Origin: Candidatus Binatia bacterium
GTDB lineage: Bacteria; Desulfobacterota; Binatia; HRBIN30
Length of the DNA stretch: 64,000 nt
Direction: 5' to 3'
NCBI GenBank assembly: GCA_026415395.1
Contig: JAOAHD010000007.1
Coordinates: 124,001 to 188,000 of the forward strand
Position 1 is the first letter of the stretch, and every line of letters starts with the position of its first letter. The translations under genes were made by a program, and so were the position numbers. Under the pieces are notes generated by a model. That model did no database searches. It was not told the DNA's origin and saw nothing but the letters and a program-made list of their open reading frames with translations. Shown here one piece after another: positions 1 through 64,000 of this stretch.

Positions 1-1858
1 TGCCCGCGTAGAGGACGCCGAGGTCTTGCTGTAAGAGCACGAGTGTGGCGGCGTGTTTGGCCACGTCGACAGCCGTGTCGACGGAGATCCCGACATCCGC
101 AGTGTGCAGCGACGGAGCGTCATTGATGCCGTCGCCGAGGTAGGCGACGACGTGCCCGCGCGCTTTGAGTGCCGACAAGACGCGATTTTTTTGCATCGGA
201 TCGAGGCGGCAAAACAGGTTGCACTCTTCCGCCCGAGCCTGGAGGGCTTCTTCGCTGAGGTGGGCAATGTCGGCGCCGGTCAGGACCCCAGTGACCGGCA
301 GCCCGAGTTGGGCGCACACGTGGCGGGTGACGGCTTCGTTGTCGCCGGTAAGGACTTTGACCGCGACGCCGCTCTCGCCCAGAGCCCGAATCGCGCCCGC
401 GGCCGAGGCCTTGGGCGGATCGAGAAACGCGGCAAAGCCAGCGAAGACCAACTCGCTTTCGTCGCTCACACCGGCGTGGTCGCGGGTGGGCTCGGTTGCA
501 CGCCACGCGATCCCGAGCACGCGGAAGCCCTCGCTGCTCAGTTGCTCGAAGAGCGCTGCCGCACGTTCCCGATGGGCATCGTCGAGCGGCAGCGTGTCGC
601 CGGAGGTTGCCTCGTACGCCGCGCACAAGCGGAGAATTTCTTCCGGCGCGCCCTTGACCACAAGCACGCGCTGGTGGTCGCGCTCGAGCAACACCGACAC
701 CCGGCGCCGGTCGAAGTCGAACGGCACTTCGTCAATCTTACGCCACGAGGAGGCATTAATCTCCCGATGCTCGAGGATGGCTTCGTCGAGCGGGCTTTTG
801 AGCCCGGTTTCGAAGAAGCTGTTGAGGTAAGCAAGCTCCAATACCCGTTCGCTTTCATTGCCGTCGATATCCACGTGCCGCTCCAAGCGAATCTTCGCCT
901 CGGTGAGCGTGCCCGTTTTGTCGGTGCACAACACGTCGACGGCGCCGAGATCCTGGATCGCCGAGAGTCGCTTCACAATTACTTTTTCTCGTGCCATGCG
1001 CAGCGCGCCGCGGGCGAGGGTGACCGACACGATCATCGGCAAGAGCTCGGGAGTGAGGCCGACGGATAACGCCACAGCGAACAGAAACGATTCGAGCAGC
1101 GGCCGTTCAAAGAGGAGATTCACCAGCAGCACGAACAGCACCAAGCCGGCCGTGAAGCGCATGATCAACAGCCCGAACTGGCGCGTGCCCATTTCGAACG
1201 CGGTCGGCGGAGCGGGGCGTTGCAGCGTGCCGGCAATGCGACCGAGCAACGTGCGCGGGCCAGTGCGCAACACCAGCAACCGGGCCGTGCCGCTAATGAC
1301 GGAACTGCCCAGGAACACGGCGGAAGCCGAGTCCGGCGTGAGCTCTTCTGTGGCGGCTGCGGGCAGAGCCGCACTCGCTTGTTTTTCCACTGGATACGGC
1401 TCCCCAGTGAGCCGCGCTTGGTGCACGAACACATCCCGGGCCTCGATGAGCTCACCGTCGGCCGGCACCAGGTCGCCGGCGGCGAGCAGCACGACGTCGC
1501 CGGGGACGATGGCGGAGAAGGGGAGCTCACGTACCACGCCATCGCGCAGCACATGCGCGGTGAGCGCCACGCGCGCTGCCAAGGCTTCAGCCGCGCGCTC
1601 GGCGCGGTACTCCTGGACGAAGTCCAGGGTGACACTCAGCAACACAATCACTGCAATAATGCCAGCGCCGGTAACGTCCCCCACCGCAGCCGAGAGGGTG
1701 CTGGCAAACAGCAACACCAACACGAGTGGGTTGCTGAAGCGGGAGAGAAACTGGCGTAGCGGCCCGCCACGATGAACAGCACCGAGTTCGTTGGGCCCAT
1801 AGTGTTCGAGGCGTTGTTCCGCTTCATGGCTCGATAAGCCCAAACGCGCGTCCGGCAC
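1..1858 (-). CDS. mgtA: Magnesium-type P-type ATPase (MgtA-like), cut by left edge
   Basis: Inner-membrane cation pump of the P-type ATPase superfamily, probably the Mg2+ importing IIIB group. The reading frame is open from the left edge to about 1858. It contains the actuator-domain TGEP (LTGEPYPVEKQ), the phosphorylation motif CTDKTGTLT (Asp near residue 313), a nucleotide-binding region with KGAPEE, VLTGDNE, and the hinge GDGINDAP. The stretch after GDGINDAP (ISVDTAVDVAKHAATLVLL) resembles MgtA. The C-terminal membrane helices lie beyond the window. The start is uncertain: an in-frame stop sits four codons upstream of GTG at 1858, so the N-terminus is shorter than usual, and I see no good ribosome binding site. 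Subfamily is inferred from motif similarity; a Ca2+-type pump is the alternative. Confidence 0.85.
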   Translation of the reverse strand, partial: MPDARLGLSSHEAEQRLEHYGPNELGAVHRGGPLRQFLSRFSNPLVLVLLFASTLSAAVGDVTGAGIIAVIVLLSVTLDFVQEYRAERAAEALAARVALTAHVLRDGVVRELPFSAIVPGDVVLLAAGDLVPADGELIEARDVFVHQARLTGEPYPVEKQASAALPAAATEELTPDSASAVFLGSSVISGTARLLVLRTGPRTLLGRIAGTLQRPAPPTAFEMGTRQFGLLIMRFTAGLVLFVLLVNLLFERPLLESFLFAVALSVGLTPELLPMIVSVTLARGALRMAREKVIVKRLSAIQDLGAVDVLCTDKTGTLTEAKIRLERHVDIDGNESERVLELAYLNSFFETGLKSPLDEAILEHREINASSWRKIDEVPFDFDRRRVSVLLERDHQRVLVVKGAPEEILRLCAAYEATSGDTLPLDDAHRERAAALFEQLSSEGFRVLGIAWRATEPTRDHAGVSDESELVFAGFAAFLDPPKASAAGAIRALGESGVAVKVLTGDNEAVTRHVCAQLGLPVTGVLTGADIAHLSEEALQARAEECNLFCRLDPMQKNRVLSALKARGHVVAYLGDGINDAPSLHTADVGISVDTAVDVAKHAATLVLLQQDLGVLYAG

Positions 1859-2240
1859 GGCAGGTGTTGCTTATCACGACGGTGCGGCGGATTTCGACCG
1901 GAATCATGGCGCCCCGAGGGATCCGGTGCGGCGTCAGAGCGGAAGCTCGCGGAACACGAGTGCCGCAGCCGGGGAAGCGGACCTCACGGGCCGGCGCTCC
2001 GAGCGCACGGGCGTCGTAGCGGTTATGTGTGGGCGCGATGCTTGTTCGAAGAGTCCGTGCGAAAGGAGCGCGGGCGGCGCGCCCGTGAGCCGTGCGGTGC
2101 TCCCGTTTTTCTGTCGCGCGGCATGAGCCTGAGCGCGAGCGATGTGCGTCGAGCTCGACAGCAGCCAGCCGCTCGTACTGCGAGCTTCGACGCCGCGGAC
2201 CACAAGGCAGCAAAGGTTCAGATTTGTAGCGAGGGTTGCA
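1859..2240. other. Intergenic region, no gene seen
   Basis: About 380 bases between the glutathione transferase stop and the ATPase start, both read leftwards. Open frames here are short and arginine-rich, have no recognisable domain and look like chance frames in GC-rich DNA. A small GC-rich inverted repeat (5-base arms) lies at 2071-2085. The ATPase promoter should be here, but I cannot point to a convincing -35/-10 pair or a Mg2+ leader. Confidence 0.5.
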
Positions 2241-2930
2241 CTACCGTTGGAGAAGCTTTTGGGCCGCTTCTGCAAAGGCCTTCGCAGCCTCTTCGTTTTC
2301 CGGCTCCGTGAGGTTCGGCACCGGTGCTGGAATTTGGACCCCGCGCTGGCAGGCCGGACGGGCTGCCATTTGATCCATCCAGCGCCGCAAATGGTCGAGG
2401 CCATCGATGGACACTCCCGACCACTTGTACGTTCGCACCCAAGCCCAATTGGCAATGTCCGCAATCGAATAGTCACCCGCCAAGTATTCGTGCTCCGCGA
2501 AGCGCGTGTTCAGCACTTCGAAGAGTCGCCGACACTCGTTTTGGTAGCGTGCGATGACCGCCGGAATCTTTTCCGGAAAGTACCGGTAGAACACGTTGGC
2601 CTGGCCCATCATGGGACCAATGCCCGCCATCTGGAACATGAGCCACTGGAGAACCAACGAGCGCCCCTTCGGATCTTGCGGCATTAAGCGACCAGTTTTC
2701 TCGGCCAGGTAAACGAGAATGGCGCCCGATTCGAAAACCACAAAGTCGTCGTTGTCGTGGTCGACGATGGTGGGGATCCTCCCATTGGGGTTGAGCCGCA
2801 AATACTCGGGGCGCTTTTGCTCCCCAGCGAGAAGATTGACGACCCGCACTTCGTAGGGAAGACCGAGTTCTTCAAGCGCGATGGAAATCTTCCAACCGTT
2901 CGGCGTTGGGGCCGTATACAACTCGATCAT
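2241..2930 (-). CDS. Glutathione S-transferase family protein (Nu-class/YfcG-like)
   Basis: Cytosolic glutathione transferase or disulfide-bond oxidoreductase of 229 residues. The N-terminal thioredoxin-like domain begins [20 protein letters not shown], with the Thr/Asn pattern of the Nu class (YfcG, YghU), followed by RIPTIVD and the [12 protein letters not shown] glutathione-binding segment. The C-terminal helical domain carries the [12 protein letters not shown] motif. I chose ATG at 2930 because a strong GGAGAGGAG site precedes it; the open frame continues upstream without family similarity. Nu-class enzymes typically reduce small disulfides and peroxides; the physiological substrate cannot be told from sequence. 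Confidence 0.9.
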
Positions 2931-3145
2931 GCGCGGGGCTCCTCTCCTGGTCAGTCTCCTAACTGCAGTGCACTGACGCGTCGCCTCGCTTTGGTCAAGC
3001 CCCACCCGCGGGGCGTGGCTTCCACGATTTCGGGCAAAGGGAGCACCCGCAGGCAAACGTCAACGGTAGGCCTCCGTCTCAAAGGCGCCGTTGGCTCTCC
3101 CGCGAGGCAGGCACTCGACCGAGTAGCCGGTGCGCTGCCGCAGGC

Positions 3146-3553
3146 TCAGTAGTTCAGGCTGCGCTTACGCGCGCGCAAATTGCGCCGACTTCCTTTGGTT
3201 TTGAAGTTGCGCGGCTCGTCGCGATAAGGTGGTGCCCCGGCAGAAGCTGCCCAGCCCACCGTGGGCGTGTTCGAGCGCGGGCGCGGTGAACCAAACGAAC
3301 GCTGGGGCCGCTCCTCGGCAAGATTGACGCGCAGCTTGCGCCCGTCGAGCTCTTGCCCGTCGAACCGGCCAATCGCTTGCTGCGCCTCGTCGCTGGTGGC
3401 GAACTCGACGAAGGCAAAGCCTCGTGGACGCCCGGTTTCACGGTCGGAAGGCATGTAGATGCTGAGCACCTGGCCGACTTCGGAAAACGCTTCCGACAAT
3501 TGTTGTTGCGTGGTGCGGAAATTGAGATTGCCGACAAAGACCTTCGTTGAAAT
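3146..3553 (-). CDS. RRM-domain RNA-binding protein, apparent ATT start
   Basis: Small cytosolic RNA-binding protein of about 135 residues with one RNA recognition motif. RNP2 is KVFVGNL right at the N-terminus and RNP1 is RGFAFVEF. The tail is basic and low in complexity (Arg, Lys, Gly, Pro), as in the Rbp-type proteins of cyanobacteria and proteobacteria. Family members start two or three residues before KVFVGNL. Here that position is ATT at 3553-3551, with GAAGGAG seven bases upstream, and there is no ATG, GTG or TTG nearby in frame. An ATT start is rare (infC is the known case). A sequencing error from ATG, or use of a distant start at 3646, is the alternative. Confidence 0.85.
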   Translation of the reverse strand: MSTKVFVGNLNFRTTQQQLSEAFSEVGQVLSIYMPSDRETGRPRGFAFVEFATSDEAQQAIGRFDGQELDGRKLRVNLAEERPQRSFGSPRPRSNTPTVGWAASAGAPPYRDEPRNFKTKGSRRNLRARKRSLNY

Positions 3554-3747
3554 GGCGTGACTCCTTCTCGTTCGAGCTGACTTACCGTTCCTTCTTCTTC
3601 CGTAAACAAGCCAGCCCGACGCCGGCGTCACGAAAACAAGAAACAACGATGGGGTTCGATTAGCACCTGATTGCCAGCTCTGTCTAGCCTACCTCGTGGT
3701 TTTTCCTCCGCCGCCAGTGCCGCAGCGGATCTGGTTGTTCCTCAAGG

Positions 3748-4755
3748 TTAGTCTTGCGTCCCCGCGCCGCAGGCATCGCTCTGCGAGGGGAGAAGCTGGC
3801 GCACTCGACGGAGTGCTTCCTCCGATCGGGCAACTTCGCCCCGGCGTTTTGCCAACTCTGCGAGGGCGCACCAAGCCTCCCACTCACTTGGCTGTTGCTG
3901 CACTAACTCGCGGTAACCTTGCTCCGCTTCAGCGGTTTGCTGGCGGAGCCGAAGCACGAGCAAATCCGACAAGGTGCGTTCCTGCACGGGCAAGCGATTG
4001 CTCAACAGTAAGGCGTTCTGGCGTGCCTGCGCAGCACGCTCGCTGTGTCCAAGCCGTCTGGCCACTTCAGCTAAGCGATAGTACGCGAGCGCAAATTGCG
4101 GGTCTTCGGCCACGGCGCTGTCGAGTTGTTCTTCAGCCGCGGGCAAGTTGCCCTCTTGCAAGTGTTCTTCGGCGCGGAAGTAGGCAAGCAGCGCGGGGAA
4201 GGAATCGGAAGTCACGGCCGCCACACGTGCGATGCGGATTTGCTCGGTAGCAACACGCCCGGCTTCGAGTTCTTCGGCCAAGCGGTCGACCACTCCGGCG
4301 AGCCGACGCAATGCTCCGCTGGCCCGCGCAGCGGCGCGCGGAACCGGATCCGTAACGTCGTACCACTGGACTTCAGCTTCGACCTGACCTTGGGCAACCC
4401 GCACGCGACCGAGCACGAAGGCGGCGGCTCCCAGTTCTAGGGCGCGCTGGCGCGCCGTGTGGGCGTCCCAGACCACGGGTGCTCCGGTCGCAGGGAGCAG
4501 ACACTGCCCAGGAATGCGCCGCCAGGGACCGTTCCCGCTCAACCGATGAGCAAGCAAAAGAGCCGTGCCCGAAGCCACAGCACGGCTCTCGTCGTCCGCC
4601 GGAACGAGAGGAAACACTGCTACCGTGCGCACGGCCTCGCGCACCGATGGGGAGGAAGAAGCGTTCTGTTCGCGGATGCGTTGCCACATCACCGCACCGG
4701 CAACCACCCCAATCAGCACGAGCAACAGAAGGAATCGACTGGGCAGGGTACGCAT
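3748..4755 (-). CDS. Membrane-anchored TolB-like/TPR protein
   Basis: Predicted membrane-anchored protein of about 335 residues. An N-terminal hydrophobic segment (FLLLLVLIGVVAGAV) follows a short basic start. A region like the TolB-type N-terminal domain of adenylate-cyclase and kinase-linked proteins comes next (TVAVFPL, ALELGAAAFVLGRVRVAQGQVEAEVQWYD). Tetratricopeptide repeats fill the C-terminal half (ALAYYRLAEVARRLGHSERA, WEAWCALAELAKRRGEVARSEEALRRV). No catalytic domain is present. Such proteins are usually adaptors; the partner is unknown. I chose ATG at 4755; a GTG at 4782 is possible. Confidence 0.75.
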   Translation of the reverse strand: MRTLPSRFLLLLVLIGVVAGAVMWQRIREQNASSSPSVREAVRTVAVFPLVPADDESRAVASGTALLLAHRLSGNGPWRRIPGQCLLPATGAPVVWDAHTARQRALELGAAAFVLGRVRVAQGQVEAEVQWYDVTDPVPRAAARASGALRRLAGVVDRLAEELEAGRVATEQIRIARVAAVTSDSFPALLAYFRAEEHLQEGNLPAAEEQLDSAVAEDPQFALAYYRLAEVARRLGHSERAAQARQNALLLSNRLPVQERTLSDLLVLRLRQQTAEAEQGYRELVQQQPSEWEAWCALAELAKRRGEVARSEEALRRVRQLLPSQSDACGAGTQD

Positions 4756-4807
4756 GGAAATTCGGCTGCGGTCGGTGCGCACGAGGGGCCCGTGGCTGGC
4801 TCTGATC

Positions 4808-4859
4808 GTTAGCGCGCAGCCACCGCGGCCTGCAGCCGCGCTGCGGGCGGAACGCTAAC
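4808..4859. repeat. Strong multi-stem inverted repeat after flavin reductase gene
   Basis: Outer arms GTTAGCG (4808-4814) and CGCTAAC (4853-4859) enclose a GC-rich inner stem with arms CGCGGC and GCCGCG around a 5-base loop. The right outer arm overlaps the first base of the flavin reductase stop codon, so the transcript would fold immediately after translation ends. No T-run follows on the minus strand, so it is not a classical intrinsic terminator; a 3' stabilising or attenuating structure is more likely. Confidence 0.5.
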
Positions 4860-5362
4860 TAGCCACCATAAAAAACCTTTTCGCCCAGCTCCTTGAGCCA
4901 CAAAATGGCATCGTCCGGCCGAGCCTCGATAGCTTGCCGCACACCGGCAGCGACCACCTCTCCGACAACCACGGAGTGATCACCTCGTTCGAGAAACTCG
5001 ACCACGCGCGACTCCACGTACGCCGGGCAACGCACGAGCAGTGGGGCGCCGGTGACTCCGCGCTCGAATGGTTCGCCTGAGATCGTGTTTCCTTCCTTGG
5101 CTGCAGGTTTGAAAAAAGTGAACGCTAACGATTGCTGCCCCTTGCCCAGCATGTTCAGAGCAAATGAGCCTGTTTCTTTGATGAGCGCATGGGCATTGGA
5201 GTCGGCCTTGACGCCGACAACCACGAGTGGCGGTTCGAACGCTGCCTGCGTTACCCAGTTCACTGTGGCGGCAGCGACATCACCGCGTTCGTTCTCCGCG
5301 GTCAGGATATACAGGCCGTACGGAATCATGCGTAAGGCAGTTTTCTTTGCGGCTGCATCCAT
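4859..5362 (-). CDS. Flavin reductase family protein
   Basis: Cytosolic FMN-binding split-barrel protein of 167 residues, the family that supplies reduced flavin to two-component monooxygenases or acts as an NAD(P)H:flavin reductase. Family signs are the N-terminal PYGLYILTAENERGDVAAATVNWVTQ, then EPPLVVVGVKADSNAHALI and GSFALNML, and a C-terminal DHSVVVGEVV. Length is normal. A clear AAAGGAG site precedes the ATG. No oxygenase component adjoins it, so the partner is unknown; it may be a general flavin reductase or a ferric reductase. Confidence 0.88.
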   Translation of the reverse strand: MDAAAKKTALRMIPYGLYILTAENERGDVAAATVNWVTQAAFEPPLVVVGVKADSNAHALIKETGSFALNMLGKGQQSLAFTFFKPAAKEGNTISGEPFERGVTGAPLLVRCPAYVESRVVEFLERGDHSVVVGEVVAAGVRQAIEARPDDAILWLKELGEKVFYGG

Positions 5363-5748
5363 CTCGAACTCCTTTCTCTAGACTTGTTGCAGTGAGAGGA
5401 CCTCAAGCGTAGTCCCGCACCGAGCGTGCGAGCAAGGCACCAAGCTGGCGAGTGCACCCGGTGAAGTCAACAGTGGCGTATCCCGCCGTGCAGGGACCGG
5501 CGGACATGACGTTTGGAACTTGGAGAAGCTTGTCGCGGTTGGTTCAGCAGGAAGATTGGCGTTGGGGCGAGCTGCGGCCCGGCAGTCGGTCACGGACGAC
5601 GTCCGGAAGGGCTCCGCGGCAGGCGCCGGTTGTCCTCTTTCGTCTACAGATTCGTGGTGGTACGGCGTTCCCTGCTGCTGACGGTGGAGCGTGGGCCGGG
5701 TGTTCGATCGCCGCCCAACGTTCGCAAGCCGCTGATAAGGAGGCCGAG
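5363..5748. other. Divergent intergenic region
   Basis: About 385 bases between two divergently read genes (flavin reductase leftwards, DUF1330 gene rightwards), so promoters for both should lie here. The plus-strand frame that enters the DUF1330 gene is open from 5452, but its extra 99 codons show no similarity to the family and have biased composition. I see no repeats or RNA genes. Confidence 0.5.
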
Positions 5749-6177
5749 ATGATTGTCGAAAACCGTTTGTATCCGGATGCCGGCCAGATCGCGCATTTGC
5801 AAGACGAAGCTTCTCCCGATGGCCCAATCGTGATGGTGAATTTGCTCAAGTTTCGGGAGAAAGCGCAATATCCGGACGGGCGCGATGCGCACCTCTCCGG
5901 CCGGGAGGCTTACATGCGCTACGGAATGGAAGTGGCGAAGCTGGTGGAGGCGAGCGGAGGCCGGATCCTGTTTGCCGGGAACGTCACCTTTCTCACCATC
6001 GGCGCTGCCGAGGAGTTATGGGACGAGGTTGTGCTTGTCGAATATCCCAGCCGCGCTGCGTTTCTGCGCATGGCCATGTCGCCGGAGTGGCGGGCAATTG
6101 AAGTACATCGTGAAGCTGGTCTCGAGGGGCAGCTCAACATCGAAACCGTACCGCTCATGCGCGAGTTCGGCAGGTGA
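5749..6177 (+). CDS. DUF1330 domain protein
   Basis: Small cytosolic protein of 142 residues of the DUF1330 family, a dimeric alpha/beta-barrel (ferredoxin-like) fold of unknown reaction. Visible signs are PIVMVNLLKFRE, the GREAYMRYGMEVAKLVEASGG helix, LWDEVVLVEYPSRAAFLRMA and the terminal RAIEVHREAGLEGQLNIET. ATG at 5749 was chosen because AAGGAGG lies just upstream and the family motif starts soon after. It is monocistronic. Relatives are often found near lipid or ketone oxidation genes, but no function is established. Confidence 0.85.
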   Translation: MIVENRLYPDAGQIAHLQDEASPDGPIVMVNLLKFREKAQYPDGRDAHLSGREAYMRYGMEVAKLVEASGGRILFAGNVTFLTIGAAEELWDEVVLVEYPSRAAFLRMAMSPEWRAIEVHREAGLEGQLNIETVPLMREFGR

Positions 6178-6521
6178 ACAGCGTGACCGCGGATTCGCAT
6201 TCGTAGGCGCGGATGCCATTCCTGCCACCATCGATGAACGTCACGTGCTGCGGTTTGCCGCTGGCAGCGTCGTTTCTATTTCTTCTGAGTGCATTGGCCG
6301 TTCGTGCCCGAGCCCATCCCCAGGCCGGCGGCCGCTTGCGCGGAAACGATGAGCGCGGGGCGCGAGAGCTCGACGGCCTCGGCTGCAGCACCCACTCTGG
6401 TGATTTCGCGGCGTTCTTCCTGACCCTCGGTGCGGGCATTCTGCAAGTGCGCCAAACGGGGATGTGTGTGGCGCATGGAGCCTGAAAAGATCGGCGGCTT
6501 TGAGCGGTGGAGCTAGAGTGC
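6178..6521. other. Intergenic region, no gene seen
   Basis: About 340 bases between the convergent DUF1330 and delta-60 genes. A short plus-strand frame (6213-6485) starts with a hydrophobic stretch but loses any protein-like character after 30 residues. I see no hairpin with a T-run and no repeat. Confidence 0.4.
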
Positions 6522-8398
6522 TCAGCGATTGCCCCGTGCGAGCGCAGAAAAACCGAGCAGCAGAAGCAGCGCGAATACGAAGGTAGCAGCCGGGAGGGCC
6601 ACCGCGGGCACAGAGGCGGCGACCGAGGCCGGGGTGGCGGGCCCGCCTTGGTCCACGATCATGCCGTCGACTGCGGTGTCGTCACCGGGCTCGCCATCGG
6701 TGAGTTCGAAGCTGATGGTGTTGCCGGATACTAGGACCATGGCTGCGGGGTTCACATCGGCCAGCGTATAAAACACCGGCGGCGTGCCGCCGGGCGTCGT
6801 CGGTCCGTGCTTGCGAAACGTTATGCCGGCGAGCGAGTCAGCACCTTCGACCGTGAGTTGTACGAGAGCGTGGCCGTTAGGGCAGCCCGTCAAGGTGAAG
6901 CCAACGAGCCCATAAGGGTAGGAGAACTGCGCGTCGGAACCGAGCTGGTTTTCTGCAAACGCAGCAACGTTGTTGTTTTGCGCACAGTTGGTTTGCAAGA
7001 TCACACAGCCGCGCCCGGTGGCCGTGGGCGAGGCAGTGAGGTTGGCCTGTGTCTTCGCTCCAGGCAGGCAACTCTCTTCGATGACGTCGTCGACCCCGTC
7101 ACAGTCAATGTCCGGAAGGATCTCCGGGCAGGCGCCTGTTGCGTCGCCTTCGAACGCGGTGAGCGCAACCGTCGCTGACGAGGAGGCCACGACGATGCGC
7201 CAGAACGGCTCGATCACCGTTGCCTGAACAGTTCCCGGTCCTGGCTGGGATACGTGGCCGCTCGTTCCAAAACTTTGGTCCATGCTGCCATCGCCCGGTA
7301 GCAGCCGGCCGACAAACTGGGTCCGTGCCGTGACCACAATCTTGCCATTGGTTTGGATATCGACATCGACCACATCATCGGAGACACCACTGGGGGTCAA
7401 CTTGCCGCCGGAGCCGAAGCTCGGGTCGAGTTGCACATTCGACTGGTAGCGCGCCACCCGAGCAGGGGGGGGACCCCCTTCCAGCAACAACGATTTTGCC
7501 GTCGGCTTGCAAGGCGAGGCTGTTTGCCAGGTCGCCGGCAGTGCCGTAGGCCCCCATGTCGGTGATGACGATACCGTCGCTGTCAAAAGAGGGATCGAGA
7601 GAACCGTTGGACTCGTATCGGACGATGGCCCAGTCGTTAAGGGCACTGTCTCGGTCTTGGAAGCCTGACACGACGATCCTTCCATCCGGCTGCAGGGCGA
7701 TGTCGAGTGCTCCATCGATTGCAAACAAATGCGTGAGGGGGTAGTCGTCCCCGCCGCCGAAGGATGGGTCGAGCGAACCGTCCGCAGCGTTAGCGCGCAG
7801 AACCAGAATATCGTCTCCCCCGAACCTGATAAACCGTCCTGCTGCTAGAATTTGGCCGTCCGGCTGGATCACCAGCGATTTGATCTCGGCCTGGAACCCG
7901 GTCAGGGCCACTCCGCCGTCGCCGAATGTCGCATCGAGGCTGCCGTCGTCGTTGAGCCGTACAAGCGCGCCGAAATTGCTTGCACAAGGCGAAGACCCGG
8001 TCTGCCCCCCAGTACAATCTTGCCATCGCTTTGATGGCCGCCGCGCGGCACCCGAACCCTTGCGGGAAGCCTTGGCAAGTGAGGCCCGTTACCAGGACAG
8101 CACCGTTGGCGCCAAAGCTCGGATCGAGCGTTCCGCTGCTCGTGAAGCGGAGCACTGCACACCGAGAGACATAGTCGAAGGCGGTCGTATTCAAGTCGGC
8201 TGCGACGACCAGTTTGCCGTCCCTCTGGCGAGCTAACCCGTTGGCGAAAACAATGGCAGGTGCAAAGCCAACCAGCGCGGTCAGGTCGACAGAGGCCACC
8301 CCGTTCACGCCGAAGCTCAGATCTCGGTCGCCCGGAGCGGCCCACGATCGGCTGACGTTGAGGGGCACGACGGAGAGTGCAAGGAAACATAAGTTCAT
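6522..8398 (-). pseudogene. Delta-60 repeat surface protein with anchor domain, three frameshifts
   Basis: Exported protein made of delta-60 repeats (units like DGSLDPSFG... QPDGKIVVAG) followed by a choice-of-anchor U-type domain (near LTDGEPGDDTAVDGMIVDQGGP) and a C-terminal sorting-like tail: a hydrophobic helix (FVFALLLLLGFSAL) ending in ARGNR. The N-terminus at ATG 8398 is a signal peptide (MNLCFLALSVVPLNV). The frame breaks three times, near 8033, at the C-run 8005-8010 and at the G-run 7465-7472. At each point a single base change restores a continuous repeat protein. It may be a real gene with sequencing errors, a fresh pseudogene, or a slippage-switched gene. Exosortase H, encoded at 59.4-59.9 kb, could process the tail, although the tail lacks its usual IPTLxxWG motif. 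Confidence 0.8.
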
Positions 8399-8751
8399 GG
8401 GCACGGGCCGATACCGCGCTTCCTCGAGCCCGTTGGGGTGCTGGGCTGTGCAGTCATGACCAGGCGAGTCTGCACCCGGCGGACAAAATTTGGCAAGAAC
8501 GAGATGCACTTTCTTAGCTCGAGCGGAGCGGTGCGACCTTCACCTTCGTTGCCGGCCCGCGGATGACTCTACCTTGACCACCCGCGCAAGTCTCCCCCTC
8601 CGCTCTCGGTCGTCGCTGGATGCATGGGTGACGGTTCCCGCTGATGGAGAAGAGGCTCGGGTAGCTGGGTAATCGCCGTGGTGAATGCCGGGCCACGGTT
8701 CTAGACCTATGCTCCAAACCGGCGCGAGAACGTGGCATCGCTGCCACACGG
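8399..8751. other. Intergenic region, no gene seen
   Basis: About 350 bases between the PD40 lipoprotein stop and the delta-60 protein start, both read leftwards. It should hold the delta-60 promoter and possibly the terminator of the PD40 gene. No convincing open frame, repeat or hairpin was recognised. Confidence 0.4.
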
Positions 8752-10287
8752 TTACGGCAGCTCGGTAGCGTAGGATTCGGCCCCGCGTTGCACACGCACG
8801 TGGCCGTGGGCCTCGGTACCGGTAATTTTTAATTGAACATCCAGGAAACCAGCCGTGCCGCCAGAAAGGCGAACGTCACCCTCGATGCGAGCGGTATCGG
8901 AAGTGGCCAACTCTACCGCTAACCGACCGTCGAGGCGTTCTCGTGGGAACAGGGAAAGGCCATTTAACTCCATGGCAAAAGTTCCGGTAACCAAACTGCC
9001 GTCGACCACGAGCCGCGCTGCTCCACCGTACGGCCCGGACAAAACCCGATCGATTTTGCTTGCCCTCAGCGGCACATCGCGGAGCAGCGGAGCCCAAGCC
9101 GGATCAACCGACACGGGTGACGGCCGCGACCTGAGGGGCGGACGAGAGAGAAGGCGGGCGAGACCAATGTGGGTGTCTCGTATCGTCGGACCCAACACCG
9201 CACCCCAGGCAAGCAAAGTCCCGTCTGGGTGCCAGCGCACACCGTCGCGCGTGGCCCAACCCTCGTCACCTTCGCGGCTCAAGCGCTGACCTGTATAAGC
9301 GCCGCGGTCGCCTAATCGATCCAGCAAATAAGGCTCGTGCGTGGCGAACAACGGGCCAGTCAAGGTGATGTTGGTAATGGGCAACACCGCCGCGAAGTCG
9401 ACGAGCGGCGGCATGCGTAGCAGCGACAACAGCCGCAGGACCACGTGTGCTCGCGTCGACTCGAAGGCCAGCCAGCGGCCGTCGGGGGAAAATTCCGCCG
9501 TTTCGTCCCACTCCGGGTGACGGGTCACGCGGGTGACTTCCCCCGTGGCCAGATCGAGCAGATAAATGTCGACGTTAGCGGCTTCGTCGCGGGTGGCGGA
9601 AAACACCAGCGTTTTGCCATCATCGGTAAACGACTTCGCTTCGTACCAAGCGTGCGCGCGCGACCAGGCGGCAAGATCGCCCTCGCCCGCGATTGCGGGC
9701 GGATACAGGTGGCGTACGTTTTCCACGCGGTACCCGGCGGAGTCACGCACGAGCTCGCCGCTGACGATGTGGAAGCCGTCGAGCCGCACCTTGGTCCAAA
9801 CCAACCGCTTGCCATCGGGAGAGAGCACGGGAAAACGATCGTGCGTGATTTCGGCGGTTTTGACCCCCTGGATCGAAAAGAGCCGATCCGGGGTTTGCGG
9901 TTCGAAGACGAAAAAATTTTCCGTGAAGATTCCGAAGTAGTACACTAAGAGCCGCTCGCCATCGGGGAACCACAGGTGCGATGCTGCCGAGCGTGGTAGT
10001 GCGCAAGTGAGGCAACGAAACTCGCCGGTTTCGAGTGAAATCATCCCAACGTCACGCCGGTCTGGGCGATCTCGATGCGCGAACCCAAAGGACAGCGCTC
10101 GCCCATCGGGAGTAAACCGGGGTGCCCCCCACCCCAAGACCTGAGCGGGACGTTCGAGGAAACGAATCTCCACCGGCTCGGCCGCAGGATCGCCGTCATG
10201 CCCGCAGCCATGCACCAACAAGGCAAAGCAAGCGGCGGCCACTCCTGCGAGCCACTCGTCAGCAGCTCTTCGCAGGCGCTTCGACAA
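8752..10287 (-). CDS. PD40/WD40-like beta-propeller lipoprotein
   Basis: Probable lipoprotein of about 511 residues. With TTG at 10287 the N-terminus reads MSKRLRRAADEW, then a hydrophobic segment and the lipobox LVHGC, with a GGAGCGAGG site just upstream; the frame is open to 10359. The body has TolB/PD40 blade motifs: RFTPDGRALSFG, LSPDGKRLVW, FTDDGKTLVFSATRD, FSPDGRWLAFEST and WHPDGTLLAWG. The C-terminal 100 residues form a different, beta-rich region (GTFAMELNGLSLFPRERLDGRLAVELATSD). No catalytic Ser of the prolyl oligopeptidase type is visible. A periplasmic or outer-membrane sensor or scaffold is likely; the function is unknown. Confidence 0.75.
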   Translation of the reverse strand: MSKRLRRAADEWLAGVAAACFALLVHGCGHDGDPAAEPVEIRFLERPAQVLGWGAPRFTPDGRALSFGFAHRDRPDRRDVGMISLETGEFRCLTCALPRSAASHLWFPDGERLLVYYFGIFTENFFVFEPQTPDRLFSIQGVKTAEITHDRFPVLSPDGKRLVWTKVRLDGFHIVSGELVRDSAGYRVENVRHLYPPAIAGEGDLAAWSRAHAWYEAKSFTDDGKTLVFSATRDEAANVDIYLLDLATGEVTRVTRHPEWDETAEFSPDGRWLAFESTRAHVVLRLLSLLRMPPLVDFAAVLPITNITLTGPLFATHEPYLLDRLGDRGAYTGQRLSREGDEGWATRDGVRWHPDGTLLAWGAVLGPTIRDTHIGLARLLSRPPLRSRPSPVSVDPAWAPLLRDVPLRASKIDRVLSGPYGGAARLVVDGSLVTGTFAMELNGLSLFPRERLDGRLAVELATSDTARIEGDVRLSGGTAGFLDVQLKITGTEAHGHVRVQRGAESYATELP

Positions 10288-10479
10288 CGCTGCCTCGCTC
10301 CAACCGTTCCGCGTTAGCCGCTTCACCACCGGACGCCGGGACGAATCTTTTCCATCCACACCGACAAGGTTTGCAAGAAGCCAAGGACATCTTTTCGCTC
10401 GCTTGCTTTACAAGCGTCGGCCTCAGGTGGTAAGGCGGGCCACGGTACAGGACGAATCGGGAAAAACCTTCCGCCGCAT

Positions 10480-11157
10480 ATGAGTCCACCCTTGCAAATC
10501 GTCGGTTGGTGGCTTGCGTTTGCAGGCACACACACCGCGTTGAGCCATCCGCCAATCCGTGCACGCTTAGTTGCGCGGTTCGGAGAGCAGGGATTTCGCG
10601 GCGTCTACTCGCTCGTGGCACTGGCCACGTTTATTCCTTTAGTGACCACGTTTTTCCTGCACCGCACCTCTCGCGGTGTGTGGTTGCCGGCGCTTGCGAT
10701 GGTGCCCGGGATCTGGTGGCTGACCATGGGCGTGAACCTGGCGGCTCTTTTCCTCATTGTTTTGGGATTCTCTCTGCCAAATCCGGTGTCTACCCTGAGC
10801 CGCCAAAGCGCGGCCCAGCCTCACGGTGTTTTACGGGTCACGCGGCATCCGGCCTTCATGGGCTTTGCGCTGCTTGACTTCGGTCATTTGCTCGTGCTCC
10901 GAAGCCCAATCGATCTTGCCTTCTTCGGCGGGCTTTGTGCGTACTCCGTGCTTGGCGCGGCGCATCAGGATTGGAGGCGCCGCAAGACCACTCCGGAGTT
11001 GGCGAGATTTTACCAGGAAACGTCATTCATTCCGCTGGTCGCACTGTGGCAAGGCCGCACTCGTTTTGCCGCGAACGAAATCCGCTGGGGTGCTGTGGTG
11101 TTTGCGCTCGTGTTGTACGGGGTTTTGTTCTTCAGCCATCACAGAATTTTTGGGTGA
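10480..11157 (+). CDS. nnrU: NnrU family membrane protein
   Basis: Integral membrane protein of 225 residues with five or six predicted helices. The family motif is GVLRVTRHPAFMGFALLDFGHLL, close to the HP.. methyltransferase-like signature of NnrU and isoprenylcysteine methyltransferase relatives, and the N-terminus has GTHTALSHPPIRARLVARFGEQGFRGVYS. NnrU was named from denitrifiers, where it sits near nitric oxide reductase genes; its reaction is not known. No denitrification genes are present here, so the role is open. The start ATG has no clear ribosome binding site. Confidence 0.85.
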   Translation: MSPPLQIVGWWLAFAGTHTALSHPPIRARLVARFGEQGFRGVYSLVALATFIPLVTTFFLHRTSRGVWLPALAMVPGIWWLTMGVNLAALFLIVLGFSLPNPVSTLSRQSAAQPHGVLRVTRHPAFMGFALLDFGHLLVLRSPIDLAFFGGLCAYSVLGAAHQDWRRRKTTPELARFYQETSFIPLVALWQGRTRFAANEIRWGAVVFALVLYGVLFFSHHRIFG

Positions 11158-11279
11158 GGGGAGTGCATCGGTTGCACATTCGGTGAGGGCGGTTCATCCT
11201 CGTCGCTCTCGGAGTTGGCCAGCCTTACCCGCAAGGCGGGAAAAAAAGGACCTGCGAAGAATATTTAGTTGCGGCGGTT

Positions 11280-11296
11280 GCCGCGCGGGACGCGGC
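11280..11296. terminator. Hairpin between convergent nnrU and tadA
   Basis: Six-base arms GCCGCG and CGCGGC flank a 5-base loop in the 183-base space between two convergent genes. There is no following T-run on either strand, so termination is only suggested by position. Confidence 0.25.
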
Positions 11297-11340
11297 AGCT
11301 CCAGTGCGTGCTGAAGCTAGGAACCTTCGGCTGATAACGC

Positions 11341-13526
<2,186 letters not shown>

Positions 13527-13562
13527 GGGTGCCGCGGTTGCTCGGCAATGATTGTCGCGGCG

Positions 13563-15092
13563 TTAACGAGCGCCCGCAGTGGCTGCGAAGGGCAAGCTTT
13601 CGGCCTGCGCCGCGGCTGCTGCCTCGGCCAGCGATACGATGCGGTAGTCGGCCGCGTTCAAATGACGCGTTTTCCACCAGTACCAGAAGGTGGAGTAGGG
13701 CCAGTTGTTCGTGATGCGACCGGCTTCGTCCTTGTACCAACTGTGGTCCACGTGTGCCCAGGCGGTGTGCTGCAGCGCGGCTTGGATGTCGCGGTTGAAC
13801 GCTTCGAACACGTCTTTGCGAACGTCGAGGTATGCTGCCCCCTGTTGCAACAGCCGCAGGGCTTCGAGGATGTACTGGAATTGGCACTCGAGCATAAACA
13901 AGATCGAGTTGTGCCCGAGGTTGGTGTTCGGGCCGTACAGGAGGAAGAAGTTCGGATAGCCAGGCACTGTGATCCCATAGTAAGCGCGCGCACCTTGCGC
14001 CCAGTCGTTTTCCAACAGGCGGCCTCCGAGCCCTTCGATGCGCAGCCCAGCGAGGAACGGATTGGTGCGAAAACCAGTGGCAAAGATCACCGCATCTACC
14101 GCGAGGCGCTCGCCGGTTTTGGTCACCACCGCATCTTCCGCCAAGGCTGCCACGCCGTCGGTGACCAAGCGCACTTGGGGCAAGTTGAGGCTTTGGTAAT
14201 AGTCGTCAGAGATAAGAATCCGCTTGGCGCCAATTGGGTAGTCCGGCACCAAGAGGCGGCGGAGTTGGGGGTCGCGAACCGTTTCCTCCAAGTACCGTAA
14301 CGCTTGGCGACGGTAAAAACGCATCGCCCACGGCTTTTGTTGGATCACCGGCAAGAAGAACAGTTCGAGTGCAGCCCACAAGCGGGCACGGTAAAACTTC
14401 GCTAACCCGGGAACGTGGGCAAATGCCCAATGTTCCCATTTGCGATAAGGGCGATCGCCGCGTGGGAGCATCCAGTTGGCGCTCCGCTGAAAGATGTACA
14501 GCCGCTCGGTGAGCGGCGCAATTTGCGGGATGAACTGGATGGCGCTGGCCGCGTTGCCAATGACGGCGACGCGCTTGCCGCGGAAGTCGAATTCATGGTT
14601 CCAACGGGCCGAGTGGAACTGCACCCCGCGGAACTTTTCGCGGCCCTCGATGGCAGGGATGTACGGATAGTGCAGTTGCCCGATGCCGATGACTAACGCA
14701 TCGGCCCACATCGTGTCGCGGTTGTCCGTGAACACTTCCCACTTGCCGCTGCTGGCGTGGAAACGCGCGCCCGTAAACCGCACCCCAAAGCGGATGTGCG
14801 GGACAATCCCGTGGGAGTGGGCGATATCTTCCATGTACGCCTGAATTTCCGGTTGCGGGGCCCACTTGCGGGTCCAATCGGTCTTTTGCGCGAAGGAAAA
14901 ACAGTAGGACATCGACGGCACGTCGCAGGCGCAGCCAGGATAAGTGTTGTCCCGCCAAGTGCCGCCGAGCGAAGTTTCTTTTTCGAGGATGGTGAAGTCC
15001 TCGAAGCCGGCTTGGCGCAAACGAATTCCCAGGCCGATGCCGCCAAAGCCGCTACCGATGATCGCTGTACGCACGTGCCGCGGGCCCGCCAT
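13563..15092 (-). CDS. Baeyer-Villiger-type flavin monooxygenase (variant fingerprint)
   Basis: FAD- and NADPH-dependent monooxygenase of 509 residues that would insert oxygen next to a carbonyl or oxidise a heteroatom. The FAD Rossmann motif is AIIGSGFGGIGLGIRL, followed by LGGTWRDNTYPGCACDVPS. The Baeyer-Villiger fingerprint is present as FRGVQFHSARWNH, with Asn where Asp or Pro is usual, and the NADPH motif is VIGNAASAIQ, with Ala for the second Gly. This variant recalls the 4-hydroxyacetophenone monooxygenase branch. ATG at 15092 follows an AAAGGAG site. The substrate is unknown; hydrophobic ketones are likely. Confidence 0.88.
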   Translation of the reverse strand: MAGPRHVRTAIIGSGFGGIGLGIRLRQAGFEDFTILEKETSLGGTWRDNTYPGCACDVPSMSYCFSFAQKTDWTRKWAPQPEIQAYMEDIAHSHGIVPHIRFGVRFTGARFHASSGKWEVFTDNRDTMWADALVIGIGQLHYPYIPAIEGREKFRGVQFHSARWNHEFDFRGKRVAVIGNAASAIQFIPQIAPLTERLYIFQRSANWMLPRGDRPYRKWEHWAFAHVPGLAKFYRARLWAALELFFLPVIQQKPWAMRFYRRQALRYLEETVRDPQLRRLLVPDYPIGAKRILISDDYYQSLNLPQVRLVTDGVAALAEDAVVTKTGERLAVDAVIFATGFRTNPFLAGLRIEGLGGRLLENDWAQGARAYYGITVPGYPNFFLLYGPNTNLGHNSILFMLECQFQYILEALRLLQQGAAYLDVRKDVFEAFNRDIQAALQHTAWAHVDHSWYKDEAGRITNNWPYSTFWYWWKTRHLNAADYRIVSLAEAAAAAQAESLPFAATAGAR

Positions 15093-15215
15093 GAGAGCTC
15101 CTTTCATCATGCAATATGTGCTCCGTTGTCGGTGTTCATGCAAGGGATGATGGGGTGAAGGGCCTTCGTCGCGCTGGTGGGAATCGCCGTCCGCGATTTC
15201 CAGAGTTTGCTAACC

Positions 15216-16034
15216 TCAGGTGTCGAGGCCAACAGCGCGGCGTAGGGCGCGCACCTCTCGTTCGTTGAGCAAGCGGCTCTCGCCCGGCTCGAGGCGGCCG
15301 AGAGAAATCGGTCCGATTGCCACTCGTTTGAGTTTCTCCACATCATGACCAACCGCATGACAAAGCCGGCGGATTTCGCGCCTTCTCCCTTCGCGGATCG
15401 CGATTTCGAGCCACGTTTTCGTCCCGCTCGAGCGCAGCACCCGCGCCGACTCCACCTGCGCCACGCCGTCCTCTAGGCGCACGCCACGGCGGAGCTTTGC
15501 CAACGTGGCTTCGCTCGGTACACCTTTCACTTTGACCTGATACACCTTGACCACCCCGTAGCGGGGATGCGTCAGGCGCAGCGCCACCTCGCCATCGTTG
15601 GTGAACAAGAGCAGCCCAGACGAGTGGTAATCTAGCCGGCCGACTGGATACACCCGGGCCGGCAATTTCGGCAGCAAGTTGCGCACGGTGGGGCGCCCTT
15701 CCGGGTCGGACATTGTTGTCACCACCCCAACAGGCTTGTGCATTGCGAGGTAAACGAGTTCCGGAACGGGAACGACCCGGCGTCGGTCGACGGTAATGCG
15801 ATCGGTAAAGGGATCAGCCTTCGCGCCCAGCTCCGTTACCACCTGGCCGTTCACCCGCACCCGCCCCTCGCGGATCCACTGCTCCGCTTGTCGTCGCGAG
15901 GCCAGGCCCGCCTGGGCGAGGATCTTTTGCAGACGTTGCCGGCGGTCGGTCAGCTTCGGCTGCGCTTTGCTGATCTGCGGTTGTGGTTTGCTCGCTATCG
16001 GCGAGCGGGAGGGTTGTTTGCTGGGCGGTGACAT
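15216..16034 (-). CDS. rluB: 23S rRNA pseudouridine synthase RluB-like
   Basis: Pseudouridine synthase of the RsuA/RluB/RluF group, about 272 residues. An S4 RNA-binding domain (RLQKILAQAGLASRRQAEQWIREGRV) follows a Lys/Pro/Ser-rich N-terminus. The catalytic motif is GRLDYHSSGLLLFTNDGE, with the essential Asp, and REGRRREIRRLCHAVGH completes the family signature. The gene starts well inside scpB: about the first 74 codons are read in a different frame from the scpB tail. ATG at 16034 was chosen; an alternative start lies at 16058. It is the last gene of the M50-trpS-scpA-scpB-rluB operon, an order common in Deltaproteobacteria. Confidence 0.92.
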   Translation of the reverse strand: MSPPSKQPSRSPIASKPQPQISKAQPKLTDRRQRLQKILAQAGLASRRQAEQWIREGRVRVNGQVVTELGAKADPFTDRITVDRRRVVPVPELVYLAMHKPVGVVTTMSDPEGRPTVRNLLPKLPARVYPVGRLDYHSSGLLLFTNDGEVALRLTHPRYGVVKVYQVKVKGVPSEATLAKLRRGVRLEDGVAQVESARVLRSSGTKTWLEIAIREGRRREIRRLCHAVGHDVEKLKRVAIGPISLGRLEPGESRLLNEREVRALRRAVGLDT

Positions 16035-16683
16035 CTTCGTCGGTGCTTTCTGGCGCACTCAGGCTTTCGAGCGCGCTCGACAGTTCTTGCAGAGCAGGGA
16101 GGTCGTGCAAGTCCCTGAGTCCGAACGTCTCCAGGAACTCGGGGGTGGTGGCATAGAGAAGGGGCCTTCCGACGGTTTCTTTGCGGCCCGCAATTTTAAT
16201 TAGGCGGCGGGAAAGGAGGGTGTTGAGTGGACCGTCGCAGTCGACGCCGCGAATCGCTTCGATCTCTGCCTTGGTCACCGGCTGCTTGTAAGCAACGATC
16301 GCCAGGGTCTCGAGCGCTGCCCGTCCCAGTCGTTGGGGCTTCTCTTGCAGCAATGCCTGCACCCAAACCGCATACTCGCGTGCTGTGCGGAACTGATAAC
16401 CGCCCGCGACTTCCACCAACTGGATACCGCGTTTTCCCGGGGCGTACTGCTCGCGCAGCAGCTCCACGGCTTCCCGCACTTCTGCAGTGGAAGGTCCCGC
16501 TAGCACTTCCACCAAGCGCCGCAACGGCACCGGAGAACCAGCCGCGAACAGCAAGCTCTCGATAATGCAGGCAAGTTGGGCCGGGTTGAAGGTCAGCTCG
16601 TGTTCGTCCGACGAGGCGTCGGGCCCATCCGTTGCCGGTACTTCCGGCGCTGCCGGAGGCGAAGGGGATTGGTGATCCTCCAC
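15814..16683 (-). CDS. scpB: Segregation and condensation protein ScpB, long tail
   Basis: Kleisin-interacting winged-helix protein of the SMC-ScpAB condensin complex, 289 residues. The tandem winged helices are seen in LACIIESLLFAAGSPVPLRRLVEVL, YQFRTAREYAVWVQALL and LGRAALETLAIVAYKQPVTKAEIEAIRGVD, then GRPLLYATTPEFLETFGL. The conserved part ends near residue 205. The remaining 80 residues are rich in Ala, Thr, Pro and Gly and are encoded largely by the DNA that also encodes the RluB S4 domain, so the tail may have arisen by loss of an earlier stop. It starts four bases after the scpA stop. Confidence 0.93.
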   Translation of the reverse strand: MEDHQSPSPPAAPEVPATDGPDASSDEHELTFNPAQLACIIESLLFAAGSPVPLRRLVEVLAGPSTAEVREAVELLREQYAPGKRGIQLVEVAGGYQFRTAREYAVWVQALLQEKPQRLGRAALETLAIVAYKQPVTKAEIEAIRGVDCDGPLNTLLSRRLIKIAGRKETVGRPLLYATTPEFLETFGLRDLHDLPALQELSSALESLSAPESTDEDVTAQQTTLPLADSEQTTTADQQSAAEADRPPATSAKDPRPGGPGLATTSGAVDPRGAGAGERPGGNGAGREG

Positions 16684-16687
16684 GATT

Positions 16688-17515
16688 TTATTCCTCCTGC
16701 AGGGTTGCGCTGGCAGGCGAGGCAGTGTGTGCCTCGGTTTTTTCCCATTCTGCCAGCCAGTCCCACCCGACGTCGTCTTTCAGCAGTTCGATTTCAATCG
16801 GTGCCTGCCAGTGTGCCTGGACCGCCGCGACTGCCCCGAGGCGGACAAGTTCGAGCAAAGCCAGGAAGGTGGCGACAATCTCCAAGCGGGAGGCGCCCGC
16901 CTCGAACAGTTCGTCGAATTGCAGCCGCCGGTGCTTTGCCAGGCGGGAGAGCATCCGCTCCGCACAGGCACGCAACGACACAGGCTCGAGCACAACCCGG
17001 TGCACGGGCTCGGGTTGACGTCGTGCGAGCAGTTGCCGCAGCGCTTCGACTAAGTCCCAGAGACCCACGCGGACGGTGCCTGGCGGCGGCTGCAGTTCTT
17101 TGTCGGGCCGTCGCACGAACACATCGCGATGCAGCAGCGGGCGCTCGGCCAAAGCCAACGCGGCTTCCTTGTATCGCTGGTATTCCAGTAGCTGTTGCAC
17201 GAGCTCGTGGCGCGGATCGTCCTCTTCTTCTTCGTCTTCCTCGTCGGGCGGCAGCAACATCCGCGATTTGATCAGCATTAACGTTGCTGCCATCACCAAG
17301 AATTCGCCCGCCACGTCCAGGCGCAGCTCTCTCATCAGGTCGAGGTACTGCAGGTACTGCTCGGTAATGGCAGAAATCGGGATGTCGGTGATTTCGACTT
17401 CGTTCTTCTTGATGAGATGCAAGAGCAAGTCGAGCGGACCCTCGAACGACTCGAGCCGCACGCGGTAAAATGGCAGCGGCAACTGTTCGGCAGTGGCGCT
17501 GTCCGTCGGCGTCAT
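16688..17515 (-). CDS. scpA: Segregation and condensation protein ScpA
   Basis: Kleisin subunit of the SMC-ScpAB condensin, 275 residues. The family N-terminus is clear: FEGPLDLLLHLIKKNEVEITDIPISAITEQYLQYL, then AGEFLVMAATLMLIKSRMLLP and an acidic insert (DEEDEEEEDD). The C-terminal winged helix contains SRLEIVATFLALLELVRLGAV. ATG at 17515 overlaps the trpS stop as ATGA, suggesting translational coupling. The open frame continues far upstream inside trpS but is not ScpA-like there. Confidence 0.95.
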   Translation of the reverse strand: MTPTDSATAEQLPLPFYRVRLESFEGPLDLLLHLIKKNEVEITDIPISAITEQYLQYLDLMRELRLDVAGEFLVMAATLMLIKSRMLLPPDEEDEEEEDDPRHELVQQLLEYQRYKEAALALAERPLLHRDVFVRRPDKELQPPPGTVRVGLWDLVEALRQLLARRQPEPVHRVVLEPVSLRACAERMLSRLAKHRRLQFDELFEAGASRLEIVATFLALLELVRLGAVAAVQAHWQAPIEIELLKDDVGWDWLAEWEKTEAHTASPASATLQEE

Positions 17516-18540
17516 GTGGGCAAGCCTATGGCCGTTCGTACTTCCTTCATGGTGGCTTCCGCCACGCCTTGCGCTTGCTCGTGCCCGTGCGCGAGGACTT
17601 CCGCCACTCGTTGTGGCTGCGCTTCGAGTTGCTGCCGTCGTGCGGCGATCGGCGCGAGATCTTCGATCACATGGCGGATCATAATCTTTTTGCACTCGAG
17701 GCAGCCGATGCTGGCAGTGCGGCACCCACGAGTGACGTAATCGATTTCGTCGGGCGTACAGTAAATCCGGTGAAGGCGAAAGGCGGGGCAATCCTCCGGC
17801 TCTCCAGGGTCGGTGCGGCGCACGCGCCGGGGATCGGTCATCATGCGGGAGAGTTTGCGGTCCACCTCTTCGGGCGGATCGCGCAGCCAAACCGCATTGT
17901 TGAAGCTTTTGCTCATCTTGCGGCCGTCTAAGCCAGGAACGCGTGGCGCTTCTGTCACCAAGGTGCGTGGCTCGGGAAACACCGGACCGTAAAAGTGGTT
18001 GAAGCGGCGCGCGATCTCGCGGGTCAGTTCGATGTGCGGCGCCTGATCCTCGCCGACCGGTACGGCGGTGGCTTTGTAGACAAGCACGTCAGCACTTTGC
18101 AGCACGGGGTAGCCGAGAAGGCCGTAACTCAGGCTCAAAACTTCTTGTTCTGACTCACCGCTGATCATCCCTAAATCGCGCGCTTGCTCTTTCACCGTTG
18201 GATTGCGGATGAGCCAGGGAGTCGGCGTTACCATCGAAAGCAACAAGTGCAGCTCGGCATGCTGTTTCACTTGCGACTGGCGGAAAATCACCACCTTCTC
18301 GGGGTCGAGACCGACGGCAAGCCAGTCGGTGACCATCTCCAGCGTGTTTTGCTCGATGGACTCCGTGCCTTCCGGTTTGGTGGTGAGCACGTGCCAGTCG
18401 GCGACAAAGAAAAAGCACCGATTAGCCTCGTGTTGCAGCCGCACCCAGTTACGCAATGCGCCGTGCAGGTGGCCGAGATGAAGCCGCCCGGTCGGACGCA
18501 TCCCGCTGACGACGATCTTCTTTCCCTCGCTTCCACTCAC
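17512..18540 (-). CDS. trpS: Tryptophanyl-tRNA synthetase
   Basis: Class Ic aminoacyl-tRNA synthetase charging tRNA-Trp, 342 residues. The HIGH motif appears as TGRLHLGHLHG and KMSKS as GRKMSKSFNNAV. Other family segments are FVADWHVLTT, QADVLVYKATAVPVGEDQAPHIELTREIARRFN in the form SADVLVYKATAVPVGEDQ, and GCLECKK near the C-terminus. GTG at 18540 overlaps the protease stop as GTGA. The much longer upstream frame is shadow sequence of the protease gene. Confidence 0.96.
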   Translation of the reverse strand: MSGSEGKKIVVSGMRPTGRLHLGHLHGALRNWVRLQHEANRCFFFVADWHVLTTKPEGTESIEQNTLEMVTDWLAVGLDPEKVVIFRQSQVKQHAELHLLLSMVTPTPWLIRNPTVKEQARDLGMISGESEQEVLSLSYGLLGYPVLQSADVLVYKATAVPVGEDQAPHIELTREIARRFNHFYGPVFPEPRTLVTEAPRVPGLDGRKMSKSFNNAVWLRDPPEEVDRKLSRMMTDPRRVRRTDPGEPEDCPAFRLHRIYCTPDEIDYVTRGCRTASIGCLECKKIMIRHVIEDLAPIAARRQQLEAQPQRVAEVLAHGHEQAQGVAEATMKEVRTAIGLPT

Positions 18541-19172
18541 AACAGCCACCCCAAAAGACCACGAATCAACGGGCGCATGACTACGCCTGCCACATTGGTG
18601 GCCACCAACGCTACGACAATCAGCATGCCATACGGCTCGATGCGGGCGAGCAGCACCGCCAGCGGCCGGGGCACGAGCCCGGCGAGCACCCGCCCGCCAT
18701 CGAGTGGCGGCACGGGCAACAGGTTGAACACCGCGAGTGCCACGTTGATGATCACGCCGCGCAACGCAATTTGCGCGAGCAGCGGCTGTGCCGCCTGGGC
18801 AAGTTGCGGTACCCACGCGAGCGGCAACAAGGCGGCGAACGCAAGTGCCAGCAGCAAGTTCGTTACTGGCCCTGCAGCCGCTACGAGGATCATGTCGCGC
18901 CGCGGGTGTCGTAGGCGGGCAACATTCACCGGCACCGGTCGCGCATAACCGAACAGAAATGGCGAGTTCATGACAATGAGCAACAGAGGCAAGGCCAGTG
19001 TTCCAAATGGATCGATGTGGGGGATCGGGTTTAACGTAATCCGACCAGCCTGCTTTGCGGTGGGATCCCCGAGTTGGTAGGCCACGTACCCGTGCGCTAC
19101 CTCGTGGAAAATCACTGCCACGAACACGGGCACCGCCCACACGATCACTTCCTGGAACAAGGAGAGGGACAC
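18537..19172 (-). CDS. Site-2-protease family (M50) membrane metalloprotease
   Basis: Intramembrane zinc protease of the short M50B type (YwhC/rhomboid-independent group), about 211 residues with four to six helices. The active-site HEVAHG (HExxH) lies in the first helix region and LLPVPPLDGGR supplies the third ligand motif (family form NxxPxPxxDG). GTG at 19172, starting VSLSLFQEV, matches family length; upstream codons are Arg-rich and not conserved. It heads the protease-trpS-scpA-scpB-rluB operon, with overlaps showing tight coupling. Substrates are not known. Confidence 0.9.
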   Translation of the reverse strand: MSLSLFQEVIVWAVPVFVAVIFHEVAHGYVAYQLGDPTAKQAGRITLNPIPHIDPFGTLALPLLLIVMNSPFLFGYARPVPVNVARLRHPRRDMILVAAAGPVTNLLLALAFAALLPLAWVPQLAQAAQPLLAQIALRGVIINVALAVFNLLPVPPLDGGRVLAGLVPRPLAVLLARIEPYGMLIVVALVATNVAGVVMRPLIRGLLGWLL

Positions 19173-19379
19173 AGCGCGCTCGCTAGCACAAACCCACCAA
19201 GCTGGCCAACGTGTTCGGCGGGTCCGCGTGTGTGCCGCGCGCCGCGGGCAAACGGTGCTTGAGCGTTTCAACACGGGTGCATGCAGGGCGAGGAACCGCC
19301 GGCAGGATGCGTTCGGCAGCTTGCCTGTGCTGTGGTCGTTGCGGTGCGAGTGCGCGGTAATCAGGGGTCGGAGCCGGTC

Positions 19380-20414
19380 TCAGCGAGGGCGCTTCCCTCG
19401 TGCCGCCGGTCTCGGCGCCGTTCTGGGGCGTAAGCTACGCACCCCACCAGCCGCTTCCTCGGCGACTAACGCCCGGGCAACGTAACGATCGAAGTCGAAA
19501 TACTCGCGGTATTCGGGAAGGTGCTTGAACGAGCGATCGATGCACATGTGATAGCCATCGGTGTTGACTTCTAGCGCCAGGGGGCCGTCGGCTGACGTCC
19601 GCACCAGGTCCACTGCTGCGATCCGGGCTCCGACCGCCCGTGCCGCTCGCAACGCCGCAGTTTTGGTTTCTTCGCTGACCGACAAAACGAAGCGGTATCT
19701 TGCCCCGCGGGCAACGTTGAGGATCCAGTCGCCTGGCCGCCGATAGTGCTCGCGGTACCGCTCGGACCAAAAGGGAATTTCCTCTTCCACCACATACGCG
19801 CGCAGCACTTGCCCGATTTCAAACCCATACCGGGTAAACGTTCCCACCAGGCGCTGGACATAGTACGGGGGCGGGCAGAGGAGCTCTTGTTCGGCAACGC
19901 GCGCTGGCGGGGGCACGTCGAGCACTAAGCGATAAGCGGCGTAGCCATTGTCAGCCATGAGGGTGTCGTCTTCGTACCAAAGCACCCAGTGTCCGCCTCC
20001 AGCGCAACCTTCGGGTTCTTTCAAGATGGCGTAGGTGTGCCGCTTGACGAATGCCGCCACCTCCTGCCCGTGGTCGGTCAACAGCGTGTCGGGAGTGGCC
20101 ACGCCCCGCTCCAGCAAGCGCCTCTGGGTGGCAATCTTGTTCCAACAAAGATCCTGAACTTCGAAGGAGATGAACGGACGAGCGTTGGGCAAGCGGAGAC
20201 GGACAAGTTCGGGAACTTTTCTCCCTGCGGGGGCGACGCAGGGCAGCACGTAAAGGCGTTCGATGTCGTCGCGCGCGCGATAGACAGGAACGAGGTCCTC
20301 CAAGACGAGGGACTCGATCTCCCGCCCGATACTTTTCGCGGCGGAAACGAGATCCTGAACAATTGGCTCCACCCACGGAGCGAACAGACGGCTATGGACG
20401 GTGGCAACTTTCAT
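19380..20414 (-). CDS. ATP-grasp family protein (RimK-like)
   Basis: Cytosolic ATP-grasp enzyme of 344 residues, expected to form an amide or thioester bond through an acyl-phosphate. Signs are TQRRLLERGVATPDT, the lysine-containing YAILKEPEGCAGGGHWV (glycine-rich loop), and the metal-binding end AVDLVRTSADGPLALEVNTDGYH, as in RimK and glutathione synthetase-like proteins. The last 25 residues are basic and disordered. It lies 83 bases after the HtrA-like gene on the same strand, probably one transcript. The substrate cannot be deduced. Confidence 0.75.
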   Translation of the reverse strand: MKVATVHSRLFAPWVEPIVQDLVSAAKSIGREIESLVLEDLVPVYRARDDIERLYVLPCVAPAGRKVPELVRLRLPNARPFISFEVQDLCWNKIATQRRLLERGVATPDTLLTDHGQEVAAFVKRHTYAILKEPEGCAGGGHWVLWYEDDTLMADNGYAAYRLVLDVPPPARVAEQELLCPPPYYVQRLVGTFTRYGFEIGQVLRAYVVEEEIPFWSERYREHYRRPGDWILNVARGARYRFVLSVSEETKTAALRAARAVGARIAAVDLVRTSADGPLALEVNTDGYHMCIDRSFKHLPEYREYFDFDRYVARALVAEEAAGGVRSLRPRTAPRPAARGKRPR

Positions 20415-20497
20415 GGCACAAAAACGAGCTTTGTCTTCTAGCAGGGCGGGCCGGCGAAGCGTACCAGTGGCGTACGAATCCCGAAGGGGAGGCGAGG

Positions 20498-21400
20498 CTA
20501 CGCGAAAAATTCTTCCGCGTTGCCAAGCTCGAAGTCGAGGGAGACGATGGCGTTGTTCCGGTAGACGCGCATTTGTATGCGGTCCCCCGGCTTGTGACGC
20601 CAAATGAGGTTGTACAGCGAACCCCGGTCGTAAATTCGCTCGTCGCCTACCATGAGGACAACGTCGCCGGATTTGAGCCCACCGGTTTCCGCAGGGCTTC
20701 CGGGGATCACACCACCGACGACCACGTGGTTGCTCACGGAGTAGCAAAAAAGCCCCAGCCACCCGCGCGCGGGTAAACGCGCACTGTGGGGTTGGCGCAC
20801 CACTTCCTCGTGATGCTGCGCCAGGTAGTCCAACGGCACGGCAAGAGTAAAGCGGCCAATTTCGGCAACTTCGAGCAGCACGAGAGCGCGGGCCACTCCT
20901 TGCCGGTCCAGTAAGGCCGCGCCGCCAAACCCAGGGTTGGGCGTGGTGGTGAACACGGCGCGATCGACATGGTATTCCCAATAGGCATCGAAGGGTTCGA
21001 TCGCCGACACGATGCCGTCGTGGACTCGGCGAGCGTTCTCGGGCCCGCTCCCCAACAGAAACACCGGATCCCCCACCTTGAGTTCGTCGACAGAACCAAG
21101 TGGAAGCGTGGGGAACCGACCGGTCTCTTCGATCGCCACCACCGCAAACCCGCGCACGAAATCCTGCACGAGGGGGCGGCCCGACCAGGTTTGGTTGTCG
21201 ACCGAGCGGAGTTGAATGCGCCGGGCACCCAAGGTGACGTAGTTGGCGGTGACCACTAAACCGAGCGGATTGAAAATAAACCCGCTCCCGTGTCGACGTG
21301 TGCCCAACAGGGCGCTCGATGGGTGCGACTCAGGGACAGCGACGTCCAAAGCCACGCTTGCAGCTACGGTTCGCTCGAGCAACGAAACAACGGCATTCAT
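20498..21400 (-). CDS. HtrA/DegP-like protein without catalytic triad, with PDZ domain
   Basis: Protein of 300 residues with an S1C trypsin-like fold and a C-terminal PDZ domain (VVVGGVIPGSPAETGGLKSGDVVLMVGDERI). All three catalytic positions are changed: the His motif TNNHV is TANYV (Tyr54), the Asp position before LAV is Gly84 (VRGFAVVAIE), and NPGNSGGPL is NPGFGGAAL with Gly159 at the Ser. There is no signal peptide or membrane segment, so it may be cytosolic. It is therefore likely a pseudo-protease acting as a binding scaffold. It is upstream of the ATP-grasp gene on the same strand, and divergent from pabB. Confidence 0.85.
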   Translation of the reverse strand: MNAVVSLLERTVAASVALDVAVPESHPSSALLGTRRHGSGFIFNPLGLVVTANYVTLGARRIQLRSVDNQTWSGRPLVQDFVRGFAVVAIEETGRFPTLPLGSVDELKVGDPVFLLGSGPENARRVHDGIVSAIEPFDAYWEYHVDRAVFTTTPNPGFGGAALLDRQGVARALVLLEVAEIGRFTLAVPLDYLAQHHEEVVRQPHSARLPARGWLGLFCYSVSNHVVVGGVIPGSPAETGGLKSGDVVLMVGDERIYDRGSLYNLIWRHKPGDRIQMRVYRNNAIVSLDFELGNAEEFFA

Positions 21401-21465
21401 AAACTTGTCGCAGCACGTTGCACCCGTCCGGTGTGCTCGTTACGCCACCGCAAAGCAGGAATTCC

Positions 21466-22764
21466 ATGTGCACGCAAGAATCTCTTTTTCCACGCACAGA
21501 GGGGTCAACCGTGCGCGGCACCAGCGGTGGGTGCGAATTGCCAGCGTTTTCTGTGCGGCTGGAAGGTTGGGGGCCGGAATCTTGGGGCTGTGGCTTGACG
21601 CTCCGCGCCGCTGACCCAGTGGCCGTGTTGCGGGTGGGCGACTTTTCGAGTGGGTGCCTGTATACACACGGTACGAGCGAAGCGTGGCAGGGCACTCCCT
21701 TCGAACTGTTCGAGCGATTTTGTGAGCGCTTTTTGGGTGCGGCTCGCCTGTGCCCCATTCATGTGGTGGTTGCCATCCAGTACGATGCTGGCCTGCCGTT
21801 GCATGGCATCGCGTTGCCAAGGAGAAAGCGCCAGCCGTTACTGTTGGCCCTGGCGTACGAAAGCCCGCAGGTAGAACCTTGTGCCGGCCCCGCTACAGGA
21901 GCGGCGGTTCTGGCAAGCGGTGCTCGTTCACCCCACGGCATTCCCCTGCAAGCGGCGTGGGAGTACCCGCGTTACGCGAGCGCCTTTGCACGGGCGCTGG
22001 ACTACATCGCTGCAGGCGATGCATACCAAGTGAACCTGGCCTACCCGCTCCGCGCTGCCCGGGTGGTCTCGGGCATTCGCTTGTTCGAGCTCCTCCAGCA
22101 GCGGAATCCGGTGGCTTTTGGGGCATACCTGCACGGTGGGGATTTTGAACTGGTGAGCAACTCCCCCGAGCTGTTTTTGTCGCGCCGTGGGGTGTGGCTC
22201 ACAACCCGACCGATTAAAGGCACACGCCCGCGCGGGCGCACAGGAGAGGAAGATCGACGTCTCATCGCCGAGCTTTGCGCCGACGGGAAAGAACGAGCCG
22301 AGCTCACGATGATCGTCGACCTCGAGCGCAACGATTTGGGGCGCATTTGCGAGACCGGCTCCGTGGAAGTGGTGGCCCACGAACGAGTGGCAACGTACGC
22401 GACGTTGCACCACATGTACTCCGAGGTGCGTGGTCGGCTGCGACGCGGTCTCGGGTGGGGAGAAATCCTCGCAGCGATGTTTCCGGGAGGCTCCGTCACC
22501 GGCGCCCCCAAGCGGCGCGCGATGCAAATCCTTCACGAGCTCGAGGCGGGTGCGCGCGGGTTTTACACCGGGGCTCTCGGTTGGTTGCGCTCCGTTGATG
22601 ATGCAGACTTTGCGCTTCTCATTCGCACTGCCGTGGTGGATCGCGAGGGAGTGGAATACTGGACTGGTGGCGGGCTTGTGGCAGACTCGACTGCCGAACG
22701 CGAGTACGAGGAAACGCGGGTCAAGGCGCGCGCCTTTGTCGCGGCGTTGGAGGAGTTGGGATGA
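21466..22764 (+). CDS. pabB: Aminodeoxychorismate synthase component I
   Basis: Chorismate-binding enzyme of folate synthesis that makes 4-amino-4-deoxychorismate with ammonia from a PabA subunit, 432 residues. It shows RYASAFARALDYIAAGDAYQVNLA, the PabB-specific lysine in RPIKGTRPRG (anthranilate synthases have Ala there), DLERNDLGR, FPGGSVTGAPK and GFYTGALGW. No glutaminase domain is fused, so PabA should be elsewhere. ATG at 21466 follows a GCAGGA site. Its stop overlaps the pabC start as ATGA. Confidence 0.93.
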   Translation: MCTQESLFPRTEGSTVRGTSGGCELPAFSVRLEGWGPESWGCGLTLRAADPVAVLRVGDFSSGCLYTHGTSEAWQGTPFELFERFCERFLGAARLCPIHVVVAIQYDAGLPLHGIALPRRKRQPLLLALAYESPQVEPCAGPATGAAVLASGARSPHGIPLQAAWEYPRYASAFARALDYIAAGDAYQVNLAYPLRAARVVSGIRLFELLQQRNPVAFGAYLHGGDFELVSNSPELFLSRRGVWLTTRPIKGTRPRGRTGEEDRRLIAELCADGKERAELTMIVDLERNDLGRICETGSVEVVAHERVATYATLHHMYSEVRGRLRRGLGWGEILAAMFPGGSVTGAPKRRAMQILHELEAGARGFYTGALGWLRSVDDADFALLIRTAVVDREGVEYWTGGGLVADSTAEREYEETRVKARAFVAALEELG

Positions 22765-23645
22765 GCGAGGCTCAAGAGCTCTCGGGATCTGTGTGGCTGA
22801 ACGGGCGGGTGGTGCCAGCGGCGCGGGCGCGGGTGAGTGCCTTGGACCGCGGGTTCCTTTACGGTGACGGGCTTTTTGAAACCGTGCGGTGTTACCGCGG
22901 AGTGCCCTTCCTCCTCGACGGGCATATCGGCCGCATGGCCCGCTCAGCAGAGTTTCTCGCGTTGCCCTTGCCGGAGGTAGACTGGCTCAGTGCCGTGCGG
23001 AAGCTCTTGGCCGCTAATCACTTGCTCGAGGCCGACGCGTCCGTGCGCATCACCGTCACACGTGGGGCGGCGCCGCCAGGCCTCGTTCCCCCGAGATCAC
23101 CGCGGCCCACGGTCATGGCCTTTGCCCTGCCCCTGCCGCGAACGCTAACTCGCGAGCAGCGGCTGGGAGTGCGGGTTATTACCGTGCCCCTCTACCGCTG
23201 CGGCCCGCTCGCTGCCCATAAGCTTCTCGACTACGTGCCCGCCATCCTGGCTCGCGCCGCTGCAGCAAAACGCAAAGCAAGAGAGGCGCTGTACGTACAC
23301 GATGGAATGGTGTGCGAGGCAACCACGGCGAACGTTTTCGCGGTATTCGGGAATACCCTGGTGACGCCGCCGCTGAACGAACTCCTACCTGGGATCACCC
23401 GCGAATTCGTGCTCTCCCTCGCCCAAAGCGCAGGCATCCAGACGATTGAGCGCGCAATTAGAATAGAGGAGCTCCACCGGGCCGATGAGCTCTTTCTGAC
23501 CTCCGCGGTGCTTGAAGTTCTGCCGGTCACTCGTGTGGACGAACTCACGATTGGCACTGGCGTGCCTGGCCCGATCACCCGCCAGCTCCAACAAGCATAC
23601 CGACAACGGGTTAACCAATTGTGCGGCGCACGAAAACGAAAGTGA
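22761..23645 (+). CDS. pabC: Aminodeoxychorismate lyase / class IV aminotransferase
   Basis: PLP-dependent fold-type IV enzyme of 294 residues. The N-terminus has ALDRGFLYGDGLFETVRCYRG and HIGRMARSAEFL; the PLP lysine is in AHKLLDYVPAILARAAA; the C-terminal part has EATTANVFAVFGN, LPGITREFVLSLA and ELFLTSAVLEVLPV. Pairing with pabB by a 4-base overlap makes the lyase step of p-aminobenzoate formation the most likely role. Branched-chain or D-amino-acid aminotransferase activity is possible from sequence alone. Confidence 0.88.
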   Translation: MSEAQELSGSVWLNGRVVPAARARVSALDRGFLYGDGLFETVRCYRGVPFLLDGHIGRMARSAEFLALPLPEVDWLSAVRKLLAANHLLEADASVRITVTRGAAPPGLVPPRSPRPTVMAFALPLPRTLTREQRLGVRVITVPLYRCGPLAAHKLLDYVPAILARAAAAKRKAREALYVHDGMVCEATTANVFAVFGNTLVTPPLNELLPGITREFVLSLAQSAGIQTIERAIRIEELHRADELFLTSAVLEVLPVTRVDELTIGTGVPGPITRQLQQAYRQRVNQLCGARKRK

Positions 23646-23715
23646 CGGAACTTGTCGGCAGAGCCGCTTTGCGAGTTTAGTTTGCAAGTGCGCGCGGTTG
23701 GCAAAGGTCTTGCTC

Positions 23716-23741
23716 CTCTCTCCTGCCGGCTCCGGAGGGAG
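23716..23741 (+). promoter_or_regulatory. Possible hairpin masking the ribosome binding site
   Basis: CTCTCTCC at 23716-23723 can pair with GGAGGGAG at 23734-23741 (one G-U pair) around a 10-base loop. The right arm is the purine-rich ribosome binding site of the small gene starting at 23750, so folding would hide it. This is a structural prediction by eye; no ligand or regulator is implied. Confidence 0.3.
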
Positions 23742-23749
23742 GTAGAGAG

Positions 23750-24139
23750 ATGGACACGCGAGACCTAACAGCCATGAGGACCCTGCGAGACATGTTGGAG
23801 GCTGATGCCGTTTTGCCGGAGCAGTTTTTCAGCCCGCGGGGATCGATCCAAAGCTCCGGCGAGCGTGCGCTGATGTGGGCGGTGTTTGCGGATGGGATCG
23901 AGTGTTACCGGCGCTATGCGTTTGCAACCACAACCGCGGGGCAAGTTGCGTTTTTGGAGGCGGAGAGTTGGATCTTTCAAAACGACTGGAACTGGCCGTT
24001 TTCCTTCGTGAACTTGTGTGCGGTGTTTGGTTTCGACCCTGCGGGAGTCCGGCGGGCACTCCTCCGCTGGCGAGAGGGCCGTCATCGGCCAGCGCAACGG
24101 CGTCAGCGTTTTCGTCCTGCCGCCCTCCGGGCCGCCTGA
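23750..24139 (+). CDS. Conserved-looking small protein, unknown function
   Basis: Soluble protein of 129 residues with a strong purine-rich ribosome binding site just upstream. It has no signal peptide and no known catalytic motif. Visible features are an aromatic-rich centre (GQVAFLEAESWIFQNDWNWPFSFVNLCAVFGFDP), followed by VRRALLRWREGRH and an Arg-rich tail. The pattern FVNLC..FGFDP..VRRALLRW suggests a compact helical domain, perhaps nucleic-acid-associated given the basic end, but this is a guess. It is downstream of pabC and convergent with rmuC. Confidence 0.7.
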   Translation: MDTRDLTAMRTLRDMLEADAVLPEQFFSPRGSIQSSGERALMWAVFADGIECYRRYAFATTTAGQVAFLEAESWIFQNDWNWPFSFVNLCAVFGFDPAGVRRALLRWREGRHRPAQRRQRFRPAALRAA

Positions 24140-24294
24140 GGGCAAATCCGCTCCGCCGCTGTTTTTGAAGGGCGAGGTCAAGCTGCGATCCAGTCAACCC
24201 CGTTTGCTTGCGGTGCGCGCCGCCACGGGCGACCCCGCAACGCGCGGTGCTGTGTGGCATCAGCGGCGAAATCCCCCAACCTCGTGAACGCGAC

Positions 24295-26250
24295 TCAGGC
24301 CAATTCGTCCTCGACATCTTGCGCGGCGAACGAGGCGGGGATTTCGAGGAGTTTGTGTGCTTCTTCTTCCGGGAGCTCCTCCACGGCCCGCAGGCGCCGC
24401 TCCATGGCGCGCGTGCGCACCCCCGTTTCCTCGATCGTGCGTGTGGCGGTGTTCAGTTGGCGCTTCACCTTATCGAGCACCTGCCCGAACTTGCCGAACT
24501 CTGTTTTCACCGCTCCCAACACCTTCCATACCTCAGCAGCGCGTTGTTCGATGGCCAAAGTACGGAAGCCCATGCGTAAGCTGCTGAGGATGGCCGCCAG
24601 GGTCGTCGGGCCGGCCACGACGATGCGATACTCTTGTAAAAGCTGCTCGACCAAAGCGGGGTGGCGCAGCACTTCGGCGTACAACCCTTCGGTGGCGAGG
24701 AACATAATGGCGAAGTCGGTGGTGTGCGGCGGGTCCACGTACTTGTCGCGAATGTCTTTGGCGGCCAGGCGAACCGTGCGCGCCAAGGCCTCGCTCGCCT
24801 GTTGTACGGCATCCGCGTCGCCCCGTTCGGCCGCCTCCTGCAGTCGCAAATAGTCTTCTTGAGGGAACTTCGAATCGATGGGCAGCCAAACAACCGAGTT
24901 CGGCTCCTCCTTCGGGCCCGGCAGCCGGATTGCGTATTCCACTGCCTCCGCCGAGTCGCCTTTGATGCGCACGTTCTTTTCGAACTGCCGGCGATCGAGA
25001 ATTTGCTCCAAAATTGCGCCTAACTGCACTTCCGCCCAAGTGCCCCGCACCTTGACGTTGGAGAGCACCCGTTTGAGTTCGCCGACGCCGTTGGCCAAGT
25101 TCTGCATCTCCCCGAGGCCGCGGTGAACCACTTCCAGTCGCTCGCTGACGAGCTTGAACGACTCTCCCAAGCGCTTCTCCAAGGTGTCGTGCAGCTTTTC
25201 ATCGACGGTTTTGCGCATTTCCTCGAGCTTGCGCTCGTTGCCCTCTTGCATCTCTTTGATGCGCTGGTCGAAGGTCCCCCGTATCCGATCGAGTGCGGCC
25301 TGGTTGGATTCGCCCAGCTCCTTGAGCTGCTTGGTCATGGCTTCGAGCTGGAGGCGCTGCGTCGTGCCCAAGTCGGACAGCGTCTTCGTGACGCTCTCGC
25401 TCACGGTTTTGACGCCCTCGGACACCTCCTGCCGCATCGCGGACACTTGCTTTTCATTTCCGAGTTGCAGCTCTTTGATCCGTTCATCCAGCGTGGCGCG
25501 GACTCGCTCGAGGGTGGCTTGGTTCGAATCGCCCAGGTCCTTCAGTTGTTTTGTCATGCTCTCCAACTGTGTGCGCTGGGTGTTGCCGAGATCCGCAAGG
25601 GTCTTCGCCAAGTTGTCGCTGACCGCCTTGAGGCCATCGGAAACTTCCTGCCGCATGGCGGCCACGCGTTTTTCGTTGCCCTCTTGAAATTCTCGCATGC
25701 GCTCATCGAAAGTCGTGCGGATGCGTTCGAGCGTGGTTTGGTTCGACTCTGTTAGCTCCTTGAGTTGTTTCCCGATGGTCTCGAGTTGCGCTTTTTGTGT
25801 GGCACCCAACTCCTCCAAGGTTTTTGCGATGCGCTCGCTGATGCTGCGCAATCCTTCGGAAACCTCGGAACGCATCTCGCTGATCTTTTGTTCGTTGCCT
25901 TCGCGCAGTTCTTTGATGCGGGCATCGATGGTGTTGCGCATTTGCTCGATCGAAGTCTGGTTGACCTCGGCGTTCTGGCGGAAGGAGTTGGTCAGGGTCT
26001 CGAATTGCGCCGCTTGCGCTTGGTTGACTGCAGCGATGCTTTCGCGCAGCACACCGAGAGAAGAGTTGAGCCCGGCCTGCAGCTCCTTGCGCAACTCGCT
26101 GGCGGCGGCGCGCTGTTCTTCCCGGCCGGCGCGCAGTTCCTCGCGCACGATTTGATCGGCGGCACCGGTCTTCGCGGCGTTGAGCCGCACGAGAATGAAT
26201 ACGATCAACCCGAGGTTTGCGACTGCGAGAGCCAAAATCGCCCAAAGCAT
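24295..26250 (-). CDS. rmuC: DNA recombination protein RmuC, elongated
   Basis: Membrane-anchored RmuC-family protein that limits inversions or rearrangements at repeats, 651 residues (E. coli RmuC has about 475). An N-terminal membrane segment (AILALAVANLGLIVFILV) is followed by a long coiled coil. The nuclease-like RmuC domain has GTWAEVQLGAILEQIL, VVWLPIDSKFPQEDYLRLQEA, TTDFAIMFLATEGLYAEVL and VVAGPTTLAAILSSLRMGF. The extra length comes from three and a half copies of a 73-residue coiled-coil unit (residues about 97-364). Translation starts 359 bases downstream of the GH5-like gene. Confidence 0.94.
   Translation of the reverse strand: MLWAILALAVANLGLIVFILVRLNAAKTGAADQIVREELRAGREEQRAAASELRKELQAGLNSSLGVLRESIAAVNQAQAAQFETLTNSFRQNAEVNQTSIEQMRNTIDARIKELREGNEQKISEMRSEVSEGLRSISERIAKTLEELGATQKAQLETIGKQLKELTESNQTTLERIRTTFDERMREFQEGNEKRVAAMRQEVSDGLKAVSDNLAKTLADLGNTQRTQLESMTKQLKDLGDSNQATLERVRATLDERIKELQLGNEKQVSAMRQEVSEGVKTVSESVTKTLSDLGTTQRLQLEAMTKQLKELGESNQAALDRIRGTFDQRIKEMQEGNERKLEEMRKTVDEKLHDTLEKRLGESFKLVSERLEVVHRGLGEMQNLANGVGELKRVLSNVKVRGTWAEVQLGAILEQILDRRQFEKNVRIKGDSAEAVEYAIRLPGPKEEPNSVVWLPIDSKFPQEDYLRLQEAAERGDADAVQQASEALARTVRLAAKDIRDKYVDPPHTTDFAIMFLATEGLYAEVLRHPALVEQLLQEYRIVVAGPTTLAAILSSLRMGFRTLAIEQRAAEVWKVLGAVKTEFGKFGQVLDKVKRQLNTATRTIEETGVRTRAMERRLRAVEELPEEEAHKLLEIPASFAAQDVEDELA
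25306..25962 (-). repeat. Three 219-base tandem repeats inside rmuC
   Basis: Three in-frame units of 73 codons each, beginning with NQT/NQA and containing the pattern ERIR.T.DERIKE.QEGNE, MRQEVS.GLK, AKTL.DLG.TQ..QLE and KQLKEL. A fourth partial unit follows toward the RmuC domain. Units 2 and 3 are most alike. This is a duplication of coiled-coil sequence within the gene. Confidence 0.85.
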
Positions 26251-26609
26251 GTTCGTTCTCCCCTTTGCCCCGAAAGCGCGTCACACCCACTAGTCCTTTT
26301 TTTGCGCCCCGTCTACCGCTGCCTTCGGGTCGTAGCCGTTCCCTCAGCTTGGGAGTGGTCACCGCAGTGCGGAAGTCCCACCCTGAACAAGGGGCGCACG
26401 CTGGCCAGCGCATCCGGCCGCGCGCTGCTGCCGGCACGAGACAGGACCGCTTTGGCCGTTCGCCATCAGCCCGGCGAGCGGGTACTCGAAACGAAGCCAC
26501 CGGTGGAGCGAGTAAGAGACTTGCCCGCGGCAGGATCGTGAAACTCTCCGCAAGTCAACCGGAGAAACGCCTTACGCTGTGCGCGAGCGGCGCAATCCCG
26601 CCCGACCGT
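26251..26609. other. Intergenic region, possible weak terminator
   Basis: About 360 bases between the GH5-like stop and the rmuC start, both read leftwards. A small inverted repeat with 6-base arms (TCTCCG 26545-26550, CGGAGA 26560-26565) lies about 45 bases downstream of the GH5-like stop; it has only a short T-run. No gene was recognised in the rest. Confidence 0.4.
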
Positions 26610-28394
26610 TCAGGGTTCGGCCAAGCGCATACGCAAGGCGATGTCGCGCGCGAACGAAGGCACGGTGAACTCGACGCCGTTGCTCGTGGCCTCGAGGGCG
26701 TCTTCTCGAACGATCGTAGCGGTACGTGTGTCGATCCATTGTGCAGACCAGCGACCGTTTGCGGGGTCGGCAAGCCGCAGCCTGGCATCGCGAATTTCTG
26801 CTGGGTCGGGTGCGGCGTAGTGGTGGCGCGCATTTCGAACCCACGCCAACACCGTCGATCTGCCCACGAGGAGGAACGCCTGCAGTGGCCGGCCATCAGG
26901 GGCCACGGCAGATTCGCTGCGGATCCTAAACCCCTCGCCCGGGAAATCGACACCCCTGACCAGCGTAGCGAGAGGGCGGAAGTGGAAATAGAGATCGAGA
27001 GGATGGACGACGTTGTCCCACCACCAAGTCATGCCGATGCCGAGCGTGCCAGAAAACAGTGCGGCCCAGAGCAAGTCGTGAAAACCGTCGGCGTTCGGGT
27101 CTTGTTCGATGGTTTCCGCTGGTCCACGGAAATCCACGCCAGCTTCAGAGATGAACACCGGCTTCTGGTAGCGGGCGAGCCGTCGGAAAATCGCAGGGAA
27201 AACACGGGTAAAATCCGTCGGGACCCCAAACGAATAGTAATGGGCCTGGGTGTAGTCGATGGTGTCCAGAGCCCAGAGTGCAGAGAAGGTTGCGCTCGGC
27301 GCTAGCACGTCGCTGAGGCTCGTGCTCGTGGAAATCATCCGCGCGTAGGGATCGAGGCTCCGCAGTTCGGCGGCCATCTCGCGGTGCCAGGAGACTAGGG
27401 CATCGCTGCCAGGTTGGTCGACGAGATCGACCTCGTTCCACAGTTCCCAAGTCATGATGTTCGTTGCGTAACCCCACCGCCCCACGATGTAGCGCAGCCG
27501 TTGTTTGAAGAGGCGAATCGCCTCGGGCTTGGTAAACAACTCCGACGGGTGCGTCAGTGGTCCGCCATTGGCAGCGTTGTACGGGCAGTCAGCCCACTCG
27601 GAGTTGTTCGTCAGCGAAAACGGCCCGTGGTTTTGTATGGACAGCATGATCTGGATTCCATGTCGGCGCGCTAACTCGACGACGGAATCGAGCTGCCAGG
27701 CGCGATCGAGTCGGCGGGTGTAATTGCCGAGCGAAGAGTGGACGACGGCGCCGTCGGCGCCGCGCTCGATCCATTCCAACCCGAAAGCCCAACTCGGCAT
27801 CCAAATGCGGATGAAGTTGCCACCGTGCGCAGCCAGGCGAGAGATCCATTCCTCGTAGGCAAAGGTACCCCGACCATCGTACCAGCACATGTTCTCGCCA
27901 ATGGGGACAAACGCGTTGCCATCGTCGAACTCGAGGTAGCGCGTGTCGCGCGGGCTCGGCCTGACAAAACCATGAAACACCGGCGCGGGAGCGACCTCGA
28001 GGTCGCGCCACTCGCTGCTGTTGCTCCCTTGCAGGCTGTGCAGCCGCCAACGCCATCGCCAGGTGCCGGACTCGGTGGGGGTGAAGCGCACCTTCCACTG
28101 CAGCTCGCTTGCCGGCGTGAGCCGTTCGAAGCCACCGACAAGGGCGCGTTCGAACGCCTGCCATACGAATGCCGGGATCGTGAACCGCTGCCCGCGCGGT
28201 GAGAGAAACTCGCCATCGATTTGCACCTGGCGCGGATCGAAGGGGTTAGGCTCCACAACCGCACGGTCGAGCGTAACCTCGAATGGCTCCCCTTGCGTGG
28301 CGTGGTCCACAGCAGGCTCGGCATCCCCCGAGCCTCCGCAGCCGCCAGCAACGGCAATGAGGAAAAGCGAGGCAAGAAGCAACCGGCAGCCCAT
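26610..28394 (-). CDS. GH5-like glycosidase lipoprotein with DUF5060
   Basis: Exported lipoprotein of about 594 residues: signal MGCRLLLASLFLIAVAGGC with a lipobox. An N-terminal beta-sandwich resembling DUF5060 (FEVTLDRAVVEPNPFDPRQVQIDGEFLSP, ESGTWRWRWRL) is followed by a (beta/alpha)8 domain. The catalytic acid/base Glu is in TWELWNEVDL and the nucleophile in KPVFISEAGVDF. A C-terminal beta domain follows. Domain order matches GH5-type mannanase or glucanase-like proteins, but the substrate is unknown. ATG at 28394 starts right at the signal peptide; a GTG or ATG further up is unlikely. Confidence 0.82.
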   Translation of the reverse strand: MGCRLLLASLFLIAVAGGCGGSGDAEPAVDHATQGEPFEVTLDRAVVEPNPFDPRQVQIDGEFLSPRGQRFTIPAFVWQAFERALVGGFERLTPASELQWKVRFTPTESGTWRWRWRLHSLQGSNSSEWRDLEVAPAPVFHGFVRPSPRDTRYLEFDDGNAFVPIGENMCWYDGRGTFAYEEWISRLAAHGGNFIRIWMPSWAFGLEWIERGADGAVVHSSLGNYTRRLDRAWQLDSVVELARRHGIQIMLSIQNHGPFSLTNNSEWADCPYNAANGGPLTHPSELFTKPEAIRLFKQRLRYIVGRWGYATNIMTWELWNEVDLVDQPGSDALVSWHREMAAELRSLDPYARMISTSTSLSDVLAPSATFSALWALDTIDYTQAHYYSFGVPTDFTRVFPAIFRRLARYQKPVFISEAGVDFRGPAETIEQDPNADGFHDLLWAALFSGTLGIGMTWWWDNVVHPLDLYFHFRPLATLVRGVDFPGEGFRIRSESAVAPDGRPLQAFLLVGRSTVLAWVRNARHHYAAPDPAEIRDARLRLADPANGRWSAQWIDTRTATIVREDALEATSNGVEFTVPSFARDIALRMRLAEP

Positions 28395-29040
28395 CACGCC
28401 CGCGTATACGGCAACAGCACTGTGCCACACAAGTTGAGAGCCAGAGGAAACCGCAGCGGCCTCTCCATCGGGATCGTTCCTCTTGCTCGCGGGAATGGGT
28501 TCCCACAGCCTGCGCTTCGAGCCGTTTCTCGCCTGCTCCCTGCGGTGCAGGTCGGGTTGCGCCTAGTCCTTTCCTCCGGACGGCGCGGCGGCTTGGCGGT
28601 GGATGTCTCCCAAAAAGCACAGTGATGGCCTGCAAAGTGTCTCATTCCCAACACACCGAGCCTGGTTTTCGCATGGACGCTAAGCAGCTCTTCTGGGTTC
28701 AGGGTTGGCACCATTGTTGCGGTGTCACAGGGCAACGATGCCATGGAACACGATCTCAAACTCCCTTTGCCTCCCCTCAGCAGCCAGTGCGCACGTGCGC
28801 CGCTGGCGCCCCGGAATGGTCGTGGCCATGGCATCGCTATGGTTTGCTTGCGGATTTTCTTGTCCCGGCACTCGATCGACGAGACCTCGTGTCGAGGTCG
28901 GGCATCCCGGTGCGGAAGATGGTCCCCCTTCCTCCATCTTCCGCACCTCCCTCCCTGTGGTCGAGCGGCGCGGCTGAGGGCTCTCCATTAGTAATTGCGA
29001 GGCGACGCCGCTCAATGTCGGCGGAGCACCACTCCCACAC
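28395..29040. other. Long intergenic region with tandem hairpins
   Basis: About 650 bases between the monooxygenase stop and the GH5-like start, both read leftwards. Several 60-140 codon frames exist on the plus strand, none with recognisable domains. The notable content is the pair of hairpins at 28883-28947. The promoter for the GH5-like gene should lie near 28400-28600. Confidence 0.5.
28883..28947. terminator. Two adjacent perfect hairpins downstream of monooxygenase gene
   Basis: The first has arms GACCTCG (28883-28889) and CGAGGTC (28893-28899) with a 3-base loop. The second has perfect 14-base arms (28909-28922 and 28934-28947) with an 11-base loop. They lie about 95 bases past the stop of the leftward monooxygenase gene. 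No T-run follows, so the role (termination, mRNA stabilisation or a structured RNA) is open. Confidence 0.5.
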
Positions 29041-30531
29041 CTAGGCAACGAGCTCGAAGGCCGTGAAATCCGGCCGCGCCATCACCGCGCGGAAGTGCTC
29101 GAAGGTCCACGGCCAAGCCATGGGGATGCCGCGGTCGTCTAGGTACCAACTGCGGCATCCCGTTACCCACACGGTTTTCTTCGCTGCCTCCACCCGCGCG
29201 TGCTCGAAGCGGTTGGTTGCCTCCTCGCTGGCGCTGATCTCCCGGCACTGCCCGGCCCGCAACAACTCCACGAGCTGCATGATGTACGCGAACTGCAGCT
29301 CGGCGACGTCGATCAAGGAAAAGTTGCCGACCGGACCGTTTGGTCCGTTGAGCAAGAACAAATTCGGGAAGTCAGGGATGGAGATGGACAGATAGGCGTA
29401 CGGCCGCTCCCGCCACACATCGTCGAGCCGTTTGCCATAGCGGCCGATGACTTCGATGGGCCTCAAGAACCGATCGACCTGAAAGCCAGTCGCCAGCACG
29501 AGCACATCGAGTTCGTGCAAGCGGCCATCCTGGGTGCGCACTCCGCGCGGCTCTACCCGGGCGATGCCTTCAGTGACCAACTCCGCGTTCGGCCGCTGGA
29601 TGGCTTGGTAAAAATCGGGCGAGACCACCAGGCGCTTGCAGGCCGCACGATAATTCGGGCGCAGCTTTTCCCGCAGCACCGGGTCGGTCACACTTTGCTC
29701 GAGGTGGGCACGGCACACATCCTCGATGAATTGAATTTGCGGAGAGTCGGCGTCTACCACGACGTTGGAGAAATTGTCCACAAAGGCGCGTGTGAGTTGC
29801 TCGCGCAATTCAGCAATGCGCGCCGGGTTGCGGCGAAATTCCTCCTTTTCTGCCTCGCTGTAGGGGGGATTGTCTTGCGGAAAAATCCACTGCGCGGTGC
29901 GTTGGAAGAGAACGAGCTTTTGTACCCGCGACACAATGGCAGACACGATCTGCACCGCGGAAGATCCCGTGCCCACCACCCCCACACGCTTCCCTTCGAG
30001 CGGCACGGAGTGATCCCAACGAGCGCTGTGGAAACAAGCGCCGGCAAAGGTGTCGAGCCCTTCGATGTCAGGAAGCTTTGGGTGATGGAGCACACCGGTG
30101 GCGGCGAAAATGACGTCTACCCGATCTTGGTAGCCCCGCGCGGTTTCCAGCCACCAACGGCCGTGGTCGTAGCGGCAGAGGCGCACTTCATCGCCAAAGC
30201 GGATGAAGGGATAGATGCCGTAGTCAGCAGCCACCCGTTCAAAATAAGCCTGAATCTCTGCACCAGGTGCAAATCGATGGCTCCAATCGGGGTTGGGCGC
30301 GAACGAGTAGGTGTACAAGTGTGCCGGCACGTCGCAGGCAATTCCCGGATAGGTGTTCTCCCGCCAAGTTCCGCCCACGCGGTCGGCCTTTTCGTAAATC
30401 GTGAAGTGCGACAGGCCAGCTTCCTTGAGTTTGATGCCGCAGAGAATTCCCGCCATGCCCGCACCAAAGACGGCAAATTTCAGGGGCCGTTGTTCTGCGG
30501 AGCGGTACGAACGTGCGGTGTTAGAATCCAT
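29041..30531 (-). CDS. Baeyer-Villiger monooxygenase
   Basis: FAD/NADPH-dependent monooxygenase of 496 residues. The FAD site is FAVFGAGMAGILCGIKL, then VGGTWRENTYPGIACDVPAHLY. The Baeyer-Villiger fingerprint is complete, FAGACFHSARWDH, and the NADPH motif is VGVVGTGSSAVQ. It would convert a ketone to an ester or lactone. It is 9 bases downstream of the alcohol dehydrogenase gene, so alcohol to ketone to ester is an attractive two-step route. The substrate is not known. Confidence 0.9.
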   Translation of the reverse strand: MDSNTARSYRSAEQRPLKFAVFGAGMAGILCGIKLKEAGLSHFTIYEKADRVGGTWRENTYPGIACDVPAHLYTYSFAPNPDWSHRFAPGAEIQAYFERVAADYGIYPFIRFGDEVRLCRYDHGRWWLETARGYQDRVDVIFAATGVLHHPKLPDIEGLDTFAGACFHSARWDHSVPLEGKRVGVVGTGSSAVQIVSAIVSRVQKLVLFQRTAQWIFPQDNPPYSEAEKEEFRRNPARIAELREQLTRAFVDNFSNVVVDADSPQIQFIEDVCRAHLEQSVTDPVLREKLRPNYRAACKRLVVSPDFYQAIQRPNAELVTEGIARVEPRGVRTQDGRLHELDVLVLATGFQVDRFLRPIEVIGRYGKRLDDVWRERPYAYLSISIPDFPNLFLLNGPNGPVGNFSLIDVAELQFAYIMQLVELLRAGQCREISASEEATNRFEHARVEAAKKTVWVTGCRSWYLDDRGIPMAWPWTFEHFRAVMARPDFTAFELVA

Positions 30532-30540
30532 GGCTCGACC

Positions 30541-31635
30541 TCATGCAGCCGGCAGCAAACAGGAGTGGATGCTCGACTCTCCGGGAATTTCACCAGCCAA
30601 AAGCCGGATGGCTTGCTCTGCTTGCTCGAGCGGGAAGTCGTGGGTGTGCATCTGTGCCAGCGGGACGCGCCCCGATTCGATCAAGCGGATGGCGGAGGCG
30701 TAGGCACGACTGGTGACGCCAAAGGCGCCGAAGATCGTGACCTCTTTCACGACAGCCAGGTCGCTGATGAAGTTCGGCACGGTTTTGAAGCCCTTGACGC
30801 CAGCGAGCACGATCCGGCCGCGAGTGGCCACATAGTAGAGGGCCTCCGCCACTGGCTCGGGTGAATTCGCCGATACCTCCACCACCACATCGGCGCCGCG
30901 CCCGTCGGTTAGCTCCTGAACCCGCCGGCGCACGTCTTCCTCTTCGATGTTGATCGTATAGTCCGCGCCGAACTCTTTGGCTAACGCGAGTTTGGCCTGG
31001 TCGCGGGCGAGGCCGGTGACGATGATTCGATCCGCGCCTGCCGCTCGCGCAGCAATCACGCTCGCCAAGCCGCGCTGGCCAGGTCCGAGAATCAGCACCG
31101 TGTCCCCCGGGCCTGTGTGCGGCACCTCCACCGCCCAGCGAAAACCCGCGCCTAAGGGGTTGAACATCACGGCAATGTTGGCCGGCACATCCTTGCGCAC
31201 TGGGTGCACGATGGAGAACGGGTCGAGATACATGTAATCCGCGTAGGCGCCCCACAATGCTGGTGGACGAGAGGTCGGGATGTAGCCATGGGCGAACATG
31301 CCCCCTCGGCCGCGGCACACTTGGTAGTTGCCACTGCGGCAGGCGTGGCAATGCCCGCAGGGGATGAGTGGCTCTACGGCAACGCGGTCGCCAACGTTCA
31401 CTCCCCAGCGCCGCGCGGCGCGATCGCCAATTTTCTCGATAATTCCCAGCGGTTCATGGCCGGGGATGACCGGCATTGGGACGGGCAGCACTCCGGCGTA
31501 CTGCTCCGCGTCGCTGCCACAAATGCCGCACGCTTCCACGCGCAACAGCGCACTGTCATCGTCGATTTCGGGTAAGGGAAACTCGCGCAACTCCAACGTG
31601 CGGGGTGCGGTTTGAACCACTGCACGCGCTTTCAT
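30541..31635 (-). CDS. Zinc-dependent alcohol dehydrogenase (MDR family)
   Basis: Medium-chain NAD(P)-dependent dehydrogenase of 364 residues. The catalytic zinc site includes CGICGSDAEQY and PGHEPLG; the four structural-zinc cysteines are in CGHCHACRSGNYQVC; the cofactor site is DTVLILGPGQRGLASVIAARAAGA. It resembles the Tdh/sorbitol-dehydrogenase branch. Transcribed just before the Baeyer-Villiger monooxygenase, it may oxidise a secondary alcohol to the ketone used by that enzyme, or the reverse. Confidence 0.9.
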   Translation of the reverse strand: MKARAVVQTAPRTLELREFPLPEIDDDSALLRVEACGICGSDAEQYAGVLPVPMPVIPGHEPLGIIEKIGDRAARRWGVNVGDRVAVEPLIPCGHCHACRSGNYQVCRGRGGMFAHGYIPTSRPPALWGAYADYMYLDPFSIVHPVRKDVPANIAVMFNPLGAGFRWAVEVPHTGPGDTVLILGPGQRGLASVIAARAAGADRIIVTGLARDQAKLALAKEFGADYTINIEEEDVRRRVQELTDGRGADVVVEVSANSPEPVAEALYYVATRGRIVLAGVKGFKTVPNFISDLAVVKEVTIFGAFGVTSRAYASAIRLIESGRVPLAQMHTHDFPLEQAEQAIRLLAGEIPGESSIHSCLLPAA

Positions 31636-31819
31636 CTCGCCTCACCCTCTCAGGCCGGTGGTCGGCCGGACTTGTCCCCAGCCATGCCGGATGGCCGAGC
31701 TGTTGTCAATCCGCACCCCTGTTTCCTAACGGGAACGAACATGGGAACCGGCTTGCGGCAAGTCGCCGTGCAGGACGAGGTGGCGCCCGGCAAGGGGCAT
31801 TGCGGGCTTGCGTGCGGGA

Positions 31820-32065
31820 TTACAGAGCGCCAGCGCGATCGAGCGCAGAGAGTTCATCGTAGCCGCCGATCGGTTCGTCGTCGATGAAGATTTGCGGCAC
31901 GGTGCGCCGGCCGGTGCGCTCTACAAGCCACAGGCGCAGCTCGTCGTTGCCGGTGACATCGATCTCTTCGTAGGCAATGGAACGCTCTTCCAACAGCCGC
32001 TTGGCCGCTACGCAGTACGGGCAGTAGGTCGTGGTGTAAATGACGACTCGTCGCATACCGGACAC
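31820..32065 (-). CDS. grxC: Glutaredoxin 3
   Basis: Small cytosolic thiol-disulfide oxidoreductase of 81 residues with the CPYC active site (TTTYCPYCVAAKRLLEE), the cis-Pro segment RRTVPQIFIDDEPIGGYDEL and normal GrxC length. It is divergent from mazG, from which it is separated by a 78-base promoter region. Confidence 0.95.
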   Translation of the reverse strand: MSGMRRVVIYTTTYCPYCVAAKRLLEERSIAYEEIDVTGNDELRLWLVERTGRRTVPQIFIDDEPIGGYDELSALDRAGAL

Positions 32066-32143
32066 AATGTACCGGAGGGGTTTTCATGGAACAATGCGGA
32101 TGTGCGTGGCCCGCCTTCGCCCTGCGTGCTAGCGGCAACGACC

Positions 32144-32941
32144 ATGAATCGAGCCGAAGAATTATTTGGAGAACTGGTGCGTATCATGGAGCGATTGCGT
32201 GGACCTGGCGGTTGCCCGTGGGATCGCGCGCAAACGCACCAGTCGATCAAGGCTTACCTCATCGAAGAGGCTTACGAGGTGGCCGAAGCCATCGAGGAAG
32301 AAGACTACGAGGAGTTGCGCAAGGAACTGGGCGATGTGCTGTTGCAAGTGGTGTTTCACGCGCAAATGGCCCGCGAGGCGGGGCGATTTACCGTCGAGGA
32401 TGTGCTCGCGCACATTAACGAAAAAATGATTCGTCGCCACCCGCATGTGTTCGGCGCTGCGACTGCGGAAACGCCGGAGGAAGTGCTGCGTAACTGGGCG
32501 CGGATCAAAGCGGAGGAGCGCAAGGCCGAAGAGAAAGACCGCTCGGTGCTGTCCGGTGTGCCACGTGCACTGCCCGCGCTGCAACGCGCCCACCGCTTGG
32601 GGGAAAAAGCGGCACACGTGGGCTTCGATTGGAGCGATGCACGCGCCGTGCTCTCCAAGGTGCACGAGGAACTGGCGGAGCTCGAAGCCGCTTTGCACAA
32701 GGAATCGGCGGAGCAGGCTGCCCACGAACTCGGTGACCTGCTCTTCGCCCTTGCCTCGCTCGGCAGGCACTTGCGCCTGCACGCGGAAGACGTGTTGCAG
32801 CAGGCGAGCGACCGCTTCATTGCCCGCTTCCGCCGAGTGGAAGAAGCCTTAGCGGCACGCGGCCTCGACCCGCAGGCGGCCACCCCGGACTTGTGGGACG
32901 AACTTTGGAAACAAGCTAAGGCTGCGGAGGCTTCCAGTTGA
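32144..32941 (+). CDS. mazG: Nucleoside triphosphate pyrophosphohydrolase MazG
   Basis: House-cleaning NTP pyrophosphatase of 265 residues with two MazG domains. The first has RLRGPGGCPWDRAQTHQSIKAYLIEEAYEVAEAIEEEDYEELRKELGDVLLQVVFHA, containing the EExxE..ExxD metal ligands; the second has KVHEELAELEAAL and HELGDLLFALASLGRHL. ATG at 32144 gives the normal start (MNRAEELFGELVRIMERLRGP); the frame stays open upstream over the glutaredoxin gene. Confidence 0.95.
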   Translation: MNRAEELFGELVRIMERLRGPGGCPWDRAQTHQSIKAYLIEEAYEVAEAIEEEDYEELRKELGDVLLQVVFHAQMAREAGRFTVEDVLAHINEKMIRRHPHVFGAATAETPEEVLRNWARIKAEERKAEEKDRSVLSGVPRALPALQRAHRLGEKAAHVGFDWSDARAVLSKVHEELAELEAALHKESAEQAAHELGDLLFALASLGRHLRLHAEDVLQQASDRFIARFRRVEEALAARGLDPQAATPDLWDELWKQAKAAEASS

Positions 32942-33040
32942 CGCGGCGCTGCCATCGGCTCCAACGGCCAGGAATCGCAACGTTCGGTCGCGCGCCGGCC
33001 AGGAGTTACCGGCAGGCGAACGGGTCTTCCAGGGGGGCGA

Positions 33041-34687
33041 TTATGTCGCGTTCACCGTTTTGGAGTAACGCCGGCGGGTCGCTTCCCAAAGGCGAGGCAG
33101 TTCTCGACCGCCGAGAAGAGTGTGCACGAGAGCGAAAACAAGTACGCCCGCAGCAACGCACACCAGGAGCCAAGTAGTCCGCCACCACAGCGGCTCGCTG
33201 GATGCCCAGGTGAGGTGGGCTTGGAGCCGCCACAACAGTGGCAGCATGGCGAGCGCAGCGGCCGCGTCGCGCACAAAGCTGGGGAGTAACGCACGCAACC
33301 CAAGCGGGCCGAGTTTCCGCCGCAAGATGGTGAGGAGCAGCAACAAATTGACGGTGGCGGCCAACGAAGTCGAGAGCGCGAGCCCCGCGTGGCGGAAGTC
33401 GGCGAGGTGGAGCTGCACGGTAAGCCACGCTAGCGCACGCAGGACCGGCGAGGGTCCGCTTTCCACCGGTCCCATCAAGCTCAAGCTAAACAAAACGTTG
33501 GCCACGAACGCTGCCGCGGCAGTCCACACCGGCGTGCGGGTATCTTGTAATGCGTAGAACGCGGGCACGACGACGCGCAGCACCGCGACGGGCCACAGCC
33601 CCACGGCAAACGCAGTTAGGGCGTACGCGGTTTGCCGCGCTTCCGCGGCGGTAAAAGCTCCTCGTTCAAACAACACTGCGACGATCGGAAACGCTAGCGC
33701 TGCCAGACCGAGTGTAGCCGGGGTGACAATGAAGCTCGTCGAGCGAATGGCGAAGCGCAAACTCGCACGCATCTCCTCCCACTCGCGCCGCGCCGCTTGC
33801 GCGGAAAAACTCGGCAGCGCCGCGGTCCCCAAGGCCACCGCAAACAAGCCGAGTGGGAATTCGAACACGCGGTCGGCATACCACAAGTACGAGACGCTGC
33901 CCGCCGGCAACGCGGAGGCGAGCACGGTATCGACGAGTAGGTTGATTTGGTACACCGCGGCCCCGAACACGGTGGGTAACAGCAACCGCGCCGAGCGGAG
34001 AACCGCTTCGTGGCGCGGTTCCCACTCCGGCGCGAGAACGATGCCGAGCCGCGCAAGGGAGCCCACCTGCAAAGCCAGTTGGACGACGCCGCCGACTAAC
34101 ACGCCGTAGGCCAAAGCTTGGACTGGTGGACTCACCCACGGGCTTGCCGCTGCTCCGCCAATCATGGCGAGGTTTAGGAAAATCGGCGACATTGCCGGAG
34201 CCGCGAAATGGCGGAGAGAGTTAAGAATGCCTGAGCACAGCGCCACGAGACTCACCAAGGCAATGTATGGGAAGGTCCAGCGCGTGAGGGTCACCGTCAG
34301 CGCGAACTTTTCCGCATCAGCGGTAAACCCCGGGGCAAACAGCGCGGTGAGCGGTTCGGCCAGCAAGATGCCGGCGAGGGCAATGCCGCCGACGACAAGA
34401 GCGAACATCGTCGCCAACACGCGCGCCGCTCGCACGGCTTCTTGGCGTGGGCGTGTCGTCCAGTACTCGGTGAAGATCGGGATGAATGCCGTGCTCATGG
34501 CGCCTTCGGCCACGAAGCGTCGCAACAGATTGGGGATGCGGAACGCTACGAAGAAGGCGTCGGCGGCAAGTCCGGTGCCGAAGAAATAACCGACACTGGC
34601 ATCGCGCACGAGCCCAGCGAGGCGGCTCAGAAAGGTGAACACGGCCACCAGGCCAGCGGCCCGTGCAATCGCTCGGTTCTCGCTCAT
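33041..34687 (-). CDS. murJ: Lipid II flippase MurJ
   Basis: Inner-membrane flippase for peptidoglycan precursor lipid II, about 548 residues with 14 predicted helices. The N-terminus (ARAAGLVAVFTFLSRLAGLVRDASVGYFFGTGLAADAFFVAFRIPNLLRR) and the segment EGAMSTAFIPIFTEY match MurJ closely. ATG at 34687 follows an AGAGGGG site. It is divergent from rpsT, a frequent neighbour of murJ. Confidence 0.95.
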   Translation of the reverse strand: MSENRAIARAAGLVAVFTFLSRLAGLVRDASVGYFFGTGLAADAFFVAFRIPNLLRRFVAEGAMSTAFIPIFTEYWTTRPRQEAVRAARVLATMFALVVGGIALAGILLAEPLTALFAPGFTADAEKFALTVTLTRWTFPYIALVSLVALCSGILNSLRHFAAPAMSPIFLNLAMIGGAAASPWVSPPVQALAYGVLVGGVVQLALQVGSLARLGIVLAPEWEPRHEAVLRSARLLLPTVFGAAVYQINLLVDTVLASALPAGSVSYLWYADRVFEFPLGLFAVALGTAALPSFSAQAARREWEEMRASLRFAIRSTSFIVTPATLGLAALAFPIVAVLFERGAFTAAEARQTAYALTAFAVGLWPVAVLRVVVPAFYALQDTRTPVWTAAAAFVANVLFSLSLMGPVESGPSPVLRALAWLTVQLHLADFRHAGLALSTSLAATVNLLLLLTILRRKLGPLGLRALLPSFVRDAAAALAMLPLLWRLQAHLTWASSEPLWWRTTWLLVCVAAGVLVFALVHTLLGGRELPRLWEATRRRYSKTVNAT

Positions 34688-34800
34688 CCACCCCTCTGCC
34701 TTCGCTGCCGCCGTAAGTAGCCCGGGTATGGGACTGGCTGGTTGACGGGTGGGCAACAAACCGCTAGCGAAGTGCGACCTGCAATTGGGAGGAACATTTC

Positions 34801-35082
34801 GTGGCCTTACGTCACAAGTCAGCGATCAAGCGTCACCGGCAGTCGTTGAAGCGCTACCAGCGCAACAAGGCAATCCGCACCCGTGTGCGGCACGTGCTGC
34901 GGCAACTGCGCGAAACGATTGCCAAAGGGGAAGTGAGCGCTGCCGAAGAGCAGTTGCGTTTGGCCATGAAGACGTTGACCAAGGCGGTGTCCAAGGGAGT
35001 GTTGCACCGGAACAACGCCTCGCGGCGTATCTCGCGTTTGAGCCAGCAAGTGGCTCGGCTCAAAGGTTCGGCTGCGGCTTGA
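34801..35082 (+). CDS. rpsT: Ribosomal protein S20
   Basis: Small-subunit ribosomal protein of 93 residues, strongly basic and helical, binding 16S rRNA. It starts at GTG (MALRHKSAIKRHRQSLKR), with GGGAGGA upstream, and shows the S20 core AIRTRVRHVLRQL and KGVLHRNNASRRISRLS. Its 113-base upstream region is shared with divergent murJ. It is convergent with lptE. Confidence 0.96.
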   Translation: MALRHKSAIKRHRQSLKRYQRNKAIRTRVRHVLRQLRETIAKGEVSAAEEQLRLAMKTLTKAVSKGVLHRNNASRRISRLSQQVARLKGSAAA

Positions 35083-35124
35083 GCTCTGCGTGCGCTTGGG
35101 CATCGTCCATCCGGTGCGGGTGAG

Positions 35125-35763
35125 TCAAAAGTCCTCGACCATCGCGTTGTAAGCATCGCGCGCCACTTGTCGGGCGAGCCGCTCGAGCAACTGGCGTTTT
35201 TCGCTCTCGGCAAGTTGCACGTTGATCGCCTCGCGATCTACGGCACTTTGCGGATTCCACTGGGGGTCGCGCAAATTCTTGGCGTCGAGCGGTTGGAGTT
35301 GGAACGCGGCAGCGCTCGTGACGATCACATTAGCGCTCGTGGCGTACTCACCCACCACGCGCAAGCTCTCGGTATGCCACAGCACCGTACCATCCGCACG
35401 GCGGGAGAGTTTCAAGTCGACAACCACCGCGAGCTCATACTGCATCGCCTGGTCGCGGCTGTTGAACGCCACGGGCCGCACCGAGATGCTGCGCACCTTG
35501 CCAGTAATCAGGGCATCGGCTTGCGAAGGATCTGGCTCCCAGCGCAGTTGTTGCCGCTGGGCAATTTCCCGCTCTAGAGCGAAGACGAGAATCTTCTCCC
35601 AGCCATGTTCTGTGGTAGCGTTGTCCACGGTGGCGACGGAAATGCTGCGAATGTCGGGAGGCAACCGTAAAGCCGTGCCGGCTAATTGGTAGCCGCAGGC
35701 GCCGCTCAGCCCAAGCGCAAAAGCAAGGAGAGTCCGCCGAAGGTTCACCTTGGCGAGGTTCAT
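35125..35763 (-). CDS. lptE: LPS-assembly lipoprotein LptE
   Basis: Outer-membrane lipoprotein of 212 residues that plugs the LptD translocon for lipopolysaccharide export. Signal sequence and lipobox end in LSGACGYQLAG, with the GYQL start of mature LptE. The body matches the family: RSISVATVDNATTEHGWEKILVFALEREI, SQADALITGKV, and the C-terminal LARQVARDAYNAMVEDF. ATG at 35763 overlaps the leuS stop as ATGA, so it is coupled to leuS. Confidence 0.9.
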   Translation of the reverse strand: MNLAKVNLRRTLLAFALGLSGACGYQLAGTALRLPPDIRSISVATVDNATTEHGWEKILVFALEREIAQRQQLRWEPDPSQADALITGKVRSISVRPVAFNSRDQAMQYELAVVVDLKLSRRADGTVLWHTESLRVVGEYATSANVIVTSAAAFQLQPLDAKNLRDPQWNPQSAVDREAINVQLAESEKRQLLERLARQVARDAYNAMVEDF

Positions 35764-38171
35764 CCCACCACAATGCTCACCAAGCGCCCGGGAACGACCA
35801 CTTGTTTGCGCACGCTCCTGCCTTGGAGCTGCGCTTGCACTGCGGGCAGGGCCAGCGCCAAGCGGAGGATCTCGGCTTCGTCTGCGGTACGCGGCACGGT
35901 AATCCGTCCGCGTACTTTGCCATTCACTTGCACGGCGAGTTCCACCTGCTCTTCGACGAGTTGCGCGGGATCGTACTCTGGCCAACGGGCGTCGAAGATG
36001 CTTTCCCGGTGACCGAGTGCCTCCCATAGTTCTTCCGCCAAGTGCGGTGCGAAGGGCGCAACCATGAGGAGGAGCGACTCGAGCACCCAACGATCGGCCG
36101 GGCCGTGGCGGCGGATGTCATTGAGCAAGCTCATCAGTGCGGCAATGGCGGTGTTGTAGCGAAGCTCTTCTAAATCTTGTTGCACCTTGGCGATCGTGCG
36201 GTGCACGCTGCGGCGCAGCTCTGGCGAGCTTTGCGCGTGCGGATCGAACTGCGCGACCAACCGCCACACGCCTTCGAAGAAGCGCTGTACACCGGCAATC
36301 CCCTCGTCGCGGAAGTCACCACCTTCGGTGTAGGGCCCGAGGAACATCATGTACGTGCGGAAGACGTCGGCACCGTAGCGTTCTATGTATTGATCGGGGT
36401 TGACGACGTTGCCGCGCGATTTGGACATCTTGGCCCCGTCCTTGGTAATCAGGCCATGGGCGCGGAACTTCTTGAACGGCTCTTCGAACGGCAACAGGCC
36501 CATGTCGTGCAGCGCCATGGTGATGAAGCGGGTGTACATGAGGTGGAGCACCGCATGCTCGTTGCCGCCAATGTACATGTCGACCGGGAGCCACTTCTTG
36601 GTGAGCTCGGGATCGAAGGGCACGTCGGAGCGGTGAGTGGAGGGATAGCGCAGGAAGTACCAAGCCGAGTCGAGGAAGGTGTCGGACACATCCGTTTCCC
36701 GTCGGGCCCGGTGGCCACAGCGCGGACAAGGTACTTCGTAAAACTCTTTCACGCGGGCTAGGGGAGCAATGCCGCTTTCGTCGGGGCGGAAGTTTTCTAC
36801 GTAGGGGAGAAGTACCGGCAAGTCTTGTTCTGGTACGGGCACAATCCCACAGCCGTCACAATAGATAACGGGAATCGGCGGCCCCCAGTAGCGCTGGCGG
36901 GAGATGCACCAGTCGTGCAGCCGGTACTCTACGCGCGCCTCTCCCAAGCCGCGCTCCGCCAGCCATTGGGTAATTGCGCGCTTGGCGCGGTCGGAGTCGA
37001 GCCCGGTGAACTGGCCGCTGTTGATCAAGCGTCCGGGCCCTTCGTAAGCAGCATGCTCCGCCGCCTCACTGTCGATGGGCTCGATCACTCGCACAATCGG
37101 CAGCGCGAACTTGCGGGCGAACTCGTAGTCACGCTGGTCGTGCGCTGGCACCGCCATAATGGCGCCAGTGCCGTACTCGGCTAGCACGTAATCGGCAATC
37201 CAGATGGGAATCGTTTGGTCGGTTGCCGGGTTGATCGCATAGGCGCCGGTAAACACACCGGTTTTCTCTCTAACCGAGCGGCGCCGCACGAGATCCATTT
37301 TGAGCGTGCGCTCCACGTAAGCGTGCACAGCAGCGCGTTGCTCCGGGGTGGTGATTTCCTCGACCAACGGGTGCTCTGGTGCAAGCACCACGTAGGCGGC
37401 ACCGAACACGGTGTCCGGCCGCGTGGTGAACACGCGGATTTTTCGACTCGGTTCGTGCGCCAGGGGAAAGTCAATCGCCGCCCCTTCCGACCGGCCAATC
37501 CAATTCCGCTGCGCCGTTTTCGTGGTTTCTGACCAATCGATCCAGTCGAGGTTTTTCAGCAGCCGTTCGGCGTATTTCGTGATTTTGAAAAACCACTGCT
37601 CGGTAAACCGTTGCTCGACGGCCACGTCGGGGTGGCGCTCGCAGTAGCCGTCGATCACTTGCTCGTTGGCGAGCACCGTGTGGCACGCCGGGCACCAATT
37701 CACCGGCGCTTTTTTTCGTTCGGCAAGGCCGAAGTGATAGAGCTTGAGGAAAATCCACTGTGTCCAGCGGTAATAACTCGGGTCGGTGGTGTCGACGACG
37801 TGGTCCCAGTCGAGCATCAAACCCAGGCGACGGAGTTGGCGACGGAAGTTGGCAATGGTGCGCGGGATCAGTTCGGCCGGGTGAACACCAATCTTCAGCG
37901 CGTAGTTCTCAGAGTGAATGCCGAAAGCGTCGAACCCGATGGGTTCGAACACGTCATAGCCTTGAAGGCGGCGGAAGCGCCCGTGAATGTCCGCCCCGGG
38001 AAAGGCAAAGGCGTGCCCGACGTGAAGCCCCTCAGCCGAGGGGTAGGGAAACATCATTAAATTGTAATAGGGCCGCTGCGCGCGGAAGAGGTCCACACGG
38101 TTCGTGCCGCGCTCTTCCCAAAGGCGTTGCCACTTTTCCTCGACAACGGACGGGTTGTAGCGGTCATCCAT
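35760..38171 (-). CDS. leuS: Leucyl-tRNA synthetase
   Basis: Class Ia aminoacyl-tRNA synthetase of 803 residues. The HIGH motif is FPYPSAEGLHVGHAFAF, the KMSKS motif is GAKMSKSRGNVV, and the CP1 editing domain includes RPDTVFGAAYVVLAPEHPLV and YGTGAIMAVPAHDQRD. A zinc-ribbon CPRCGHRARRETDVSDTFLDSAWYF is visible. Its start overlaps nusB by 8 bases. Confidence 0.97.
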   Translation of the reverse strand: MDDRYNPSVVEEKWQRLWEERGTNRVDLFRAQRPYYNLMMFPYPSAEGLHVGHAFAFPGADIHGRFRRLQGYDVFEPIGFDAFGIHSENYALKIGVHPAELIPRTIANFRRQLRRLGLMLDWDHVVDTTDPSYYRWTQWIFLKLYHFGLAERKKAPVNWCPACHTVLANEQVIDGYCERHPDVAVEQRFTEQWFFKITKYAERLLKNLDWIDWSETTKTAQRNWIGRSEGAAIDFPLAHEPSRKIRVFTTRPDTVFGAAYVVLAPEHPLVEEITTPEQRAAVHAYVERTLKMDLVRRRSVREKTGVFTGAYAINPATDQTIPIWIADYVLAEYGTGAIMAVPAHDQRDYEFARKFALPIVRVIEPIDSEAAEHAAYEGPGRLINSGQFTGLDSDRAKRAITQWLAERGLGEARVEYRLHDWCISRQRYWGPPIPVIYCDGCGIVPVPEQDLPVLLPYVENFRPDESGIAPLARVKEFYEVPCPRCGHRARRETDVSDTFLDSAWYFLRYPSTHRSDVPFDPELTKKWLPVDMYIGGNEHAVLHLMYTRFITMALHDMGLLPFEEPFKKFRAHGLITKDGAKMSKSRGNVVNPDQYIERYGADVFRTYMMFLGPYTEGGDFRDEGIAGVQRFFEGVWRLVAQFDPHAQSSPELRRSVHRTIAKVQQDLEELRYNTAIAALMSLLNDIRRHGPADRWVLESLLLMVAPFAPHLAEELWEALGHRESIFDARWPEYDPAQLVEEQVELAVQVNGKVRGRITVPRTADEAEILRLALALPAVQAQLQGRSVRKQVVVPGRLVSIVVG

Positions 38172-38610
38172 GTTTGTCGCTCCGTTCCGCCTCCAGCGTT
38201 TCCTTCACTCCCAAGCGCTCGGCGATGCGGTCGAGCACGCCATTGACGAACTCTTGAGCCCGCTCGCTGGAATATCGCTTACTGATCTCGATTGCCTCGT
38301 TGATCACAACGGCTGCCGGCGGCCGGTCGCCCGATAGGAGTTCGTACGTGGCCACCCGCAAAATGGCCAAATCCACCGGGGCGATGCGGTCCAACCGCCA
38401 GTGCTCGGCGGCCTCGGCAATTAAGCGGTCGATCTCCTTGCGGCGCTCAAGCGTCCCTTGCACGAGTGCCCCTGCAAATTGCCGCGCCTCGAGCGAGGCG
38501 CCAGAGTCTTCCCACAGGTAAGCAATGCGGTCGGGCTGGTACTCGCCAGTAAGCTCTATCTGATACAAGGCCTGAACGGCCAGTTCGCGCCCCTTTCTCC
38601 GTGCACCCAT
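38164..38610 (-). CDS. nusB: Transcription antitermination factor NusB
   Basis: All-helical RNA-binding factor of rRNA antitermination, 148 residues. Family marks are RRKGRELAVQALYQIELTG, VDLAILRVATYELL and the C-terminal VINEAIEISKRYSSERAQEFVNGVLDRI. It follows ribH by 12 bases and overlaps leuS, matching the common ribH-nusB pairing. Confidence 0.96.
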   Translation of the reverse strand: MGARRKGRELAVQALYQIELTGEYQPDRIAYLWEDSGASLEARQFAGALVQGTLERRKEIDRLIAEAAEHWRLDRIAPVDLAILRVATYELLSGDRPPAAVVINEAIEISKRYSSERAQEFVNGVLDRIAERLGVKETLEAERSDKHG

Positions 38611-38622
38611 GGCCGACCACGC

Positions 38623-39090
38623 TCATCCCAGTTGCCGGTGTAAGCGTGCGCACTCGACGGCGACGCGAGCGGCTTCGTAGCCCTTGTTCCCGGGATCGTC
38701 GCCGGCGCGTGCGAGCGCTTGCTCCATGTTCTCCGTGGTCAAAATGCCGAGGGCTATGGGCACGTGACGAGCCAATTGCACTTGCTGCAAGGCGCGAAAC
38801 ACAGCCTCAGCAATATAGTGATGGTGCTGGGTTTCGCCGCGCACGATGGCCCCGAGGCACACCAGGGCATCGAAACGGCCGGCGCCGGCCAGGGAATCCG
38901 CGGCTAGGGGAACCTCGAAGGTCCCGGGCACCTGCACTACTTCGATGTCGTCGTCGCGCACCTGGGCTTCGCGCAGCGCTTTGAGTGCGCCACGCAACAG
39001 GCGCTCGGTCACAATTTCGTTGAACCGAGCCGTTACAATGCCAATGCGCAATCCAGCCCCCAGCACATCTCCGCGAATCGTCGTTGGCAT
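38623..39090 (-). CDS. ribH: 6,7-dimethyl-8-ribityllumazine synthase
   Basis: Riboflavin pathway enzyme condensing the pyrimidinedione with 3,4-dihydroxy-2-butanone 4-phosphate, 155 residues. RIGIVTARFNEIVTERLL, VPGTFEVPLAADSLA, GAIVRGETQHHHYIAEAVFRAL and GILTTENMEQALARAG form the substrate sites, including the catalytic His. ATG at 39090 gives MPTTIRGD; the start lies 5 bases from the ribBA stop. Confidence 0.96.
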   Translation of the reverse strand: MPTTIRGDVLGAGLRIGIVTARFNEIVTERLLRGALKALREAQVRDDDIEVVQVPGTFEVPLAADSLAGAGRFDALVCLGAIVRGETQHHHYIAEAVFRALQQVQLARHVPIALGILTTENMEQALARAGDDPGNKGYEAARVAVECARLHRQLG

Positions 39091-39094
39091 CGCG

Positions 39095-40309
39095 CTATTC
39101 CTGATGCGGCAGATCAACGTTGGACAACAAGTGGCCCATTTTCTGCCGCTTGGTGCGGAGGTACTGCAAGTTGCCGCGATGGGGTGGAACTTCCAGCGGC
39201 ACCCGCTCCACGACTTCGATCCCGTAATGCTGGAGCCCCTCGATCTTGCGCGGATTGTTCGTGAGCAAGCGGATACGCCGAAGGCCCAAGTCGCGCAGGA
39301 TCTGTGCCGTCATTCCGTAGTCGCGCCCGTCATCCGCAAAGCCAAGCTCGCGGTTGGCTTCGACCGTATCGCGGCCGCGGTCCTGGAGGGCATAGGCGCG
39401 CACTTTGTTGGCGAGGCCGATCCCTCGCCCTTCTTGTTGCATGTACACGAGCACACCCTTGCCTGCACGATCGATTTGCTCGAGCGCGCGGCGCAGTTGG
39501 TCGCCACAATCACAGCGTTGCGAGCCGAACACGTCGCCGGTGAGGCACTCGGAATGAACGCGCACGAGCACGGCTTCATCCGCCTTCCAGCGGCCCTTGA
39601 TGACAGCGATGTGCTCGTGGGCATCGACGTCGTTACGATACACCACCATGCGGAACTTGGCGCCGAAGGCAGTGACCATCGGCACGTCCGCCACGCGGTG
39701 CACGAGAGAATCTGCCCGCAGCCGGTAAGCAACGATGTCCTCGATCGTCACCACCGGTAGCTCGAACAGATCGGCCAATGCGTTGACGTCGGGCTCCGTT
39801 GCCACGTTGCCGGCATCGTCCAGAATCGTGCACGTGACCGCCGCAGGTTTCAGCCCAGCGAGACGAACCAGGTCCACAGCAGCCTCGGGCAACGCGCGCC
39901 ACGCCAGCACGCCGCCGCTGCGCGCCATCACCGGAAACATATGGCCGGGCATCACAAGGTCGTCTGGCGTTGCGTCGTCGGCCACCGCAGTAAGGATGGT
40001 CGTCGCCCGGTCGGCGGCGGAGATTCCCGTGGTCACCCCGCGGCGGGCTTCGAAGGAGGCGCCGTATGCCTTGCGCTGAGGACTGCCTGGGTTGCCGAGC
40101 AGGGGAATGCCTAACCGTTGTAAGTGTTCGCGCGGCAACACTAGCTCGACCAAGCCCCGCGCATGCGTCGCCATGAAGTTCACTGCCTCTGGGGTGACGC
40201 ATTCTGCGGCCAGGCACACCACGGCTTCGCCCTCCCCACCTTGGGCGAGGATTACCATTTGTCCCTGGCGCAGCGCAGTAACTGCCCTGTCCAAACTGTC
40301 CGTGGTCAT
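39095..40309 (-). CDS. ribBA: RibBA-type protein: degenerate DHBP synthase + GTP cyclohydrolase II
   Basis: Two-domain riboflavin protein of 404 residues. The C-terminal GTP cyclohydrolase II half looks active: the zinc cysteines in [41 protein letters not shown] and the DYG..AQIL..LG motif are intact. In the N-terminal DHBP synthase half, the family motif DREDEGD-like is GGEGEAV, the GHTEA histidine (E. coli His153) is Leu140, and the CEL glutamate (Glu174) is Thr161, although [18 protein letters not shown] and PGHMFP remain. This half probably lacks normal activity. ATG at 40309 overlaps the ribD stop. Confidence 0.93.
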
Positions 40310-41412
40310 GGGCAGCTCCACTCTGTAGCAACGAGCCAATCCCCTGCAAAGCGACGCACGCGCAGCGGCGGCAGGGAGAGGGCTTCGGCAATGTCTCGAA
40401 CCCCGAGAGACTCGATGACCGGGCGGCCATCGCCACCGATGAGCTTGGGGGCGAGAAAAAGGAGGAAGCGATCGACCCCACGAGCGCGCAAGGCTTGGGC
40501 AGCTACATGCGGACCACCCTCCACCAAAACAGCCAAAAGCTCGCGCCGGCCAAGCTCGGTGAGCACAACCTCCCACGGGATTCCTGCCCCGCCGGTGACA
40601 ACCTCGACCACGGTGACGCCCCGCTCCCGTAGAGCCTGCACTTTATCGCGCGGTGCGCGCTCGGTGGTGAGCACCAGGGTCGGTGCGCGGCTCACATCGT
40701 AAACCCGAGCGCTGAGGGGCGTGCTCAGTTGGCCGTCGAGCACCACGCGCAAGGGTTGCGGCGCTCGCCGGCGGGTTCGGCACGTAAGCTCCGGGTCGTC
40801 GCGCACCACGGTGCCGGCGCCCACCAGAACCGCATCGTGCTCCGCACGCAAACGATGTACATAAGCACGGCTCTTCTCGCCGGTAATCCAGCGCGACGAG
40901 CCGGTTGCGGTTGCGACCCGCCCGTCGAGGGAAGCGGCAAGCTTCAACGTGACCCAGGGTTTGCCCGTGCGTATGAACTTACGAAACGGGGCGATCAACT
41001 CCGTGCAGGCATCCGCAGCAACCCCTTGGGTGACTTCGACTCCCGCCGCGCGCAGTTTCTCGGCTCCTCCGCCCTCGACATTGGGGTTGGGATCCGGGAC
41101 GCCGTACACCACCCGGCGGATGCCGGCGCGGAGAATCGCCTCGGTGCAGGGCGGGGTCCGCCCGTGGTGGGCACAAGGCTCGAGGGTGACGTAGAGGGTT
41201 GCCCCTTTAGCCGCTGCGCCAGCGGCGCTCAGGGCTTCGATCTCGGCATGTGGCAAGCCAGCGCGGCGATGGTATCCGGCACCGAGGACTTGCCCATCCT
41301 TGACCACCGCAGCGCCGACGGGAGGGTTCGGTCGGGTTTGTCCGACGCCGCGCCGCCCCCAACGCACGGCAAGGCGCATGAAGCGTTCGTCTGGCGACTG
41401 CCGCCTGGCCAC
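40306..41412 (-). CDS. ribD: Riboflavin biosynthesis deaminase/reductase RibD
   Basis: Bifunctional enzyme of 368 residues. The N-terminal deaminase has [11 protein letters not shown] and [19 protein letters not shown] (zinc ligands and catalytic Glu). The C-terminal reductase has [41 protein letters not shown] and [14 protein letters not shown]. The start is GTG at 41412, two bases after the nrdR stop. Riboflavin synthase (ribE), often found next to ribD, is absent here. Confidence 0.95.
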
Positions 41413-41413
41413 G

Positions 41414-41893
41414 TCAACGCCTCTTCGCGGGCGACTTGCGCCGGCCTTTCATCAAGCGCTGGAGCTCGCGCATGAACTCGTCGACGTCCTTGAATTCCCG
41501 GTACACCGAAGCGAAGCGCACATACGCCACTTGGTCGAGCCGGTGGAGCTCGCGCATCGCCGCTTCACCGATCAGCGAACTCGGAACTTCCTTTTCCCCA
41601 CGCTCTTGCAACACTTGCTCGATGCGTTCGACGGCTTGCTCGATGGCGGCAGTGCTCACGGGCCGCTTCTCGCAGGCCTTCTTAAGCCCGGCGAGCACTT
41701 TTTGGCGATCATAAGGTTCGCGGCGGCCGTCTTTTTTCACCACGACCGGCAATACCTCTTCGACGCGCTCGTAGGTGGTAAAGCGGCGCCCGCAGTGTTC
41801 ACAGGCACGGCGGCGGCGGATGGTGTGGCCGTCCTTGCTCAAGCGCGAATCGATGACGTGGTTTTGCAAGTCGTGGCAAAAAGGACACTTCAT
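41414..41893 (-). CDS. nrdR: Transcriptional repressor NrdR
   Basis: Zinc-ribbon/ATP-cone repressor of ribonucleotide reductase genes, 159 residues. The zinc ribbon is [45 protein letters not shown]; the ATP-cone follows with [30 protein letters not shown]; and the C-terminus has [19 protein letters not shown]. It lies 79 bases after purF and directly before ribD, as in many proteobacteria. Confidence 0.97.
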
Positions 41894-41972
41894 CGCCAGG
41901 TTGCTGCCCGCGGGTCGCGCTGACCGCTGGGCCACGGAACGCTCGGACGCGAGGCTGCCGTGCGCTTTTCGC

Positions 41973-43424
41973 TCACAGCTCCGCCACCTCGAACAACCAC
42001 AGTTGGTTCTTGCGGCCGATGTCCGTGACCGGAACGGGGTAGCGGCCGGTAAAACAGGCATCGCAAAAACCGCCGCGCTGGCCGTGCAAAAATGCGTAAA
42101 GCCCCTCTTCGCTCAGGTACCCGAGGGAGTCGGCGGTGATGAAGCGGCAAATCTCCTCCACCGGCAGGCGAGAAGCGACCAGTTCTTCGGTGGTCGGCGT
42201 ATCCACGCCGTAAAAGCAAGAGGCAATGGTGGGTGGAGAGCTGATGCGCAGGTGCACGGCGGTGGCCCCTGCTTGACGGACCATTTGGACGATTTTCTTG
42301 CTGGTCGTTCCGCGGACAATCGAGTCGTCGACAATTACCACGCGCTTGCCACGCAGCACGTCAGCCTGGGCGTTGAGCTTGACCTTGACGCCGAAATGCC
42401 GAATGGAGTCGCGCGGCTCGATGAACGTGCGCCCGACGTAGTGGTTGCGAATCAGTCCCATTTCGAAGGGCAGACCAGACTCTTCGGCATATCCCAGCGC
42501 TGCGGGCACCCCGGAATCAGGCACAGGAATCACGATGTCGGCATCGGCTGGTTGCTCGCGCGCCAGTTGGCGGCCGAGTTCCTTGCGCACCTCGTACACA
42601 TTGCGGCCAAAGACTTTGCTGTCGGGGCGGGCAAAATACACGTACTCGAAAACACAGGCAGCGCGCGGCTGGCGTGGAAAGGGATGCAAACTTTCCACCC
42701 CAGCCGCAGAAATGCACAACACTTCTCCCGGCTCCACCTCGCGCTCGTAGGTGGCGCCGATGAGATCGAGGGCGCAGGTCTCCGAGGCGACGATCCAGGC
42801 GTCTTTAATGCGCCCGAGCACCAACGGACGAAAGCCATGCGGATCGCGGGCGGCGAGAAGTTCGCGCGGGGTCAAGAACACCAGGGAATAGGCGCCGCGC
42901 ACGCGCGCAAGTGCCGCACAAACGCGATCGATCGTGCGTTCGCCTTTGGCGTTGGCCATGAGGTGGATGATGACCTCGGTGTCGACATTCGATTGAAAAA
43001 TCGAGCCGCGAGCTTCGAGCTGCTCGCGCAGTTCGAGGGCATTGACGAGATTGCCATTGTGAGCCACCGCCAAACCGCCACGGCCATATTCGACCACGAA
43101 CGGCTGGGTGTTTTTCAGCAGAGTTTGCCCGGAGGTGGAGTACCGATTGTGGCCAATCGCAGCCGAACCTTTTAGTTGGCGGATGATCTGCTCGGGGAAC
43201 ACATCCGCGACCAAACCGAGGCCACGATGCGAAAGCAGCATCCCTTCGTGGGCGGAGACGATTCCCGAGCCCTCTTGCCCACGATGCTGCATGGCGTACA
43301 GGCTCAAGTAGACGAGGTTGGCGGCCTCGGGGTGACCGAACACCCCGACGACGGCACACTTTTCCCCGAAACCGTCTCGCCGATCGTCCGACATCTGCCC
43401 GCCTTGCGCTTCTAGCTCGCTCAT
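41973..43424 (-). CDS. purF: Amidophosphoribosyltransferase PurF (Bacillus type)
   Basis: First committed enzyme of purine synthesis, 483 residues. The mature N-terminal nucleophile is the Cys in [11 protein letters not shown] (residue 23), so the first 22 residues are a propeptide. [20 protein letters not shown], and the PRPP loop [18 protein letters not shown] are present. Cysteines in [13 protein letters not shown] and [12 protein letters not shown] suggest the Fe-S type of B. subtilis. ATG at 43424 overlaps the purL stop as ATGA. Confidence 0.96.
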
Positions 43425-45679
43425 TGCCGTGGCGTCCTGCCCTCGGGCAGCGTCAATTCCATTCGCCGGGGCAAAGCGTTCGCCCACACCTCGCGCAGTG
43501 TAGCACACTCGATGTCGATCCACGGGGCGATGACCAACCTCCGGCCGCGCACTTCGCCAATCACCGTGCACGGCACGCTGGCTTGTTGTGCAAGCTCGCG
43601 CAGCGCCGCCAGGTCGCGCCGTTTGAGGGAAAGCACGATGCGCGATTGACTCTCGCCGAAAAGCAACGCGTCGGTTCGGATTGTGGCCGGAAGTTCGATC
43701 ACCGCACCGAGCGGTGCTGACGGATGGCTGATGCAGCACTCGGCAAGCGCCACCGCAAGGCCGCCTTCGCTCACGTCGTGTGCCGACTGCACGAGCCCGT
43801 CCCGGATGGCGCGCAAGCACACCTCTTGGACTTTGCGTTCGACCGCCAAATCGATCCACGGTGGCACTCCGGCCACTTTGCCGTGCACCACGGCAAGATA
43901 CTCGCTCGCGCCGAGCTCCTCGCGGGTTTGCCCGAGCAGTACGATGGCGTCGCCTTCGTTCTTGAACCATTGGGTGGTAAACGCACGCACCGGCTCGACG
44001 AGACCGACCATGGCAATCGTCGGCGTGGGCGGGATCGAGTGGCCTTCGGTTTCGTTATAAAAACTCACATTACCGCTCACGACCGGTACGCGGAAGGCCA
44101 GACACGCGTCGCGAATGCCTTGAATGGCCTCGACAAACTGCCACATGACCTCCGGCTTTTCCGGGTTGCCGAAGTTCAAGCAGTCGGTAACGCCGATTGG
44201 CTCGCCGCCTGCACACACGATGTTGCGCGCTGCCTCGGCCACGGCAATTACGGCGCCGACGTACGGGTCTTGCAAACAGTAGCGGCTGTTGCAGTCGACG
44301 CTGAGGGCCAAGCCTTTGTCGGTCCCTTTGATGCGGAGCACGGCGGCATCGCTGCCCGGACCGACTACCGTGTTGCCGCGGACCAAAAAATCGTACTGCC
44401 GGTAGACCCAAGCTTTGCTCCCTAAGTTCGGGGAATCGAGCAGTTGCAGCAGGGTTGCGTTCCAATCGCTCGGCTGGGGGATTTCGTCGAGGCGAAGTTG
44501 CTGGCGAGCGTCGAGATCTTTGGGCGGCCGTGCGGGGCGATCGTACACGGGCGCTTGTTCGGTGAGGATCGCCACCGGCAAACGCACCACCTCCCGGCCG
44601 GAGAAATTTGCTCGGAACAAGCCATCATCCGTGACTTCGCCGACCACGACAGCTTCCAAATCCCACTTGGCGAAGATTTCCCGCACCTTCTCTTCGCACC
44701 CGGCGCGCGCCACCAGCAGCATGCGCTCTTGCGATTCCGAGAGCAGGATTTCGTAGGGAGTCATGCCTTGGGCACGCGTCGGCACGCGGTCGAGATCGAG
44801 CCGGATGCCCGTGTGACCGCGCGCAGCCATTTCCACGCTGGAACTCGTGAGCCCGGCAGCCCCCATGTCTTGAATCGCCACGATGGCATCTTGCTCCATC
44901 AGCTCCAAACAAGCTTCGAGCAAGAGCTTTTCCGTGAACGGATCCCCTACTTGCACGGTGGGGCGCTTTTCTTCCGCTTCTCCGCGGAACTCCGCCGAAG
45001 CGAGGAGACTGGCACCGTGGATGCCGTCGCGCCCGGTTTTGGAACCCACGTAGATCACCGGATTGCCGATGCCTGCAGCGCGTGCACGGAAGATTCGATT
45101 GGCGGGCAGTACCCCGAGCGTGAATGCATTCACGAGAATGTTGGCGTTGTAGCCGGCATCGAAATACGTTTCGCCACCGACCGTGGGCACGCCCACGCAG
45201 TTGCCATAGCCGCCGATGCCGGCAACCACGCCCTCGACCAAGTAGCGGGTGCGGGGATGATCGAAGCTACCAAAGCGTAGCGAGTCGAGAATCGCAATGG
45301 GCCGCGCCCCCATCGTGAACACGTCGCGCAAAATTCCGCCCACCCCGGTAGCCGCACCTTGGTACGGCTCGACGTAGGAAGGATGGTTGTGGCTTTCGAT
45401 CTTGAAGGCCACAGCGAGCCCGTCGCCAATATCGATCACGCCGGCGTTCTCCCCTGGGCCTTGCAATACGCGCGGCCCCGTCGACGGGAGCTTGCGCAGG
45501 TGCAATCGCGAGCTCTTGTAGCTGCAGTGTTCCGACCACATCACCGACACCACACCGAGCTCGACCAAATTCGGCGCTCGTCCGAGCGCTCGGCACAAAC
45601 GCTCGAATTCTTCAGGCGTCAGCCCGTGCTCGATCGCGTGGTATTCGTCAACCGGACGGAGAAGCTGCTCTAAGTTCAT
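43421..45679 (-). CDS. purL: Phosphoribosylformylglycinamidine synthase, large subunit PurL
   Basis: ATP-dependent FGAM synthase subunit of 752 residues, the short type that works with PurS and PurQ. Signs include [63 protein letters not shown] and [20 protein letters not shown]. The start overlaps the purQ stop by one base (TGATG). Confidence 0.97.
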
Positions 45680-46410
45680 CAGTGCCCAGGCGCCACGGCA
45701 GTGTGGTCAGCAACGCGTGCGCCGCGTTGCGCGGCCAAAACGGATTGAAAGAGCTTGAGTCCATCGTCGCTGCCCATCCATTTTTCCACGGCGTGTTCCG
45801 GGTGAGGCATCAACCCGAACACGTTGCGGCCTTCGTTGACGATGCCGGCGATATTCGCCAGCGAGCCGTTGGGGTTGGCCTCCGGCGTCACGCGGCCGTT
45901 GGCGTCCACATAACGGAGCACAATTTGCCGATTTCGTTCGAGCCGTTCGAGGGTGGAGGCATCGGCCACGTAACAGCCTTCGCCGTGCTTGATCGGAATT
46001 TGCAACACCTCGCCGCGCCGACACAACTGTGTGAACGGGGTGTCGTTTTCCTCCACCCGCACATGGCTCATGGCGCAGACAAAACGGCGGTCGCGATTGC
46101 GCACCAGCGCACCAGGCAAGAGCCCGGCCTCGCACAGCACTTGAAACCCGTTGCAAATCCCCCAAACTAAGCCACCCCGTTCGGCAAATTCGATGACTTT
46201 CTCCATCACGGGAGAAAAACGGGCCATGGCCCCGCAGCGCAAGTAGTCACCGTACGAGAAGCCTCCAGGCAGCACGACCACATCCACTCCTTTTAAATCG
46301 GTGTCCTTGTGCCACAAGCGCACCGCAGGCTCGCACAGCACTTGCTCGATGGCCCACAAGGTATCTTGGTCGTCGTTCGAACCTGGAAACACAACAACGC
46401 CCCAGCGCAT
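45679..46410 (-). CDS. purQ: Phosphoribosylformylglycinamidine synthase, glutaminase PurQ
   Basis: Class I glutaminase supplying ammonia to PurL, 243 residues. The catalytic Cys is in [19 protein letters not shown], and His/Glu in [23 protein letters not shown] and [17 protein letters not shown] are typical. ATG at 46410 gives the family start [12 protein letters not shown]. It lies 11 bases after purS. Confidence 0.97.
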
Positions 46411-46421
46411 GGTTGCCTCGT

Positions 46422-46679
46422 TCAGTCCTGAATTTCGAAAGAAAAGTCTTCGATCACCCCGTTGGCGAGGAGCTTGCGGCACATCGCTTCGGTGCGCTCT
46501 TGCGCTTGCTGGCGATCGCTGGCTTGGAGTTCGAGCTCGATGAGTTTGCCGACCCGCACCTCTCCGACCTCGGTAAACCCGAGAGCGTGGAGCGATCGCG
46601 CAACCGCTTTGCCTTGCGGGTCGAGCACTTCCTTTTTGGGCATCACAAACACTCGGGCGCGCACGACAAACCTCCTCAT
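46422..46679 (-). CDS. purS: Phosphoribosylformylglycinamidine synthase subunit PurS
   Basis: Small subunit of 85 residues that bridges PurL and PurQ in the three-part FGAM synthase. The family pattern is [45 protein letters not shown], with [17 protein letters not shown] at the end. ATG at 46679 overlaps the purC stop as ATGA. Confidence 0.95.
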
Positions 46680-47383
46680 GTTTCACAAATGCGGCGATGC
46701 ACCTCCGCGTAAGCGCCCTCGACGTTGCCTAAGTCGAAACGGAAACGGTCCTTGTCCAGTTTTTCGCGGGTGGTGGCATCCCAAAAACGGCAGGTATCCG
46801 GGCTGATCTCGTCGCCGAGCAGCAACCGTCCGTGATGGCGGCCGAATTCGAGTTTGAAATCCACAAGCAGCAACCCCCGCGGCTGCAAAAATTCGCGCAG
46901 CAACTCGTTGACCCTCAGCGCTTGGCGGTTGATTTCCTCGAGCTCGGTCTCGCTGGCAAATCCCAGCACGGTGATATGCCAGGGGTTAATCAGCGGGTCG
47001 CCGAGTGCATCGTTCTTGTAGTAGTGTTCCAAGATCGGGCCAGGGAGATCGCGGCCTTCTTCGAGTCCTAGCCGCTTGGCCAAGCTACCCGCGATGATAT
47101 TCCGCACCACCACCTCCACAGGTACAATTTCCAATCGCCGCACGAGCATCTCGCGCTCACTCAACGTGCGCACGAAGTGCGTGGGCACTCCGTGCTGTTC
47201 GAGATACGCGAACAGCGCGGCACTGATGGCGTTGTTTCGCACTCCCTTGGAAGCGATCGTGCCGCGCTTTTGGGCGTTAAAGGCAGTGGCGTCGTCTTTG
47301 AAATACTGAATCACCAAGTCCGGATTCGCAGTGGCGTAAACCTTCTTGGCTTTCCCTTCGTACAATAGTTCGCGCTTTTCCAT
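46676..47383 (-). CDS. purC: SAICAR synthetase PurC
   Basis: Phosphoribosylaminoimidazole-succinocarboxamide synthase of 235 residues. Typical segments are [58 protein letters not shown] and [30 protein letters not shown]. It heads the purC-S-Q-L-F series and is 129 bases after dut. Confidence 0.97.
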
Positions 47384-47512
47384 GTTCGTCCTCGAGCCGT
47401 CTCGGCTCTGGGGCTCGCTGCCCCGTCAGGTTGGCGAGCGCCTGGCTCTGCACCCTGGACCGTGTTTCCCTCCGTAGCGTACTCTACCCTGAACTTCACC
47501 CCCGCCGCGTCA

Positions 47513-48052
47513 TCACTTGCCGGTATGGCCGAAGCCGCCCGCGCCCCGGGTTGTGGGTTCGAGGGTGGCAACTTCCTCCCATTCCACTCGGCTTACGGGT
47601 GCAACCACAAGTTGGGCAATGCGGTCACCCGGCTGGATGGTGACGGCTTCTTGCCCAAGGTTGACGAGAATCACCTGAATTTCTCCGCGATAGTCGGCAT
47701 CGATCGTTCCCGGCGTGTTCAGCAAAGTCACGCCGGTACGCCATGCCCATCCCGAGCGGGGTCGCACCTGCCCTTCGTATCCCAGGGGCAACGCGATGGC
47801 GATCCCGGTGGGTACGAGGCAGCGCGCGCCCGGCGCGAGGGTGAGCGGCGAGGAGAGCGCAGCATACAAGTCGAGCCCCGCCGCACCCGCGGTGGCGTAT
47901 GACGGGAGCGGCAGCGCTTCGGCTTCCGCTCGCACCCGCTGAATCGGCACCCGTAGCGAGGCTACTGCTGCCTTCGCGTCTTCTTGCCGCTGCTTTGCTT
48001 CGGGCGTGACCGAGGCCGATTTCATCGGTCGAGGTTGGATGAAATCCTTCAC
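47513..48052 (-). CDS. dut: dUTP diphosphatase
   Basis: Trimeric dUTPase that hydrolyses dUTP to dUMP, about 179 residues with a 35-residue N-terminal extension. The five family motifs are seen as [41 protein letters not shown] and [14 protein letters not shown] at 48052 directly follows the SDR stop; the internal ATG at 48025 would trim the extension. It seems to be in one transcript with the two SDR genes. Confidence 0.95.
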
Positions 48053-48820
48053 TCACCGCACACTCAAGCCGCCGTCGACCGGAATGACTGCACCAGTGAC
48101 ATACGCTCCAGCACGCGACGCTAAGTAGATCGCGATGCCAGCCATGTCTTCCGGTTCGCCGATGCGTCCGAGCGGGCAGGCAGCAATGATTGCGTCGCGA
48201 AAGCGCTCGAGTGTGGCGGCCATCATTTTGCTTTCGAACGGGCCTGGAGCGACCGCGTTCACGGTAATGTTCCGCGCCGCCAGTTGCATGGCGAGCACGC
48301 GGGTAAGGTGATGCACCGCAGCTTTGCTGGCGGAGTATGCGTAGGTTTCCAGTAGCGGCACGCGGAGACCGTCGATGGAGCCAATATTGATCACGCGCGC
48401 TGGGTCGCCAGGCCGGGCCGCCGCCTCCAGTTGCGGCAGAAGCGCACGGGTGAGGTGGAAGACGGCCTTGACGTTGAGCGCCAGCACTTTGTCCCAAGCG
48501 CTGTCAGGATATTCCTGCAGCGGTGCCCCCCAGTTGGCGCCCGCGTTGTTGACCAGGATGTGGAGCTGAGCCTCTCGTGCCGCAATTTCCTCCGCTAAGC
48601 GGCGGCATTCTGCTTCTGTGGAGAGATCCGCCGGCAGCGCGAGACAGGTGCCGTAGCGCGACAACTCTTCGGCTGTGCGGGCGCAGGCATCGGCCTTGCG
48701 GGAGGAAATGTACACCTTCACCCCATTCTCCACGAAGCCGCGGGCAATCATGGCGCCAATGCCGCGCGAGCCGCCGGTGACGAGCGCCACCTTGCCGGAG
48801 ACGTCGAAGAGGTTCTTCAT
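48053..48820 (-). CDS. Short-chain dehydrogenase/reductase (RhlG-like)
   Basis: NAD(P)-dependent oxidoreductase of 255 residues. Cofactor motif ALVTGGSRGIG, NNAGANWG, catalytic Ser in NIGSIDGL and YSASK are all present, and the C-terminus has the typical YVTGAVIPVDGGLSVR. Similar proteins reduce 3-oxoacyl or keto substrates. It is 13 bases from the next SDR gene. Confidence 0.92.
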   Translation of the reverse strand: MKNLFDVSGKVALVTGGSRGIGAMIARGFVENGVKVYISSRKADACARTAEELSRYGTCLALPADLSTEAECRRLAEEIAAREAQLHILVNNAGANWGAPLQEYPDSAWDKVLALNVKAVFHLTRALLPQLEAAARPGDPARVINIGSIDGLRVPLLETYAYSASKAAVHHLTRVLAMQLAARNITVNAVAPGPFESKMMAATLERFRDAIIAACPLGRIGEPEDMAGIAIYLASRAGAYVTGAVIPVDGGLSVR

Positions 48821-48833
48821 TGCCCTAGCCTCC

Positions 48834-49655
48834 TCACCATAAGTCGGGTTCGAACATGCGGTCCAAACGTTCGGCGCGTCGCCGCAAAATCTCGCGCTGT
48901 TCCGGATGGGTCAGAATGTAAAGGTCACCCCGCTCGATGCCGCGCACCACGCGTCGCGCCACTTCGGCCGGAGAAATCACACCACCCTTCATGGCTTCGG
49001 CCGGCGGCACCAACGGCTCCACCCCGGGCGTGCGCAAGTGCGCGGGGCGGAGCCGCGCCGAGTTTTCGTTGATCCGTGTGTCGACAATCATCGGGCACAA
49101 CACACTGACGCCAATTCCCAAGGGCTTGAGTTCCCGATAGAGGGCTTCGCTCAACCCAACCACCGCAAATTTCGAGGCACAGTAAATGCCCAGCCATTCC
49201 ATCCCCACCAGTCCTGCCATGCTGGCGGTGTTCAAAATGTGACCACCGGTTCCTTGCTCCACTAGCCAAGGGAGGAACACTTCGATGCCGTGCACTACGC
49301 CCCAAAAGTTCACACTCATGGTGAACTCCCAGTCTTCATGGCTGGCCTCGCGCAGCGGACCGAACACCGCCACGCCGGCGTTATTGCATAGCAGGTGCAC
49401 GGCGCCGAACTGCCGGCGAACCTCGTCCGCAAGCGCGCGCACGCTGGCGAGCGAGGTGACATCCGTCACCACCCCGGCGACTTGCCCGCCGTTGCCGCTA
49501 AGTTCGGCCACGGTGCGATCGAGTGCCGCGCGATCGAGGTCGGCCAGCACCACCCGCGCACCGCGGCGCAAAAACTCCTCCGCCATGGCACGGCCGATGC
49601 CACCCGCCCCGCCAGTAATGACCGCCACGCGGCCGGCAAACTTATCGCTGGTCAT
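48834..49655 (-). CDS. Short-chain dehydrogenase/reductase
   Basis: NAD(P)-dependent oxidoreductase of 273 residues with AVITGGAGGIGRAMAEEFLRRGARVVLADLD, NNAGVAVFG, a catalytic Ser in LNTASMAGLVG and YCASK. The longer C-terminus (PAEVARRVVRGIERGDLYILTHPEQREIL) resembles the SDR group often found near Baeyer-Villiger monooxygenases and lipid or steroid genes. ATG at 49655 was chosen; the frame remains open through repeat DNA upstream and should not be taken as coding there. Confidence 0.92.
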   Translation of the reverse strand: MTSDKFAGRVAVITGGAGGIGRAMAEEFLRRGARVVLADLDRAALDRTVAELSGNGGQVAGVVTDVTSLASVRALADEVRRQFGAVHLLCNNAGVAVFGPLREASHEDWEFTMSVNFWGVVHGIEVFLPWLVEQGTGGHILNTASMAGLVGMEWLGIYCASKFAVVGLSEALYRELKPLGIGVSVLCPMIVDTRINENSARLRPAHLRTPGVEPLVPPAEAMKGGVISPAEVARRVVRGIERGDLYILTHPEQREILRRRAERLDRMFEPDLW

Positions 49656-49747
49656 GCGCGCCCGCCTAGCACGTTGCCCTGTCAGCGCCAACAATGGGCG
49701 AGTGGTGACCGCAGGGGCGACACCAGCAGCGCCCTTGGCGCTACATC

Positions 49748-49853
49748 GGCGAGTGTCGAGTACCGAGTGGCAAGTAGCGAGCGGCGAGTGGCGAGCAGGG
49801 AGTGGCGAGTCGTGGGGAATGAGGAATAGGGAATGGCGAATGGCGAATAGCGA
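49748..49853. repeat. Degenerate heptamer tandem array (about 15 units)
   Basis: On the minus strand the sequence reads as consecutive 7-base units close to TCGCCAY (for example TCGCCAC, TCGCCAT, TCGCTAT, TCCCTAT), with one 3-base interruption. About 15 units can be counted. It resembles the short tandemly repeated repetitive heptamers known from cyanobacteria. Confidence 0.8.
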
Positions 49854-49870
49854 AAAGGGAACGCGCGCCA

Positions 49871-49924
49871 TGCATCTTGCCACCCTGCGCCGACGCCATC
49901 GTAGGGGCGACGCATGCGTCGCCC
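49871..49924. repeat. Dispersed repeat copy 1 with 20-base palindrome
   Basis: This segment is closely matched at 54628-54683. It contains ATCTTGCCACCCTGC and ends with the perfect palindrome GGGCGACGCATGCGTCGCCC (49905-49924). A related left part (GCGCCAACAATGGGCGAGTGG) lies about 190 bases earlier. Confidence 0.8.
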
Positions 49925-49993
49925 GCGCTGCTCTGGCGAGAAGCAAACACCTTTGCTTTTTACGCCGTATCTCGCAAGTTCGGAGGTTACACT

Positions 49994-51157
49994 ATGCAAG
50001 AGGTTTTCATTATCGAGGCGGCGCGCAGTCCCATTGGCCGGCGAAAGGGTGGCTTGGCAGGTTTGCATCCCGCCGCCTTGCTCGGGAAGATCCAGCGAGC
50101 GGTACTGGAGCGCGCTGGGGTAGAGCCGCGGCAAGTGGGTCAAGTGGTTGGCGGCTGTGTGTCGCAAGTGGGTGAGCAATCCTTCAACATCGCCCGTACC
50201 GCCTGGCTGGGGGAAGGCCTTCCCATGGAAGTGCCGGCGACGACGGTGGACAGCCAGTGCGGGTCGAGCCAGCAGGCAACGTCCTTAGCTGCCGGGCTCA
50301 TTGGGGCCGGCATCGAAGATGTGGTGCTGGCCTGTGGGGTGGAAATGATGACGCGCGTGCCGTTGGGTTCGAACATGCGTGGCGGGTCGCCATTTCCCCC
50401 TTCGTACGCCGAACACTACGCCTTTGCCACGCAGTTCCAAGGTGCGGAGATGATTGCCAAAGAGTTCGGCATCACCCGCGAAGATACGGACCGCTTCGGC
50501 CTGCGCAGCCAAGTGCTTGCCAACCAAGCCTGGCGCGAGGGCCGCTTCACACGTGAGGTGGTTCCCGTGGAGGCACCGGTGGTCGACGAAAACGGCAACC
50601 CCACTGGTGAGACGCGCCGCGTGGAGCGCGACGAAGGGCTGCGGGAAACGTCGCTGGAAAAACTGGCGGCTTTGCAACCCGTAGAGCCAGGGGGCATTCA
50701 CACTGCTGGTACCTCTTCGCAAGTGTCCGATGGCGCGGCTGCCGTGCTGTTGGCATCTCCAGAGGGCGTAAAGCGCCTCGGCCTGAAGCCGCGCGCGCGA
50801 ATTGTGGCGACGACGTTGGTGGGAGTGGACCCAGTAACAATGCTCAAGGGACCCATCCCGGCCACGCGCAAGCTCTTGCAACTGACCGGGCTTCGCATGG
50901 ACGAGATCGATGTTTTCGAGGTCAACGAGGCGTTTGCCTCGGTCGTGCTCGCGTGGATGAAAGCGTGCGAGCCGAATCCAGAGCGCGTGAACCCCAACGG
51001 CGGCGCGATTGCCCTCGGCCATCCTACGGGTTGTACGGGAGCGCGGCTCATTACCACCGCACTTCATGAACTCGAGCGGACCGGTGGGCGTTATGCCCTC
51101 ATTTCCATGTGCTGTGGTGGTGGACTCGGCACGGGAACCATCATCGAGCGTCTCTGA
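49994..51157 (+). CDS. Acetyl-CoA acetyltransferase / 3-ketoacyl-CoA thiolase
   Basis: Thiolase of 387 residues for the last step of beta-oxidation, or condensation in reverse. The acyl-enzyme Cys is in TTVDSQCGSSQQA, and the base-forming motifs are NGGAIALGHPTGCTGARL and SMCCGGGLGTGTIIERL. The sequence resembles FadA5/steroid side-chain thiolases, such as MQEVFIIEAARSPIGRRKGGLAGLHPA. ATG at 49994 has a GGAGG site. It is read divergently from two SDR genes, so a shared lipid or steroid role is plausible. Confidence 0.93.
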   Translation: MQEVFIIEAARSPIGRRKGGLAGLHPAALLGKIQRAVLERAGVEPRQVGQVVGGCVSQVGEQSFNIARTAWLGEGLPMEVPATTVDSQCGSSQQATSLAAGLIGAGIEDVVLACGVEMMTRVPLGSNMRGGSPFPPSYAEHYAFATQFQGAEMIAKEFGITREDTDRFGLRSQVLANQAWREGRFTREVVPVEAPVVDENGNPTGETRRVERDEGLRETSLEKLAALQPVEPGGIHTAGTSSQVSDGAAAVLLASPEGVKRLGLKPRARIVATTLVGVDPVTMLKGPIPATRKLLQLTGLRMDEIDVFEVNEAFASVVLAWMKACEPNPERVNPNGGAIALGHPTGCTGARLITTALHELERTGGRYALISMCCGGGLGTGTIIERL

Positions 51158-52247
51158 GCCGCGGCTGCAGGGCGGTCAAAGCGCGGCTTCGCCCCCTGCT
51201 TGGCACTTCACTACGGCGGAGTTCGTGGGCATTGCCGGCGGCGACCCGACGACGGCTCGCCGCCGCTATGCCGATAGTGTTCGGGCGGTGCGCGCGGACG
51301 GCTTGCCTGCGTTGGTGCGTCAGTGTGCCGACGGTGATTTGCTGAAATTTGCCATGCGTGCGGCCGACGGTGCCGAGGTCGAAAGCGTGATCATTCCTAT
51401 GGAAAGCTACCGCGGTGCCCGTTGGCGAACTCTCTGCCTTTCGACTCAAGTGGGCTGCCGCATGGGCTGCACGTTTTGCGAAACTGGCCGCATGGGCTTG
51501 CTCCGCAATCTCACGGCTTCGGAAATCATTGCGCAGCGCTTGCTAGCGCGCGGGCTGCTGGCCGAGCGTGGCGAGTACGAGGGGAGCCCGTATCGCTACG
51601 ATGGCGATGGCATCCGCAATCTCGTGTTTATGGGGATGGGCGAGCCGTTGGACAATTTCGAGCAGCTTGCTCGGGCGATCGAAATCTTGTCCGACCCAGG
51701 CGGCCTTGGCTTCCCGTTGTCGCACATGACCGTGTCCACCGTCGGCGTGCGCAGCGGCTTAGAGAAGCTCGCCCAATGGGTTCGGCAGGATCCACAACGG
51801 CAGAAACTCCGCTTGGCGATTTCCTTGCACGCCGCTGACGATGAATTGCGGAGCCTCCTCGTGCCCATCAATCGCGCCGTGCCCCTGGCGGAACTGAAAC
51901 AGCTCTTGCTCGCCTACCCGCTTACGCCCCGTGGGCTGTTCTTGATTCAGTACGTGTTGTTGCGCGGGGTGAACGACTCGCCGGAGCACGCGCGGCAGTT
52001 GGCCGCTTGGTGTCGCGACCTGCCTTGCGTTGTCAATCTCATCCCCTACAACCCGCAGCGCCTCCCACGATATGAGTCCCCGCGTGAAGAGACCGTGCTG
52101 GTGTTCTTACAAACGCTCCGTCAGCACGGCATCTTTGCCAAGCGGCGGCGCACCCAAGGGCAACAGCTGGCCGCCGCTTGCGGTCAGTTAGCGACCAATA
52201 CGGCAAAGATGGGCCGCTACACTCGGTTAGGCGCCCTCTCTTCGTAA
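51093..52247 (+). CDS. rlmN: RlmN/Cfr-like radical SAM rRNA methyltransferase
   Basis: Radical SAM enzyme likely to methylate C2 of adenine in 23S rRNA and tRNA. The Fe-S cysteines are in CRMGCTFCETGRMGLLRN; FMGMGEPLDNFEQ, STVGVRSGLEKLA, LRLAISLHA and the C-terminal GQQLAAACGQLA (methyl-carrier Cys) agree with RlmN. The N-terminal domain is short and unlike normal RlmN. The start is uncertain: ATG at 51093 lies inside the thiolase gene (65-base overlap), and GTG codons near 51112-51118 are alternatives. A terminator follows the stop. Confidence 0.88.
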   Translation: MPSFPCAVVVDSAREPSSSVSEPRLQGGQSAASPPAWHFTTAEFVGIAGGDPTTARRRYADSVRAVRADGLPALVRQCADGDLLKFAMRAADGAEVESVIIPMESYRGARWRTLCLSTQVGCRMGCTFCETGRMGLLRNLTASEIIAQRLLARGLLAERGEYEGSPYRYDGDGIRNLVFMGMGEPLDNFEQLARAIEILSDPGGLGFPLSHMTVSTVGVRSGLEKLAQWVRQDPQRQKLRLAISLHAADDELRSLLVPINRAVPLAELKQLLLAYPLTPRGLFLIQYVLLRGVNDSPEHARQLAAWCRDLPCVVNLIPYNPQRLPRYESPREETVLVFLQTLRQHGIFAKRRRTQGQQLAAACGQLATNTAKMGRYTRLGALSS

Positions 52248-52273
52248 CGGCTGCAGCCGTTCAGTGTCTTTTT
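52246..52273 (+). terminator. Intrinsic terminator after rlmN
   Basis: A perfect 16-base palindrome at 52246-52261 (stem AACGGC/GCCGTT with a TGCA loop) overlaps the rlmN stop codon and is followed within eight bases by five T residues. Confidence 0.55.
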
Positions 52274-52306
52274 GGCTGAGCAGCGGAGGGAAGTTTGCCC
52301 CAGGGC

Positions 52307-52338
52307 TTGACCTTGGACGTAGGTGGAGGCCGTAAACA
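52307..52338 (+). promoter_or_regulatory. MerR-type promoter with long spacer
   Basis: TTGACC at 52307-52312 and TAAACA at 52333-52338 are separated by 20 bases (19 if the -10 is taken one base earlier). A spacer of 19-20 bases with a partial dyad between is typical of promoters untwisted by MerR-family activators. It lies 18 bases before the merR-like start, suggesting autoregulation. Confidence 0.45.
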
Positions 52339-52356
52339 CATTACTGGAGTCGGGCC

Positions 52357-52767
52357 ATGATTGGACTCAAAGTCGGCGAGGTCGCCAAGCGGGCAGGAGT
52401 GAACCTGCAAACCATCCGGTACTATGAACGCCGTGGCTTGCTTACCAAGCCGCCGCGCACCGCGGCAAATTACCGGGCGTACCCTGAGGACACCGTGCTG
52501 CGGGTGCGCTTCATCGAGCGAGCTCAACAACTGGGGTTCACCCTGAAGGAACTCCAGGAGCTCCTGTCGCTGCGCGCCGCGCCCCGGACGCGGTGCGCGG
52601 ATGTGCGCCGGCGTGCGCAGCGCAAGGTGCAGGACATCGACGAGAAGCTGCGCACGTTGCAGTCGATGCGCCGGGCACTCGTCAAGCTCATCGATGAATG
52701 CGCGGGAAACGCCCCCGTGAGCGAATGCCTGATTCTCGAGGCGCTCGATCTGGGTGACAACGATTGA
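52357..52767 (+). CDS. MerR family metal-responsive regulator (Hg-type cysteines)
   Basis: DNA-binding regulator of 136 residues. The winged helix is LKVGEVAKRAGVNLQTIRYYERRGLL, followed by NYRAYPEDTVLRVRFIERAQQLGFTLKEL and a dimerisation helix. Cysteines at positions 80, 115 and 124 have the same spacing (35 and 9) as the three Hg(II) ligands of MerR (82, 117, 126). Response to Hg(II), or to a related soft metal, is therefore likely. No mer, zntA or cadA gene lies next to it, so the target may be elsewhere. Confidence 0.9.
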   Translation: MIGLKVGEVAKRAGVNLQTIRYYERRGLLTKPPRTAANYRAYPEDTVLRVRFIERAQQLGFTLKELQELLSLRAAPRTRCADVRRRAQRKVQDIDEKLRTLQSMRRALVKLIDECAGNAPVSECLILEALDLGDND

Positions 52768-52891
52768 TGACGGACGTGCCCTCACCACAACTCCGCGCAG
52801 CTTGAATCCCCCGCGTGGACGGAGAGCCTCTCTGGGGATGCGAGTGGCGCCCCCGGGTCGGTGCGTGGGACTGCGAACCCCGCTTCGGCCT

Positions 52892-54406
52892 TCACGGCTG
52901 GCAGGTGGCTGCGAGCTCGGGCGGGAACTCGCGTGCTCCCTGAGGAGAGCGGGCGAAGACAAAGCGCATTCCGCCGCATACCGCCCGGCGAAGCGGAGGC
53001 TCGCCGGCGCAAGCTACAGCTCGGTAAGCCGGCTCGAGCGTACCTCGTCGGAGGTATTCGTCCGCCACGCTCCACCCGATTCCGTTGAACGCCCGCTCGC
53101 GGCAGGTGGGATCGTCGAGTTTCCGCAACCGCGCGCACGCACCTTCAGCGCTGCCTGCACGCGGATACTCCGCCACGCCAAAGACCAAGCAACCCCGCAG
53201 CCACTCCTCACGAAAATCGCTGCGAGCTGCTCCTTGGCCATAAAGTGGCGCGAGCTGATATGCGCTGACAGCAAGTGCGAGCGCGACTGCCAGTCCGTGA
53301 ATCCGCGCACCCCAAGCTTGCGCAGCCACGTCGATCCCGCCGGCGGCGAGCACAAGCAAAAGAACCGCGAGCGGCACGAAAAAACGTGCGAAGTAGTAGC
53401 CTTCGTTCGGCAGAGGGCTGATGCGGCCGACGACCAGCGCTGCGGTGGACAGGACGGCGGCAGCGAACAACACTCCGACGGCAAGCGGTGAACGCACTAC
53501 CGCTCTCCTCGGCAGTCGCGAGAGGAGTGCGACGGCGAGCAGGAGCGCCAGCAGGATCAAAGCGGCAAGCGTCGCGCTGCCTAGCGCAGCGCCACCCCAA
53601 GCTTCCGAAAGGTGATTCAGCATTCCCAGTGCGGGCAGGTGCGGTGTAGGGTGCGTCGCAGCGTCCGAAGGAAACGCCCGTTCGATCCATTGCCACCACC
53701 GGTATGGGTGGCGGCAGACGTTTTGATAAATCCACGGCAGTGCGCCGAGGGCCACCCCGGAGGTCACCGCGCTCACGCTCGGCCAACGGGGCGAGAGTGC
53801 AATCAAAGCTCCCACCACAGGGAGCGCCCAAGGCACAAGCAGGTACGACATCCAGGCGGCAGCCGCGGCGAGCAACGCCGTGGAGAACGAAAGGAACCAG
53901 CTAGTCGCACAAGCTCGGCTTGCACAAACGAGCAAGGCTGTGGCGCACAACGCCGGGAGCACGCCTTCCGGATGAGAGCCCACTATGGTGATTTGCAGGC
54001 GCGCTAAGTTGGGGCTCAAGCCTAACCACATTGCCCCGCCCACCAAGGCGGCCCGCCAAGAAAACAGGGAGGCGAGGACCCACAGGTAGGCGCAAACAGT
54101 GGCCGTCCACCACAGGAGCACGAGCCACTTCAAGGAAACAACCGACGGCTCCTGCCACTGGAGCCAAAGGCTTCCGAGGACGATGAGTGGCACGGAGCCG
54201 CCATGGTCGAGGTCGTCTTGGTAATCCCAAACGCGTGCCAGCCCCGCACGTTGCAGCTCGAGGCTGCTGAACAAAAAAACTGGCTCCTCCCAATTTTGAT
54301 TGGCAGAGCTCGAAGAGACGAGAAGCGCGGCGCGCGACCCCCAGAAAGCGGCGACCATGGCGACTAACGCCGCATATCGGAGCCAAGGGTGAAGCCGGAG
54401 CCGCAT
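52892..54406 (-). CDS. Large multi-pass membrane protein, unknown
   Basis: Integral membrane protein of about 504 residues with roughly 10-11 predicted helices in the first 390 residues, then a soluble C-terminal region rich in Cys and Arg (GCLVFGVAEY, FNGIGWSVADEYLRRGTLEPAYRAVACAGEPPLRRAVCGGM). The overall pattern (a first helix after a short basic N-terminus, a periplasmic loop with acidic residues, many short helices) recalls GT-C glycosyltransferases or dolichyl-mannosyltransferase-like proteins, but I see no clear catalytic DE/ED motif. ATG at 54406 is the natural start; repeat DNA lies upstream. Confidence 0.75.
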   Translation of the reverse strand: MRLRLHPWLRYAALVAMVAAFWGSRAALLVSSSSANQNWEEPVFLFSSLELQRAGLARVWDYQDDLDHGGSVPLIVLGSLWLQWQEPSVVSLKWLVLLWWTATVCAYLWVLASLFSWRAALVGGAMWLGLSPNLARLQITIVGSHPEGVLPALCATALLVCASRACATSWFLSFSTALLAAAAAWMSYLLVPWALPVVGALIALSPRWPSVSAVTSGVALGALPWIYQNVCRHPYRWWQWIERAFPSDAATHPTPHLPALGMLNHLSEAWGGAALGSATLAALILLALLLAVALLSRLPRRAVVRSPLAVGVLFAAAVLSTAALVVGRISPLPNEGYYFARFFVPLAVLLLVLAAGGIDVAAQAWGARIHGLAVALALAVSAYQLAPLYGQGAARSDFREEWLRGCLVFGVAEYPRAGSAEGACARLRKLDDPTCRERAFNGIGWSVADEYLRRGTLEPAYRAVACAGEPPLRRAVCGGMRFVFARSPQGAREFPPELAATCQP

Positions 54407-54774
54407 GCTGGGGCGCGGTTCCCGCGCTCGATCATGCACGCCCGTAGCCTTTACCGGCCTCGCGCCCGACAAGCAACGGACCATCTCGTTCCAGCAGCGA
54501 GCGGCGGGCAGTGATCGCAGGGGCGACGCATGCTTCGCCCGCGTTGCCGGCGGGTCACGGCGCCACCGCGCGCCAACAGCGGGCGAATGGTGTGGATCGG
54601 CGAATGGGGAACCCGGAACCCGTGCCTTGTATCTTGCCACCCTGCACCAACGCGATTCGTAGGGGCGACGCATGCGTCGCCCCGTGTCTCTAAAGACAGC
54701 TTGCCTTGAGCGTGCCAATCGGGTAGGCGATAGCTCCTGTGTCGGTGCGTCGGGGAGTGCCGTTGGTCTGGTTC
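54407..54774. other. Divergent intergenic region with repeats
   Basis: About 370 bases between the membrane protein (leftwards) and the esterase (rightwards). It carries an imperfect palindrome copy at 54521-54540, the left part of the dispersed repeat near 54572-54594 and the right part at 54628-54683. No gene was seen. Confidence 0.65.
54572..54683. repeat. Dispersed repeat copy 2 with palindrome
   Basis: The left end GCGCCAACAGCGGGCGAATGG is nearly the same as 49686-49706, and the right end (54628-54683) nearly the same as 49871-49924. It ends in a 22-base perfect palindrome (54662-54683). Here there is no heptamer array between the two ends. Confidence 0.75.
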
Positions 54775-56874
54775 ATGAGAATTGTGCTCGTCGCCGCCAG
54801 TCTGGCGGTAACGAGCACGCCTAGTTGGGCTCGCGTGAGGTTCTCTCACGCCCGCTTCTCCGACGGGATGGTATTGCAAGCAGGGATGCCGAACCCGGTT
54901 TGGGGCGAGGCGGATCCGGGCGAGCAAGTAACGGTTCGGTTCGCTGGCCAGACGAAGACCACGGCCGCTGCTCCGTTTACTGGGCGGTGGGAAGTGACTC
55001 TCGATCCGCTGCCGGCTTCGAGTTCGGGGCGTCCCCTGACCGTGACCGGACGCGATAACGAGATCACTTTAGACGACGTACTCGTGGGCGAGGTGTGGCT
55101 GTGCAGTGGGCAGTCCAACATGGTGATCAGCCCGCCGACCAAGACCGAGCTCGACAGTTATCCATTGGTTCGCACGTTCAAGACGAAGCGTTGGGGCGAG
55201 CGTCCTGCTGGGGCAGCATTTTGGTTCGGCGTTGAGCTCCATGAGCAGCTCGGAGTTCCCATCGGAATTCTCAACGAGGCTGTGGGTGGCTCCAATATCC
55301 GCTTTTGGTTCGGTGCTTCCATCGTTGGCCCGGCTGGAGACGGCTTAGAGGATCGGCTGCGTGAAAAGGGCCGACTCTACGAACGTAAGATCGAGCCACT
55401 GTTCCCATTGGCTTTTCGCGGGGTGTGTTGGTGGCAAGGTGAGGCGGACGACGCACGGCCCAGCCAGTACGCCGTTGCGCTTCCCGCGCTTATCAAATCG
55501 TGGCGCGAGGATTTTGGTCGTCCAAACCTGCCATTCATCTTTGTCCAGTTGCCGACTGGTGGTGGTCTCAAGTTCGGTGAATTCCCGGCACCGCTTCCGA
55601 TTGTTCAACCCATTCAGCTTGTCGCTCCGCGGATGCGCGACGCGTACCTCAAAGCCCTTGCCTTGCCGCAAACAGGAATGGTGATCACCATCGATCTTCC
55701 CGGTGGCACGCATCCGCGGGAAAAGGAGCTGTATGGGCGGCGGATGGGGTTGGTTGCCTTGGGGACGGTATACGGAACGATTAGCGGTAACTACTCCGGC
55801 CCGGTGTTTTCGCACATTCAGCAGGAGGGAAATCGACTGAGGATTTTCTTCCGGCCGCGGACTGCAATTGGACTGCAAGCTGGTGGGTCGAGCTCGCTGC
55901 AAGGGTTTGCAATCTCCAACGATGGGGTGACCTGGGTGTGGGCACACGCCACGATCCAAGGTTCGGAAGTCGTGGTGTGGCACGAAGCCGTCCCGAATCC
56001 CACGATGGTGCGGTATGCGTACGATGTGTTTCCGCGCTGGGCCAATCTTTTCAACGGCGACGGCTGGGCGGCCGCGCCGTTTTCATCGGACGTAGAACCG
56101 GGCCCGGGAGAGACCCCGGCACCCACAGTGACTCCGACGAGCACGCCGACGCCGTCCGCAACCCCCACACCGACAGGCCCGCCATTGCCCTCAGTTTCAC
56201 CGACGCGCACTGGAACACCGACGAACACCATGCCTCCGTCACCAACCCTGACGCGCACGCGGACACCCACGATTACCCAGACGCCCACTCGAACATCAAC
56301 CCCGACTTGGACCCCCACTCCGACTTGGACCCCCACTCCGACACCGACGATTCCGTTGGCATGCTCCCACGGAGCACCGATTCAGGGCGCCATTTTGCGG
56401 GTATTGCGTAATGCCGAGCCGGCAGGGGACGAGGTGCTCTTGGTGCAAGGAAATGCAGGAAGCTTCTTCCCGGGAATCGTCCTGGATGTCGCCACTGAAG
56501 GGATGCTGCTGCAAGTGGCCGATCGCAACGGCAACCTCGTCTTTAGCCGCCAGCTCCCAGGTGGCCCGAACTGGACCGTGCGTCAGACGCTGGGAGGTTT
56601 CTTGTTCTTGTATCGCGACCCGAGTGGTACGCTCGCCCAGGGAATCACGAAGGCGAAATTGATCAGCCGCGACGGCACCCGCGTCCAGTTCAGCGTCTCT
56701 GGCAAGGAGTCGAATTTCCAAATTCAACAGCACCAATTGCCCTTGCGACTGGCTGTGGTGTTCGGAGATCAAAGTGCCGGTGCCCAGGGGCGCTGCGGGA
56801 CGATTGATTTCGGAACCGATGGTACGACCACCTGCACGTTCTCCGTACTGGGCAATACGGTGCTTTGCCGGTAA
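54775..56874 (+). CDS. Secreted sialate O-acetylesterase-like protein with TP-rich linker
   Basis: Exported protein of 699 residues with signal peptide MRIVLVAASLAVTSTPSWA. The SASA/SGNH-type esterase domain has the nucleophile in LCSGQSNMV, WWQGEADDARPSQY and the Asp/His pair in IDLPGGTHPREKELYGRRM. A linker of about 85 residues made of Thr-Pro repeats (including a duplicated TWTPTP unit, residues about 445-530) leads to a C-terminal beta domain of about 170 residues with three cysteines. It probably removes acetyl groups from a glycan. ATG at 54775 was chosen; an upstream GTG at 54739 exists. Confidence 0.88.
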   Translation: MRIVLVAASLAVTSTPSWARVRFSHARFSDGMVLQAGMPNPVWGEADPGEQVTVRFAGQTKTTAAAPFTGRWEVTLDPLPASSSGRPLTVTGRDNEITLDDVLVGEVWLCSGQSNMVISPPTKTELDSYPLVRTFKTKRWGERPAGAAFWFGVELHEQLGVPIGILNEAVGGSNIRFWFGASIVGPAGDGLEDRLREKGRLYERKIEPLFPLAFRGVCWWQGEADDARPSQYAVALPALIKSWREDFGRPNLPFIFVQLPTGGGLKFGEFPAPLPIVQPIQLVAPRMRDAYLKALALPQTGMVITIDLPGGTHPREKELYGRRMGLVALGTVYGTISGNYSGPVFSHIQQEGNRLRIFFRPRTAIGLQAGGSSSLQGFAISNDGVTWVWAHATIQGSEVVVWHEAVPNPTMVRYAYDVFPRWANLFNGDGWAAAPFSSDVEPGPGETPAPTVTPTSTPTPSATPTPTGPPLPSVSPTRTGTPTNTMPPSPTLTRTRTPTITQTPTRTSTPTWTPTPTWTPTPTPTIPLACSHGAPIQGAILRVLRNAEPAGDEVLLVQGNAGSFFPGIVLDVATEGMLLQVADRNGNLVFSRQLPGGPNWTVRQTLGGFLFLYRDPSGTLAQGITKAKLISRDGTRVQFSVSGKESNFQIQQHQLPLRLAVVFGDQSAGAQGRCGTIDFGTDGTTTCTFSVLGNTVLCR

Positions 56875-56958
56875 GCACCGAGGCTCACGCACAAGCACCG
56901 CCGCTAGCGGCATCGGCTCGGGCAGCGAATTTACCGTTTACAGGGGCTGCAGGAAAAC

Positions 56959-58164
56959 GTGCCGATGAAGGTTTCTCCGGCGGGCGGCTGTCGATCGCAA
57001 CCGGCCGGTCGCGCCGTCTTGTTCATCGTGTTGTTGGGGTTGGTGAGCCTGTGCGCGGATGTCACGTACGAAGGTGCCCGTAGCATTATCGGCCCGTACC
57101 TCGGTTCGCTCGGTGCCAGTGCCCTCACGGTGGCGGTGGTGGCCGGCGGCGGAGAGTTGCTGGGCTATGTTTTGCGGCTGTGGTCCGGGGTACTCGCCGA
57201 CCGCACCCAAGCATACTGGCTGCTTACCATCGCCGGTTATACCGTGAACGTACTGTCTGTCCCCGCGCTGGCGCTTACCGGACACTGGGTCCCTGCGGCT
57301 GGCCTGGTCTTGCTCGAGCGCACGGGCAAGGCCCTGCGCACGCCAGCGCGAGATGCGATGTTGTCGTTCGCAACCGCCCGCACGGGCCACGGTTGGGGGT
57401 TCGGTCTCCACGAAGTGCTGGACCAGTTCGGGGCTACCTTGGGCCCTCTGGTCGTAGCAGGGATCGTTGCCGCACAGTCGAACTATCGTGAGGCATTTGC
57501 CTGGCTGTTGCTCCCGGCTTTCGCGGCCCTCGCTTTCTTGACACTGGCTCGCATCCTGTTTCCGCGCCCGCGCGAACTGCACGTGGCGCCGGAAGCCGTG
57601 GTGACCACCGGCTTGCCACCCGCGTTTTGGGTGTACGTGGTCGGTGCTGCGTGTGTGGCAGCCGGGTACGCAGACTACCCGCTCGTTGCCTACCACTTCC
57701 AGCAGAGCGGCCATGTGAGCGCCGCGTGGATTGCCACCCTGTATGCGCTGGCCATGGCTGTCGACGGCGTTTCTGCCTTGCTGTTCGGGTGGTGGTTCGA
57801 CCGAGCTGGGATGCGCGCTTTACTGGTGGCGGTTGGTCTCTCGGCCCTGGCTCCGGTGTGGCTGTTTTCCCAAACCTTTGCCGCCGCGGCCGCAGGCGTG
57901 ATCCTGTGGGGGATCGGAATTGGGGCGCAGGAGTCCGTGTTGCGGGCTGTAGTGGCGCACCTCACCCCGCATGCGCGCCGTGGTAGTGCATTCGGCGTGT
58001 TTAACATGGTTTTCGGACTAGCCTGGTTTGCTGGCAGCGGGGTGCTTGGCTTTCTGTACACTCACTCGCTGCCCGCGCTGGTCTTCTTTGCCACGGCCAT
58101 GCAACTGGCGGCGCTCCCCTTGTTTTGGCGGGCCGAGCAGGTGCATCGGCACCGTAGGGGCTGA
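56959..58164 (+). CDS. Major facilitator superfamily transporter
   Basis: Inner-membrane transporter of about 400 residues with 11-12 predicted helices. The MFS pattern is visible in LWSGVLADRTQAYWLL after helix 2 and in FGWWFDRAGMRALLVAVGL in the second half. LERTGKALRTPARDAMLS and GWGFGLHEVLDQFGATLGPL are typical of drug/metabolite exporters. Start is GTG at 56959 or ATG at 56965, with AGGA upstream. The substrate is unknown. Its stop directly abuts the convergent HAD gene stop. Confidence 0.88.
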   Translation: MPMKVSPAGGCRSQPAGRAVLFIVLLGLVSLCADVTYEGARSIIGPYLGSLGASALTVAVVAGGGELLGYVLRLWSGVLADRTQAYWLLTIAGYTVNVLSVPALALTGHWVPAAGLVLLERTGKALRTPARDAMLSFATARTGHGWGFGLHEVLDQFGATLGPLVVAGIVAAQSNYREAFAWLLLPAFAALAFLTLARILFPRPRELHVAPEAVVTTGLPPAFWVYVVGAACVAAGYADYPLVAYHFQQSGHVSAAWIATLYALAMAVDGVSALLFGWWFDRAGMRALLVAVGLSALAPVWLFSQTFAAAAAGVILWGIGIGAQESVLRAVVAHLTPHARRGSAFGVFNMVFGLAWFAGSGVLGFLYTHSLPALVFFATAMQLAALPLFWRAEQVHRHRRG

Positions 58165-58875
58165 TCAACGAGCTCGAACCGCCTCGTCGTTGCGTAACCT
58201 TTGGCGGCCAGCATGGCGAGCGAGTTCTTCGACCACGGCTGGCAACTCCTCTAAGGTCTGGATGCGGGGCGCCGGCACGGCAATTCCGCCAAGAGCGACA
58301 AAGTGCATCCCTGCGGCTTGCGCTGCCTGCCAATCGGACTCGGCGTCTCCTACGTACACTGCTTCGTGCGCCTCCACGCCGAGCCGCTGCAAGCATAGCA
58401 GCAACATGTCCGGATACGGTTTTGGCCGCTCGACGTCGCGCACTCCAACGGTAGTCTCGAGGTATTCGGTCAGGCCAAACCGCCGCACGATTTCCTGCGC
58501 GGTGTAGCCGCGATTGGTCGCCATCGCCAAACGGTAGCGGGCGCGCAGGGTTTGCAGCACGCGATGAAGCGACGGCACCGGCCGCATGAGGCGATAGAAC
58601 GGCTCGTAGTCTGTCGCCGCCGCCACTTCCTTCGCCCGTGCAATTTTTTCTTCGTCGCCTTGGAACACGTGGGCGAAGAATTGTGCCGACGAGCCACGGT
58701 GGGCAAGCTCGGCCAATTCCGGAGTCATGGGCGGATAACCCAAATCCCGCAAAATGGCGTTGTAGTACGCCAAATTTGCTGACCACGAATCGAACAGCAC
58801 ACCGTCGCAATCGAGCACAACGGCTCGCAGCCCCACGGGGGGAAGCTCGTGCGAGGAGCCTTTGCGAATTCTCAT
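58165..58875 (-). CDS. HAD-superfamily phosphatase (phosphoglycolate phosphatase-like)
   Basis: Haloacid-dehalogenase-type hydrolase of 236 residues. Motif I is VVLDCDGVLFDSWSAN (nucleophile Asp), motif II lies in MATNRGYTAQEIV, motif III in ERPKPYPDMLLLCL, and motif IV in VYVGDAESDWQAAQAAGM. The cap domain is helical (Gph-like). ATG at 58875 overlaps the stop of the upstream membrane protein as ATGA, tying it to the exosortase operon. Its substrate is unknown. Confidence 0.9.
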   Translation of the reverse strand: MRIRKGSSHELPPVGLRAVVLDCDGVLFDSWSANLAYYNAILRDLGYPPMTPELAELAHRGSSAQFFAHVFQGDEEKIARAKEVAAATDYEPFYRLMRPVPSLHRVLQTLRARYRLAMATNRGYTAQEIVRRFGLTEYLETTVGVRDVERPKPYPDMLLLCLQRLGVEAHEAVYVGDAESDWQAAQAAGMHFVALGGIAVPAPRIQTLEELPAVVEELARHAGRQRLRNDEAVRAR

Positions 58876-59420
58876 GAGGCTAGCCCCTTTGTACCTGTAG
58901 CGGCAGGAGCCGACACCGATCCTAAGTGCCAGAGCTCTTTTAAGCGAGGATACGTCAGGATGAACCAAAGGAGCTGAGGGGCCAGCACGAAGCTGAGGAG
59001 ACCACTGAAGACCCCGAGCGTGTCCGTCCACCAACTCGGATGCGCCAGCACAACCGGGTATATGAGCAGCACGAGCACGTGCACGAGAAAAAACGCCACC
59101 ATGCCAATCACACAGCGCCCCACGGTGCCCACCAACCCTAAACCGGGCGTGGCGCAGATCAGTGCCTGCAAAGGTACTTGTGCCATCGAGAGTAGGGAAA
59201 CATCGATTTGCAATGGAATTTCCACGCCGCCCTTGGTGAACACTGGGTTCGAGCGATCGGTTGCCCCGAACTCGAGCCACCATCCGGTCAAAGCCGGACT
59301 GACCAACCTGGCTAATTCCAACGCAGCAGTCCGATACGCGGTGCCGAAGCCCGCGCTTGCCCAGGTTGCCAAAAGCAAAGTGAAGGCGGCGATGAAGCGC
59401 AATGCAAACTTAATCTTCAT
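58872..59420 (-). CDS. Exosortase H-associated membrane protein
   Basis: Membrane protein of 182 residues with a signal-like first helix (FALRFIAAFTLLLATW), a periplasmic region (PALTGWWLEFGATDRSNPVFTKGGVEIPLQIDVSL) and three further helices. Size, topology and position immediately after xrtH match the small membrane protein that accompanies exosortase H in other bacteria. Both ends overlap neighbours by 4 bases, so it is translationally coupled. The role is unknown; it may assist or modulate XrtH. Confidence 0.75.
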   Translation of the reverse strand: MKIKFALRFIAAFTLLLATWASAGFGTAYRTAALELARLVSPALTGWWLEFGATDRSNPVFTKGGVEIPLQIDVSLLSMAQVPLQALICATPGLGLVGTVGRCVIGMVAFFLVHVLVLLIYPVVLAHPSWWTDTLGVFSGLLSFVLAPQLLWFILTYPRLKELWHLGSVSAPAATGTKGLAS

Positions 59421-59917
59421 GTTGGGCGTGCCCGCTCCACCCAGGCCATGGCGTACAGGGTCACCAACATCAAAAACACTCCCTGCCAAACGTATTCGTG
59501 AAAATAATCGAAGAGGCTGGGATAGAACTCCACCAAGCGCACCAACATGGCAATGCGGGCAACATTCACCGCGGATAGAAGCGCCACCCCGAGAATCATG
59601 CCGGCGACCTTTTGCTGCCACGGTGCCGGGTAAGCGAGGATGAAGCTGAAGAGCACGACAAAGACGAACAACCCCGTGCACTCGTGATTGACCTCTAGGC
59701 TCGCGCTCTCCGTCACGATGATGTTGCCGCTGACAACGTTGGCCTTTGAGCCAGCGAGCTGGGCGAGCGATGCTGCTACACTCGCAATCGCGCGCTCAAT
59801 GGGCGCTAGCCGGTTTTGCAAGCCGCTAACTGCCGCGAAGGCGCTAAACGCCCACAAACAGCCGAAAAAGATCGACACGAACCTGATAATTGGTCTACGC
59901 ATCGCCCTCCCACTCAC
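59417..59917 (-). CDS. xrtH: Exosortase H
   Basis: Integral membrane cysteine protease/transpeptidase of the exosortase family, about 166 residues with four to five helices. The three conserved residues are visible: Cys80 in NHECTGLFVFVVLF, Arg121 in SAVNVARIAMLV and His140 in DYFHEYVWQGVFL. The small size and sequence fit the XrtH group, which cleaves proteins with C-terminal IPTLxxWG-type signals. GTG at 59917 overlaps the lnt stop (GTGA); ATG at 59902, behind GGGAGGG, is an alternative start. It is followed by its associated membrane protein. Confidence 0.85.
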   Translation of the reverse strand: MSGRAMRRPIIRFVSIFFGCLWAFSAFAAVSGLQNRLAPIERAIASVAASLAQLAGSKANVVSGNIIVTESASLEVNHECTGLFVFVVLFSFILAYPAPWQQKVAGMILGVALLSAVNVARIAMLVRLVEFYPSLFDYFHEYVWQGVFLMLVTLYAMAWVERARPT

Positions 59918-61554
59918 AACAACTGAGCTGTGGATAGTGCTCCGCCGTTACACCTCGCCTCTCGCAGTTTTCCCGCGGAAGTGTGCCGCCGTTGCTGCAG
60001 CAGGAGCACCGTACCGAGGAAGATTGCCGCCATCCACGGCAAGGCATCGCCGAGCCGTGCGTATACGGTCGGCAGGTTCAACAGCCGCGCTTCGCCCGTG
60101 ACCACTTCTTCCGTGAACAAACCGCCCTGAGCGCGGACCCGCCCAGCAGCATCGATGATGCTGGTGACCCCGGTGTTCGATCCGCGCAGTAAGAATCGCC
60201 GGTTTTCGATGGCGCGCCAGAGGGCCAGGGCTTGGTGCTGGTACGGCGCCGGGCTGTCGCCGTACCAGGCATCGTTGAGAATGGTGACCAGCACATTCGC
60301 TCCTGCCAAGGTGGTTTTCCGTGGCATATCGCCGACGATGTCCTCGAAGCAAATCAGTTGACCCACCCGCGCGCCATTGTCGAGCACAAACACCCGCTCG
60401 CTGCGCCCGGCGGTTAAACGCCCACTGGCTGGGCTGAGTGCGTACACCGCGGGAACGAGTTCCCCGCCGGGGATGTATTCGCCGAATGGCATGAGGATGC
60501 GCTTGTCGTAGCGGCCGCGAACGATGCCCCCGGGCTCAATCCAAAAGGCGCTGTTGAACTGTTCCACCTTATCCGCACCGACAAACCGGTAGGCGAGACC
60601 ACCGAAGATCAGGTGAGAGCGTAGATCAGGAAACGGGTTTTCCTTGCCGCGCAACTGCCCCAGGTCGGCTGGGATCCATTCTTGGTGAACCGTCTCCGGC
60701 CACACGAGCAGATCAACTTGTTCCTGCACCGCGCGGCTGAGCTGCCGGTATTTTTCCAGGTTCACCTCGAAGTACCGCAGATCCCCCTTTTCCGCGATGC
60801 CCACGTTGCCTTGCACCAGCGCCACACGAATGGCTGGCGCTTGCCGCATCGCCTCGTCCACCTGCGGCAAGCGGTACCAACCGTAAACCCAAAGCAGGGC
60901 TGCGGTCACGATGGAAGCAACGAGCGCCACGGCTTGCCGGATGGTGCACCAGTGGGCAGCGGCCGCGGCAAACCACACCATGACGAAACTCAGTAAGTAC
61001 GGCCCTGCCAAGTCACCGCTCTGCACCAAATGCAGAGCCTGCATTTGGCTGTTGGCCAGGCGCCACGGAAACAAGTTCGGATACCAATACTCGAGCACAA
61101 CCCAAGCGGCGGCCACCGCCAGGGGCCACATCGGGCCACGGCGCAAGCGGTGGACAACCCATCCGAAGGCGGCAAACTGGACGGCAGTGAACGCAGTCAG
61201 TAGCAGGTAGAATACGAGAGCAACGGGGAGCGGAAAGCCGCCGAACACGCGGATCGTGTACACGAGCCAGTAAAATGCCGGGAGATTGGTTGCCCAGCCA
61301 GCAATCCAGCCGAGACCGGCGGCGTGCCGCCCCGTGGGCGCTTGCCACACCGCGATGAGCAACGGCACGAGCGCGACCCAAGCCAACGGGTACAACTCGA
61401 ACCAAATGAAGCTCGCAGCCACGGCCAACCCCGACACAGCCGCGGCCACAGTGCCGATAAGACAGCCCTGCAGAGGAATCCCCACTCCGCGGGCTGCTGG
61501 GTTTAGCGTAGATCGTTGCCCTCCGGCGATCGGCAGAAGCGGCCAATTCGACAC
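59914..61554 (-). CDS. lnt: Apolipoprotein N-acyltransferase
   Basis: Inner-membrane enzyme of 546 residues that adds the third acyl chain to lipoproteins. Six to eight helices precede a nitrilase-like periplasmic domain with the catalytic Glu in LLVWPETVHQEW, Lys in YDKRILMPFGEYIPGG and Cys in GQLICFEDIVGD. A final helix anchors the C-terminus (MAAIFLGTVLLL). It is coupled to xrtH by a 4-base overlap and is about 70 bases from the cytochrome gene. Confidence 0.95.
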   Translation of the reverse strand: MSNWPLLPIAGGQRSTLNPAARGVGIPLQGCLIGTVAAAVSGLAVAASFIWFELYPLAWVALVPLLIAVWQAPTGRHAAGLGWIAGWATNLPAFYWLVYTIRVFGGFPLPVALVFYLLLTAFTAVQFAAFGWVVHRLRRGPMWPLAVAAAWVVLEYWYPNLFPWRLANSQMQALHLVQSGDLAGPYLLSFVMVWFAAAAAHWCTIRQAVALVASIVTAALLWVYGWYRLPQVDEAMRQAPAIRVALVQGNVGIAEKGDLRYFEVNLEKYRQLSRAVQEQVDLLVWPETVHQEWIPADLGQLRGKENPFPDLRSHLIFGGLAYRFVGADKVEQFNSAFWIEPGGIVRGRYDKRILMPFGEYIPGGELVPAVYALSPASGRLTAGRSERVFVLDNGARVGQLICFEDIVGDMPRKTTLAGANVLVTILNDAWYGDSPAPYQHQALALWRAIENRRFLLRGSNTGVTSIIDAAGRVRAQGGLFTEEVVTGEARLLNLPTVYARLGDALPWMAAIFLGTVLLLQQRRHTSAGKLREARCNGGALSTAQLL

Positions 61555-61623
61555 GTGCCGTTCCTTAGCCGATTCTTCGCGTACGGCGAAGCACCGACCC
61601 GATGATCATGGGAATCACCTGCG

Positions 61624-62031
61624 TCATGGTGGGGAAGCTGCCAGCGCTTGCCGGCGGGCCACTGGAACAGAAAGAAGCGGCTGCTGGCGGGCGTCGTGAA
61701 CTTCGCTGCTCGTGAACGGCTCCACCCTAGCCTCTCCGCGATCGAAACGCTCCAACATCCAGTTAAGAAGCGCAGCTAAGCGTTCGTCGCTGAGTTCCGC
61801 GTGCGCTACCCCAGGCACGCGCAGTAGGTACGCACGCCCATCAGCCGTGCGCGCTAAGCGCCGCAGGTTGCCGGCAAAGGGCGGGGCGCCATCACGCGAG
61901 CCCTCGCCGCGGGGGCCGTGGCAGCCTTGACAGTGTAACACGTAGTCCGCTTGCGGATCGGCCTGAGCTGAGGCCACGCAAAAGCTGCCCAGCAGCCAAA
62001 TGAGCACGGAGAACGCCGCCCTGTGTTTCAC
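61624..62031 (-). CDS. Periplasmic monohaem c-type cytochrome
   Basis: Exported cytochrome of 135 residues: signal peptide (MKHRAAFSVLIWLLGSFCVASAQA), one haem site CQGCH (Cys34, Cys37, His38) and a probable Met ligand in LLNWMLERF. GTG at 62031 overlaps the mauA stop (GTGA), so it belongs to the amine dehydrogenase operon. It probably takes electrons from the dehydrogenase in place of the copper protein amicyanin (MauC), which is not encoded here. Confidence 0.85.
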   Translation of the reverse strand: MKHRAAFSVLIWLLGSFCVASAQADPQADYVLHCQGCHGPRGEGSRDGAPPFAGNLRRLARTADGRAYLLRVPGVAHAELSDERLAALLNWMLERFDRGEARVEPFTSSEVHDARQQPLLSVPVARRQALAASPP

Positions 62032-62582
62032 ACATCCCCCTTGGCCTCACCGAGCACGATTGCCGTCGAGCAGTGGTACACCACGTTGTTGATCCCGTGG
62101 CACCAGTTGATGTCGTTGCTGCGCTGCGGGTAGTAGACCGGCTTGTCGCCTTCGTTGCGGTGGCAGTAGCAAAGCCCGCACACGTGCTTCGCGCAGCAGT
62201 CGTTGTAGGAAATGATGTACAGCTTCCCATCAGCAGGGTTGCGGCAAGTGCCGATCCACGTCACCGGCGACTGGATGGTGCCAGGCGGGCAGGAACGCTG
62301 TGTGCCACCGCAGCAACTGCAGAGGAACCCATCGATGGCACAATGCCGCCAATACTCGCAGCGCGATGGGTCGCCCGCTGGGTGGTCAATCCCCGGCTCG
62401 CCCTGCACGGCCTCTTTCCGCGCCGTGCTGGCCCGTGCGACTGGCAACAGCGGGTAGGTTGCCATGCCGACGAGAGCCGTCCCAACCCGCGCCAAGAAGC
62501 TGCGGCGCGAGGTGCGGTCCGCCAACCGCCGCGCCCAGCGAGCACACAACGTGTCGATTGTGGCAAACAGGGGCTCCAGCAT
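62028..62582 (-). CDS. mauA: TTQ amine dehydrogenase light chain (MauA/AauA)
   Basis: Periplasmic small subunit of a tryptophan tryptophylquinone amine dehydrogenase, 184 residues. The N-terminus has a twin-arginine signal (TSRRSFLARVG). Cysteines expected for the disulfide network are present (RCEYWRHCAIDGFLCSCCGG, SCPPGT, YNDCCAKHVCGLCYC). The TTQ-forming tryptophans are Trp109 (VTWIGTC) and Trp160 (DINWC); the catalytic Asp aligns with Asp128. Several positions (GFLCSCCGGT, WIGTC) resemble aromatic amine dehydrogenase more than methylamine dehydrogenase, from memory of those families. The product would be aldehyde plus ammonia. Confidence 0.92.
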   Translation of the reverse strand: MLEPLFATIDTLCARWARRLADRTSRRSFLARVGTALVGMATYPLLPVARASTARKEAVQGEPGIDHPAGDPSRCEYWRHCAIDGFLCSCCGGTQRSCPPGTIQSPVTWIGTCRNPADGKLYIISYNDCCAKHVCGLCYCHRNEGDKPVYYPQRSNDINWCHGINNVVYHCSTAIVLGEAKGDV

Positions 62583-62595
62583 CGATGACCTCCGC

Positions 62596-63198
62596 CTAAC
62601 CCGCGACGCGTTGCCGTTGCAAGTACTCCTGAATTGAACCCACACCATGGCGGTAGGCCTCGAACAAACTTTCGATGTGCTCCCGCGTGTTCACGATTCC
62701 TTTGGCGCGCAGCACGCCCTTGGGGTCGAGCAGCACAGCGAACGGCAGCTTCGGCACCTGATACGCTAGGCCCAGCTCCGTCGAAAGTACGTAAGGAAAG
62801 CGGGAACCCAGGCGAGCCAACATTTCCTCGTGCTCGTCGATGGGCCCTTCACTCGCGAGCACAATGTCCAGCCATCGTTCCTCGCTGCGGCGAACGGAGT
62901 CGAGCACCGGCAAGAGCGCTTTGCACGCCGGGCACTGGGGCGCCACCCACACGAGCAGGGTACAGCGTTGGTCGCTGCGCGTGCCGCCAATGTGCACGGT
63001 CTGCCCGCGCAAGTCGCGCAACTCGAACGCAGGCGCCACACTCCCCACTTGCGGCGCGGTTTGTGGCACCAAGGCGCCCACTGGGGCAATGCGTGCTTGC
63101 AACAGCCCAACTTGCCGCACGAGCGCGAGCACGACCACCGCCAACCCGACCACTACCAGCCAAAGCAACACTTGGGAAACGATCAGCGCAGTCGACAT
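62596..63198 (-). CDS. mauD: Amine dehydrogenase accessory thioredoxin-like protein MauD
   Basis: Membrane-anchored thioredoxin-fold protein of 200 residues, needed for correct disulfides in the light chain. It has an N-terminal helix (LIVSQVLLWLVVVGLAVVVLAL), the redox motif VAPQCPACKALLPVL (CPAC), and the family region GSVAPAFELRDLRGQTVHIGG. It lies 13 bases from mauA and 12 from mauE, in the standard B-E-D-A order. Confidence 0.93.
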   Translation of the reverse strand: MSTALIVSQVLLWLVVVGLAVVVLALVRQVGLLQARIAPVGALVPQTAPQVGSVAPAFELRDLRGQTVHIGGTRSDQRCTLLVWVAPQCPACKALLPVLDSVRRSEERWLDIVLASEGPIDEHEEMLARLGSRFPYVLSTELGLAYQVPKLPFAVLLDPKGVLRAKGIVNTREHIESLFEAYRHGVGSIQEYLQRQRVAG

Positions 63199-63210
63199 TG
63201 GCGTTGCTCG

Positions 63211-63750
63211 TCAAGTGCGGTCCGTCTTGTCAGCCAGTTTGTCGGCTGGAGTTTGTGCGAGCATCTCCAAAGCTAAGTACAGGACAACCAGCGCTAAAGC
63301 GGCAGCGGCGACGGTGAAGGTATCGAGCCAGGTCCAGGGGCGAGCCGGCGCGCTCCCCGTGGCCACGAGGAACAACGCAGCAAGCACGAGATTCCGCCAC
63401 ACCAGTGCCCAGCTAATGTTCGCTGCTCCGCGCGGGCCCGCGCACCCACAGGGGTGATCGGTGCGGCCCGCAACAATCTCGCGCACCAGCACCCCGGCGT
63501 AGAGGAGCAAGAGCGCAGCACTGCCGGCGCACGCCAGCGTGAAGGCTCCGGCAAAACAAAATGCCAGCGCAAGGGAAAGTTCGGTGACAATCAGGCCGAG
63601 AGCCAGGAGTCCGTGCAGCGGCGCTGCCGGAATACGGTAGAGTGCCAAGATGTTCCGAAACTCCTTAGGTGCGCGGAGTTTGTGCCAGGCGGCGCTGGAC
63701 CAAAGTAAAACACCGAGCACGCGCACGAGCATTTGATACGCGACATCCAT
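63211..63750 (-). CDS. mauE: Amine dehydrogenase accessory membrane protein MauE
   Basis: Inner-membrane protein of 179 residues with four to five helices, of the DoxX-like MauE family. Typical are AWHKLRAPKEFRNILALYRI, LVTEL-like VTELSLALAF, and the paired cysteines DHPCGCAGPRG before the third helix, which may take part in disulfide transfer with MauD. It lies three bases from mauB. Confidence 0.92.
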   Translation of the reverse strand: MDVAYQMLVRVLGVLLWSSAAWHKLRAPKEFRNILALYRIPAAPLHGLLALGLIVTELSLALAFCFAGAFTLACAGSAALLLLYAGVLVREIVAGRTDHPCGCAGPRGAANISWALVWRNLVLAALFLVATGSAPARPWTWLDTFTVAAAALALVVLYLALEMLAQTPADKLADKTDRT

Positions 63751-63753
63751 TGC

Positions 63754-64000
63754 TCAGCGGCTGCCTCCGTAGGGAGCGAAAAGCAAATCGGTCATCCAGC
63801 CAATGGGTTGCACCCGCCGCACGAACGCCCCCGAGCGTGCGTCGTACACGGCAAGCGCGCCGGCAAACTCGCACGCAGTAATCAGCAGCGGGTTCTCATC
63901 TTGGGTGACGGCAATCGACTTGACCAAGGGCGGAATCCAGCGATCCAGCGCCCGCTCCCAAAGCCACGGCAACGGCCAGCGCCACGAGGCGTCAGGCTCG
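63754..64000 (-). CDS. mauB: TTQ amine dehydrogenase heavy chain, C-terminal part
   Basis: C-terminal end (about 81 residues) of the periplasmic beta-propeller heavy chain; the rest is beyond the right edge. The segment SIAVTQDENPLLITACEFAGALAVYDARSG, followed by a short tail, agrees with the last propeller blade of MauB/AauB. Position before mauE in the same direction supports the call. Confidence 0.85.
   Translation of the reverse strand, partial: EPDASWRWPLPWLWERALDRWIPPLVKSIAVTQDENPLLITACEFAGALAVYDARSGAFVRRVQPIGWMTDLLFAPYGGSR

Follow-up and report, generated by a model that had tools for sequence, protein, structure and literature searches.

The TTQ-dependent amine dehydrogenases closest to the locus described here are the aromatic amine dehydrogenase (AADH) of A. 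faecalis and the methylamine dehydrogenase (MADH) of Paracoccus denitrificans. The aau cluster of A. faecalis, reportedly described by Chistoserdov in 2001, is said to consist of aauBEDA-orf2, that is, the order B-E-D-A-monohaem cytochrome c without mauFGC. Azurin is the established electron acceptor of this AADH. The mau clusters, such as that of P. denitrificans (L088), contain mauF, J, G, M and N and usually amicyanin. MauG and BthA are dihaem enzymes, and haem-driven oxidation of protein tryptophans is the role of MauG. To our knowledge, no explanation has been given, since the sequencing of the aau cluster, for how AADH-type enzymes form TTQ without MauG.

Surveys of Binatota read genes of this kind as mauA and mauB and inferred methylamine use, with amicyanin as the acceptor (PMC8262859, PMC11264602). 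The HRBin30 order was reported to be without methanol dehydrogenase, and methylamine is a main C1 substrate claimed for it. Here we analyse an operon from this group. The best explanation overall, to which we give about an even chance, would be a non-MADH TTQ amine dehydrogenase operon whose small cytochrome, t1, serves as a MauG-independent maturation partner.

The amine dehydrogenase operon and its flanks

The window, by which we mean the whole analysed stretch of 64,000 nucleotides, corresponds to bases 124001-188000 of contig C7 in a 3.69-Mb genome of 25 contigs that is about 96% complete. At its right edge lies a tightly spaced minus-strand operon that runs from 64995, past the window edge, to 61624 and encodes in this order a heavy chain, MauE, MauD, a light chain and a monohaem cytochrome c. 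The features are as follows, in window coordinates:

63754..64000, minus strand: heavy chain of a TTQ amine dehydrogenase, 3' part, the gene running to 64995 (413 aa complete; PF06433 2.6e-38)
63211..63750, minus strand: MauE-type membrane protein (179 aa; PF07291 5.3e-20)
62596..63198, minus strand: MauD-type thioredoxin-fold accessory protein (200 aa; TIGR02661 208 bits, cut-off 188.6)
62028..62582 (ORF open to 62648), minus strand: TTQ light chain (206-aa ORF; PF02975 4.4e-48)
61624..62031, minus strand: t1, periplasmic monohaem c-type cytochrome (135 aa; CQGCH; VPG replaces the Met loop)
59914..61554, minus strand: lnt, apolipoprotein N-acyltransferase, flanking and outside the system (TIGR00546 250 bits)

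The PF06433 score was taken on the complete 413-aa heavy chain, read from beyond the window edge (ORF L002:4755-5996). The compact order B-E-D-A-cytochrome c named in the original prediction was thus recovered in full, with all five minus-strand ORFs present and profile matches for B, E, D and A. The start of t1 overlaps the stop of the light chain by 4 bases. The light-chain family is represented by one gene copy in the genome, and its nearest relatives in the light-chain search belong to bacterium HR30 (HRbin30) and a Candidatus Binatia MAG (82% identity). Next after lnt, on the same strand, is an exosortase-like membrane protein at 59417-59917.

To the right of the operon, past the window edge, we identified LamG-domain, divergent class I fumarase, luciferase-like and AIR-synthase-like genes, and a MauG just beyond that edge was rejected. 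Neither mauF nor mauG nor mauC lies beside the operon on this side, and lnt occupies the other, so that their absence, proposed from the window alone, holds beyond it. The query cluster also contains no mauJ/L, mauM or mauN. Because the query layout is the one reported for the aau cluster of A. faecalis, the missing mauFGC is the normal aau arrangement and nothing odd. Public plasmid records likewise carry the aau layout, matching the query.

Relationship to characterised TTQ enzymes

Based on its sequence, the operon very probably encodes a periplasmic TTQ-dependent amine dehydrogenase. The light chain has its probable start at M23 (ATG at 62582), followed by a twin-arginine (Tat-like) leader, TSRRSFLARVG. 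W131 and W182 (206-aa ORF numbering) align with the TTQ tryptophans, both of which had been predicted to be kept, and the catalytic Asp is D150. The mature light-chain domain contains 14 cysteines, and a residue census found the core cysteines conserved. The motifs CSCCGG, WIGTC and CGLCYC, from which an AADH-like cysteine pattern had been proposed, are present, and A. faecalis AADH has the same pattern; however, C113 and C157 are not diagnostic alone, because half of the AADH-side references are missing both and one MADH reference has both. Since these residues vary within both families, the cysteine pattern was rejected as proof of AADH, and the C113/C157 pair suggests an optional extra disulfide. 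At the position of the active-site Thr, which we take to be Thr122 in MADH numbering and Thr172 in AADH numbering, most members of the query's clade have a Ser (S194 in the query), with the hydroxyl retained. Across the AADH and MADH references C113 and C157 occur in equal counts, as though gained or lost jointly.

For both chains the best-scoring reference is A. faecalis AADH (PDB 2agl, 2h3x). Light-chain identity over the shared region is 54% to this enzyme and 46% to MADH, and among PDB entries the heavy chain gave its best, still only moderate, match to it (169 bits, compared with 114 bits for MADH). The light chain scored 176.9 bits with the NCBIfam MADH light-chain equivalog, under the curated cut-off of 196.85. 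MADH formed a fully supported clade in the trees, with the query excluded, and in the light-chain tree with more intermediates a 99* branch set the query on the AADH side, apart from MADH. Constraining the heavy chain with MADH was rejected (p-AU 0.0036); the corresponding constraint on the short light chain alone, in a smaller set, was not rejected (p 0.39). The phylogeny agrees with the earlier claim that this TTQ amine dehydrogenase is not inside MADH, and we consider the query enzyme almost certain to lie outside that family. The aromatic-amine-like reading fared less well. The best scores uphold a likeness to AADH, but the query falls outside the AADH reference clade in the trees, although holding its genus and AADH together was not rejected for the light chain (p-AU 0.08). 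The trees place it in a deep clade shared with Binatota and Myxococcota, a third one next to the MADH and A. faecalis AADH clades, and for this reason aromatic amines as the substrate are a guess.

These results bear directly on the published reading, in which the genes are named mauA/mauB and methylamine use is inferred (PMC8262859, PMC11264602), so that the query would be a methylamine dehydrogenase supporting methylotrophy. The query does share with P. denitrificans MADH homologous heavy and light chains, MauE, MauD, the TTQ tryptophans and the catalytic Asp. However, it lies outside the MADH clade, scores below the MADH equivalog cut-off and has t1 and no mauFGC, whereas mau clusters have no t1. 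In addition, no cupredoxin (PF00127) and no Fae were found in the query genome. We regard a methylamine dehydrogenase as very unlikely, and the "mauAB/methylamine" annotations published for Binatota should be revised because the trees do not support MADH placement. A PaaA/PaaC family protein was also not found in the query genome and therefore, together with the missing Fae, neither Fae methylotrophy nor a phenylacetyl-CoA route is indicated.

The t1 cytochrome and its association with TTQ enzymes

By its sequence features, the operon cytochrome belongs to a newly defined family, t1, in which the loop with the distal Met ligand is lost. The query has one CxxCH, VPG in the place of the Met loop and an adjoining TTQ light chain. 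In the t1 family alignment V48-P49-G50 is nearly invariant at the deletion site, and there is no conserved Met, His or Lys besides the CxxCH His. The closest solved relative by sequence profile and fold is Thermus thermophilus cytochrome c552 (1c52): the PDB profile match aligned t1 with c552 on both flanks of a missing segment of ~20 residues, and c552 was the top Foldseek match (TM 0.73) of the AlphaFold model (pLDDT 94.6). This segment is the loop that carries the distal ligand of c552, Met69. The t1 haem would accordingly differ from that of c552 in being five-coordinate, without a conserved sixth ligand.

The distribution of t1 follows that of TTQ enzymes outside MADH. Of the B-E-D-A loci of Binatota, Myxococcota and Proteobacteria, 83 had sufficient sequence; no mauFGJMN genes were found at any of these, and t1 adjoins the light chain at 81. 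The MADH reference loci, mostly from Paracoccus, show the opposite pattern, with mauFGJMN in 7/7 and t1 in 0/7. Within the order of the window t1 was present in all 11 genomes with a TTQ enzyme, always adjoining the light chain, and in 0/4 without one; a mixed genome set gave 16/16 and 0/18, respectively. Among 399 Burkholderiales, t1 (calls above 100 bits, with a score gap between 107 and 46 bits) was found in 20 of the 22 genomes with a light chain and in 0/377 without (Fisher p about 9e-32, relatedness ignored). Two genomes, one with only a 25-bit fragment and one with a sub-cut-off light-chain match, were scored as lacking a light chain. Nine Burkholderiales genomes with two light chains have two t1 copies each. 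The genomes behind all these counts are phylogenetically non-independent, and many are incomplete MAGs.

In one of the two Burkholderiales exceptions, G147, the sole cytochrome of the TTQ cluster is a Met-bearing c1, and the other, G054, has a strongly divergent t1 with MPP at the ligand site; t1 is therefore not absolutely required. Loci in Gammaproteobacteria without E, D or t1 directly beside the TTQ genes were considered as a refutation of the link, which was ruled out as t1 occurs elsewhere in all nine such genomes tested. Seven of the nine were inspected: four have t1 within a second B-A-t1 cluster, and in the other three it is a stand-alone gene. In three marine gammaproteobacterial genomes that are free of MauG (L242, L243 and L245), t1 is solitary and distant from the TTQ genes. 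The gammaproteobacterial clusters without adjacent MauE/MauD possibly encode enzymes for unusual amines.

This co-occurrence makes it highly likely that t1 is a functional partner of the TTQ enzyme. A small cytochrome encoded next to a dehydrogenase would most simply be its physiological electron acceptor, in which case TTQ would be made by another route, partly autocatalytic or through general periplasmic oxidants. In line with this role, t1 adjoins the light chain, has a signal peptide and is the sole local redox carrier in most clusters, and the lack of a detected cupredoxin in the query genome points the same way. However, the distal-Met loop is gone in nearly all t1 members, which is unusual for an electron carrier. 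A second cytochrome, c1, retains the Met and is found alongside t1 in several proteobacterial clusters, so t1 is kept even next to a Met-bearing protein. It is also present with enzymes whose light chains are 79-85% identical to that of A. faecalis AADH, and these are close relatives of an enzyme for which azurin is the acceptor. We rate the acceptor role as a serious possibility that falls somewhat below an even chance.

Candidate routes to TTQ maturation

The original prediction had left maturation to an unlinked or different enzyme. The query genome encodes four unlinked dihaem CCP/MauG-family proteins, two of which have the MauG-type Tyr ligand: L004 on contig C1 and L006 on contig C3 (also L107:8226-9368 and L108). 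In each of the two, a Tyr aligns with MauG Tyr294 and equivalents of Trp93 and Glu113 are present, and relatives of L004 are present in all 11 TTQ-containing genomes of the order. Maturation by one of these MauG-like proteins is therefore a candidate route in the query genome. However, Tyr-type relatives also occur in genomes of the order without a TTQ enzyme (G001, G010 and G014), and L004 sits in an ECF sigma factor/zinc-finger/phosphoesterase operon. Thus neither distribution nor operon context supports L004 as a dedicated MauG. Furthermore, no Tyr-type protein was found in some genomes that have TTQ clusters of the same type, and we consider TTQ maturation by L004 or L006 improbable.

This last point comes from a survey of MauG-family proteins in 50 genomes with a non-MADH TTQ enzyme, in which MAG incompleteness weakens single cases and not the pattern. 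No full PF03150 match was found in G021 (a single 3.67-Mb chromosome), G043, G053, G061 (a Pseudomonas isolate) or G062, and eight others (G026, G047, G050, G055 and G057-G060) have only family members with a Met ligand, as is usual in ordinary cytochrome c peroxidases. Two weak PF03150 matches in G021 (L194 and L195) were rejected as MauG, since they lie in proteins of >1100 aa that appear beta-propeller-like by eye. Of the two options in the prediction, the unlinked enzyme thus has candidates here, and the different route is favoured because no MauG-type protein was detected in many related genomes that share the operon. From these related genomes, TTQ maturation in the family is likely to be independent of MauG.

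The light-chain tree indicates where MauG entered. The clade sister to true MADH, from Burkholderiales (L226-L230), has the B-E-D-A-t1 layout and no mauFG; therefore the loss of t1 and the gain of mauG both map to the MADH branch on this tree. The swap of t1 for MauG on the MADH stem is a single event and is confounded with the gain of mauF, J, M and N and usually amicyanin. At some of the L226-L230 loci the next gene encodes a protein of about 470 aa with a Tat leader.

We propose that the heavy and light chains would convert a primary amine to aldehyde and ammonia, with the electrons stored on TTQ, and that MauE and MauD would, by homology, assist the folding of the disulfide-rich light chain. 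The open haem site of t1 could use peroxide or oxygen to cross-link and oxidise Trp131 and Trp182. In this way t1 would do for the query enzyme what MauG does for MADH, although it is a small monohaem cytochrome outside the dihaem CCP/MauG family, to which it would be linked only by the proposed oxidation of protein tryptophans. That t1 is a maturation catalyst rather than an electron acceptor only is a proposition we hold at just short of even. More tentatively, we put forward the broader idea that in non-MADH enzymes generally TTQ maturation is catalysed by a small open-site monohaem cytochrome, and that MauG took over this role later and in the MADH branch only. If true, t1 would represent a second, simpler haem route to a tryptophan-derived quinone. 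MauG-free TTQ formation is directly testable because a single candidate gene follows the enzyme from phylum to phylum, including where the two are not linked.

Several TTQ loci depart from the layouts described above. A Thermomicrobium roseum plasmid (L094) carries two very divergent TTQ light-chain-like stretches, with no recognisable heavy chain near them, and a 1791-base gene for a large protein of the MauE type. In gammaproteobacterial clusters at L029, L035, L036, L044-L050, L056, L057 and L060, MauE/MauD are not adjacent or lie several genes off. Translations inspected by eye revealed a cytochrome P450-like and ferredoxin-like pair near the TTQ genes at L044, L046, L048 and L056, and a Rieske-oxygenase-like gene near those at L047, L049 and L050.
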